DNA of 31,973 nt, from positions 1 through 31,973 of IMG/VR virus record IMGVR_UViG_3300043399_000240, one strand, 5' to 3'. Source of the DNA: a virus. Below, piece by piece: positions 1-31,973 of the stretch. The notes beneath the pieces are model-generated. The model had not been told where the DNA came from, did no database searches, and was given only the letters and a program-made list of their open reading frames with translations. Position 1 is the first letter of the stretch. Every line of letters starts with the position of its first letter. Position numbers and translations under genes: made by a program.

Positions 1-458
1 TTTTTTGAAATGGCTAATAAAACCAGTTTAAAAGCATCACGTTTATCCTGTTCTGATACTAATCCTTTATAGTTATTTACCTTTGAAAATTGTGTTAATA
101 GAACTTTTGCAGTTTCTTTTGACATCTTGTCGCCCTTTTGTTTAGGGCTTAATTCAATTACATTGTAATTACATTTTTTAAGATAGTCACAAGTTAACTG
201 GCTGACTGCTTGGTTCATACCTACGTTTCTTGACTTTCGCGCTACGATGTTTTTATTACCTCGCATATCAAAACTAAGGTTTTGCAGGTTACTATTTTCA
301 ACACAAAAAAGATATTCGCCCTCTGGTAAACTTGTAACATAGAAAATAAAGTCTGTAAACTCCATTACAATAAAGTCAAGACTATTATCTTCGGTATCGT
401 GAAAGCATAATGCAAAACCATTCTTTCGCATTGCAGGGTCTATTCCTATTATGACCAT
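1..458 (-). CDS. RuvC-like Holliday junction resolvase, 3' end outside window
   Basis: Partial gene of 152 visible codons; the C-terminus lies beyond base 1. The N-terminus has the RNase H-fold motif IIGIDPAM (Asp7), then FCVENS with Glu54 and a late KRDAFKL with Asp141. These are the spaced acidic residues expected of a RuvC-type metal-dependent resolvase. Known role of the family: cutting four-way junctions during phage recombination or before packaging. The ATG at 458 overlaps the end of the upstream gene by 10 bp, so the two are probably translationally coupled. It is the last visible gene of the replication/recombination operon that also carries ERF. Family assignment rests on motifs only, but the GIDP start is characteristic. 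Confidence 0.82.
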   Translation of the reverse strand, partial: MVIIGIDPAMRKNGFALCFHDTEDNSLDFIVMEFTDFIFYVTSLPEGEYLFCVENSNLQNLSFDMRGNKNIVARKSRNVGMNQAVSQLTCDYLKKCNYNVIELSPKQKGDKMSKETAKVLLTQFSKVNNYKGLVSEQDKRDAFKLVLLAISK

Positions 459-667
459 TCCTTTAATATTATAGGATTGCGATTAGCATACATTTTTAAC
501 CTATCTTTAAGTTCAAAGTCAAAACAGGTTATTTTGATTCGCTTTGTTGTTAAAGGATCAAAAGCATTTGGCTTGTCATCTATTTCAATTTGTACTTTTA
601 CTTTGCCTTTAATAATTGTTTTAGGCACATCAGCAGTAAATTTAATTTGGATGTTGTCGAAAGTCAT
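449..667 (-). CDS. hypothetical 72-residue protein
   Basis: Small, mostly beta-strand-like protein with alternating hydrophobic residues (TFDNIQIKFTADVPK near the start) and no motif I recognise. It sits between the GH73 endolysin, whose end it overlaps by 26 bp, and the RuvC-like gene, which starts 10 bp before its stop. The tight overlaps on both sides support it as a real member of the operon. A role in recombination or nucleic-acid processing is possible from context alone; nothing in the sequence proves it. Confidence 0.6.
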   Translation of the reverse strand: MTFDNIQIKFTADVPKTIIKGKVKVQIEIDDKPNAFDPLTTKRIKITCFDFELKDRLKMYANRNPIILKEWS

Positions 668-1118
668 AGTTATTTAATTTGCTTTGTTTAATAATATTCG
701 TTATAATATTCCAGTAATTTGGTTCTCCATATCCTTTTAATTTTGACCAGTGTGTATAGTCTTTAAAACATACTTTATTATAATGCTGGTTTAAGAACTT
801 AGCATGGTCGATATAGGATTCAATAACACTATCGTATGCCCTCCATTTTATGCCACGCCTATCGGTATAATATTTACCTTTGTAAGCATTCTTATAATAC
901 TTTATTCCGAAGTGGTTATTTGAGTTCTTTGCTATGTTTGAGCGACCGCCACCAGATTCCTGTATTGCTTGTGCTAATTGTATTGATGTTGGTACGCCGA
1001 ATTTCATCTCACAATATAAAGCAACTGGATAATATTTATAAATATATTCCTTATTATTTTTAGGTTCTAAGTCAGGATTAAAAAATACAAATAGTAATAT
1101 GTTATAAAATAGTATCAT
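642..1118 (-). CDS. GH73 glucosaminidase-type endolysin
   Basis: 158 residues. After a short hydrophobic N-terminus (ILFYNILLFVFFN), which could be a signal anchor, comes a mannosyl-glycoprotein endo-beta-N-acetylglucosaminidase domain: PTSIQLAQAIQESGGGRS with catalytic Glu54, then NNHFGIKY and a YDSVIESYIDHAKFL block typical of FlgJ-like and GH73 enzymes. Known chemistry of the family is cleavage of the glycan strands of peptidoglycan, so this is the likely lysis enzyme. It is about 4.5 kb away from the holin and sits in the replication operon, not in the late operon. The N-terminal hydrophobic stretch suggests export or membrane tethering without a holin pore, but that is inference. Confidence 0.85.
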   Translation of the reverse strand: MILFYNILLFVFFNPDLEPKNNKEYIYKYYPVALYCEMKFGVPTSIQLAQAIQESGGGRSNIAKNSNNHFGIKYYKNAYKGKYYTDRRGIKWRAYDSVIESYIDHAKFLNQHYNKVCFKDYTHWSKLKGYGEPNYWNIITNIIKQSKLNNYDFRQHPN

Positions 1119-1147
1119 TTTGTAAAGTTATAAGTTAACAAATACGG

Positions 1148-2005
1148 TTACTTTAAAAATTCCCAAACGAATAGTTTAGTATAAATTACTTCAGCCTTTT
1201 GTTGAAGTGTTTGATCAGTTCTATTCTCTAAACTTTTTAGCTGAAATCTGGCAGATTTTGCTTCATAAAAGTCTTCAAAGTTTCCAGCCGTTTTTCTTAA
1301 CCTTTTTAAAACTATATCTTTAGCATCAGACCAAAGTTGACGTCTGCGTACTTCTGGTAATTCAACTATTTTTTGGTCAACTAATATTTTACACCAGTAC
1401 ATCCAAAGTTCATCCCAATGTTTATAGTCAAGTTGCAACCCTTTTTGTTTTTTGTTAAGCTGGTCTTTGAATTGTGCAATAACCTTTTGACGCGCTAAAT
1501 AGTTTTTATGTTCTACTTCGCTCCAGAATGTATCACCAGCAACGTTCTTTTCATGTTCGCTTATTACTTTGTTTAGAACTTGGTTTCGTTTAGACTTGTA
1601 AGCTGATAGAATATCGCCTAACATCGACAAGTTAAATTGTCCATAATAGGCTTTCATATCTACCTTTTCAAACTTGTTAGCCGATGCCATTTCAAAAGCC
1701 TGTTTGATTTCTATTGCTCCAAGTTCTCCATAGTAATTATGAATAAAGTTTATAGCTTCAGCCATAATATTTTTATTGAAGTCGTTTTTGTGGATTCCAC
1801 AATACATTTCAGCGCATAATGGTAAGGTAAATGAAATAGAATTTAGGATATCGTCTTTGTGCATTTCACGAATAGGGTTCTCATATCCTATTATCATGTT
1901 TTTTACTTCATTACTATTTTCTGAAAGTTTTGGCAGCAAGTTCTCTAACGTCAAGAATAAATTGCTCACGCCCTGCGTCTGTGTCTGCATAATTTCCTTT
2001 ATCAT
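1148..2005 (-). CDS. putative replication partner of the initiator (lambda P position)
   Basis: 285 residues, mostly helical, without a Walker motif. The central part (around EIKQAFEMA and the aromatic YYGQFNLSMLGDILSAY) resembles a family I associate with Flavobacteriia phage replication loci, of unknown function. It lies directly downstream of the initiator and overlaps it by 92 bp if the ATG at 2005 is used. Alternative in-frame ATGs are at 1990 and 1897; the one at 1897 would remove the overlap. Its place after an origin-bearing initiator gene is like that of lambda P, so helicase loading is a reasonable guess, but no sequence feature proves this. Confidence 0.6.
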   Translation of the reverse strand: MIKEIMQTQTQGVSNLFLTLENLLPKLSENSNEVKNMIIGYENPIREMHKDDILNSISFTLPLCAEMYCGIHKNDFNKNIMAEAINFIHNYYGELGAIEIKQAFEMASANKFEKVDMKAYYGQFNLSMLGDILSAYKSKRNQVLNKVISEHEKNVAGDTFWSEVEHKNYLARQKVIAQFKDQLNKKQKGLQLDYKHWDELWMYWCKILVDQKIVELPEVRRRQLWSDAKDIVLKRLRKTAGNFEDFYEAKSARFQLKSLENRTDQTLQQKAEVIYTKLFVWEFLK

Positions 2006-2714
2006 CGATTAGTGGTTTTTGTGTGTTTGATTGAGTTAAATATTGTTTGTCTATAAATGTACCTTGATATTGGTTAGCTATTGCTGTTTGAATGCTTTCA
2101 ATTACGGCATTTTCTCCATAATTATCTATTTGCTGTGACCATTGACTAAGTTTAGTCTGAATAGATTTATCAGCTTTAAACGCTTTACCTATTTGTTTAC
2201 GGTATTCAAAAAAGTCATTACTGGCTTTTATCATTTTGTCTGTAAAGTTAGTAGGATAAATTTCAACTGCTTTATTATTTACTTGTTTTTTAATTTGATT
2301 TTCAGAAAATGAATTTTCTTTATATTCTTTTTTATTATTAAGAATTGTATTATTATTATTATTATATTCTTTTGTATAGAAGTTTGCTTCAATAGGGTTA
2401 GAAGTTAAATTCGATACGGGTATAGAAGTTTGATTCGTACGGGTAAGATAGATTCTTCTAAATGTTCCTTTACTATTCTTATCTATTTGCAAATCAATAT
2501 ATCCACATTGTGCTAACTTTTGTAACCAGAAAGTAATTGACCTATCAGATACTTGATACAAATCTGCAAAGTAACCATTTGTTGCATAACAATAACCTTC
2601 TTTATTACACAAAGCAGTAATCTCAGAATAAAGTAATTTAGCATTTGCTGGTAAGTTCTTATCGTATCTTACTTCAGCTGTAATTATACCGTAATAATTT
2701 GGTTGCTCTTTCAT
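1914..2714 (-). CDS. phage replication initiator, winged-helix DNA-binding protein
   Basis: 266 residues. Residues 1-95 form a winged-helix domain of the replication protein type: PNYYGIITAEVRYDK, LLYSEITALC, then a recognition-helix region DLYQVSDRSITFWLQKL and a wing ending FRRIYLT. A linker rich in Asn and Lys (about 95-150) follows, then a helical C-terminal domain (TDKMIKASNDFFEYRK onwards). The linker is encoded by three tandem 23-bp repeats and an ATT-repeat tract (2331-2443), which look like iterons and an unwinding region inside the gene, as in lambda O. It is followed with overlap by the putative partner gene. Binding of the linker-region repeats by this protein is inference. Confidence 0.78.
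   Translation of the reverse strand: MKEQPNYYGIITAEVRYDKNLPANAKLLYSEITALCNKEGYCYATNGYFADLYQVSDRSITFWLQKLAQCGYIDLQIDKNSKGTFRRIYLTRTNQTSIPVSNLTSNPIEANFYTKEYNNNNNTILNNKKEYKENSFSENQIKKQVNNKAVEIYPTNFTDKMIKASNDFFEYRKQIGKAFKADKSIQTKLSQWSQQIDNYGENAVIESIQTAIANQYQGTFIDKQYLTQSNTQKPLIDDKGNYADTDAGREQFILDVRELAAKTFRK
2331..2443. other. candidate replication origin inside the initiator gene
   Basis: Seen directly: an A+T-only-like tract with ATT trinucleotide repeats (about 2331-2371) lies beside three contiguous 23-bp repeats (2375-2443). Known precedent: lambda-type phages place iterons next to an AT-rich unwinding element inside the initiator gene. The repeat length is not a multiple of three, so the encoded peptide does not repeat; the selection must be on DNA rather than on protein. 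The assignment as the origin is inference from this layout. Confidence 0.6.
2375..2443. repeat. three tandem 23-bp iteron-like repeats
   Basis: Unit 1 is 2375-2397, unit 2 is 2398-2420, unit 3 is 2421-2443, with no spacer. All three contain TAGAAGTT near the start and end in GGG; units 2 and 3 end in ACGGG. Units 1 and 3 both start TATAGAAGTTTG. About 23 bp is two turns of B-DNA, so the same face of the helix would be presented at each unit. An inverted half-site TTCTTCTA follows at about 2453-2460. Confidence 0.8.
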
Positions 2715-2717
2715 ATA

Positions 2718-3014
2718 TTATTTTTTAAACATTTCATAATCTATTATAAAATCAAATTCAGTTTCTAAAAAATTTAAATGTAATTCTATTTTATCTATTA
2801 CATACCATTCGCCAAATGCAGTATGGTTTTCATCTTTAAAAACATTATGTAACATTCTTTCAATGTCAGAATAATCATCACCTTTATAAAATCCAATAAC
2901 ACGAATATTATAAGGATTACCAGTTTGTAAAATTTTTACTCTATCTTTTATAGATTTTGATGTTTTACCAAATTTTATAAATTTATCAGCTTTTAAAATG
3001 TAAACATAACCCAT
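2718..3014 (-). CDS. GIY-YIG superfamily protein (T5orf172/MUG113 type)
   Basis: 98 residues. The pattern GYVYILKA (residues 2-9), FIKFGKTS (12-19), Arg25, IERMLHNVF with Glu52 and His56, and GEWYVI (68-73) matches the T5orf172/MUG113 branch of the GIY-YIG fold. Members are DNA-cutting or DNA-binding proteins, often selfish or regulatory in phages. It ends 3 bp before the initiator gene and begins 17 bp after a complex hairpin. It could be a free-standing homing-type nuclease or an early-gene regulator. The domain call is firm; the activity is not established by the sequence. Confidence 0.78.
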   Translation of the reverse strand: MGYVYILKADKFIKFGKTSKSIKDRVKILQTGNPYNIRVIGFYKGDDYSDIERMLHNVFKDENHTAFGEWYVIDKIELHLNFLETEFDFIIDYEMFKK

Positions 3015-3031
3015 AGTAATTAAAATAAATT

Positions 3032-3080
3032 AGCCCAAACAAACTTAGTGTAGTAGGAGTACACTAAATCTGAATGGGCT
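3032..3080 (-). promoter_or_regulatory. two-tier hairpin with 7-nt loop, upstream of the GIY-YIG gene
   Basis: Outer stem AGCCCA 3032-3037 pairs with TGGGCT 3075-3080. After an internal loop, TTAGTGTA 3045-3052 pairs with TACACTAA 3060-3067. The loop 3053-3059 is GTAGGAG on the plus strand, CUCCUAC in the minus-strand RNA. No U-run follows, so it is not an ordinary terminator. It lies 17 nt before the start codon at 3014. Its whole loop is complementary to the loop of the next hairpin. Confidence 0.7.
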
Positions 3081-3100
3081 TGATAACCTTATTATTTCTA

Positions 3101-3133
3101 CTTATTTTAAAATCTCCTACAAATTAAAATAAG
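3101..3133 (-). promoter_or_regulatory. 10-bp hairpin whose loop complements the neighbouring hairpin loop
   Basis: CTTATTTTAA 3101-3110 pairs perfectly with TTAAAATAAG 3124-3133. The 13-nt loop contains CTCCTAC at 3114-3120, the exact reverse complement of GTAGGAG at 3053-3059. A short alternative hairpin TAAGA 3130-3134 / TCTTA 3140-3144 overlaps the 3' arm and would compete with it. The region 3015-3193 has no convincing ORF, so this looks like a structured leader or intergenic RNA. Confidence 0.7.
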
Positions 3134-3193
3134 ATTCCGTCTTAATTATGTATCAAAAATAACAACTATTTATGATATAAGCAACTTTTACTA

Positions 3194-3928
3194 CTACTTT
3201 TTAAAATATTTTTTGCGTTCTAAACTATCATGTAAGGCAATCTTACAATTCAACATACTGTCATAACTCCTATTGCTTATTCTTGAATCGCAAACTAAAC
3301 CCTTATTATTTTCACAATGGTAAACCCATTCTCCATTCTGGTCTATCAATTCAATATACAAATTTTTGTTTCTAATAGTACCTATAAACTTATATACTTT
3401 TTGTCCATCAAGTCCAGTATGAGAATAAAAAAATGGTGCTTCATTTATATAATCATAATTTTGGTTAGGTCGCGTTTTTGTAACCACTTTTTTACGCTCT
3501 TTACGTTCTTCAGATGTTATTTCTAACAGCTTATATCTTGTAATATTATATTTATTATGAATATCTTTAAAAGTATATCCATTTTTATAATCCTTTTTTA
3601 TCTGCTCAATATCTTTGTCAGACAATATAGTTTTTTTAAAAGTTAACAAATGAGTATGTCCATTTACTATACTATAAAGTTTTTGTTTTGTCAAACCATA
3701 CTTTAAAACCAAAGTATCATAAGGATATTCAGATAAATAATCTATAATAATTTGTTGTTTTACTTCTGGATTCATGAATTTTCTTGGTATATGTATATCT
3801 TTTAATACTCTGCAAATAGTAGTTATACTAAAATTATACTTATTTGAAAGTTGTTGTTTGTTAAATCCTTTATGATAGTCTTCAATAATTTGTTTCTCTA
3901 TATCCTCTGTTAACTTTTTAGTATTCAT
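3194..3928 (-). CDS. triple helix-turn-helix DNA-binding protein
   Basis: 244 residues. The first 147 contain three successive resolvase/transposase-like HTH units: about 5-50 (EKQIIEDYHKGFNKQQLSNKY), 52-92 (KQQIIIDYL, YDTLVLKYGLTKQKLY) and 99-140 (IEQIKKDYKNGYTFKDIHNKY). The C-terminal 95 residues are beta-rich (KVYKFIGTIRNKNLYIEL) and unrecognised. It ends with three successive stop codons, TAG TAG TAA. The arrangement resembles DNA-binding parts of phage homing endonucleases, but I see no nuclease motif. It stands next to the GIY-YIG gene with a structured 180-bp gap between, so the pair may be one mobile or regulatory unit. Confidence 0.65.
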   Translation of the reverse strand: MNTKKLTEDIEKQIIEDYHKGFNKQQLSNKYNFSITTICRVLKDIHIPRKFMNPEVKQQIIIDYLSEYPYDTLVLKYGLTKQKLYSIVNGHTHLLTFKKTILSDKDIEQIKKDYKNGYTFKDIHNKYNITRYKLLEITSEERKERKKVVTKTRPNQNYDYINEAPFFYSHTGLDGQKVYKFIGTIRNKNLYIELIDQNGEWVYHCENNKGLVCDSRISNRSYDSMLNCKIALHDSLERKKYFKK

Positions 3929-3984
3929 CTTTGCTAAAATTTATTATCCAACAAATTATCATAATACAAACCAATAAAATTACA

Positions 3985-4188
3985 TCATTCGGTGTCATAT
4001 TTTTCAAGTTGTTTAATTATCTGAATAAGTGTTTGTATGCTTTTAGGGTTTTTATTTTTCCAAAGGCGTTGGAATCCTATTTGTGTCATGCCTATTTCCT
4101 TGAAAAAATGCCCTTGTTTTATACCCTTGTCCTTAAGTATCTTCCTGACTTGGGTATATACCAAATCTTTGCTCATTATATCAATCAT
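3985..4188 (-). CDS. small XRE/Cro-like HTH protein
   Basis: 67 residues from the ATG at 4188; a second ATG at 4176 (MSKDLVYTQVRKIL) is an equally good start. The pattern VRKILKDKGIKQGHFFKEIGMTQIGFQRLWKNKNPKSI fits a Cro/XRE helix-turn-helix in which GMTQIGFQRL would be the recognition segment. It lies alone between ERF and the triple-HTH gene with about 92 bp upstream and 56 bp downstream, as expected for a small regulator of the early operon. No cognate divergent repressor is seen, so a full genetic switch is not supported. Confidence 0.65.
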   Translation of the reverse strand: MIDIMSKDLVYTQVRKILKDKGIKQGHFFKEIGMTQIGFQRLWKNKNPKSIQTLIQIIKQLEKYDTE

Positions 4189-4231
4189 AAAATATTCGTT
4201 TTAAGCTATGTTTTATTTGTGTTTAATATAT

Positions 4232-4265
4232 TCCTATCGAAAAGTATTTATCTTTTAAAATAGGA
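4232..4265. promoter_or_regulatory. two-tier hairpin between ERF and XRE genes
   Basis: TCCTAT 4232-4237 pairs with ATAGGA 4260-4265; after a small asymmetric internal loop AAAAG 4240-4244 pairs with CTTTT 4252-4256; the loop is TATTTAT (7 nt). No U-run follows on the minus strand, so it is more likely an attenuator, processing site or operator than a simple terminator. The outer-stem/internal-loop/7-nt-loop design resembles the hairpin at 3032-3080. Confidence 0.5.
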
Positions 4266-4280
4266 TTGTTTTTGTAACGA

Positions 4281-4883
4281 TTAGAACCTATTCTGTAATT
4301 CTCCATCAATCCATTGTAGCTGTCCACTATTCAAATCGTACAATTGTGAAATTTTGTCACGCCTTGAAAGGTCTTCAGCAATCCAGTCAACTAACTTATT
4401 CAGCTGTGCAGTCGTTTCAACTTTCTTTTTAACTGCCTTAGTTAATTGTTCCTTTTGAATTGGACTGTTATTAGCATCTGTATCAACATCAACACTAATT
4501 TGTAGTAACGCTCCAAGTGAGTAACGCTTAGCGTAAGTAATGCCACCGCCTAATTCTTGTAAAGCATTCGTTCCCTTATTACCATTCATTGGATTAAATG
4601 GCATATTGGCTCCTAAGAACTGTCCAGAAGTGTGATATAAAACCGTAGTCATAAATTCTCCAGCCAATTGTTGAACAACTACCAAACCACAATCTGAAAG
4701 TAATGGTCTGATAACGTGTAACAAGTTGTCTAAACTTACATATTGATTTCTCAAATGTTCGTTCTTAGCATCCTTCTTAAGACTGGCTTTTTCAAATGCT
4801 ATTTGGAATTTAAGTAGTGCTGGAATAAGTTCCGTAATTTGTTCGCTCTGGAAGTAATCCGAGTTTAAGTGTGTTGTGTTCAT
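4281..4883 (-). CDS. ERF-family single-strand annealing recombinase
   Basis: 200 residues. The ERF core runs from about 22 to 140: IPALLKFQIAFEKA, a KNEHLRNQYVSLDNLL region and the hallmark LQELGGGITYAKRYSL (109-123) followed by LLQISVDVDTDAN. ERF proteins anneal complementary single strands for phage recombination and genome circularisation. The C-terminal 60 residues are charged and may contact other replication proteins. It lies 2 bp after the preceding small gene. The RuvC-like resolvase and SSB-like protein elsewhere in the window would act in the same pathway. The 13-mer that overlaps its first codons (4863-4875) also occurs in the promoter leader at 17238-17250. Confidence 0.88.
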   Translation of the reverse strand: MNTTHLNSDYFQSEQITELIPALLKFQIAFEKASLKKDAKNEHLRNQYVSLDNLLHVIRPLLSDCGLVVVQQLAGEFMTTVLYHTSGQFLGANMPFNPMNGNKGTNALQELGGGITYAKRYSLGALLQISVDVDTDANNSPIQKEQLTKAVKKKVETTAQLNKLVDWIAEDLSRRDKISQLYDLNSGQLQWIDGELQNRF

Positions 4884-4885
4884 TT

Positions 4886-5164
4886 TTAATATGGTTTGAT
4901 GTTATAAAGAATGTAATTTACCCAATCAAGATGTACGTCATTGAACATATCGTTAACCTCAAGTTCAAATTGTCTATAAGATTGCATACCTAAAATGTGA
5001 GCAACAAAGTCAACATCTTGAACTTCTACGCCGTCAATATATATTTCATGAATATACCAAAAGTCTGGCTCTCCTTGATTTTCTAAAGTAGCCTTGTAAC
5101 CTTTTTCAAATTCAGCGGTAACTAATACCTCGTGTCCGTTTTCGATAAATGTGTGTGAGTGCAT
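4886..5164 (-). CDS. hypothetical early protein (paralogue A)
   Basis: 92 residues, acidic, with no known domain that I recognise. The block YIHEIYIDGVEVQDVDFVA followed by a helix resembles the corresponding part of the next gene upstream (5175-5417: SIHIDDIFYPDVDDALLIL), so the two are probably diverged tandem duplicates. Position as the second or third gene after the early promoter and immediately before ERF suggests an early function. The preserved pattern is a beta-hairpin followed by an acidic D-V-D motif and a C-terminal helix. Confidence 0.65.
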   Translation of the reverse strand: MHSHTFIENGHEVLVTAEFEKGYKATLENQGEPDFWYIHEIYIDGVEVQDVDFVAHILGMQSYRQFELEVNDMFNDVHLDWVNYILYNIKPY

Positions 5165-5174
5165 AATGTGTAAT

Positions 5175-5417
5175 TTAATTAAGTGAAAAAAATCTATTTA
5201 AAATTATATTCGTAAACTGATTAACTGTCAAATTTAATATCAATAAAGCATCGTCAACGTCTGGATAAAATATATCGTCAATATGAATACTTTGAAAATC
5301 GAAAGTGTTCTTGTCAATCTTTGGATTGTATTCATGAAATATTTCCATTGTGACCTTGCAGTTATTAACATAAAAATCAAAAATCATTGCAGTATATTTG
5401 TATTTCGTAGTATTCAT
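5175..5417 (-). CDS. hypothetical early protein (paralogue B)
   Basis: 80 residues, related at low identity to the following gene (4886-5164) through the pattern I-x-I-D-D/G-x-x-x-x-D-V-D and a C-terminal amphipathic helix. It begins inside the 3' end of the 41-residue gene upstream, in another frame (41-bp overlap), and ends 10 bp before its paralogue. Function is unknown. The shared architecture and the adjacent position point to duplication of an early gene. Confidence 0.6.
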   Translation of the reverse strand: MNTTKYKYTAMIFDFYVNNCKVTMEIFHEYNPKIDKNTFDFQSIHIDDIFYPDVDDALLILNLTVNQFTNIILNRFFSLN

Positions 5418-5502
5418 CCTCTGTCATTTCTGCATAATAAGCCTCTACTTCTAATTGGTGGTATAATTGGTTTAGTTCCTCTTCTGTGTATTGCGTTTCC
5501 AT
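5377..5502 (-). CDS. 41-residue acidic small protein, first gene of the early operon
   Basis: Short ORF starting METQYTEEELNQLYHQLE and rich in Glu, Tyr and Gln, predicted helical. The ATG at 5502 lies about 20 bp after the expected start of transcription from the promoter at 5528-5558 and follows an A-rich leader, which supports translation. It overlaps the next gene by 41 bp. No domain recognised; an early host-interaction protein is possible, but that is inference from position and size. Confidence 0.5.
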   Translation of the reverse strand: METQYTEEELNQLYHQLEVEAYYAEMTEDEYYEIQIYCNDF

Positions 5503-5527
5503 ATCTTACTTTGTTTAATTGTGTTCA

Positions 5528-5558
5528 CAAATTTAAATGTATTTTCTTAAAAACAAAA
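5528..5558 (-). promoter_or_regulatory. Bacteroidota-type promoter of the early/replication operon
   Basis: On the minus strand, TTTTG (5558-5554) is followed after exactly 18 nt by TAAATTTG (5535-5528), matching the Bacteroidota -33 TTTG / -7 TAnnTTTG consensus. A T/A-rich block precedes it. It lies between the terminator of the late operon and the first early gene. The same box pair and spacing occur at 17262-17293. Confidence 0.75.
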
Positions 5559-5587
5559 CTTTTTTTTAATATTTTTTAAAAGAAAAT

Positions 5588-5615
5588 AAAAAAGGATAGC
5601 CTTACGGGACTATCC
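5588..5615 (-). terminator. rho-independent terminator of the late operon
   Basis: On the minus strand GGATAG (5615-5610) pairs with CTATCC (5599-5594), with extra CC/GG pairs inside, followed by six T (5593-5588). It lies 25 bp after the holin stop codon and just upstream of the early promoter, so it insulates the late and early transcription units. Confidence 0.8.
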
Positions 5616-5640
5616 TCTCAATTAAACATGGTCTTAAGTC

Positions 5641-6132
5641 TTATAATTCTTTGTCTTTATTTATATCGTCAAACTTATCTTTGATACTTTTACTAAAGTT
5701 TAGAACATCTAATATATACCTAAGTAAACTTTTTCCAAATACTATTTTCCAACTTTCACTTATTGATCTTAATTCAGCATATATCAAACCCCCTGCAATA
5801 ATCTTAGTTGAAAGTAAATCAATAGGCACTACAAATTTAATAAATTGATTTAACAAAATAGTATCTAAAGCATGAAATAATAAAATTACCGTAGTGTAAA
5901 GAATAATTTTAGGGGCAAAACCTTTGATAAAACTTCGACTATTCCATTTTACTAAAATACCTTCACTATTTAACTTTCCTTGTTTACGTTGCTTAGCAAC
6001 CCTGTAACGTGCCATTGCTATATCGACAAAAATAAAAGCATATACAAGTAATACAAGGGCAAATGATGGTGCAAAAAATGTCACTAACGAAAGTAACGCG
6101 CCTATTATTATTTCTTTAACTGTGGTAAACAT
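5641..6132 (-). CDS. phage holin family protein
   Basis: 163 residues with a long N-terminal hydrophobic region (about 8-39, LLSLVTFFAPSFALVLLVYA), a basic cytoplasmic loop (41-70, RYRVAKQRKQGK), further hydrophobic segments at about 73-103 and 106-120, and a charged C-terminus. AELRSISESW after the last segment is typical of the holin family common in Bacteroidota phages. Known role: permeabilising the inner membrane at the end of infection. It is the last gene of the late operon, followed by a terminator. The endolysin is not its neighbour. Confidence 0.8.
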   Translation of the reverse strand: MFTTVKEIIIGALLSLVTFFAPSFALVLLVYAFIFVDIAMARYRVAKQRKQGKLNSEGILVKWNSRSFIKGFAPKIILYTTVILLFHALDTILLNQFIKFVVPIDLLSTKIIAGGLIYAELRSISESWKIVFGKSLLRYILDVLNFSKSIKDKFDDINKDKEL

Positions 6133-6135
6133 GGT

Positions 6136-6381
6136 TTAAATTTCTGTTATTGGTGTATCTTCTATTACTTCAAATTCTGTTGGATTTCCTAATATATCTA
6201 ATATTGATTCATCATATACTATAAACCAAAATATAGGATCATTTAATGTTGCTTCATTATAATCAACCCAATAAATAGTTGTATCTTCAGGTGATTTAGG
6301 CAATCCATAATATTCAGCACATTGCTTTCTTGCAACTTGTGCTTCTTGTTCTGTATTATATTTATATCCTTCAATTATCAT
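6136..6381 (-). CDS. small tail-fibre-associated hypothetical protein
   Basis: 81 residues, acidic, with a YKYNTEQEAQVARKQCAEYYG helix near the start and a YWVDYNEA ... FWFIVYDESIL region. Similar small proteins follow tail-fibre genes in Flavobacteriia phages, as far as I recall; no function is known. It is placed 1-3 bp from both neighbours, between the lectin-like tail protein and the holin. It might be a fibre chaperone or a minor virion protein; this is from position only. Confidence 0.6.
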   Translation of the reverse strand: MIIEGYKYNTEQEAQVARKQCAEYYGLPKSPEDTTIYWVDYNEATLNDPIFWFIVYDESILDILGNPTEFEVIEDTPITEI

Positions 6382-6382
6382 T

Positions 6383-7183
6383 TTAATAAATATTAAAGTA
6401 TGAATTTATATTTGTTTCAATTCCAGTTCTGTTAGTTGATTGGTCATTATTATAAAAAATAACTTCCTGTAAAGAACCAAAATTAGTGTTATTAGAATAA
6501 TTACCAATAGTATTTATATTATTTCCTATTGGAGAATTTAAATTTGTAGAAGATATAATAGAATTATTTTTATATATCTGCATTCCTGCTCCAGTTCTCA
6601 ATCCTGTTAATAAAACTTGACTTGTTGTTGTATCTGTTGCATTACTTGTCTGATAATTTGCACTATTACCTTGTAAATAATATTTATTATCAGTCCATAA
6701 AGTAAATAAATATGCGTTTGTTGTACTTGCCAAAGCTAATAACCTTCTACTACTTGCATCTCTTTTGCCTACAAATGATTGATAATGACTTGTATTATAC
6801 AATATACTTGTAATATTAAAGCTGTCATTACTGCCGTCAAATGCTAATCTTGGTTTTGTATTTTGAGTTAATAAAGAACCAGCACTTACAATTTGTGGTT
6901 GATTTGCAGCTGTTGTTTGAATACCATCATTAGCATTACCACTTTGATCATACCATGTAGTAACAAATCCATTTCCAACACCAACAAATGATAATAAACT
7001 TGAAGTATCTAAATCATTTCCAACAAAACCAATATTTTGTTCTGCATTATCACTTGAACGCCTTACTCTAATACAATTACCAGTATATGCAGTTCTTAAT
7101 TTACGAATTGAATAAGCAGTAGTAGCATTAGGATATAAGTCTAAAAGTAATGGTTGTTCAAAAAAATAAGGATTGATTATCAT
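6383..7183 (-). CDS. lectin-like tail protein (arabinofuranosidase-B-like domain)
   Basis: 266 residues. The pattern AYSIRKLRTAYTGNCIRVRR, then DNAEQNIGFVGNDLDTSSLL and VTTWYDQSGNANDG, followed by FDGSND, matches the concanavalin/arabinofuranosidase-B-like fold often found at tail tips of Flavobacteriia phages. The C-terminal half (KYYLQGNSANYQT to the end) completes the beta-sandwich. Catalytic residues for arabinose release were not verified, so binding of a host glycan is as likely as hydrolysis. It sits between a fibre-like structural gene and the holin. A role in receptor recognition is inferred. Confidence 0.72.
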   Translation of the reverse strand: MIINPYFFEQPLLLDLYPNATTAYSIRKLRTAYTGNCIRVRRSSDNAEQNIGFVGNDLDTSSLLSFVGVGNGFVTTWYDQSGNANDGIQTTAANQPQIVSAGSLLTQNTKPRLAFDGSNDSFNITSILYNTSHYQSFVGKRDASSRRLLALASTTNAYLFTLWTDNKYYLQGNSANYQTSNATDTTTSQVLLTGLRTGAGMQIYKNNSIISSTNLNSPIGNNINTIGNYSNNTNFGSLQEVIFYNNDQSTNRTGIETNINSYFNIY

Positions 7184-7184
7184 A

Positions 7185-8534
7185 TTATCTAAAGCCTATT
7201 AAAGTTATTTTTAAACCTTTTGCCGTTCCATTCCCTATTTGATCAATATCAATTGTAATTTCAGAATCATCAGCTAAAGAAGTATCTGATATAACCGCAG
7301 GAATTGCAGCCGTTACACTTGTTTTTTCATTATTGTCAATAGTTAATTTTGTACTTAAAACTGATGTACCATTTTCGTTAATATCCACAGTAAAAATAGA
7401 ACCTGAAGTTTGAGCCGTTGTTAAACTTGCTCTTACTCCAGTCAATGTCATAGCGTGTGGCATTCTAAATGTTACTTTTGCCGTTCCTGTTGTCAATGCC
7501 GTAGTTTCATCACTTGCAGCAGCCTGTATTTCTACTGGAAAGTTTTTATTTTCCCATCTTAAATTAGAAAAGCTATATTGTAAAATTTGATTGTTAGCAG
7601 GAGTAGTTGGGAATGCAACATCATGTAATTCACCTAATTCATAACCATTATCAACCTTTACATATATTTTTCCATGTATAGCGTGAGCATATTCAACATA
7701 ACCGATAACTATTAAATGATTTGGAGCAACAGGCTTTACATTAGTTATTCCACCAAATACAGTAGGGCTTAAATAAAGTATATCACCATCATTCCAAGTT
7801 TCACCCTGTAAAGAACCAGTTGTATTTATTTCGTTAATCCTTCCAACAGTAGTAACAAATCCTTCTTGGTTTCCTAAGATAGTTTCAGTAACAAGTCCAA
7901 TAGTTCCAGCACTGTTAGCATCAGAATCAGCCTTTGCAAGTTTAACACTCAATCTTTGTCCAGTAGCACCACTAATAACAACAGCTTGGTAGTTTGATTC
8001 TTGCAATGTTATTAAAGGAGTAGTCTTATTTACAACTCTAACAATATTTTCTTGTCCTAATTGTAATTTAACATTTCCGCCTTTTAACCCTAAGTCTAAA
8101 GTTCCATCCGCATCATTCCAAACAAATTGACCAGCACCAGCAACATCTGTACTTGATAAATTAAAGTCAAGTATATTGACATTTAACAAGTCATTATTAT
8201 TTAGACTAATGTCATAAATACCAGCTGAATTACCAACTGATAAAACATCTTCTAAATCTTGACTACTGCCACTTAATTCAAAAAAAAAAGAGCTACTAAG
8301 TAGGGAAGCTAACTGATATGCGTTACCATTAAAAGGTATTGCCCCAGCTGGTTCTATTTGTGTATTGTCTATTTGGTCTGCAAATAGTGAAGTCCACTGA
8401 TTAAAACCAAATTTAACGATAATTTCATTTGAACTTACAACATCCAAAGCATTTACTTGAATAAACACTTTAAGTATATTTCCAGAATTGTCTGTTAATA
8501 CTACATTTCCTGTTGACTGTTTTACTATATTCAT
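7185..8534 (-). CDS. tail fibre or appendage structural protein
   Basis: 449 residues, beta-rich, rich in Asn, Thr and Gly. A central part (about 180-330) has the pattern ATGQRLSVKLAKADSD, GTIGLVTETI and LYLSPTVFGGIT, typical of phage fibre or baseplate-wedge repeats. The C-terminal 120 residues form a separate beta domain (KVTFRMPHAMTLTGVRASL) found in many phage tail proteins. Overlap with the next gene is none (1-bp gap). The codons for Phe83-85 lie in a ten-base T run (8280-8289), a possible site of slippage. It probably trimerises and carries or resembles receptor-binding parts. Confidence 0.7.
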   Translation of the reverse strand: MNIVKQSTGNVVLTDNSGNILKVFIQVNALDVVSSNEIIVKFGFNQWTSLFADQIDNTQIEPAGAIPFNGNAYQLASLLSSSFFFELSGSSQDLEDVLSVGNSAGIYDISLNNNDLLNVNILDFNLSSTDVAGAGQFVWNDADGTLDLGLKGGNVKLQLGQENIVRVVNKTTPLITLQESNYQAVVISGATGQRLSVKLAKADSDANSAGTIGLVTETILGNQEGFVTTVGRINEINTTGSLQGETWNDGDILYLSPTVFGGITNVKPVAPNHLIVIGYVEYAHAIHGKIYVKVDNGYELGELHDVAFPTTPANNQILQYSFSNLRWENKNFPVEIQAAASDETTALTTGTAKVTFRMPHAMTLTGVRASLTTAQTSGSIFTVDINENGTSVLSTKLTIDNNEKTSVTAAIPAVISDTSLADDSEITIDIDQIGNGTAKGLKITLIGFR

Positions 8535-8535
8535 T

Positions 8536-9174
8536 TTAGTATAATATTATATTAGTTGAATTGTTTTTACGCGTTCTGCAAGTTCTACAATAGAATCCTG
8601 CTCTTAAAAAATAACCGCACTCATGACCATAACCGCAACCGCAATTATCATCATTCTCACAGCTGTGGCAATCGCAATGTTTAGAATCAAACAAAGGCAA
8701 AGAAGTCTTGTTATCACAAAGATATTTTTCGATTAAAGGTTTTAAATTATCTATTTTCTGAAGTGTGTTATCCTGCATAAACTTAACCGAAGCCAAACCG
8801 CCATTTGAAGCAAACTCACTATCGTTGGTAAAGATACCCTTAGAACTAACTTGAAATGTTAAATAAGGTAAAGCCTCGTAGTAAATAACATAACCTAAGT
8901 ATCTTAAAACGTAGGTAGTCCATAACGCTTCATAAGCAGGATTCAAAGGAAACTTTAAAACGATAGCACCAGCATCTGGGTTGTAATTACTAACTGCCGT
9001 ATTTTGATTAGCGACCATGTCATTATACAAAGCCGTTCCCAAAATAGGAACTATAAAACGCTCTTCCGCACTTTGTATGTGTGGACTGATAATGTTAATA
9101 TCAAATCTCGTATTAACTGGAGCGGCTCTATAAATGCCTGTGTTAACTACTTCTTGTGGTTTAATTAAACTCAT
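8536..9174 (-). CDS. head-tail connector-like protein (DUF6712 type) with Cys-rich tail
   Basis: 212 residues. The first 160 resemble DUF6712-type virion proteins of Bacteroidota phages: ISPHIQSAEERFIVPILG, then LRYLGYVIYYEALPYL and a helical end. It starts on the last base of the portal gene (1-bp overlap), as expected of a head-tail adaptor. Residues about 160-205 form an unusual Cys-rich segment (HCDCHSCENDDNCGCGYG and YCRTCRTRK), with at least eight Cys plus His, likely to bind metal. Role as an adaptor is inferred from position; the Cys-rich tail is unexplained. Confidence 0.68.
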   Translation of the reverse strand: MSLIKPQEVVNTGIYRAAPVNTRFDINIISPHIQSAEERFIVPILGTALYNDMVANQNTAVSNYNPDAGAIVLKFPLNPAYEALWTTYVLRYLGYVIYYEALPYLTFQVSSKGIFTNDSEFASNGGLASVKFMQDNTLQKIDNLKPLIEKYLCDNKTSLPLFDSKHCDCHSCENDDNCGCGYGHECGYFLRAGFYCRTCRTRKNNSTNIILY

Positions 9175-10592
9175 TATGCGCCAAGTTTTTGTTCAGGTAA
9201 AGGTTGTGTATCTAATCCAGTATTTTCTTTTTGTAAAGGCTGAAACCCTAACTCCGCTCTTTGCTCATCCATTGTCAATACAGCTTTAATATCTAAATCT
9301 CCAGCAAAAGAAACTGGCATAGGTTTAGCAATATCCAAAGCTATATTCGACCAATTCTTACCAAAGAATTTAGCAGCATCTTGAATAACTGGATTCAAAA
9401 ACTTAGTTAAAAATAGTCTTTGGGTTGGTCTAATAACCGTATTGTAAACGATATCAAACTCACTTCTAATTTGTTGGTTAGAACCTAAGCTGCCAGACGT
9501 TCTAAGACCAGTTAAACTCATAGTCCAACGATGTGCAGAAATAATAGCTTGTTGTGCAATGTTCTGTAATTGCATAAACTCACCATCATAACTATTATTC
9601 AAAACTTGAACGTCTGACTTATAAGAGTTATCTCTTAAAGCCTGAATAAACATCTTTGAATTATTTCCAGTGCCAGTAAAACAATCGCGCATTGCTCTAA
9701 CTACCTCTTGTGCCTCTTCTTGATTTGTCGAACCGTATAAAGATATAATTGCACTCGGTGTGAAACCGTTTTCAAACTTACTTTGATTGAACTTAGGAAT
9801 ACGATATTCCAATTCAGACCATATCTTTGCACTTACCCAATCAGGTATTCCCCAATATACCAATGTAGGTTCATAGTTCTTTAAGTGAATAATAGATTTT
9901 TCTACACCATCGAATTTCTCAAAGTGTGGAAATAAAGGTAAATCAATAGGATCTTTTGGTGTAATTACATAGTGCTGCTCAAACTCAGAACTTATGCCAA
10001 TATGAGTAGGATATAATTCATCTTTACCAGCTTTCTTAGGTCTGCACCATGTAATTGGTAGCAAACGCATTGTATATTTTAGCGTTTTTCCTACTTTAAT
10101 TCGCTGTAATTCGATAAAAGCATTACCAAAACTTGCAAAATCTTTGAAAATTTTTCCACTAAGTTCCTCGATACTCTCATTCTCAAAATTTACATTAGAC
10201 AAAAAGTCGTTTATTTCTTGTTCTTGCTCTATCGTTATTGTCTGGTTTTCTATTCTTTGTTCCTTAAGGCTTGATAGCACACTAAGAGAAGAAGCAGGTA
10301 CGCTATAAAACCCATCCCCTAAACTATAATTAACTTTTTGCTGAATGATTGATGCCGTTGTTGGCGAATTATTACAGATAGCTTGAATCCTATCTAAACG
10401 CCAAAGGTCGTAAGTATTAAATGGTAAATACTCTACGACTGTTGTGTCGAGAAATTCCTTTGTAGGTTCTCTAAATATATCATCAACTAAAAAAGGGCGA
10501 ACGCCAAGTTGAACACCTGTCCACGCGTGTACTTTGTTCGAGATGGTAGGATTCACATTGGGTCTATTCGCCCTCAGATTTGATTTCTTCAT
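9174..10592 (-). CDS. phage portal protein
   Basis: 472 residues, normal portal size. It has the long conserved order of a portal: N-terminal arm, the stretch LPFNTYDLWRLDRIQAICN, a central block ending in ALRDNSYKSDVQVLNN, then the helical segment SEFDIVYNTVIRPTQRLFLTKFL with the C-terminal crown (FQPLQKENTGLDT). Known role: dodecameric gate for DNA entry and the assembly start of the head. Unusually it lies downstream of the capsid gene, and is separated from the terminase by about 17 kb of tail and accessory genes. It overlaps the preceding small gene by 29 bp. Confidence 0.85.
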   Translation of the reverse strand: MKKSNLRANRPNVNPTISNKVHAWTGVQLGVRPFLVDDIFREPTKEFLDTTVVEYLPFNTYDLWRLDRIQAICNNSPTTASIIQQKVNYSLGDGFYSVPASSLSVLSSLKEQRIENQTITIEQEQEINDFLSNVNFENESIEELSGKIFKDFASFGNAFIELQRIKVGKTLKYTMRLLPITWCRPKKAGKDELYPTHIGISSEFEQHYVITPKDPIDLPLFPHFEKFDGVEKSIIHLKNYEPTLVYWGIPDWVSAKIWSELEYRIPKFNQSKFENGFTPSAIISLYGSTNQEEAQEVVRAMRDCFTGTGNNSKMFIQALRDNSYKSDVQVLNNSYDGEFMQLQNIAQQAIISAHRWTMSLTGLRTSGSLGSNQQIRSEFDIVYNTVIRPTQRLFLTKFLNPVIQDAAKFFGKNWSNIALDIAKPMPVSFAGDLDIKAVLTMDEQRAELGFQPLQKENTGLDTQPLPEQKLGA

Positions 10593-10764
10593 ATTCTAAA
10601 TTATCTACTTGTTTGTTTTTTACTTTTTTTTTGTCAACAATTATAGCTTCATGACCTAAATGATAAAGATGCTCTAACTGTTCTTGACTTGCATCCTTTA
10701 AATTTACTTTAAATTTTGAACAAACAACAAAACAATTTAAGAATTTTTCGTCTACTTTAAACAT
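10564..10764 (-). CDS. small portal-associated hypothetical protein
   Basis: 66 residues. A beta strand with Cys (FLNCFVVCSKFKVNL) is followed by DASQEQLEHLYHLGHEAI and a very basic then acidic tail (DKKKVKNKQ ... EEIKSEGE). Similar short proteins with an SQEQL-L-x-x-GH motif occur beside portals of Bacteroidota phages, I believe; function unknown. A nine-base A run (reverse of 10624-10632) encodes the Lys triplet. It overlaps the portal start by 29 bp, which suggests translational coupling. Confidence 0.58.
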   Translation of the reverse strand: MFKVDEKFLNCFVVCSKFKVNLKDASQEQLEHLYHLGHEAIIVDKKKVKNKQVDNLEYEEIKSEGE

Positions 10765-10777
10765 ATCTTTTAATTTT

Positions 10778-10802
10778 AAAAAGGGTGGCTATTACACCAC
10801 CC
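10778..10802 (-). terminator. rho-independent terminator after the putative tail tube gene
   Basis: On the minus strand GGGTGG (10802-10797) pairs with CCACCC (10788-10783), with a possible T-G closing pair, followed by five T (10782-10778). It sits 28 bp past the stop codon of 10830-11363 and before the portal block. Partial termination here would give more capsid and tube than portal and connector mRNA. Confidence 0.75.
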
Positions 10803-10829
10803 CCGATATATAACGAACAAAGCAAGAGA

Positions 10830-11363
10830 TTAAACTGGAATAACAACCGCAGGGTCTACTGGCCATGCCAATGCAGTACCGCGAGAAACCAAAGTAATAG
10901 ACGCTTGGTTCTGGTCATTTATAGCAGTACCAGTTGTTGTTTCAAATGCAGTCAATTGAGCAGGAAAGTGAACACCGTTATTACTCAAAGATTGAGGAAC
11001 GCCCCAAATCCAACGTGAACCATTGTTCTCTTCGTGAATAACCACGAATCCACAACAACAAGCTTTTAACTCATCGATAGCCTCTTTAACATCTTGGGAG
11101 TGACAAGGGAACACACCAGTCAAAGTCTGTGTAACAACAGTGTTACAATTTGTTCTTTCACCAGCTTCAACCCAGCTACCTGTTTCTTGGTAAGGAGTGA
11201 ACTCATAAAACTTAGCCAAACCGTTCATAGTTATGGCAGTCAATTCACCTGAAGTGAATGTAAGTGAAGTTATATCTCCAATAGATGCCAACCAGAACTT
11301 GTTAAGACCGCCTGAGCAACTTGTAGAACAACTAACACTATATCCAGAAGTTAAACAACTCAT
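10830..11363 (-). CDS. putative major tail tube protein
   Basis: 177 residues, Cys-rich N-terminus (SCLTSGYSVSCSTSCSGG), then alternating beta strands: FWLASIGDITSLTF, GELTAITMNGLAKFYEF and VVTQTLTGVFPCHSQDVKEAID. The pattern of a small abundant beta-barrel whose late part carries the phrase VIHEENNGSRWIWGV resembles tail-tube-like virion proteins of Bacteroidota phages. It lies between the major capsid gene and the portal and is bounded by hairpins on both sides, fitting high expression. It could instead be a decoration or head-completion protein; I rate the tube call moderate. Confidence 0.5.
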   Translation of the reverse strand: MSCLTSGYSVSCSTSCSGGLNKFWLASIGDITSLTFTSGELTAITMNGLAKFYEFTPYQETGSWVEAGERTNCNTVVTQTLTGVFPCHSQDVKEAIDELKACCCGFVVIHEENNGSRWIWGVPQSLSNNGVHFPAQLTAFETTTGTAINDQNQASITLVSRGTALAWPVDPAVVIPV

Positions 11364-11395
11364 ATATATTTAGTTTATTATAATTAAAGAATATA

Positions 11396-11415
11396 GGGGG
11401 TATATTTCAACCCCC
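11396..11415. promoter_or_regulatory. GC-rich hairpin between capsid and putative tube genes
   Basis: GGGGGT 11396-11401 pairs with ACCCCC 11410-11415 with an 8-nt loop. On the plus strand an eight-base T run follows (11417-11424), but no plus-strand gene ends there; on the minus strand the hairpin is followed by TATATTCTTT, a weaker U tract. It may act as a bidirectional terminator, a partial attenuator or an mRNA-stabilising 3' structure for the capsid message. Confidence 0.6.
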
Positions 11416-11422
11416 ATTTTTT

Positions 11423-12412
11423 TTAGTATGCTACTGTAATCAATTCGTTATGCTTATAGTTAAAGCCTAAGTAGAATTTGATTTTAGCTTTCAATTTTTC
11501 AGTTTCCCAATCCTGCCAAGCTTGAACTTGGTTAAGTGGAGAAGTAACATCAGTACCCATTACTAAGTTATCACGCTTAGTATATAGTACATAGTTAGCA
11601 TCATTGATTCCTTGATATGCAGCTGCATAACCTTGCCAATCGTACATAGGCTTAACTTCAATACCATTGAATGTCAACCTTGAAGTTCCATTCATTAACA
11701 ATTCAAGGTGCATATTAGAAGAGATACCGTTGTTTTGTAAGTCTTGTAGGTATTGTCTGTAAACGTTAGCAGATACTAACATTACTTTCTCAGCTTCAGG
11801 AACTGCACTAAGAACGTTAGAAGCATTTTCCCAAACAGCAGTCAATAGATCAATGCCATCACCTGCTCCCAAAGGAACACCAGAGTTAGAGTTGATGTAA
11901 GGAACTAAGTTAAGAGCAACCAAGTTAGGAATGTAAACAGACCACATACCATCTACGATATTAACATCGTTGTTAGCACTTGACTTATCACCAAAGAATG
12001 AAAGAAGTAGGGCTTGTTTGCGGACTGCCTGTTGCATTCTTGTCAACAATAAGTCCATAAAGATAGTACCTTCAAGGTTGTCGATTTGAGTTCCTTTCTT
12101 AAGCAATTGCTTATAAACTGTATCTTTAAATTCATCAAAACAAAGTTCAACGTTTGCCTTTACAAATTCAGTTTCGATACATCTTTCAAAGATAGACATT
12201 GAACCTTTTGGTGTCCATCCACAACCATCACCAAGTTGTAGGATATTTTCCATTGCACCTACATAACCGATGTTTTGCTTCTTGTTAACAAGTAACATAG
12301 TATCGAAAATCTCGTCTACTTCCGCATCAAAAAATACTGGTTTTAGCAAAAGTTCTTGAGCCTGTTCGCCAATCAAATTGATATTGAACTGACCGTTTTC
12401 ATATATAGCCAT
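11423..12412 (-). CDS. major capsid protein (HK97-fold type)
   Basis: 329 residues, a normal HK97-type capsid size. N-terminal arm with LLKPVFFDAEVDEIFDTMLLV, an E-loop-like region (GDGCGWTPKG), a helical spine (FMDLLLTRMQQAVRKQALLL) and a P-domain/A-domain end with FNGIEVKPMYDWQGY and a final KFYLGFNYKHNELITVAY. It follows the protease/scaffold and decoration genes. It begins with an A-rich leader. Known role: forms the icosahedral shell, usually matured by the protease of the same cluster. No recognised delta-domain cleavage site was verified. Confidence 0.8.
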   Translation of the reverse strand: MAIYENGQFNINLIGEQAQELLLKPVFFDAEVDEIFDTMLLVNKKQNIGYVGAMENILQLGDGCGWTPKGSMSIFERCIETEFVKANVELCFDEFKDTVYKQLLKKGTQIDNLEGTIFMDLLLTRMQQAVRKQALLLSFFGDKSSANNDVNIVDGMWSVYIPNLVALNLVPYINSNSGVPLGAGDGIDLLTAVWENASNVLSAVPEAEKVMLVSANVYRQYLQDLQNNGISSNMHLELLMNGTSRLTFNGIEVKPMYDWQGYAAAYQGINDANYVLYTKRDNLVMGTDVTSPLNQVQAWQDWETEKLKAKIKFYLGFNYKHNELITVAY

Positions 12413-12445
12413 AATATTATTTTTAAATTTTAAATGTTAATTAAA

Positions 12446-13249
12446 TTAAACCAAAGTGTAATCGATTGTAATTGTATAAGGATCATTTATTCCATCACTA
12501 TTGATAGTAATATCACCTGTATAAGAACCAGCAGAACCAGAAGAATCTACATTACCACTTAGTGTAATTGAGCTGTTTGGATAAATAACACCAGCAAATT
12601 GAGGCAATGTAAAATCAAGTATATCACCTGTGAATGAAACTGAACTAATAGTTAAAACAGAAGCACCTGTATTTTTAACTACAATGCTAAAAGATTCTTT
12701 AACTCCACCAGCAGCAAAGCTACCTAAGTCATAAGTTCCACCGTTAGCAACAGAAGTAGTTCCATCAGCTTCGTAAACTGCAACAACTGGAGCATTCAAA
12801 GCTAATGTGTTAACTGTTTGTGTTCCAGATGCAGGTAAATAAGGGAAGTCATATTCAACCATACAAGGGCAATCAACAGCAGCATTTGCATTTACTTCAA
12901 ATACTACATTAACAGTCCATAGTACATTTGAATCTAATCCAGTTACATCAACTGATAAAGATGAAATTGAAGTTGTACCAACAGCAGTAGCAAAATGTCC
13001 TAAACCATCAGTTACAATAACCTTTGCATAACGAGCAGTAATTGTAGAATCAAATGAAATATCAAATGTTCCACCCATGCCATTATAACCGTATTCAGCT
13101 ACTAAAGCCAATTCAGTATTATCGCAACATCCAGATTTTTTAATCTTAAGGATTTCAGCGTTTGCAGGGTTTGCAAGTGGGTTAGTTCTTGAAAAGAAAA
13201 ATTCTTGACTGTTGCCCTCTTGATAAAAGTTTTCTTTATTAAAAGCCAT
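12446..13249 (-). CDS. capsid-associated decoration protein with C-terminal Ig/HYDIN-like domain
   Basis: 267 residues, beta-rich. The first about 140 have two Cys pairs (SGCCDNTELALV, DCPCMVEYDFP). The rest, from about 165, is an Ig-like fold of the HYDIN/DUF1573 kind: GGTYDLGSFAAGGVKESFSI, VVKNTGASVLTISSVSFTG, then GDITINSDGINDPYTITIDY. Such domains in phages bind glycans or stick out of the head. It lies between scaffold and capsid genes, which fits a decoration or head-fibre protein. The host-surface adhesion role is inference. Confidence 0.62.
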   Translation of the reverse strand: MAFNKENFYQEGNSQEFFFSRTNPLANPANAEILKIKKSGCCDNTELALVAEYGYNGMGGTFDISFDSTITARYAKVIVTDGLGHFATAVGTTSISSLSVDVTGLDSNVLWTVNVVFEVNANAAVDCPCMVEYDFPYLPASGTQTVNTLALNAPVVAVYEADGTTSVANGGTYDLGSFAAGGVKESFSIVVKNTGASVLTISSVSFTGDILDFTLPQFAGVIYPNSSITLSGNVDSSGSAGSYTGDITINSDGINDPYTITIDYTLV

Positions 13250-13260
13250 TTTTTTAGAGT

Positions 13261-13719
13261 TTATTTATTTAACAATGATTTGATAAACGTAGACGCTTGT
13301 ATAATCTGGTCTTGAGTAAATTTATTCTTTACAGATGATCCAGTATTTTCTGATTTGTAGCTAATTTTAGCGAATGCTTTAGCTTGAGCCTCTTCCATTT
13401 GCTTAGTCTTTTCCTCAATAACTACTTCTTTCTCTTTCATCATATCTTCTTGAGATTTGATCTTTTCTTTCATACCAGCCATTTCGGTAGACATAGCTTC
13501 TTTTTCAGCTTCAAGTTCAGCAATTTTCTTTTGATAGTATGCAATCTTTTCTTCTGGAGTATAGCTTTCGAAATCCTTTTCTTCTTGAGAGATTTCTATT
13601 TCCAACCCATCTTCAGCCTTTGGTTCTTCAATAACTGTCATGTCTTTTTCTTCGACTATTTCAGCCTTGAAACCAAAAACAGACGCAATACTTTGTAACA
13701 AAGTTTTTTTGTCGTTCAT
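13261..13719 (-). CDS. probable internally initiated scaffold (nested in frame)
   Basis: Met313 of the larger protein begins MNDKKTLLQSIASVFGF, which resembles the N-terminus of free-standing scaffolds in related phages, and the codon is preceded by an A-rich leader (AAAATTAAAAACAGT) that fits Bacteroidota translation starts. The product would be 152 residues, acidic and coiled-coil. Lambda C/Nu3 gives the known precedent for a protease with a nested in-frame scaffold. No experiment backs this start; it is an inference from homology-like pattern and leader. Confidence 0.5.
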   Translation of the reverse strand: MNDKKTLLQSIASVFGFKAEIVEEKDMTVIEEPKAEDGLEIEISQEEKDFESYTPEEKIAYYQKKIAELEAEKEAMSTEMAGMKEKIKSQEDMMKEKEVVIEEKTKQMEEAQAKAFAKISYKSENTGSSVKNKFTQDQIIQASTFIKSLLNK

Positions 13720-14655
13720 ACTGTTTTTAATTTTAGGAATGTTTTTGAATTTAGATTCAGCACGTACCTTATTAAATACGGCTTCATAATTTTTATAATC
13801 AGGTATTTGTGTCTCGTCCATAATGTAGTCAGCAAATCCATAGTCGACAGCTTCCTGTGCCGTTAACCATGTTTCCTCTGCCATCATATTTCTAATATAA
13901 GCCTTAGTATCATCAATACTATTATTTATTAACTTGCCTTTGCTTTCCATTTGAGCCGTATAGATGTTAACCATTTGCTCATCTACCCTATTAAGCAACT
14001 CAACGGTTTTTGATATTTGCTTTGCATTTCCTTCAGCTCCTGACCAAGCTGAATGAATCATAAAAAAGCTATTAGATGTTAGTATCTTTTCATCAGCTGC
14101 TAAGAATACAACTGTTGCAGCACTTGCCACAATGCCTATTCCTTTAGCCGTTGTTTTGCCTTTATAACTGCTAATCATTGCAGCCATAGTTAAACCCTCA
14201 AAGTAAGAACCTCCTTCAGATGCAATGTTAAAAGTAACATCTAAACCATTAGCGTTTTCAAGTTCTGCTTTAAGGTTTTGAGCATTTGCCTCCGTGTATT
14301 GGTCAATCGCTCCTATGATATCTATTTCTGTCATGTTCTTTACAGCTTCTTTGTCTATTTGTTCTGATTTTCTAATAGCCCAGTCAATCCCTTCAGTTCC
14401 GCCCCACGCATCCCACATTAAACCGCCACAACCCTCTTCATAAGGTACATCCTTATTTTGTCTATGTCTATTGAATGAAGCCATACGTTTAACCGTATCA
14501 GCTGAAATACCCTCACCCTTTGCTAACTGGTTTGCTCTTGCCCATCCAACAGGAGTACCGCAATCATTCTTATTATCGGTTTCCTCTCTAAACTTCAAAG
14601 CACGTTTAGCGTTCTCACTTGCAGCCTTTGGATAGTCGTTATAAGTATCAGCCAT
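13261..14655 (-). CDS. ClpP-like prohead protease fused to scaffold
   Basis: 464 residues in three parts. Residues 1-105: phage-type domain with PKAASENAKRALKFREE, CGTPVGWARANQLAKG and RMASFNRHR, as in XkdF-like proteins. Residues 109-280: ClpP/S14-like protease, with GGS at 148-150, nucleophile Ser178 in GIVASAAT and catalytic His201 in FFMIHSAW. Residues 313-464: acidic, then a long coiled coil (about 365-430) as in scaffolds. Known role of the class: assembly of the procapsid followed by proteolysis of the scaffold. The promoter-like TAATTTTG at 14659-14666 is too near the start to be used safely. A nested scaffold start is listed separately. Confidence 0.82.
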   Translation of the reverse strand: MADTYNDYPKAASENAKRALKFREETDNKNDCGTPVGWARANQLAKGEGISADTVKRMASFNRHRQNKDVPYEEGCGGLMWDAWGGTEGIDWAIRKSEQIDKEAVKNMTEIDIIGAIDQYTEANAQNLKAELENANGLDVTFNIASEGGSYFEGLTMAAMISSYKGKTTAKGIGIVASAATVVFLAADEKILTSNSFFMIHSAWSGAEGNAKQISKTVELLNRVDEQMVNIYTAQMESKGKLINNSIDDTKAYIRNMMAEETWLTAQEAVDYGFADYIMDETQIPDYKNYEAVFNKVRAESKFKNIPKIKNSMNDKKTLLQSIASVFGFKAEIVEEKDMTVIEEPKAEDGLEIEISQEEKDFESYTPEEKIAYYQKKIAELEAEKEAMSTEMAGMKEKIKSQEDMMKEKEVVIEEKTKQMEEAQAKAFAKISYKSENTGSSVKNKFTQDQIIQASTFIKSLLNK

Positions 14656-14707
14656 GCTACAAAATTAAATTTGGTATATTCTAAAAAATAATGATTTGTG
14701 TAAATAC

Positions 14708-14735
14708 AAAAAACCCCTGCAAAAACTTGCAAGGG
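14708..14735 (-). terminator. rho-independent terminator separating accessory block and head module
   Basis: On the minus strand CCCTTGCAA (14735-14727) pairs with TTGCAGGGG (14722-14714) over nine pairs including one G-T, loop of four, followed by six T (14713-14708). It lies 30 bp after the 76-residue gene and 53 bp before the protease/scaffold gene. Confidence 0.82.
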
Positions 14736-14764
14736 TCAATCACTAACAAAAACAAAAATGGAGA

Positions 14765-14995
14765 CTAAATTTTTTCTATTTCATCCTTTACTCTATACCA
14801 GTAATCCAGCTTAGGAAAGAAGTTAAATAACGATGTTGAATAAGGGTTCGTGTCAATAACTAAGTCAACAGCTATCATAGCATTTTGTTTAGCTATCGTA
14901 GTGCAAAGTATCTCGCATCCACAATCAGTATCCTCATTCATTAATACGTTCTTATAGATACTTACCAATAGTTCTGCTTTGTCTTTTGCGGTCAT
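14765..14995 (-). CDS. small accessory protein, family of MxxKDKAxEL type
   Basis: 76 residues. Start MTAKDKAELLVSIYK, middle AKQNAMIAVDLVID, end YWYRVKDEIEKI. This frame is shared with the 66-residue gene at 25653-25853 (NPKDTAFEIY, DKCLAYVNEMID, FYNEVKRELIN), so the two are distant paralogues of a family frequent in Flavobacteriia phages. Function unknown. An extra DCGCEILC Cys cluster is present here only. It overlaps the upstream gene by 4 bp (ATGA) and is followed by a strong terminator. Confidence 0.68.
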   Translation of the reverse strand: MTAKDKAELLVSIYKNVLMNEDTDCGCEILCTTIAKQNAMIAVDLVIDTNPYSTSLFNFFPKLDYWYRVKDEIEKI

Positions 14996-15192
14996 AGTCC
15001 AAAGATAGTTTTAAAGTCATCAGGAAAGCTATCAAAAGCATCTTTAATATCGTTACTTTTATCGGCCTCTATCTTATGAAATATTATCTTGTCCTTTATA
15101 ACATTCTTAGCCTCAACTGAATCTCTTGCATATACTTCGGTTTTCATTTTCTTACCGTATAGTTCAAAATATACCGTGTATTTCTTAGCCAT
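14992..15192 (-). CDS. hypothetical 66-residue protein
   Basis: Small basic protein. KKYTVYFELYGKKMKTEVYA suggests a two-strand beta start, and then RDSVEAKNVIKDKI a helix. This is the layout of small ferredoxin-fold nucleic-acid or host-factor binders, but no family is recognised. It starts on the last base of the Cys-rich gene upstream (shared base 15192) and overlaps the next gene by 4 bp, so it is part of a tightly coupled mini-operon. Confidence 0.6.
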   Translation of the reverse strand: MAKKYTVYFELYGKKMKTEVYARDSVEAKNVIKDKIIFHKIEADKSNDIKDAFDSFPDDFKTIFGL

Positions 15193-15410
15193 TACTGAAT
15201 AGGTTTTTTGTGGAATAAACTAAATATTTGTTCTTTATTTTTACCCCAATACATTCCACAATCAATCTTAATTTTATCGCCTTTTGTTTCATTTATATAA
15301 AATGGTACATTAGCAAAATAGGATTGTAAACTGCTTTCTTTAGCCGTAAATCGGTAGCATTGTTTTTTAACTGGACATCCAGTTCCTTTACATTTAGTTA
15401 TATCTGCCAT
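15192..15410 (-). CDS. small Cys-rich phage protein, probably metal-binding
   Basis: 72 residues. TKCKGTGCPVKKQCYRFTAK gives Cys at 7, 12 and 18, and a fourth Cys appears in KIDCGMYW. Four Cys with a C-x4-C-x5-C spacing suggests a zinc or iron-sulfur site. Proteins with this MADIxxCxGTGCP start are recurrent in Flavobacteriia phages and are uncharacterised as far as I know. It follows directly on the MKQTA-family gene with no gap and is coupled to the next. Confidence 0.65.
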   Translation of the reverse strand: MADITKCKGTGCPVKKQCYRFTAKESSLQSYFANVPFYINETKGDKIKIDCGMYWGKNKEQIFSLFHKKPIQ

Positions 15411-15620
15411 TTATTTTGATTTATAGATTTCATTATAATATCTTTCTGCATATACAGGTACGTTTTCGATAATTAAAAAAGCTGCATCACGATCTTTGCT
15501 ATAAGCGTTAATTATCTGTTGCTTTTCCATTTCTAAGGCTTGTTCATAAATATTATTAGGCCATTTGCTTAATGGTTTAAGTTGCATTTCTAATAACCAT
15601 TCTACTGCTGTTTGTTTCAT
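15411..15620 (-). CDS. MKQTAVEWL-family small protein (copy 2 of 3)
   Basis: 69 residues. Begins MKQTAVEWLLEMQL, continues with QALEMEKQQIINAYSKDRDAA and ends RYYNEIYK. The same start, EMEK helix and final YY-N-x-x-Y motif recur in the genes at 15850-16287 and 29401-29646. Two or three helices are predicted. Function unknown. It stands after a small membrane protein and before the Cys-rich gene. Three diverged copies in one genome suggest a dosage or diversification role, which is inference. Confidence 0.72.
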   Translation of the reverse strand: MKQTAVEWLLEMQLKPLSKWPNNIYEQALEMEKQQIINAYSKDRDAAFLIIENVPVYAERYYNEIYKSK

Positions 15621-15660
15621 GTTATTATGTTTTAATTTAAAAAAAATGATGTTTTTTTAA

Positions 15661-15837
15661 CTAATCTAAAAAAATAAATAACCAAATTGGAAAAAATATT
15701 ATCCAATATAAAAATCGTTCTTGTAAACTTACTGCCAAGTTGTCCTTACCTATTGTTTTGCAATCTTTTATCCAAATCAAATAGAATGGAATAAAAAGAA
15801 CAATTTGCAGTAATACACATATCAATATTTTGTTCAT
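15661..15837 (-). CDS. 58-residue two-helix membrane protein
   Basis: MNKILICVLLQIVLFIPFYL forms the first transmembrane segment, a central loop has DCKTIGKDNLAVSLQE, and RFLYWIIFFPIWLFIFLD forms the second. Two hydrophobic helices with a short polar loop fit a small inner-membrane protein. Candidate roles include accessory holin, superinfection exclusion or host membrane modulation; none is proven. The reading frame is open from 15837 to the TAG at 15661. It sits between two MKQTA-family genes, with about 40 bp of AT-rich spacer after it. Confidence 0.65.
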   Translation of the reverse strand: MNKILICVLLQIVLFIPFYLIWIKDCKTIGKDNLAVSLQERFLYWIIFFPIWLFIFLD

Positions 15838-15849
15838 ATTATTGTGTTT

Positions 15850-16287
15850 TTATTCTTGTAAATCATAAATATACTCTACTTCTACTTTATACCCTAGATG
15901 TTCTAATATTTGTTGTGCAATAGTTTCACCATCATCATTATGCAAAGGTAATTCAACTCCATTTACAGTTGTAATAGTTCCAGAATTGTAACAACAACCA
16001 TCACCACATGAATAACCATATTCAGTAAAAGTTATTTTTAGTTTTTTATCATCTATATTATTCTGATTATAAGTTCGATTATAATACTCTTCAGCATCTT
16101 TAGTTGCGTCAATTATTTCTCCAGCTTCATCAGCAACACCTTGTCCATAAGCATGCATTAAACGTTCCTTTTCCATTTCTTTTGCTTGTTCAATTGTTTT
16201 TCTAATTCTTTGTATCTCTAATGGTGGTTTATATTCTATATGTTCCCATATATTTTTTTCTAACCATTCTATTGCTGTTTGTTTCAT
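15850..16287 (-). CDS. MKQTAIEWL-family protein with extra C-terminal domain (copy 3 of 3)
   Basis: 145 residues. Residues 1-75 are an MKQTA-family unit (MKQTAIEWLEKNIWE, QAKEMEKERLMHAYGQG, ATKDAEEYYNRTYNQ). Residues 76-145 are a separate beta-type domain with a Cys motif (GYSCGDGCCYNSG) and a final EHLGYKVEVEY helix-strand. The other two copies lack this second domain, so this is a fusion or a two-domain ancestor. Function unknown. It ends 12 bp before the small membrane protein. Confidence 0.68.
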   Translation of the reverse strand: MKQTAIEWLEKNIWEHIEYKPPLEIQRIRKTIEQAKEMEKERLMHAYGQGVADEAGEIIDATKDAEEYYNRTYNQNNIDDKKLKITFTEYGYSCGDGCCYNSGTITTVNGVELPLHNDDGETIAQQILEHLGYKVEVEYIYDLQE

Positions 16288-16288
16288 G

Positions 16289-16516
16289 TTACTTTTTGTT
16301 TGTTATTAAATCACTCACCAATTGTTTTAATTCCTCATATTTTACTTCATTAAAGTCCTTTTCATAGAATACTTGAAAGTGGGGAGTATCATGATTGTGT
16401 GGATATAAAATACAGTAGTAATCCTCACCAAGAGCTTGTCGTATATATTCATGAGCTGTATCATAACTTTCCATGTCTGGGAATGAGGCTCCTACTATGA
16501 ATATTGGTTTTACCAT
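16289..16516 (-). CDS. hypothetical 75-residue protein
   Basis: Alpha/beta pattern: VKPIFIVGASFPDME strand, YDTAHEYIRQALG helix, EDYYCILYPHN strand, HFQVFYEKDF strand, then KYEELKQLVSDLI helix. This is a beta-alpha-beta-beta-alpha arrangement as in ferredoxin-like small domains. No family recognised. It follows the small tRNA-like element by 25 bp and precedes the two-domain MKQTA gene by 1 bp. The 5' leader is A/T-rich. Confidence 0.6.
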   Translation of the reverse strand: MVKPIFIVGASFPDMESYDTAHEYIRQALGEDYYCILYPHNHDTPHFQVFYEKDFNEVKYEELKQLVSDLITNKK

Positions 16517-16541
16517 TTTTATTTTGTTTTAAAATTAAAAA

Positions 16542-16580
16542 TAGTCCTGACATTATGCAATACTAATCTGCCACAGGACT
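16542..16580 (-). ncRNA. small acceptor-stem element (39 nt), derivative of the tRNA-like element
   Basis: On the minus strand it starts AGTCCTGTGGCAGA and ends CAGGACTA: a perfect 7-bp stem and a discriminator-like A with a 24-nt interior in place of D, anticodon and T arms. The stem and the TGGC[AG]GA that follows are the same as in the element at 16729-16882, and the A/T flank after it (ATTTTTAATTTTAAAA) also matches. It looks like a deletion copy of that element. Alternatively it is a simple hairpin with a weak U tract. Confidence 0.45.
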
Positions 16581-16586
16581 ATATAA

Positions 16587-16706
16587 TTATGTAAAAAAAT
16601 ACAATAGGATTAGTATAAAAGGTATTATAACATAGAACCCAATAGGATCAAATGGATAAAGCATTTCTTCTATTTCTTTGTATATATTGATAAATTTTTT
16701 TTTCAT
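16587..16706 (-). CDS. 39-residue single-pass membrane peptide
   Basis: MKKKFINIYKEIEEMLYPF followed by a hydrophobic helix ending IPFILILLYFFT. A basic start then a transmembrane segment at the C-terminus. It lies between the two tRNA-like elements, 22 bp after the larger and 6 bp before the smaller. Short, but the start context is A-rich and the hydrophobic pattern is coherent. Role unknown. Confidence 0.45.
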   Translation of the reverse strand: MKKKFINIYKEIEEMLYPFDPIGFYVIIPFILILLYFFT

Positions 16707-16728
16707 AATTTTTTTTAAAATTTAAAAA

Positions 16729-16882
16729 TAGTCCTGATAGGATTTGCACCTATATGACCCTTCACACGTATGTTGCATCGGTCTTTCTTATGATACAATC
16801 GTAATCATATTACTTAGCGTCTACTATTGTTATAAAGGGAGTGACCACGTTTCTCCCAATATAAGCATTCCGCCACAGGACT
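16729..16882 (-). ncRNA. tRNA-like element with inserted D-loop hairpin (154 nt)
   Basis: Acceptor AGTCCTG (16882-16876) pairs perfectly with CAGGACT (16736-16730) followed by A. A 5-bp T-stem ATAGG/CCTAT with a 7-nt loop TGCAAAT abuts the acceptor with no spacer, as in tRNA. After the acceptor comes TGGCGGAAT and later GTAGACGC (16824-16817), like the D arm of Leu/Ser tRNAs. A hairpin (16830-16864: TTATA, GGGAG, 11-nt loop, CTCCC, TATAA) interrupts the D-loop. No standard anticodon arm is visible; a 6-bp stem with a 9-nt loop is at 16789-16809. The T-loop has G instead of T at position 55. It may be a tRNA-derived RNA or pseudogene. Confidence 0.5.
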
Positions 16883-16889
16883 TTTGTAA

Positions 16890-17228
16890 TTACATTTTCA
16901 AATCTTCAAATAGTTTAAACATTTCTTTATATTCGCATTCTTTACGCGTCACTAACAAAGCATCTGGAAAGTCACGCTTCCATAATTGAAAGAATAGTTT
17001 TTGTTGATCCTTGTCATCGTAAACAAACATTACTCTATACATTACCTTATCATTTACGATAGCTATCTCACAATAAGCCGTGTCGAATGGTAAGATACTA
17101 AAATAATCTTTCTTTAACAAGTGTGGGTTTTCAGTTGATGTAACCTGTACACAATAATAGTTTTTTTGTGACTGAGCAAAGCTTACAACTGAAGTCAAAA
17201 GTAATAGGGCAAAAAGTGTGTTTTTCAT
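16890..17228 (-). CDS. secreted SPOR-like small protein
   Basis: 112 residues from the ATG at 17228. Upstream in-frame ATG at 17264 would lie before the promoter's start point. The N-terminus KNTLFALLLLTSVVSFAQ is a clear signal peptide with a cut probably after SFA. The mature part has NYYCVQVTSTENPH, a beta-alpha-beta centre with YRVMFVYDD, and a second helix followed by DFPDALLVTRK. This is the residue pattern of SPOR domains, which bind glycan-denuded peptidoglycan. Known SPOR proteins act at division sites. It has its own consensus promoter and its stop is 7 bp before the tRNA-like element. A periplasmic role during infection is inferred. Confidence 0.62.
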   Translation of the reverse strand: MKNTLFALLLLTSVVSFAQSQKNYYCVQVTSTENPHLLKKDYFSILPFDTAYCEIAIVNDKVMYRVMFVYDDKDQQKLFFQLWKRDFPDALLVTRKECEYKEMFKLFEDLKM

Positions 17229-17230
17229 AA

Positions 17231-17250
17231 TAAGTGTGTTTAAGTGTGTT
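17231..17250. repeat. perfect tandem 10-mer in the leader of the SPOR-like gene
   Basis: TAAGTGTGTT occurs twice in direct succession (17231-17240, 17241-17250) between the promoter and the start codon. Part of it (13-mer GTTTAAGTGTGTT, 17238-17250) is repeated exactly at the start of the ERF gene (4863-4875). Possible operator, leader element for translation, or mere A/C-rich leader on the minus strand. Confidence 0.6.
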
Positions 17251-17261
17251 AATAATAGTAA

Positions 17262-17293
17262 CAAAATTAAAACTATAATTTGAATAACAAAAC
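17262..17293 (-). promoter_or_regulatory. Bacteroidota-type promoter for the SPOR-like gene and accessory block
   Basis: On the minus strand GTTTTG (17293-17288) and TAATTTTG (17269-17262) are separated by 18 nt, as in the early promoter at 5528-5558. Both are preceded by the same AAAAAAAAGTTTTGTT-like block. Expected transcription start is about 17255, some 27 nt before the ATG at 17228. Confidence 0.72.
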
Positions 17294-17309
17294 TTTTTTT
17301 TAACTTTTT

Positions 17310-17645
17310 TTAAAATTCTATTTTGTTTGGATGGAAATAAGCGTAATGATTAGCCAAAATACTATAAATACCTTTTACATCTAAGGGGTAATCCTTTGCC
17401 ATTTGCTCCACTGCCTTTTGTTTAGAACCGTAGTTTTCTAAGTATTCAGGATATTTAAAGATAATAACATAACGATGCACTATTGACTGCCTTACAATAT
17501 TATGTCGTATCAAATAACTAATAACATTTTCAATACTTACATCCTGTTTTTTACGCTCCAAAGTTTCGACTATCTCACCTTGTAACATATCAATAAAATT
17601 CTTATTGCATCGTTTACGCCTCTTGCTATTTACGTTATCTACCAT
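17310..17645 (-). CDS. hypothetical basic helical protein, possible HTH
   Basis: 111 residues, basic start (VNSKRRKRCNKNF) and several helices (SIENVISYLIRHNIVRQ, KQKAVEQMAKDYPLDVKGIY). The last part resembles a helix-turn-helix, but I cannot assign a family. It overlaps the preceding 80-residue gene by 7 bp and is the last gene before the SPOR promoter, so it may be transcribed with the tail genes. It could regulate the accessory block; this is an inference from location only. Confidence 0.55.
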   Translation of the reverse strand: MVDNVNSKRRKRCNKNFIDMLQGEIVETLERKKQDVSIENVISYLIRHNIVRQSIVHRYVIIFKYPEYLENYGSKQKAVEQMAKDYPLDVKGIYSILANHYAYFHPNKIEF

Positions 17646-17881
17646 TCGTGAACTATGTTTTTAAAGTAAGCAATGACTTTACCGATACAACTCGGACATT
17701 TTATATCCTGCTGTATTTTGCCTTGTACTGTTTCACCTTGTCGCATTACATAGATAAACCTGTAATAGTAATTAAACAATGTCTGTCGGTCTTTAATAGG
17801 CATATAAAGCATAGTCTTTTGACGCTCCATAATTGCCTTAATCTCTTCTCTTAATTGTTCTGGTATCTCTCTAATGTACAT
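17639..17881 (-). CDS. hypothetical 80-residue protein after the tape measure
   Basis: Helical, with YIREIPEQLREEIKAIMER at the start, an aromatic centre (TLFNYYYRFIY) and a single CPSCIGKVI motif near the end (one C-x-x-C). No family recognised. It begins 2 bp after the tape-measure stop codon and overlaps the next gene by 7 bp. A minor virion or regulatory role is possible; there is no direct evidence. Confidence 0.58.
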   Translation of the reverse strand: MYIREIPEQLREEIKAIMERQKTMLYMPIKDRQTLFNYYYRFIYVMRQGETVQGKIQQDIKCPSCIGKVIAYFKNIVHEW

Positions 17882-17883
17882 AG

Positions 17884-20757
17884 TTAAAATGTTGAATTTG
17901 CTTTAATCGTTTTTTTATCGTTTCTACTTTTTTCTACTTCATAGTCTGTGGTCGCAGTATAAACAACCGTTAACCTATCTATTCTTTGGTTTGTAGCTTT
18001 TACCATTTCATCCATTAAGTTAACTCTCATTTGCTCTGTGGCTAATGTATTATTAGCATTTGTAATAAGTGAAGTAGGTGCGCCTACTAAACCGCCATTT
18101 GCAAAGTTTGGTATTTGTGCTTTCTTTAAAGTTGAATAACCAATGCGCCTTTGTTGACTTTCATTAAGAACGATCTCTCCAGTCTTTAATGTTGCCAATA
18201 CATTATCTCCATTGGATAGTGGTTTTATATTACCTCTACTTGTAACACGCCCACCATTAGCAAATTGGACTATGTCATCTCCCTTACCTACAACGCCACC
18301 ATTTGCCAAAGGTTGAGCAGCGATTACTGCCGTTTGAGCCGCTCCAGCTATACCTGCAATAACACCAGCGATAACGTTTGGAGCTGGTGGTGTAGCCAAA
18401 GCTGAAGATACCGCTAAAGCCGTATTGATAATTGATTCAATAATAGCAGTTGCCTTTTTACGTTTAGCAGCATCCTTTTCAAGTTTCTGTTTTTGCTTAG
18501 CTATTGTTTCAGCGTTTTTAATACTGGCTTCCAACTGTTGCTCTAAGTACCTACGTTCTAATCCAGTTGCAGTTTGTAACCTCTCATTAAGATTATCTTG
18601 TATTTGTTGGTTGGCTTCAGCATCCTTCTCTAAGCGTTCCATTCTTTTCTGGTCAGATGCCTCTAAAAATCCGCTTACGGTTTCTAAAGCTATTTGAGTA
18701 AATTTACCAGCTATTTGAATTTTCTCATTAAGGTCTGCCCACTTTTTATCTACTTCTTTTTGTTCTATTTCAGTTCGTTTCTTACTTTCTTCTTTAGCAG
18801 CTTTAGTTCTATCCGCATCCAACTTAGCCAAATCTGCATTTAATTTGATGTTTTGGCTAACTATATTATCCTTCTCCTCTTGAGTTAAACCTGAAACCGT
18901 ATTTAGTTTATAAGTATTTAAATCAATCTCATCTTGAATCCTTTGCTTTTCTAATTCGTATAAATCATTTTGGTATTGAGCAGTTATATTTTCAATTTCC
19001 TTTTGATTGTCACCAGCCTTTTTCAGTTGCTCATTATATGATTTTTCTAATAGATTACGCTGGTTATCGTAAGTTCTTTGCTCAGCATTTTTAATAGCGT
19101 CAAACTCTTTTTTCTTTAATTCAATAAGTTTGTCAGACTGGTCTTTGTTTATTTTTTCAATCTCTTTGGCAGTTTGTAATTCTATTGCAGTTTTTAATTT
19201 AGCAGTTTCATCAGCCGCCTTTGCCTCTTCAACTTTTATAGTTTCATTTAAAGTTTTAATTTCTTTGGCATTTGCATCGTAAAGTTTAATAGCTTCATTT
19301 AACCTTTCTTGGTTAGCTTTCTTTTGTTCGGCTAAAGTCTTTTGAATTTCTTCAAGTTCTTTTTTTGTATTTTGCTCTAATAATTGTCTACGTTTTTCAA
19401 ACTCATTTTCTAATAAGTTTATAATAATAGTATTGGTTTTTTCAGTAATAGTTTTACTTAATTGCAATGCAGCTTCTTGAAGTTTTTTATCATCATCTTG
19501 AAATTTCTTTCTTGCATCAATTACCTCTTGTTGTTTTTTTATTTGTTCATCATATAATCTTTTTTGTTCATCAGTAGCAGCTTTTTCTTCAGCTTTAATT
19601 TCTGCAAGAAATCCTATTCTTTGTGAAATTAATTCTTTGTTCTTAGTAGCATTTGCAGTTTTAACATTTATTAAATTAGCTTCAGCCTGTGCCTCAGCTT
19701 TTAAATCATCTGTTGTTTTTTTCTTTAAAGAATTTTGAAGTTTTATATTATTTAAATTTCTTTGCGCTAAATCCTCCTCAATCTTCATTATTTGATTTTC
19801 TTTAGCTATTGCAGTATCTATAAATTTTAATCTTTCCTGAACACTAAATTTTTCTTTGTCAACTGCATCAGTTTTTAATTTTTCAATATCTTCTCTAAGC
19901 TTAGCAGTTTTAACTAAACTTTCACGTTCTTTTTTTTCAAGTTCAGCTTGTTGATTAGCTAATTGCGCCGCCTTATTAGCTACCTTAACAAGCCTTGTTT
20001 CCGCACCACCTAAATATGTTATTAAGTTATTTATTCCTGTTCCTATTTTATCAATAACTTTAAATATAGCACCACCGACAGTTGAAACTACATCATTAAT
20101 AACACCAAATACACCACTAAAAACGGCACTTAATCTACGCAAAGCATTCTGACCTTCTTCACTACTTGTAAAGAATGATTTTAACGCCATTACAATAGCA
20201 CCAATAGCAGCAATGACTAATCCTATTGGCCCAAGCATAAAACGAACGGCAACGCCTATACTTTGAAATAAACCTATTGCCGCCTTTGCAGGTGCGCCTA
20301 AAGAACCCATAGCAGTAGCAGCCTCATCAAATGCACTTCCATAGTTACCAACGTTGCGTTGGTATTGACCAACGGAAGCATCTATATCTTTTAATTCAGT
20401 ATCTAAATCTTGAATAGTTTTAAGTAATGCTTTACCCTCTTCTGTATTTGCTTTACCAGATGCGGCAAGGTCTTTATAATCTTTTCTTAATCTATTTAAT
20501 TTAGCACTCAATTTATCATAAGAACCTAAAGCATCTGACTGCTCTAAATAAGATTTATTAAGGTCATCTTGAGCCTTTTGAGCGGCTTTTTTTTCTGCCG
20601 TTAATTTGGCTAATTTTTTTTGAGCAGCAGCATATTCCTCTGTGCCGACTGTCAAATTATCCATTTCTTTTTTAGTTGCTTTAATCTCTTGATTTAATTG
20701 TCCGAGAGTATCAATTCCATCTATTTGAATACTAAAGCCTACTACTGTATTTGCCAT
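17884..20757 (-). CDS. tail tape measure protein
   Basis: 957 residues, the longest gene. N-terminal coiled coil (about 15-130), a hydrophobic stretch (about 158-195, LFQSIGVAVRFMLGPIGLV and AIGAIVMALKSFF), long Lys/Glu/Gln-rich coiled coil (about 260-780), a second hydrophobic Ala/Gly-rich region (about 785-835) and a C-terminal end with repeated NGG motifs (LANGGVVGKGDD, FANGGRV, FANGGLVG) typical of tape measures. Known role: fixes tail length and is ejected with the DNA. If fully extended helix, 957 residues would correspond to about 140 nm of tail. It is flanked by tail structural genes. Confidence 0.88.
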   Translation of the reverse strand: MANTVVGFSIQIDGIDTLGQLNQEIKATKKEMDNLTVGTEEYAAAQKKLAKLTAEKKAAQKAQDDLNKSYLEQSDALGSYDKLSAKLNRLRKDYKDLAASGKANTEEGKALLKTIQDLDTELKDIDASVGQYQRNVGNYGSAFDEAATAMGSLGAPAKAAIGLFQSIGVAVRFMLGPIGLVIAAIGAIVMALKSFFTSSEEGQNALRRLSAVFSGVFGVINDVVSTVGGAIFKVIDKIGTGINNLITYLGGAETRLVKVANKAAQLANQQAELEKKERESLVKTAKLREDIEKLKTDAVDKEKFSVQERLKFIDTAIAKENQIMKIEEDLAQRNLNNIKLQNSLKKKTTDDLKAEAQAEANLINVKTANATKNKELISQRIGFLAEIKAEEKAATDEQKRLYDEQIKKQQEVIDARKKFQDDDKKLQEAALQLSKTITEKTNTIIINLLENEFEKRRQLLEQNTKKELEEIQKTLAEQKKANQERLNEAIKLYDANAKEIKTLNETIKVEEAKAADETAKLKTAIELQTAKEIEKINKDQSDKLIELKKKEFDAIKNAEQRTYDNQRNLLEKSYNEQLKKAGDNQKEIENITAQYQNDLYELEKQRIQDEIDLNTYKLNTVSGLTQEEKDNIVSQNIKLNADLAKLDADRTKAAKEESKKRTEIEQKEVDKKWADLNEKIQIAGKFTQIALETVSGFLEASDQKRMERLEKDAEANQQIQDNLNERLQTATGLERRYLEQQLEASIKNAETIAKQKQKLEKDAAKRKKATAIIESIINTALAVSSALATPPAPNVIAGVIAGIAGAAQTAVIAAQPLANGGVVGKGDDIVQFANGGRVTSRGNIKPLSNGDNVLATLKTGEIVLNESQQRRIGYSTLKKAQIPNFANGGLVGAPTSLITNANNTLATEQMRVNLMDEMVKATNQRIDRLTVVYTATTDYEVEKSRNDKKTIKANSTF

Positions 20758-20758
20758 T

Positions 20759-22897
20759 TTATACGTTTAATTTTCCTATGATTAAAGAATTTGTAATCTG
20801 TGTCGCTTCCGTTCCATCCCCTTGATCATCATATATCAAATAAGTCTTTGTCGAATCCGTACTCGTTACTGAATAACTATTTACCTCTTGTAAAATATAA
20901 TTATCTCCATGTATTTTAACTAACTTACTAAAGTCTAATTGTCGTACCATTAGCGCATCCCAAAAAATATAACATTCGACTTCCTTACCACACTGCCTAC
21001 GTACAAAGTCACCTAAGTAAAAACGCTCTAATAAACCTTGAACATAATTACCGTTTACAGTTTCACTCCCAAAGCTAAGACTTATAAAATTACCGCTTGT
21101 ATTATTATAGTCTACCATGAAAGCAACTGGACATGGATATTCAGCAACAACACTACCATCGTAAACATTTATTAAACCGTTTGTTATTCCATTCGCCTCT
21201 TCAGTTGTTAAGATACGTGGCATGATATCATAATTAGCCTCTGCACTTATTGTATTTTCCAAATAATTTTCATTCCAAATTATAGGAATTATAGGAGTTT
21301 TGGTAGTGTTAGTTCCCTGAATTGTGCTTTCAGCTATGCAAAGTGTGGTACTGAAAAATGGATTTTCTAAAACTTCCTCATCTTTTTGGAATCTATTGGC
21401 TATAAACGTGAAACGTGCTTGGTGTAAAGCTATATCTTCAACACCACTAATAGCTTCCAATGTAGGATCATTGCTATCGTACTGCCATGACAGTTTAACA
21501 AGTTCTGTAATATCTGACTTACTATAAACCTCACCGCCTTTTATTAAGTCAACATCCTCTGTTAAATCTATAAAGTTATTCGTATAAAAACCAGTTTCAG
21601 AATTAGATACACTTGGATAGCTACTTTGGTTTAAGTAATTGTTAGCAGGTTCTATCGTTATGGTTTTATTGTCGACATCCGTTTGGAATGTAAGGTTAAA
21701 AGCATGAGCCAAACCCTTTATAAAGTCTAAACTATTCCATTGTTTGTTTATAAAGTATTTGAAGTCAACTATAAGACCATTTGATATTTTCGATTCACCT
21801 ATTAAATCAAAATAAAAATCAAGTTCAAATGATGCTGATGCAAAACCAAAGCCAATACCTAAAGCTAAAGTATCTCCAGCGTTTAGTTGCAATACAATAG
21901 AATAAGTTAAAATTCCATCAGTTGTAATTGTAGGTTGTGCAATATAGTTAAATGTAGGTATAGTCCATTGACCATTTAATCCATATATAAAACTTGGGTA
22001 AATTGTACCAGTTACATTAGTAAACTCTGCTCTTATATTTAATTCGTAAAATCCATCTAAAGGAACTGTATAAATTCCAGTTGCTGGGTTATAAGGATTA
22101 GGTGCTAAATTTGGAGCAAATGTTTGGTTTGGCAAAATAAAAGGATATTCCAAAAAATTTATTGGCGGAGTCCATTGATAATTTGCACTTATATTCAAAT
22201 AATCCAAACCATATTGAGCATCTGTTATTCTATCCGCTAACGGTATAGGCATTATCAATTTTTCAAACGATAGTAAATTCATAAAGTTACTATTATAAGT
22301 GTAGCCTATATCACTAAATATTCTATCCACAATCGACTTAATAAACAAAGCTGGAGTATATTCCAAAGCATCAACTTGACCTGACGTTAACCAATCTTTC
22401 CACTTTATTAGTATATACTTATAAGTGTAGTTATTAAAGTAGTCATAGTTAACCGAAGTCAATATCTGTGAATAGTCATGGGTGTGAGTTCCGTAATCGT
22501 ATTGATACAAAAATTTATTCTTTAATTGTTGAACCCAATCGACATTGTTTCCATAAAATGATACCTTATAGTTCTGACCTTTCCAATAATAAAAGTCTTG
22601 GTCTATTGTAACGCTTGTCAACTGTGCCAAACCGCTAAAGAATGGTAAGCCATCGACTTCGATATAAGCAGGTAAAAACTTTTGTTCTGCGACCGTATCC
22701 TCACTTACATCATAGAACCTACTAAAGATAGTATCGTTGTTCTTTGTCGCTGGTAATTCAAAGCTATATTCAGAACGCGAACCTGTATTAACTGCAATGC
22801 CATTTCTATCCTTTAAAGCATAAGTTAAATTTAGGTTTAAATTGCTTTCAGGCAAGTCGCAAAGTTTATTGTCTATATATATTCTAATATTAGCCAT
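20759..22897 (-). CDS. large tail structural protein
   Basis: 712 residues, mainly beta. N-terminal IRIYIDNKLCDLPESNLNLN, then a segment YSFELPATKNNDTIFSRFYD that recurs in tail proteins of Bacteroidota phages. A middle domain (about 250-370) is rich in aromatic beta strands, and the C-terminal part has FYLGDFVRRQCGKEVECYI and YILQEVNSYSV. It starts on the last base of the preceding gene and stops 1 bp before the tape measure. The position suggests a distal-tail or baseplate hub protein; the exact identity is not determined. Confidence 0.6.
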   Translation of the reverse strand: MANIRIYIDNKLCDLPESNLNLNLTYALKDRNGIAVNTGSRSEYSFELPATKNNDTIFSRFYDVSEDTVAEQKFLPAYIEVDGLPFFSGLAQLTSVTIDQDFYYWKGQNYKVSFYGNNVDWVQQLKNKFLYQYDYGTHTHDYSQILTSVNYDYFNNYTYKYILIKWKDWLTSGQVDALEYTPALFIKSIVDRIFSDIGYTYNSNFMNLLSFEKLIMPIPLADRITDAQYGLDYLNISANYQWTPPINFLEYPFILPNQTFAPNLAPNPYNPATGIYTVPLDGFYELNIRAEFTNVTGTIYPSFIYGLNGQWTIPTFNYIAQPTITTDGILTYSIVLQLNAGDTLALGIGFGFASASFELDFYFDLIGESKISNGLIVDFKYFINKQWNSLDFIKGLAHAFNLTFQTDVDNKTITIEPANNYLNQSSYPSVSNSETGFYTNNFIDLTEDVDLIKGGEVYSKSDITELVKLSWQYDSNDPTLEAISGVEDIALHQARFTFIANRFQKDEEVLENPFFSTTLCIAESTIQGTNTTKTPIIPIIWNENYLENTISAEANYDIMPRILTTEEANGITNGLINVYDGSVVAEYPCPVAFMVDYNNTSGNFISLSFGSETVNGNYVQGLLERFYLGDFVRRQCGKEVECYIFWDALMVRQLDFSKLVKIHGDNYILQEVNSYSVTSTDSTKTYLIYDDQGDGTEATQITNSLIIGKLNV

Positions 22898-24213
22898 TAG
22901 TTTTGTTGTACGCTTATGTTATTAGATTCGATAAACTTAATTGTAACGTTTACCAATTCGTTAGTTTCCTCAATCTTAATAGAACTGTCTGTAATAACAA
23001 CGGATATTAAACCAGCTGGAGTTTCCATATAGACTTCAGGAGAACTAAGTAATTCAGCTAACCACTCACCCCAACTTACATCGTAGAACGTGCTTTCAAC
23101 TTCGTATTCTTTAGTAGCCGTTTGTTGTATCTTAAACCTACCTTTATCAAATGAATAACTTGAAGGTGCAGCCGTAATCCAACTTTGAGCCTTTTGCGCT
23201 AATGTAGAGTTATTGGATTCAGATACTATCTTTTTATTTGTGAAAGTATAAGCATCTGATCCACCTAATCTGTTAAGCCAATGTAAGCGCACTTTATTAG
23301 CACAGCAATCAACAACCTTAAACATATATTTAACACCCTGTGGAATGAACCCAGACATGATTAGATTACCAACTTGTACACTATAATATTCTCCTGCTTT
23401 CAAGGCTAATAACCTTGCAGCAAATGGGGCATCTGTTGGTTGTATTAAAGCTGCTAATTGAACAACACCAGCACCAAAGGTACGAGGTGTTAATGTACTA
23501 TTTGGAGTAACAGTTATAAAACCAGCAGGATTAACAAAGTTTTGATTTGTATCGTATATAACTATTCTTATTGCATTGGTTGAAGCATTAGGAATATAAG
23601 ACATAGTTAAGTTATCGCCATTACAAATAGGAATAGGGTTGTTAGTCTTAACAGCTGCTTGTGGATCAACACTCGGCAAATTAGTTAAAAAGTATTTATC
23701 ATATACGTTTGGTACAGTAGGAAAAGCCATTGCATAACTATTTAAACCCATGTACTCACCTGTCTGTCTTGTGCCTATTGTAGCATAATAACCAGTACCA
23801 ATAGTGTCTAAAACTGGAACTGGTGGCGAACCTGTTTGTAATTGTGTTAATAAGTTAGTAATAGGATCAATATAATAATATGAAATAATTAAACCAACAG
23901 ATGTATGACAATCGTTATTTAATACGTTATAAGCTACATTTAAATCCTTTGCAAATACACTTGTTATTGTCTTTGGATTTGGTGCTGATACCGTTTGTAA
24001 TATCTTAGACACATCAAACTCAAAATAGTAATTTATAGGACCGCCACCTACTGTATAAGCTGGTGGCTTTCTAATTGTAGTTACAACAACCGAATCTACA
24101 ACAATAGAAGCTACTGCCAACGTTAAAGGATTTGGAGCAGTCTGATACGTTACAAATAGATTTGGTCTATATTGTGAATTTGGTGCGTATGGTGGAGTAT
24201 ATAATACTGGCAT
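22897..24213 (-). CDS. tail structural protein
   Basis: 438 residues, beta-rich, Pro/Tyr-rich N-terminus (YTPPYAPNSQYRPNLFVTY). Late segment has DCCANKVRLHWLNRLGGSDAY, a pattern seen in tail proteins of Bacteroidota phages in my memory, followed by a domain ending YEVESTFYDVSWGEWLAEL. Located between two small tail genes and the 712-residue tail protein. Probably part of the tail tip or of the tube/baseplate complex; the fold is not proven from the sequence. Confidence 0.58.
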   Translation of the reverse strand: MPVLYTPPYAPNSQYRPNLFVTYQTAPNPLTLAVASIVVDSVVVTTIRKPPAYTVGGGPINYYFEFDVSKILQTVSAPNPKTITSVFAKDLNVAYNVLNNDCHTSVGLIISYYYIDPITNLLTQLQTGSPPVPVLDTIGTGYYATIGTRQTGEYMGLNSYAMAFPTVPNVYDKYFLTNLPSVDPQAAVKTNNPIPICNGDNLTMSYIPNASTNAIRIVIYDTNQNFVNPAGFITVTPNSTLTPRTFGAGVVQLAALIQPTDAPFAARLLALKAGEYYSVQVGNLIMSGFIPQGVKYMFKVVDCCANKVRLHWLNRLGGSDAYTFTNKKIVSESNNSTLAQKAQSWITAAPSSYSFDKGRFKIQQTATKEYEVESTFYDVSWGEWLAELLSSPEVYMETPAGLISVVITDSSIKIEETNELVNVTIKFIESNNISVQQN

Positions 24214-24215
24214 CT

Positions 24216-24524
24216 TTATCCTTTTAAGTAGTTAGAAAGTTCAGCATCATTTGCAGCTTCAGAATCAAAGTTTGAAACTATTGTGTCGGCTGATTCATAA
24301 GGTAATAATAAAGCCTTTATGCTTACTCTTAGAAATGCTAATTGTTGACTATAATCAGCAGAATTAAAATCATCTACATATTTAGTAGGGATTAAAACCG
24401 TAGTAAATTCCTTTTCGTATTGTGCTACCCAAATAGCAACAACTTTGTAAATGATAGTACCTGTATATATTTCGATCAGATCGTTCAATTGTGCAGCCTG
24501 TGCTGTCGCTTGTTCAAATGTCAT
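24216..24524 (-). CDS. hypothetical small tail-module protein
   Basis: 102 residues, helical N-terminus (FEQATAQAAQLNDLIEIY), beta centre with AIWVAQYEKEFTTVLIP, acidic helix at the end. No family recognised. It overlaps the preceding HK97 gp10-like gene by 4 bp (ATGA-type) and lies 2 bp before the 438-residue tail gene, so a structural or assembly part of the tail module is likely from position. Confidence 0.55.
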   Translation of the reverse strand: MTFEQATAQAAQLNDLIEIYTGTIIYKVVAIWVAQYEKEFTTVLIPTKYVDDFNSADYSQQLAFLRVSIKALLLPYESADTIVSNFDSEAANDAELSNYLKG

Positions 24525-25075
24525 TTTATGTTTACTTTTAAGTTTTTAGAATTTAGTTTACTAATATCGCCAAATGCTTGTATCATAATACCATTTATAA
24601 CCTCTTCGAATACTTTGTTTATTGTTTCTACAACTTTCGGATTTGCATTCTCTAAGCCTATGCCTATCCAGTTTAATTTATTTCCCATCGCCCTACTGCC
24701 TTTAGTAGGCATTCCCTCACTCTTCATTTTTTTAGCGATAGCAAATGCAATTCCTTCAGCTTCCTTACCTACCTTACCCATCTTTTTAAGTACAAAATAT
24801 TTTAATCCATCTATGAATTTACTTTCTTTTGCACCACTACCTTGTTTGTATGGTATTTTACTTGGTTTAACTCCATAGTTTAAAACCATACCATACTCCA
24901 AAAAACTATATTCAATCAATACCTTTGTTGCTTCAGCCTTAACTTCGTATTGTATAGACTTTGATAGATTTCCATCCATCTTATGACCTTGCGCTTCAAG
25001 TTCGTTTCTAACTGCTATCAATACAATTTCACCAACTTGGTTACCCAACATTTCAAAAGCTTGTTCTGCTGTCAT
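24521..25075 (-). CDS. HK97 gp10-like tail completion/connector protein
   Basis: 184 residues. Pattern of an amphipathic N-terminal helix (FEMLGNQVGEIVLIAVRNE), then GHKMDGNLSKSIQYEV, a FLEYGMVLNYGVKPS hairpin and C-terminal helix. The phrases GNLSKSI and LNYGVKP fit the HK97 gp10 family (RxGxL-S-x-x and GT-like) loosely. Known members complete the tail or head-tail joint. It overlaps its neighbours by 1 and 4 bp. Family call is moderate. Confidence 0.58.
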   Translation of the reverse strand: MTAEQAFEMLGNQVGEIVLIAVRNELEAQGHKMDGNLSKSIQYEVKAEATKVLIEYSFLEYGMVLNYGVKPSKIPYKQGSGAKESKFIDGLKYFVLKKMGKVGKEAEGIAFAIAKKMKSEGMPTKGSRAMGNKLNWIGIGLENANPKVVETINKVFEEVINGIMIQAFGDISKLNSKNLKVNIK

Positions 25076-25656
25076 TATATCTCTTGTTCTAAGTCGTTAG
25101 TCGGAGGCGGTACATCGGCAAAGTCACCAGATAATAAACTGATGTCAGCTGGATAAATAGGACAGTCCCAAATATAATATATAGTAAAGCTACAATCTAA
25201 TAACACTAAACTATTATTGTGAGCATCACTCAAATAGTCTATCGTTATTGGTGTCGTTATTCCGCACTGGTAATCCTTAGTTCTGCCTATCCTATTAAAT
25301 TCGCTCAATACGTTAACGGCTAAATCTTCAAGGTCGCTTTGTACTTCGATAATAGAACGCTGGTTAACACTTGCATCGTTATTGTAGTATTGTAAGTCTG
25401 AAAATATAAGCCTACATTGTAACGTTCCCTTAACAGACTTCTCCTTAATTTCTACTGATGCCGTAGGATATAGTAATTGAACGCTTGGATAAACAACACC
25501 TACCGTGTTCTGTCCTGTCCAATTGTTTTGAACGTTTGTATTTACATCACTATACCAACCATAATGATAAAAGCCAACCCTACTCGCAGCAGGATTAGCT
25601 TGATTTATTGCTAAACAAATCTGGTTAAAAAGATTTGATATTTGAACTAATTTCAT
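25075..25656 (-). CDS. putative tail terminator/minor tail protein
   Basis: 193 residues, with IIEVQSDLEDLAVNVLSEF helix and strands CRLIFSDLQYY and DCSFTIYYIWDC. An alpha/beta layout of 190 residues directly before a gp10-like gene is typical of tail-terminator or minor tail proteins, but I recognise no firm family. It overlaps the upstream small gene by 4 bp and shares one base with the next gene. The N-terminus SNLFNQICLAIN is amphipathic. Confidence 0.52.
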   Translation of the reverse strand: MKLVQISNLFNQICLAINQANPAASRVGFYHYGWYSDVNTNVQNNWTGQNTVGVVYPSVQLLYPTASVEIKEKSVKGTLQCRLIFSDLQYYNNDASVNQRSIIEVQSDLEDLAVNVLSEFNRIGRTKDYQCGITTPITIDYLSDAHNNSLVLLDCSFTIYYIWDCPIYPADISLLSGDFADVPPPTNDLEQEI

Positions 25657-25853
25657 TTTTCGTTATTATTCCATAAGTTAATAAGTTCTCTCTTTACCTC
25701 GTTATAAAATTCTATCTCGTTAGTATCTATAAAAACTTCAAAGAAATCTATCATTTCGTTTACATACGCAAGGCACTTATCTAAGTCGCTAAACAATTCG
25801 TTTTCTCCTTTGTATCTCATGTATATTTCGAATGCCGTATCCTTTGGGTTCAT
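25653..25853 (-). CDS. small accessory protein, distant paralogue of 14765-14995
   Basis: 66 residues, acidic and helical: NPKDTAFEIYMRYKG, DKCLAYVNEMIDFFE, FYNEVKRELINLW. The same order (K-D-x-A-x-E-x, AK/DKC-x-A-x-V, Y/F-x-x-VK-x-E-I/L) is in the 76-residue gene at 14765-14995. It is inserted between the chaperone-like gene, with which it overlaps by 4 bp (ATGA), and the next tail gene. Function unknown. Confidence 0.62.
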   Translation of the reverse strand: MNPKDTAFEIYMRYKGENELFSDLDKCLAYVNEMIDFFEVFIDTNEIEFYNEVKRELINLWNNNEK

Positions 25854-26808
25854 CGTTTTTTCATTAACACTTCCTGATATCTTTGTTGGTATTCACTTTC
25901 TGCTGCGACACTACTAAGATAGGTAAACGCTTCATATAAGTTAGCAAGTTCCGCACTTCGCATTGGTGTCGCATCTGGTCTGTTAAATATACCGCTTTCA
26001 GCTATCTGTTTTATCGTTAAGTACCAACCAAAGCCATCATTTAGTTTATCAATTCCTGCTTTAACTGCATCAAAGTCTGCGCGTTTGTATAAGTTAGCAA
26101 ACTTAGTCGCAATGTTTCGATTCGCCTCAACAAAAAAAAAGCTACTCTCCAACAATCTAACAAATTCCAAGATAAGAATAATTCTTCACGTTTTAATAAT
26201 TTATCGGAATATTGTTCGTCTTTTTTTCGTACAAGAACACACATCATTTTAGCAAGTGCTTTCCATTCGCCATTTTCTACCTTTGACAAGTTAGCTTGGA
26301 ACTGTGCCGCTTCGGCAAATTCAATAACGGTACTGTCACTCATAAACCTTTCAGGTAAATACCAAACTTCGCCATTTACTTCAAGTACATTCGAATATTC
26401 AACCTCTGGCAATTGGTTAAATATCTTAGTAGTGTGAACGTATAAACCATTCAAATGATCTACTCGCATCCCTTCGCCACCATCTTGACCTAAAATAAAC
26501 GGTACTGATAATCCACTAAAAAAAGATATCACCCTTGCATAGTAAGGGAATATCTGTTGGTATTGAACAATATCGTCAATAATAGCAATAGCTTCATCCA
26601 GTTCCTTACGTGCAAGTTCTAAGCCCTTATTATCTTTTAGTTCAATAGCTTCAGCAATCTTAATATTAGCCGTGTCAATATCCTTTAATACTTTTGGCTT
26701 TGTGCTTTCAACAAATTCTAAGTATTCTAAGTATTGCTTTAAGGTCACATCTGAAAGTGATTCAGGATACTCAAAGCTTTGTCCGTTATCTGTCTTAAAT
26801 TTAATCAT
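25850..26808 (-). CDS. frameshifted tail-assembly-chaperone-like protein (long product)
   Basis: Reading the upstream frame to the T9 run and then slipping -1 gives a 319-residue product ending KKR at 25850. The joined sequence reads LLDCWRVAFF then FVEANRNIATKF without a break. The downstream frame lacks an ATG near its start; a stop (TGA) precedes it and the first possible start is TTG at 26170. This is the pattern of lambda G/GT-like tail chaperones. An alternative is a sequencing indel in the homopolymer. The gene lies well upstream of the tape measure, not directly next to it, which is unusual. Confidence 0.6.
26041..26808 (-). CDS. tail-assembly-chaperone-like protein (short, unshifted product)
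   Basis: 255 residues from the ATG at 26808; the longer open frame starts at 26874 but the first 22 codons lie inside the upstream gene and MIKFKTDNGQSFEYPESLSD is a natural start. The pattern PESLSDVTLKQYLEYLEFV, PYYARVISFFSGLSVP and ALAKMMCVLVRKKDEQY resembles TAC-like chaperones of Bacteroidota phages. After Phe225 (26136-26134) the zero frame continues only 30 more residues. The N-terminal part overlaps the 114-residue gene by 8 bp. Known chaperones bind the tape measure during tail assembly. Confidence 0.6.
   Translation of the reverse strand: MIKFKTDNGQSFEYPESLSDVTLKQYLEYLEFVESTKPKVLKDIDTANIKIAEAIELKDNKGLELARKELDEAIAIIDDIVQYQQIFPYYARVISFFSGLSVPFILGQDGGEGMRVDHLNGLYVHTTKIFNQLPEVEYSNVLEVNGEVWYLPERFMSDSTVIEFAEAAQFQANLSKVENGEWKALAKMMCVLVRKKDEQYSDKLLKREELFLSWNLLDCWRVAFFLLRRIETLRLSLLTYTNAQTLMQLKQELIN
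26132..26140 (-). promoter_or_regulatory. T9 slippery site for -1 frameshift
   Basis: On the minus strand the run reads AGTAGC then nine T then GTTGAGG. In the upper frame codons are GCT TTT TTT TTG; a slip at T-TTT-TTT or T-TTT-TTG moves reading back by one, continuing TTT GTT GAG in the frame of the downstream product. Both tRNA-Phe and tRNA-Leu slips are allowed. Transcriptional slippage on T9 is another route. Confidence 0.6.
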
Positions 26809-27145
26809 TTTCGAATGGTGGCTTGTTAGTGCGTCTGAATCTCTTTGGCTTGTCTTCGGATGTTGCAAGTACATTTATTGGCTCTTCAGCTTCGATAATC
26901 TCTTCACGAATCTGTTTAGCTTTTAATAAAGATACACGCTTGTCCTCAATGATTTGGCTTGTCGACTTTGGCTGTGGTGCTAAGATACCGCCCTTTGAAT
27001 TGGTCACTGGCTTGAATCGGTTGCCATTGTTGTTATTCAATATCCTTTGGATTTGTTGAAGTAAACTTTTAGCTTGGTAGTTAGTTGGGTACTTTGCCAA
27101 AATAGGTAAAATCTCTGCAATCTGTTTTAAATCTTCGTTTGTCAT
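26801..27145 (-). CDS. hypothetical 114-residue protein after the terminase
   Basis: Helical N-terminus (NEDLKQIAEILPILAKYP), disordered Asn/Pro/Ser-rich centre (NNNNGNRFKPV, APQPKSTSQ), a Lys-rich helix (LLKAKQIREEII) and a basic end. No family recognised. It overlaps the chaperone-like gene by 8 bp and is preceded by a 106-bp non-coding gap after the terminase. It could be a head or tail assembly adaptor; position is the only evidence. Confidence 0.58.
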   Translation of the reverse strand: MTNEDLKQIAEILPILAKYPTNYQAKSLLQQIQRILNNNNGNRFKPVTNSKGGILAPQPKSTSQIIEDKRVSLLKAKQIREEIIEAEEPINVLATSEDKPKRFRRTNKPPFEND

Positions 27146-27214
27146 AATTCAAAATTTGTAAAGTAAATTGTTCTAAATATGTAAAATGAAATGTACGTTT
27201 TTGCATATAAAATG

Positions 27215-27236
27215 CTATTTATAAGTACTATTTATA
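27215..27236. repeat. direct repeat in the gap after the terminase
   Basis: CTATTTATA occurs at 27215-27223 and 27228-27236, with AGTA and TGTA after the copies, giving a 13-bp near-perfect tandem repeat. The 106-bp gap 27146-27251 holds this repeat and a small GCAT..ATGC inverted repeat but no convincing promoter or ORF. Confidence 0.5.
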
Positions 27237-27251
27237 TGTAGTTAAATATAG

Positions 27252-28439
27252 TTATCCAAATGCTAATAAACCCTTACCTTTATTTGCTGCTAACATACCC
27301 AATGCCCAGTAACGTGTCGCATCCCACGCGTGGTTAAAAGCATCAATAGGTTGGTTTGTTCTATTTCCACTTCGCTCCTCTTTCCACTTATAAGCCTTTG
27401 CCTCTTTAATAAAGTTTATAGAATCCTTAGTTATGTTAATTGTTCCATATTGTTTAAGTAAGCTAATTGAATAACTAATCGAATCTGGTCCTTTGTCCGC
27501 TGGTCTTATATTCCAACCGTATAACTTTAATTCCTGAATGCTTTTAGGGTCAGCACTATCAGCAAAGATAATACTATTTTTTGATATATTGTTACTTCTC
27601 AATAAGTTGTTAATATCCGAGTTAGTTAAACCCTTTTGATAAATAATTTCCCTTGTATATATTTGCCCATCAGATATACCACAATGAATTAAAGTAGTAG
27701 GATCATTGGTAAAACCAAAGTCTAAACCAAAAGCTTCCTTATTTAAATATTGTGGCATTGAATCGACTATCTTGTAATCAAAAACTAAACCTTCTATTTT
27801 TCCAGTTTGCCCTAAACCGTAAACACGCCAAAGTTGTGGGTCTTGATATTGTAAACGCTCAATACTTTCAGTTATGCTTTCAGATATAAAAGGATTATGT
27901 TTATAGTTTGATATAAAGTAAGCAACGTTTGGAAGCTTTAACACTTTTTCATGTACCCAAAATTCGGCATTTGGGTTGTAGTCTATGTAAGTTCTGTAAG
28001 ATGTTCTTAGGTCTAATTCAGCATAAATACTATAATCAATACCGTTCGCCTCGTTTACAAATAGAACATTACGCTTACCGTTCTTTGCATCTTGACTACT
28101 TTCATAACTTGTAAATTCTATTATCGAACCGTTTTTAAAATGGTATATTTTATCTGATCCGTTCCATCGGTCTATCATTGATTGAATAGCTATTGATGTA
28201 CTTACAATATTTGAAGCATCTCTTATCGCGCCCCTTTTTAAGTTTGGTATATCCTGACCAACTACCGTAATTACAAAACGTGGATTTTCTATTGCCAACT
28301 TGAATAGAACTTGTAATATAGAATAAGTCTTTGAACTGGATGAGCCACCCTGATTTACGCAAATTATTTTCTTACTATTATCTACATTCGCGTATCTTTC
28401 AGGTTCAGCATTCCATAAAAAAACTGGTGTTGTTTGCAT
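27252..28439 (-). CDS. terminase large subunit
   Basis: 395 residues. Walker A-like GGSSSSKT (31-38) and Walker B with Glu in VLFVNEANG (125-133) mark the ATPase; the nuclease part has FGLDFGFTNDPTTL (Asp240), IFADSADP (Asp294) and DAFNHAWDATRYW (Asp366, Asp373). This is the RNase H-like layout of PBSX/P22-type large terminases. Known role: pumping DNA into the procapsid and cutting it. It shares one base with the preceding DUF5681 gene (TAATG). It is shorter than many large terminases but contains all motifs. Confidence 0.9.
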   Translation of the reverse strand: MQTTPVFLWNAEPERYANVDNSKKIICVNQGGSSSSKTYSILQVLFKLAIENPRFVITVVGQDIPNLKRGAIRDASNIVSTSIAIQSMIDRWNGSDKIYHFKNGSIIEFTSYESSQDAKNGKRNVLFVNEANGIDYSIYAELDLRTSYRTYIDYNPNAEFWVHEKVLKLPNVAYFISNYKHNPFISESITESIERLQYQDPQLWRVYGLGQTGKIEGLVFDYKIVDSMPQYLNKEAFGLDFGFTNDPTTLIHCGISDGQIYTREIIYQKGLTNSDINNLLRSNNISKNSIIFADSADPKSIQELKLYGWNIRPADKGPDSISYSISLLKQYGTINITKDSINFIKEAKAYKWKEERSGNRTNQPIDAFNHAWDATRYWALGMLAANKGKGLLAFG

Positions 28440-28765
28440 TATTCAGGTTGAAAAGGTTTATTTTCCTTTGCCTCTATTACATCTATTTTAAATTCTATTT
28501 TCTCGCCCTCTGCTCCAGTTATCTCTGTCTTTTGTGTAGCCTTACCATAGTAGTAATCCAATAACATCTGTGACGCTTTTAAATCGCCCTTAACAGCCTT
28601 AGAAAGCAATACTTTAAATATAGCATCCACTCCACTAATACCGTTTTTCTCCTCACCCAAAGTCTTTTCAATAAGTTCTTTGATTGGTGGGAGTTTCTTT
28701 GGTCTGCCATTAGGGTTTCCAGTTTGACCTTTTTTATACGGTTTTAAATTTTCAGGATTTGGCAT
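28439..28765 (-). CDS. small terminase subunit (DUF5681-type)
   Basis: 108 residues. N-terminal PYKKGQTGNPNGRPKKLP is the DUF5681 signature, followed by VDAIFKVLLSKAVKGDLKASQMLLDYYYGK, a helical block found in small-terminase-like proteins. It lies directly upstream of the large terminase with stop and start sharing a base. Known family context: many DUF5681 proteins sit at this place in Bacteroidota phages. DNA recognition at the packaging site is inferred from the position. Confidence 0.75.
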   Translation of the reverse strand: MPNPENLKPYKKGQTGNPNGRPKKLPPIKELIEKTLGEEKNGISGVDAIFKVLLSKAVKGDLKASQMLLDYYYGKATQKTEITGAEGEKIEFKIDVIEAKENKPFQPE

Positions 28766-28767
28766 AA

Positions 28768-29325
28768 TTATTCAAAAATATATTTACCTACCCATTGAGT
28801 AAGACCTTGTGAATTGGTTGCAGTTTCTTCTAAATTATCAATTGTTATAGCATCAAATTCAATAGGCATCTTTGGTTGTTGGAGGGATAATATAAGATAT
28901 TCAGCAGTTAAACCTGTTTCTCTACTTTTTTCTACTATTCTAATAACATCTTCATCAGTCCATTTATGCCTCTCTTTGGCTTTGTTGTAGCCATCAATAA
29001 AACCATTTTTTTTAGCTTCCCATTCTGTCCTATATTTCTCATAAAAATCATTAGCATTATTTACAGCCAACTTCTCAACCTCATCTTCAATTAATGGTAA
29101 TAAATCAACACCTTCTAATATTGGTGAATTGTTGAGTGGTAAATGTGCTATGATTTTTAAGTATAAAACATCCACAGTAACTTTGGAGTTTATTATATCA
29201 GCTGAACCCTTATTTGATTGTACAACTAATTGATTACTTATAGAGTACAACCAATCACCTTCTTTAATCTCTGAATCATCTACAACAAGTAGATAGTTTT
29301 CTGTACGAATTATTTTGTGTTTCAT
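28768..29325 (-). CDS. hypothetical protein of a common Flavobacteriia phage family
   Basis: 185 residues. N-terminal beta region (MKHKIIRTENYLLVVDDSEI), then IIAHLPLNNSPILEGVDLLPLIEDE, a helical WEAKKNGFIDGYNKAKERHKWTDED segment and a C-terminus with ILSLQQPKMPIEF and WVGKYIFE. I recall this order from Flavobacteriia phages but know of no function. It stands 2 bp before the small terminase gene. The first third is possibly an OB- or SH3-like beta barrel, which is inference. Confidence 0.65.
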   Translation of the reverse strand: MKHKIIRTENYLLVVDDSEIKEGDWLYSISNQLVVQSNKGSADIINSKVTVDVLYLKIIAHLPLNNSPILEGVDLLPLIEDEVEKLAVNNANDFYEKYRTEWEAKKNGFIDGYNKAKERHKWTDEDVIRIVEKSRETGLTAEYLILSLQQPKMPIEFDAITIDNLEETATNSQGLTQWVGKYIFE

Positions 29326-29390
29326 ATTATGTATATCTCTGTTTTTTCACTGTTTAGAATTATTTTACAATAAGTACCATTTTTCGATAC

Positions 29391-29400
29391 TTTGCGCAAA
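29391..29400. repeat. palindrome TTTGCGCAAA after the third MKQTA gene
   Basis: Perfect 10-bp palindrome immediately next to the stop codon at 29401. The 75-bp gap 29326-29400 is otherwise AT-rich with no convincing ORF or promoter. A protein-binding half-site or chance. Confidence 0.35.
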
Positions 29401-29646
29401 TTATTCCTTTTTTATTTCCCAATTTAAAGCTTTTGCCTCTTCTAATAAAGAAACAATATGTTTATAATCATAATGCTTTATTTCGCCCATTTCGCCTGCT
29501 TTTAAAACATCTTCTGTTGTATAACCCCTTTGTTTCTTTTCCATTTCTAAGGCTTGATTGAAAAGCCCTATAAATTGCATCTCTTGTTCGTGAGTAAAAT
29601 GAATAGATAATGCCTCATGTAAAAATTCTACTGCTGTCTGTTTCAT
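29401..29646 (-). CDS. MKQTAVEFL-family small protein (copy 1 of 3)
   Basis: 81 residues: MKQTAVEFLHEALSIHFT, then FNQALEMEKKQRGYTTEDVLKAG and a helix to the end (LLEEAKALNWEIKK). Shares the start and the EMEK core with the copies at 15411-15620 and 15850-16287, but has a different, longer C-terminus with no YY-N-x-Y motif. It begins on the last base of the 59-residue gene (TAATG). Function unknown. Confidence 0.72.
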   Translation of the reverse strand: MKQTAVEFLHEALSIHFTHEQEMQFIGLFNQALEMEKKQRGYTTEDVLKAGEMGEIKHYDYKHIVSLLEEAKALNWEIKKE

Positions 29647-29825
29647 TATTTCTTTTTTTCTTTCTTAGCTTGGTATTCCGCTTGTCTGGTTTGCTCAAAT
29701 GATAAAGTACAAACTGCATATCTTTGACCAGCTATTTTATATTCGTTTGTCATTACTTCATCACTCATGCAACGGTTAATGAATTCAAGTTTACGCTCAC
29801 TTTTTTTAGGTTTAGGAATAGGCAT
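29646..29825 (-). CDS. 59-residue basic small protein
   Basis: MPIPKPKKSERKLEFINRC, then MSDEVMTNEYKIAGQRYAV and a Lys-rich end (EYQAKKEKKK). The frame runs from the ATG at 29825 to TAA at 29646. The gap to the SSB-like gene is 1 bp and the stop shares a base with the next start, so coding is likely. Similar short basic proteins stand next to SSB-like genes in related phages in my memory; function unknown. Confidence 0.65.
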   Translation of the reverse strand: MPIPKPKKSERKLEFINRCMSDEVMTNEYKIAGQRYAVCTLSFEQTRQAEYQAKKEKKK

Positions 29826-29826
29826 A

Positions 29827-30153
29827 TTAAAAAGGTAAATTATCGTTATTAGAATTATTATCGGTCACTTGGTTTGTTTCGTTTCTTTTATTATAGTCGC
29901 TATTTATTTGATAGGCTACAAGATTTGTATATACTTTTCCGTTATACTGTCTGCCTTTTACATTGAATACAACTTCAATTTCTTCATTTAGGTTCACATA
30001 TTTCAATTTTTGGATATGATCACCAAATATGTCAAATTTAGCATAGTTCTCCCATTGTGTTGTGCTGTCTTTGATTACGAATTCTTGTTTTGTAGTTTTA
30101 CCTACATTTTGAATTTCACTTTTTTCGATTAGTTGTCCTTTAAATTTGTACAT
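29827..30153 (-). CDS. DUF3127 SSB-like protein
   Basis: 108 residues. Beta-barrel pattern MYKFKGQLIEKSEIQNVGK, KQEFVIKDST, AKFDIFGDHIQKL, EEIEVVFNVKGRQYNGKVYTN, and an Asn/Asp-rich tail ending DNLPF. The OB-fold pattern and the acidic tail ending in Pro-Phe are as in SSB and DUF3127 proteins of Bacteroidota. Known tail function in SSB: docking of recombination and repair proteins. It probably protects phage ssDNA and recruits ERF-pathway partners. Preceded by a 20-bp A-rich leader. Confidence 0.82.
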   Translation of the reverse strand: MYKFKGQLIEKSEIQNVGKTTKQEFVIKDSTTQWENYAKFDIFGDHIQKLKYVNLNEEIEVVFNVKGRQYNGKVYTNLVAYQINSDYNKRNETNQVTDNNSNNDNLPF

Positions 30154-30173
30154 TGCTTTGTTTGTTTAATTGT

Positions 30174-30689
30174 TTAAAATGGTGTTTCGTTATCTATCTT
30201 TTGTCCGCACGTTGGACAGGTATCGTTTGTTACTTTTGTATTGTCTTTTTGTTCTAATTCGTCTTTATCATCACTATCAAAGTTTGAGAAATCATAACCC
30301 CAAGCATCAAGATCTTTTAAGTCCCATTCGTTTGCTAACATATCAGTATCATCGTCACCAAAACTAATATTGTCTTTTATTATGATAGCCTTTATTTGTT
30401 CTAAACTGAAGTATTCAGGTATAACCTTACACGGTAGTTGTTCTATATTTAATTCCTTTGATGCCCTATATCTCATATTGCCACAAAGTACGATATATTT
30501 TTCACCTTGTTTATAGACTATTAGTTCACGCGCCCCTAAAAATTCAGGATGGTCTAAGATAGACTTCACTAATTTATCATAACGTTCATTTTTTATGAAA
30601 CGTGGATTCTTAGGAATACCTTCTATCTGACCGTTATTAGGTACTAACTTAGAAAGTGGTATCTGTATTGTGTTTATTACTTCTATCAT
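30174..30689 (-). CDS. ParB/Srx-type nuclease-like protein
   Basis: 171 residues. IPLSKLVPNNGQIEG, RFIKNERYDKLVKSI, then the box YIVLCGNMRYRASKELNIEQL and KAIIIKDNISFGDDD match the N-terminal ParB/sulfiredoxin fold. The C-terminus is acidic and ends with one CPTCGQ motif (a single C-x-x-C). Phage members often cut DNA or regulate methylation; there is no methylase nearby in the window. Its start lies inside the DUF3310 gene, with a 41-bp overlap in another frame. The fold call is firm, the activity open. Confidence 0.75.
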   Translation of the reverse strand: MIEVINTIQIPLSKLVPNNGQIEGIPKNPRFIKNERYDKLVKSILDHPEFLGARELIVYKQGEKYIVLCGNMRYRASKELNIEQLPCKVIPEYFSLEQIKAIIIKDNISFGDDDTDMLANEWDLKDLDAWGYDFSNFDSDDKDELEQKDNTKVTNDTCPTCGQKIDNETPF

Positions 30690-30909
30690 AATGTAAAGAT
30701 ATTAATTTTTTATTATTTATTTCTCTTTGTAGATACCAAAGTGCTTTTTCTAAGTCTTCAAGTTCACTATTCTTTTTTCCTGCCCTTGAAATATACTTAA
30801 TTACATTACCTAAATTGAATCCTAAGTTCCATGCTTCAATTACTTTGATAGCTTCATAAGGATTATCAGCACCTCCGTAGTGTATTGGATTATTTACATT
30901 ATCTTTCAT
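30649..30909 (-). CDS. DUF3310 protein
   Basis: 86 residues. NNPIHYGGADNPYEAIKVI, WNLGFNLGNVIKYISRAGKK and LEDLEKALWYLQREI are the DUF3310 pattern, common in phages and sometimes described as nucleotide-kinase-related, though the function is not settled. It lies 1 bp after the metallophosphoesterase gene. The ParB-like gene begins within its end. A role in nucleotide metabolism would fit the neighbouring enzymes, but no catalytic motif is visible. Confidence 0.85.
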   Translation of the reverse strand: MKDNVNNPIHYGGADNPYEAIKVIEAWNLGFNLGNVIKYISRAGKKNSELEDLEKALWYLQREINNKKLISLHYDRSNKHNTDTTF

Positions 30910-30910
30910 G

Positions 30911-31774
30911 TTAATACATTTTTCCTTCAGCCAAAAAACAATCGTTCCAAACGTTAACCTGCTCTACATAGAATTCGCCCTCGTTATTTACGGTTACTAT
31001 TGCAAAGCCATTTGCCCATGTTTCACGTTGTAATCTCGGCATATAACTAAATCCTTTACTTTTTATATCATATAAGCCACCAATATTATAAGATGCTTTA
31101 TTTCCTGAATGATAACATTGAACGCGATGTGTATGTCCAAACATTACAGAATGGTTTGTTTTATCTAAGTGTGTCTTTGCTGAGTGTACGCTTGTGTAAA
31201 TTCCATGAATAACATCTAAATGCTCACCTATTGTAAAATAGTCCGACATCCAATCCGTTTTTACCTCCCAATTATTCTCATGTAAGTATAAAGCCTCAAC
31301 AGGATTCAATAGTGCGCCACCGTATTTGGCATTATCCTTTTCCTTTATATGCCTAAAATACCTGTCTTCATGGTTGCCGAATAAGAATACTTTTTTAGTG
31401 TGCTTTTTTAATACCTTGTTTAGGTCATCCATTCCCTCTAAGCCATCAATATATTCGTCTTGAAGTGTAAGTCCTGAAAGGTTAGCCAAAGATTCGGTGT
31501 TATAACTTCCAAGTGTATATAAATCTAAGTAGTCACCTGCTAAAATAAAACCGTATAACGTATTGTTGAAGTCTTTGATGAGTTTAAGTAGCTTAGACCA
31601 AAGTAACTTATTGTGAAACGGTCTATGTACATCGGATACTACTATCCACTTTTGAAACTTAGCCTTGTTTACATATCTATCTGGATATGCTCCTTTTATT
31701 ATTTCTACCTGCTCAATGTAATTTTGTAATTCAGCATCGCTATTATACCAAATCTTTGGTCTATATAATTTCAT
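30911..31774 (-). CDS. calcineurin-like metallophosphoesterase
   Basis: 287 residues. All metal-site motifs are present: VVSDVHRPFH (Asp48, His50), LAGDYLD (Asp81), LFGNHEDRYF (Asn134, His135), VIHGIY (His189) and MFGHTHRVQ (His213, His215). Known members hydrolyse phosphodiesters or phosphomonoesters of nucleic acids or nucleotides. Phage members may act on DNA ends, on cyclic oligonucleotide defence signals or on RNA; substrate cannot be told here. The ATG overlaps the stop of the preceding gene (ATGA). Confidence 0.88.
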   Translation of the reverse strand: MKLYRPKIWYNSDAELQNYIEQVEIIKGAYPDRYVNKAKFQKWIVVSDVHRPFHNKLLWSKLLKLIKDFNNTLYGFILAGDYLDLYTLGSYNTESLANLSGLTLQDEYIDGLEGMDDLNKVLKKHTKKVFLFGNHEDRYFRHIKEKDNAKYGGALLNPVEALYLHENNWEVKTDWMSDYFTIGEHLDVIHGIYTSVHSAKTHLDKTNHSVMFGHTHRVQCYHSGNKASYNIGGLYDIKSKGFSYMPRLQRETWANGFAIVTVNNEGEFYVEQVNVWNDCFLAEGKMY

Positions 31775-31973
31775 TTGAGTATTAGTATTATTGAAGTAAT
31801 AACTGTTGCAGTTATAGCCCCCCAGCCTATACCGTTCCAGAGTTTTGTTTTTCTAAGTTGTTTTTTCAAATCCTTTTGAAGTTGTTTATTTAGTAACTCA
31901 GACTTGTAGTGTGATTCAGCAATCTCTTCACAGTATAAAATCTGTCTATGTAGGTTGTCTATTAAGCTATCTT
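31771..31973 (-). CDS. partial coiled-coil protein with C-terminal transmembrane helix
   Basis: Only the last 66 codons are inside the window and contain no Met, so the start lies beyond the right edge. It reads NLHRQILYCEEIAESHYKSE, a Lys/Gln-rich coiled coil (NKQLQKDLKKQLRKTK) and then WNGIGWGAITATVITSIILI, a C-terminal transmembrane helix. Its stop overlaps the phosphoesterase start (TGA in ATGA). Small coiled-coil tail-anchored proteins in phages include spanin-like and host-membrane proteins; the evidence does not decide. Confidence 0.6.
   Translation of the reverse strand, partial: DSLIDNLHRQILYCEEIAESHYKSELLNKQLQKDLKKQLRKTKLWNGIGWGAITATVITSIILILK

Follow-up and report, generated by a model that had tools for sequence, protein, structure and literature searches.

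We identified a kissing-loop RNA element in a phage genome, taken whole as a virus record of 31,973 bases (hereafter the window), and established its structure, its covariation in related phages, the strand of its RNA and its position relative to a promoter box, a T tract and a start codon. Two hairpins, pairing loops and compensatory changes in both loops and stems were all found, and together they support a kissing-loop RNA acting in cis, as a first-pass annotation of this DNA had proposed. That part of its regulator idea stood, whereas an intron remnant, switchable pairings and a primary link to a GIY-YIG gene did not. Judged from sequence, this looks like a real RNA element, apparently undescribed, that helps to decide the expression of the gene behind it.

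Two hairpins and their genomic setting

The genes flanking the element all lie on the minus strand, and the relevant RNA is thus that of the minus strand. Read in this direction, the order is promoter box, hairpin A, linker, hairpin B, T-rich tract and the GIY-YIG start codon (3014), and the element lies inside the 179-nt gap that separates the HTH gene from the GIY-YIG gene. The features, all on the minus strand, are as follows:

3194–3928, minus: HTH gene; ends just upstream of the element; C-terminal domain conserved in close relatives
3154–3161, minus: promoter −7 box TATTTTTG; predicted transcription start near 3149, before hairpin A
3101–3133, minus: hairpin A, CUUAUUUUAA / UUAAAAUAAG, 10 bp with a 13-nt loop; the 5' member on the minus strand
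3114–3120, minus: kissing segment of loop A, GUAGGAG; pairs with 3053–3059
3081–3100, minus: linker between A and B, 20 nt, AU-rich, single-stranded
3032–3080, minus: hairpin B; 7-nt loop on an inner stem of 13 bp, joined through a 2x2 internal loop to the outer stem AGCCCA/UGGGCU
3053–3059, minus: kissing segment of loop B, CUCCUAC; complementary to the loop A segment over 7 nt
3015–3031, minus: terminator-like T-rich tract AATTTATTTTAATTACT, which separates hairpin B from the start codon
2718–3014, minus: GIY-YIG gene (T5orf172/MUG113), inserted between the element and rep
1914–2714, minus: replication-initiator-like gene (rep); HTH_36; PHROG replication initiation

The two hairpins and the 7-nt complementarity of their loops, which the first-pass annotation had reported, are present where it placed them. 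Its location of hairpin B was correct, but its count of 8 bp and 6 bp becomes 13 bp and 6 bp on the minus strand, where G–U pairs form that have no counterpart on the plus strand. The stems of hairpins A and B are unrelated in sequence. The minus-strand intergenic RNA was predicted to fold at −40.7 kcal/mol, in comparison with −27.5 ± 3.9 kcal/mol for shuffled sequences (z −3.4), and none of the 200 shuffles was as stable. Our kissing-pair scanner gave the pair a score of 83. Across 150 dinucleotide-shuffled versions of the entire window, scanned on both strands, none reached this score and the highest was 78.5, while a score of 63 is at chance level, being attained by 89 of 150 shuffles.

The promoter box fits the sigma-A −7 box of Bacteroidota, which has the consensus TAnnTTTG at positions −12 to −5 (PMC9723704). 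Hairpin B, which is stable and has a T tract behind it, has the makeup of an intrinsic terminator and is a predicted terminator, ending 17 nt upstream of the start codon. The T tract of the window is interrupted (AATTTATTTT) and among the weaker ones, its relatives having TAATTTTTTTTTATG and similar tracts, and termination may therefore be weak in the window phage. The protein of the HTH gene (3194–3928) varies at its N terminus, whereas its C-terminal domain, of unknown function, is strongly conserved, and the end of this gene adjoins the element in most close relatives.

Covariation among close relatives

Relatives were retrieved via the rep and ERF genes and keep the intergenic gap; with the GIY-YIG gene as query no relative passed, and the ORF after rep gave none in the genome-contig scan. 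For covariation, we compared the window with four distinct relatives (five sequences) in a hand alignment anchored on the stem bases, which was used because MAFFT misaligns hairpin A across groups. All 160 cells were paired, 125 of 125 in the stems and 35 of 35 in the kissing helix. The stem of hairpin A was paired in 50 of 50 cells with changes on both sides at three pairs, that of hairpin B in 75 of 75 cells with such changes at five pairs, and four of the seven kissing pairs had changed on both sides, giving in total eight stem pairs and four loop pairs with two-sided changes. The loop pairs (A/B) were as follows:

Window: GUAGGAG/CUCCUAC
L063: GGAGCAG/CUGCUCC
L065, L067 and L070: GUAGAGA/UCUCUAC
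L068: GUAGAAG/CUUCUAC

Between the window and L063, two kissing pairs changed from T–A to G–C and from G–C to C–G, and these are true compensations because the loops are equal in length and in the same register. Covariation of stems and loops, the test put forward with the original observation, was thus found in related phages, and no relative combined intact stems with noncomplementary loops. The kissing cells were also fully paired in a group with HNH genes (35 of 35) and in the L073 group (21 of 21), where L073 (CGGGAAG/CUUCCCG) and L066 (CUGGAAG/CUUCCAG) show a clean compensation; sequences within a group do not count as independent cases. Across the three groups (window, HNH and L073), G–U cells outnumbered A–C cells 25:1, an excess suggestive of a coding-strand RNA, and the coding-strand RNA gave the better fold in 23 of the 25 elements catalogued below.

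The alternative pairings proposed for this region were not conserved. The complementarity between GTAGTAG (3050–3056) and CTACTAC (3191–3197) exists in the window but is absent from the relatives in an alignment read by eye, and it most likely arose by chance; the competing TAAGA/TCTTA hairpin (3130–3144) is likewise broken in L063 and L068. Switchable pairing between these sequences is not supported, and the conserved sequence showed no second fold that would open hairpin B.

That the element lies just before the start of the GIY-YIG gene is true of the window, but this is not its primary link, as the gene is missing in relatives that have the element before rep. In L065, L067, L068 and L070, rep comes immediately after the element; the GIY-YIG gene is absent in L065 and L067, and L063 has an HNH gene in its place. 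By sequence comparison, the GIY-YIG gene was inserted later, separating the element from rep. Behind the element of L085 there is a GIY-YIG-like gene related to that of the window, and in L068 an MT-A70 methylase gene, which has a kissing element of its own (GUCUUCAC/GUGAAGAC), has been added upstream. GIY-YIG, HNH and MT-A70 methylase genes have inserted repeatedly at the junction of element and rep, making it a hot spot (window 1914–3014, L063, L068, L070, L073 and L085), and behind the conserved element the N-terminal domain of rep has been exchanged, with at least five unrelated types present.

Occurrence in other phages

Unrelated phages share this layout, the element standing ahead of rep, HNH, GIY-YIG and MT-A70 methylase genes. 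This wider set came from other rep-type queries and scans, and most instances are metagenomic contigs; further elements are those of L028, L075, L086, L183–L187, L208, L215, L218, L221, L222 (two), L233 (two), L127/L176, L287 and L196. We catalogued 25 elements, whose cognate loops are complementary over 7–11 nt and differ in sequence. The noncognate loop combinations match over 5 nt or fewer in 573 of 590 cases; the remaining combinations involve loops that resemble GTAGGAG or are alike in some other way. The paired cores are 14–36 nt apart, mostly 20–30 nt, and the kissing helix alone amounts to about −7.6 to −18 kcal/mol by nearest-neighbor rules. From the end of the inner hairpin B to the ATG there are 11–38 nt in all 25 elements, and a T tract follows B in nearly all of them, being interrupted in the window and L063 and short in L233a. 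Across 1.29 Mb of contigs, 33 scan matches were obtained in comparison with 4 in a mononucleotide shuffle within 200-base blocks, the scanner having been tuned on the first examples found and the 33 matches often counting one element on both strands and including a few with the wrong layout.

In 13 of the 20 elements that are not Firmicutes-like, a TAnnTTTG box occurs in the 40 nt preceding hairpin A and ends 3–20 nt before it; among AT-rich control windows, 4.7% have such a box. L065 and L068b have a TAnnTTGY box, which is an alternative form (PMC9723704), and the boxes of L063, L068 and L186 are imperfect. TATAAT-like boxes and purine-rich ribosome sites were seen in L222, L233 and L215, and the hosts of these three are therefore probably not Bacteroidota.

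Three contigs each have two elements, with different loops and at different genes (unknown, NUMOD4/HNH, MT-A70 and rep):

L222: 605–686 and 1388–1477
L233: 454–531 and 1390–1460
L068: 3346–3420 and 5102–5196

In L028 (5895–6005), the loop segment CCACTAC is found again just before the rep start codon, and loop B could pair with this second CCACTAC instead, possibly making a real switch in L028 only. L127 and L176, which come from MAGs labeled Clostridium and Ignavibacteriales, share a nearly identical phage rep region that includes the element; at least one of the two is probably misbinned.

A search of viral contigs for the exact hairpin pattern gave 0 matches because both loops and stems vary. 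The element was not found in any of four isolate Bacteroidota phages (P2559S, FCL-2, 11b and B124-14), and most of the homologous rep genes examined are without it. Among HTH_36-type rep loci of Firmicutes phages and prophages, the right layout occurred only in the near-identical L127/L176 pair, and approximately 690 Bacteroidia genome draws gave few relatives of rep and no convincing element, one locus possibly lying outside the scan. As the element is missing from many rep loci, it is not essential for rep.

Possible mechanism, known systems and other candidates in the window

We favor a cis leader that would govern either termination at hairpin B or the entry of ribosomes immediately downstream of it, and with moderate confidence regard the element as a self-contained, attenuator-like 5' leader RNA of a phage replication gene. 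Transcription would begin at the promoter, 0–17 nt before hairpin A, and the nearness of the two would make hairpin A the 5'-terminal structure of the transcript and the first to fold. Hairpin B would be made some 25 nt later, and loop A would capture loop B on its emergence (over 7 bp in the window), giving a compact structure in which the 5' hairpin locks the terminator hairpin; a core distance of mostly 20–30 nt leaves enough length for such a kiss in cis. Since B is terminator-like and its inner stem ends 11–38 nt from the start codon, it could stop transcription or block the ribosome, and the downstream gene would be expressed only from transcripts that pass B (GIY-YIG and then rep in the window, otherwise rep). 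The kiss would set how firmly B closes, whether toward a stronger or a weaker B; that B terminates in vivo, and that the kiss alters read-through, we infer from this arrangement. With the loop sequence free and only matching required, the loops could vary while their complementarity stays, and since the stems are unrelated, the kiss would be the end state, unlike plasmid antisense control, in which it leads on to a full duplex. Against a leader or attenuator, the kiss keeps both stems intact, and no alternative antiterminator fold is evident.

A promoter, kissing hairpins and a terminator might equally produce a free-standing, nuclease-resistant RNA of approximately 110 nt that acts elsewhere, the downstream gene merely adjoining. 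The 5' hairpin, the terminator-like 3' hairpin and the protected loops would stabilize such an RNA, and a promoter box is present, but we consider it unlikely given that a start codon follows the inner hairpin B within 11–38 nt in 25 of 25 elements and that hypervariable loops give no fixed target sequence. Terminated leaders could instead pair with nascent leaders and stop rep transcription, as trans-acting feedback or immunity RNAs of the P4 CI RNA or plasmid antisense type, with the loops setting immunity specificity. The position before replication genes, loops complementary to those of another copy and the two copies with different loops in one phage (L222, L233 and L068) agree with this, and P4 halts its own replication genes through RNA-dependent premature termination (PMC4825925). 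The loops can, however, pair in cis at a far higher effective concentration, the linker lengths fall in the band fitting a cis kiss, and the element is also found at HNH and methylase genes; we consider action in trans quite unlikely. A P4-type immunity RNA would be a short RNA acting in trans on two leader targets; in the element, one complementary segment pair is conserved.

Control could also be translational, a kiss-held hairpin B occluding ribosome entry at the adjacent start codon in the manner of leader pseudoknots or hairpins of plasmid rep or T4 homing endonuclease genes. Hairpin B ends near the start codon in all elements, and leader hairpins do control T4-type endonuclease genes (PMC2988022), but the start codon is outside the hairpin, and the T tracts and the promoter boxes beside hairpin A suggest transcriptional control, so we assign this explanation a low probability. 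GIY-YIG, HNH and methylase genes inserted next to the element would suit an origin, recombination or homing site with hairpins in single-stranded DNA and accessory genes inserted alongside. Such a DNA-level role is very improbable in view of the 25:1 ratio of G–U to A–C, the better fold of the coding strand, and a promoter and terminator layout that is repeated at different genes. Chance complementarity or decayed repeats have nothing specific to recommend them beyond the fact that lower-scoring kissing-like pairs (about 63) arise by chance; for the window pair, the 0 of 150 shuffles speak against chance and the covariation refutes it, and we regard the probability of this explanation as negligible.

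Fully complementary loops that control replication functions are found in ColE1 RNA I/RNA II and in the repZ pseudoknot of ColIb-P9/IncB. In ColE1 the kissing is intermolecular and the stems are complementary too, and in repZ a loop pairs with a segment beside the start site, whereas the phage element has unrelated stems and pairs loop to loop in cis. The leader of pT181 rep resembles the element in its 5' hairpin, terminator hairpin and loop–loop contacts (PMC4878617), but it kisses a separate antisense RNA and uses an antiterminator fold, neither of which is evident for the element. P4 CI RNA immunity likewise involves leader RNA pairing at phage replication genes tied to premature transcription termination (PMC4825925); its processed RNA, however, pairs in trans with seqA and seqC, while the element consists of two loops and we found no third segment. 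The guanidine-II riboswitch (mini-ykkC) has two short leader hairpins with a 7–40 nt linker and loops that kiss within one RNA (PMC7357161). Its loops are a conserved ACGR that pairs over 2 bp around the ligand, in contrast to the hypervariable loops, the 7–11 bp pairing and the terminator-like B of the phage element, and loops such as GTAGGAG, GTACCAT and CGGGAAG, which are without ACGR, exclude membership in that class. Leaders of T4-type homing endonuclease genes also place RNA structure directly before endonuclease genes (PMC2988022), but there a single hairpin sequesters the ribosome site, whereas in the phage element both kissing hairpins stop short of the start codon; with B ending 17 nt before the start and the element also standing at rep without an endonuclease, we rejected this assignment as well.

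The covariance models of 4,227 Rfam families gave nothing above the gathering score across the whole window, and at E up to 1 the one weak match was mir-962 (17.4 bits, against a cutoff of 70). The element thus has no Rfam match as a group I or II intron or the remnant of one, an identity suggested at the outset, and it sits between complete genes. No description of it was found in the open-licence literature, which is weak evidence of novelty. As its sequence is free, homology searches and Rfam-style models miss the element, and a search for complementary loops detects it. Tentatively, the elements could be a portable and previously undescribed class of phage regulatory RNA, in which a promoter is followed by a 5' hairpin that kisses its own terminator hairpin through free but matching loops. 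Such a class would be used more than once in a single phage, at rep, homing endonuclease and methylase genes, each time with different loops, and could act as a gene-specific, possibly copy-number-sensing, replication gate. If this is true, phages would have a compact RNA gate, placed on replication-start genes and homing endonucleases, whose specificity code is any complementary loop pair, a natural version of the orthogonal attenuator sought by RNA engineers, and the effect on termination of a kiss onto the terminator loop becomes a testable question.

Two further candidates in the window were rejected. The one at 10483–10584 (plus strand) has no gene directly downstream, and 15 of 150 shuffles reach a score of 69. 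The other, at 16629–16548, has the chance-level score of 63 (89 of 150 shuffles), its hairpin A falls inside a 39-aa ORF, and its hairpin B resembles a remnant of an upstream tRNA-like copy. On the minus strand at 16730–16882, we observed a tRNA-Leu-like sequence (AGTCCTG...GTGGCGGAAT...GTAGACGC...GGTGCAAATCC...CAGGACT) with an apparent hairpin insert of approximately 40 nt in the D-loop, on which ARAGORN and Rfam called no tRNA. The short hairpin at 16548–16580 (minus strand) has the same ends, AGTCCTGTGGC...TCAGGACTATTTTTAA, as the tRNA-like copy upstream, from which it seems to derive by deletion or duplication, and it mimics part of a second kissing element at the chance-level score.
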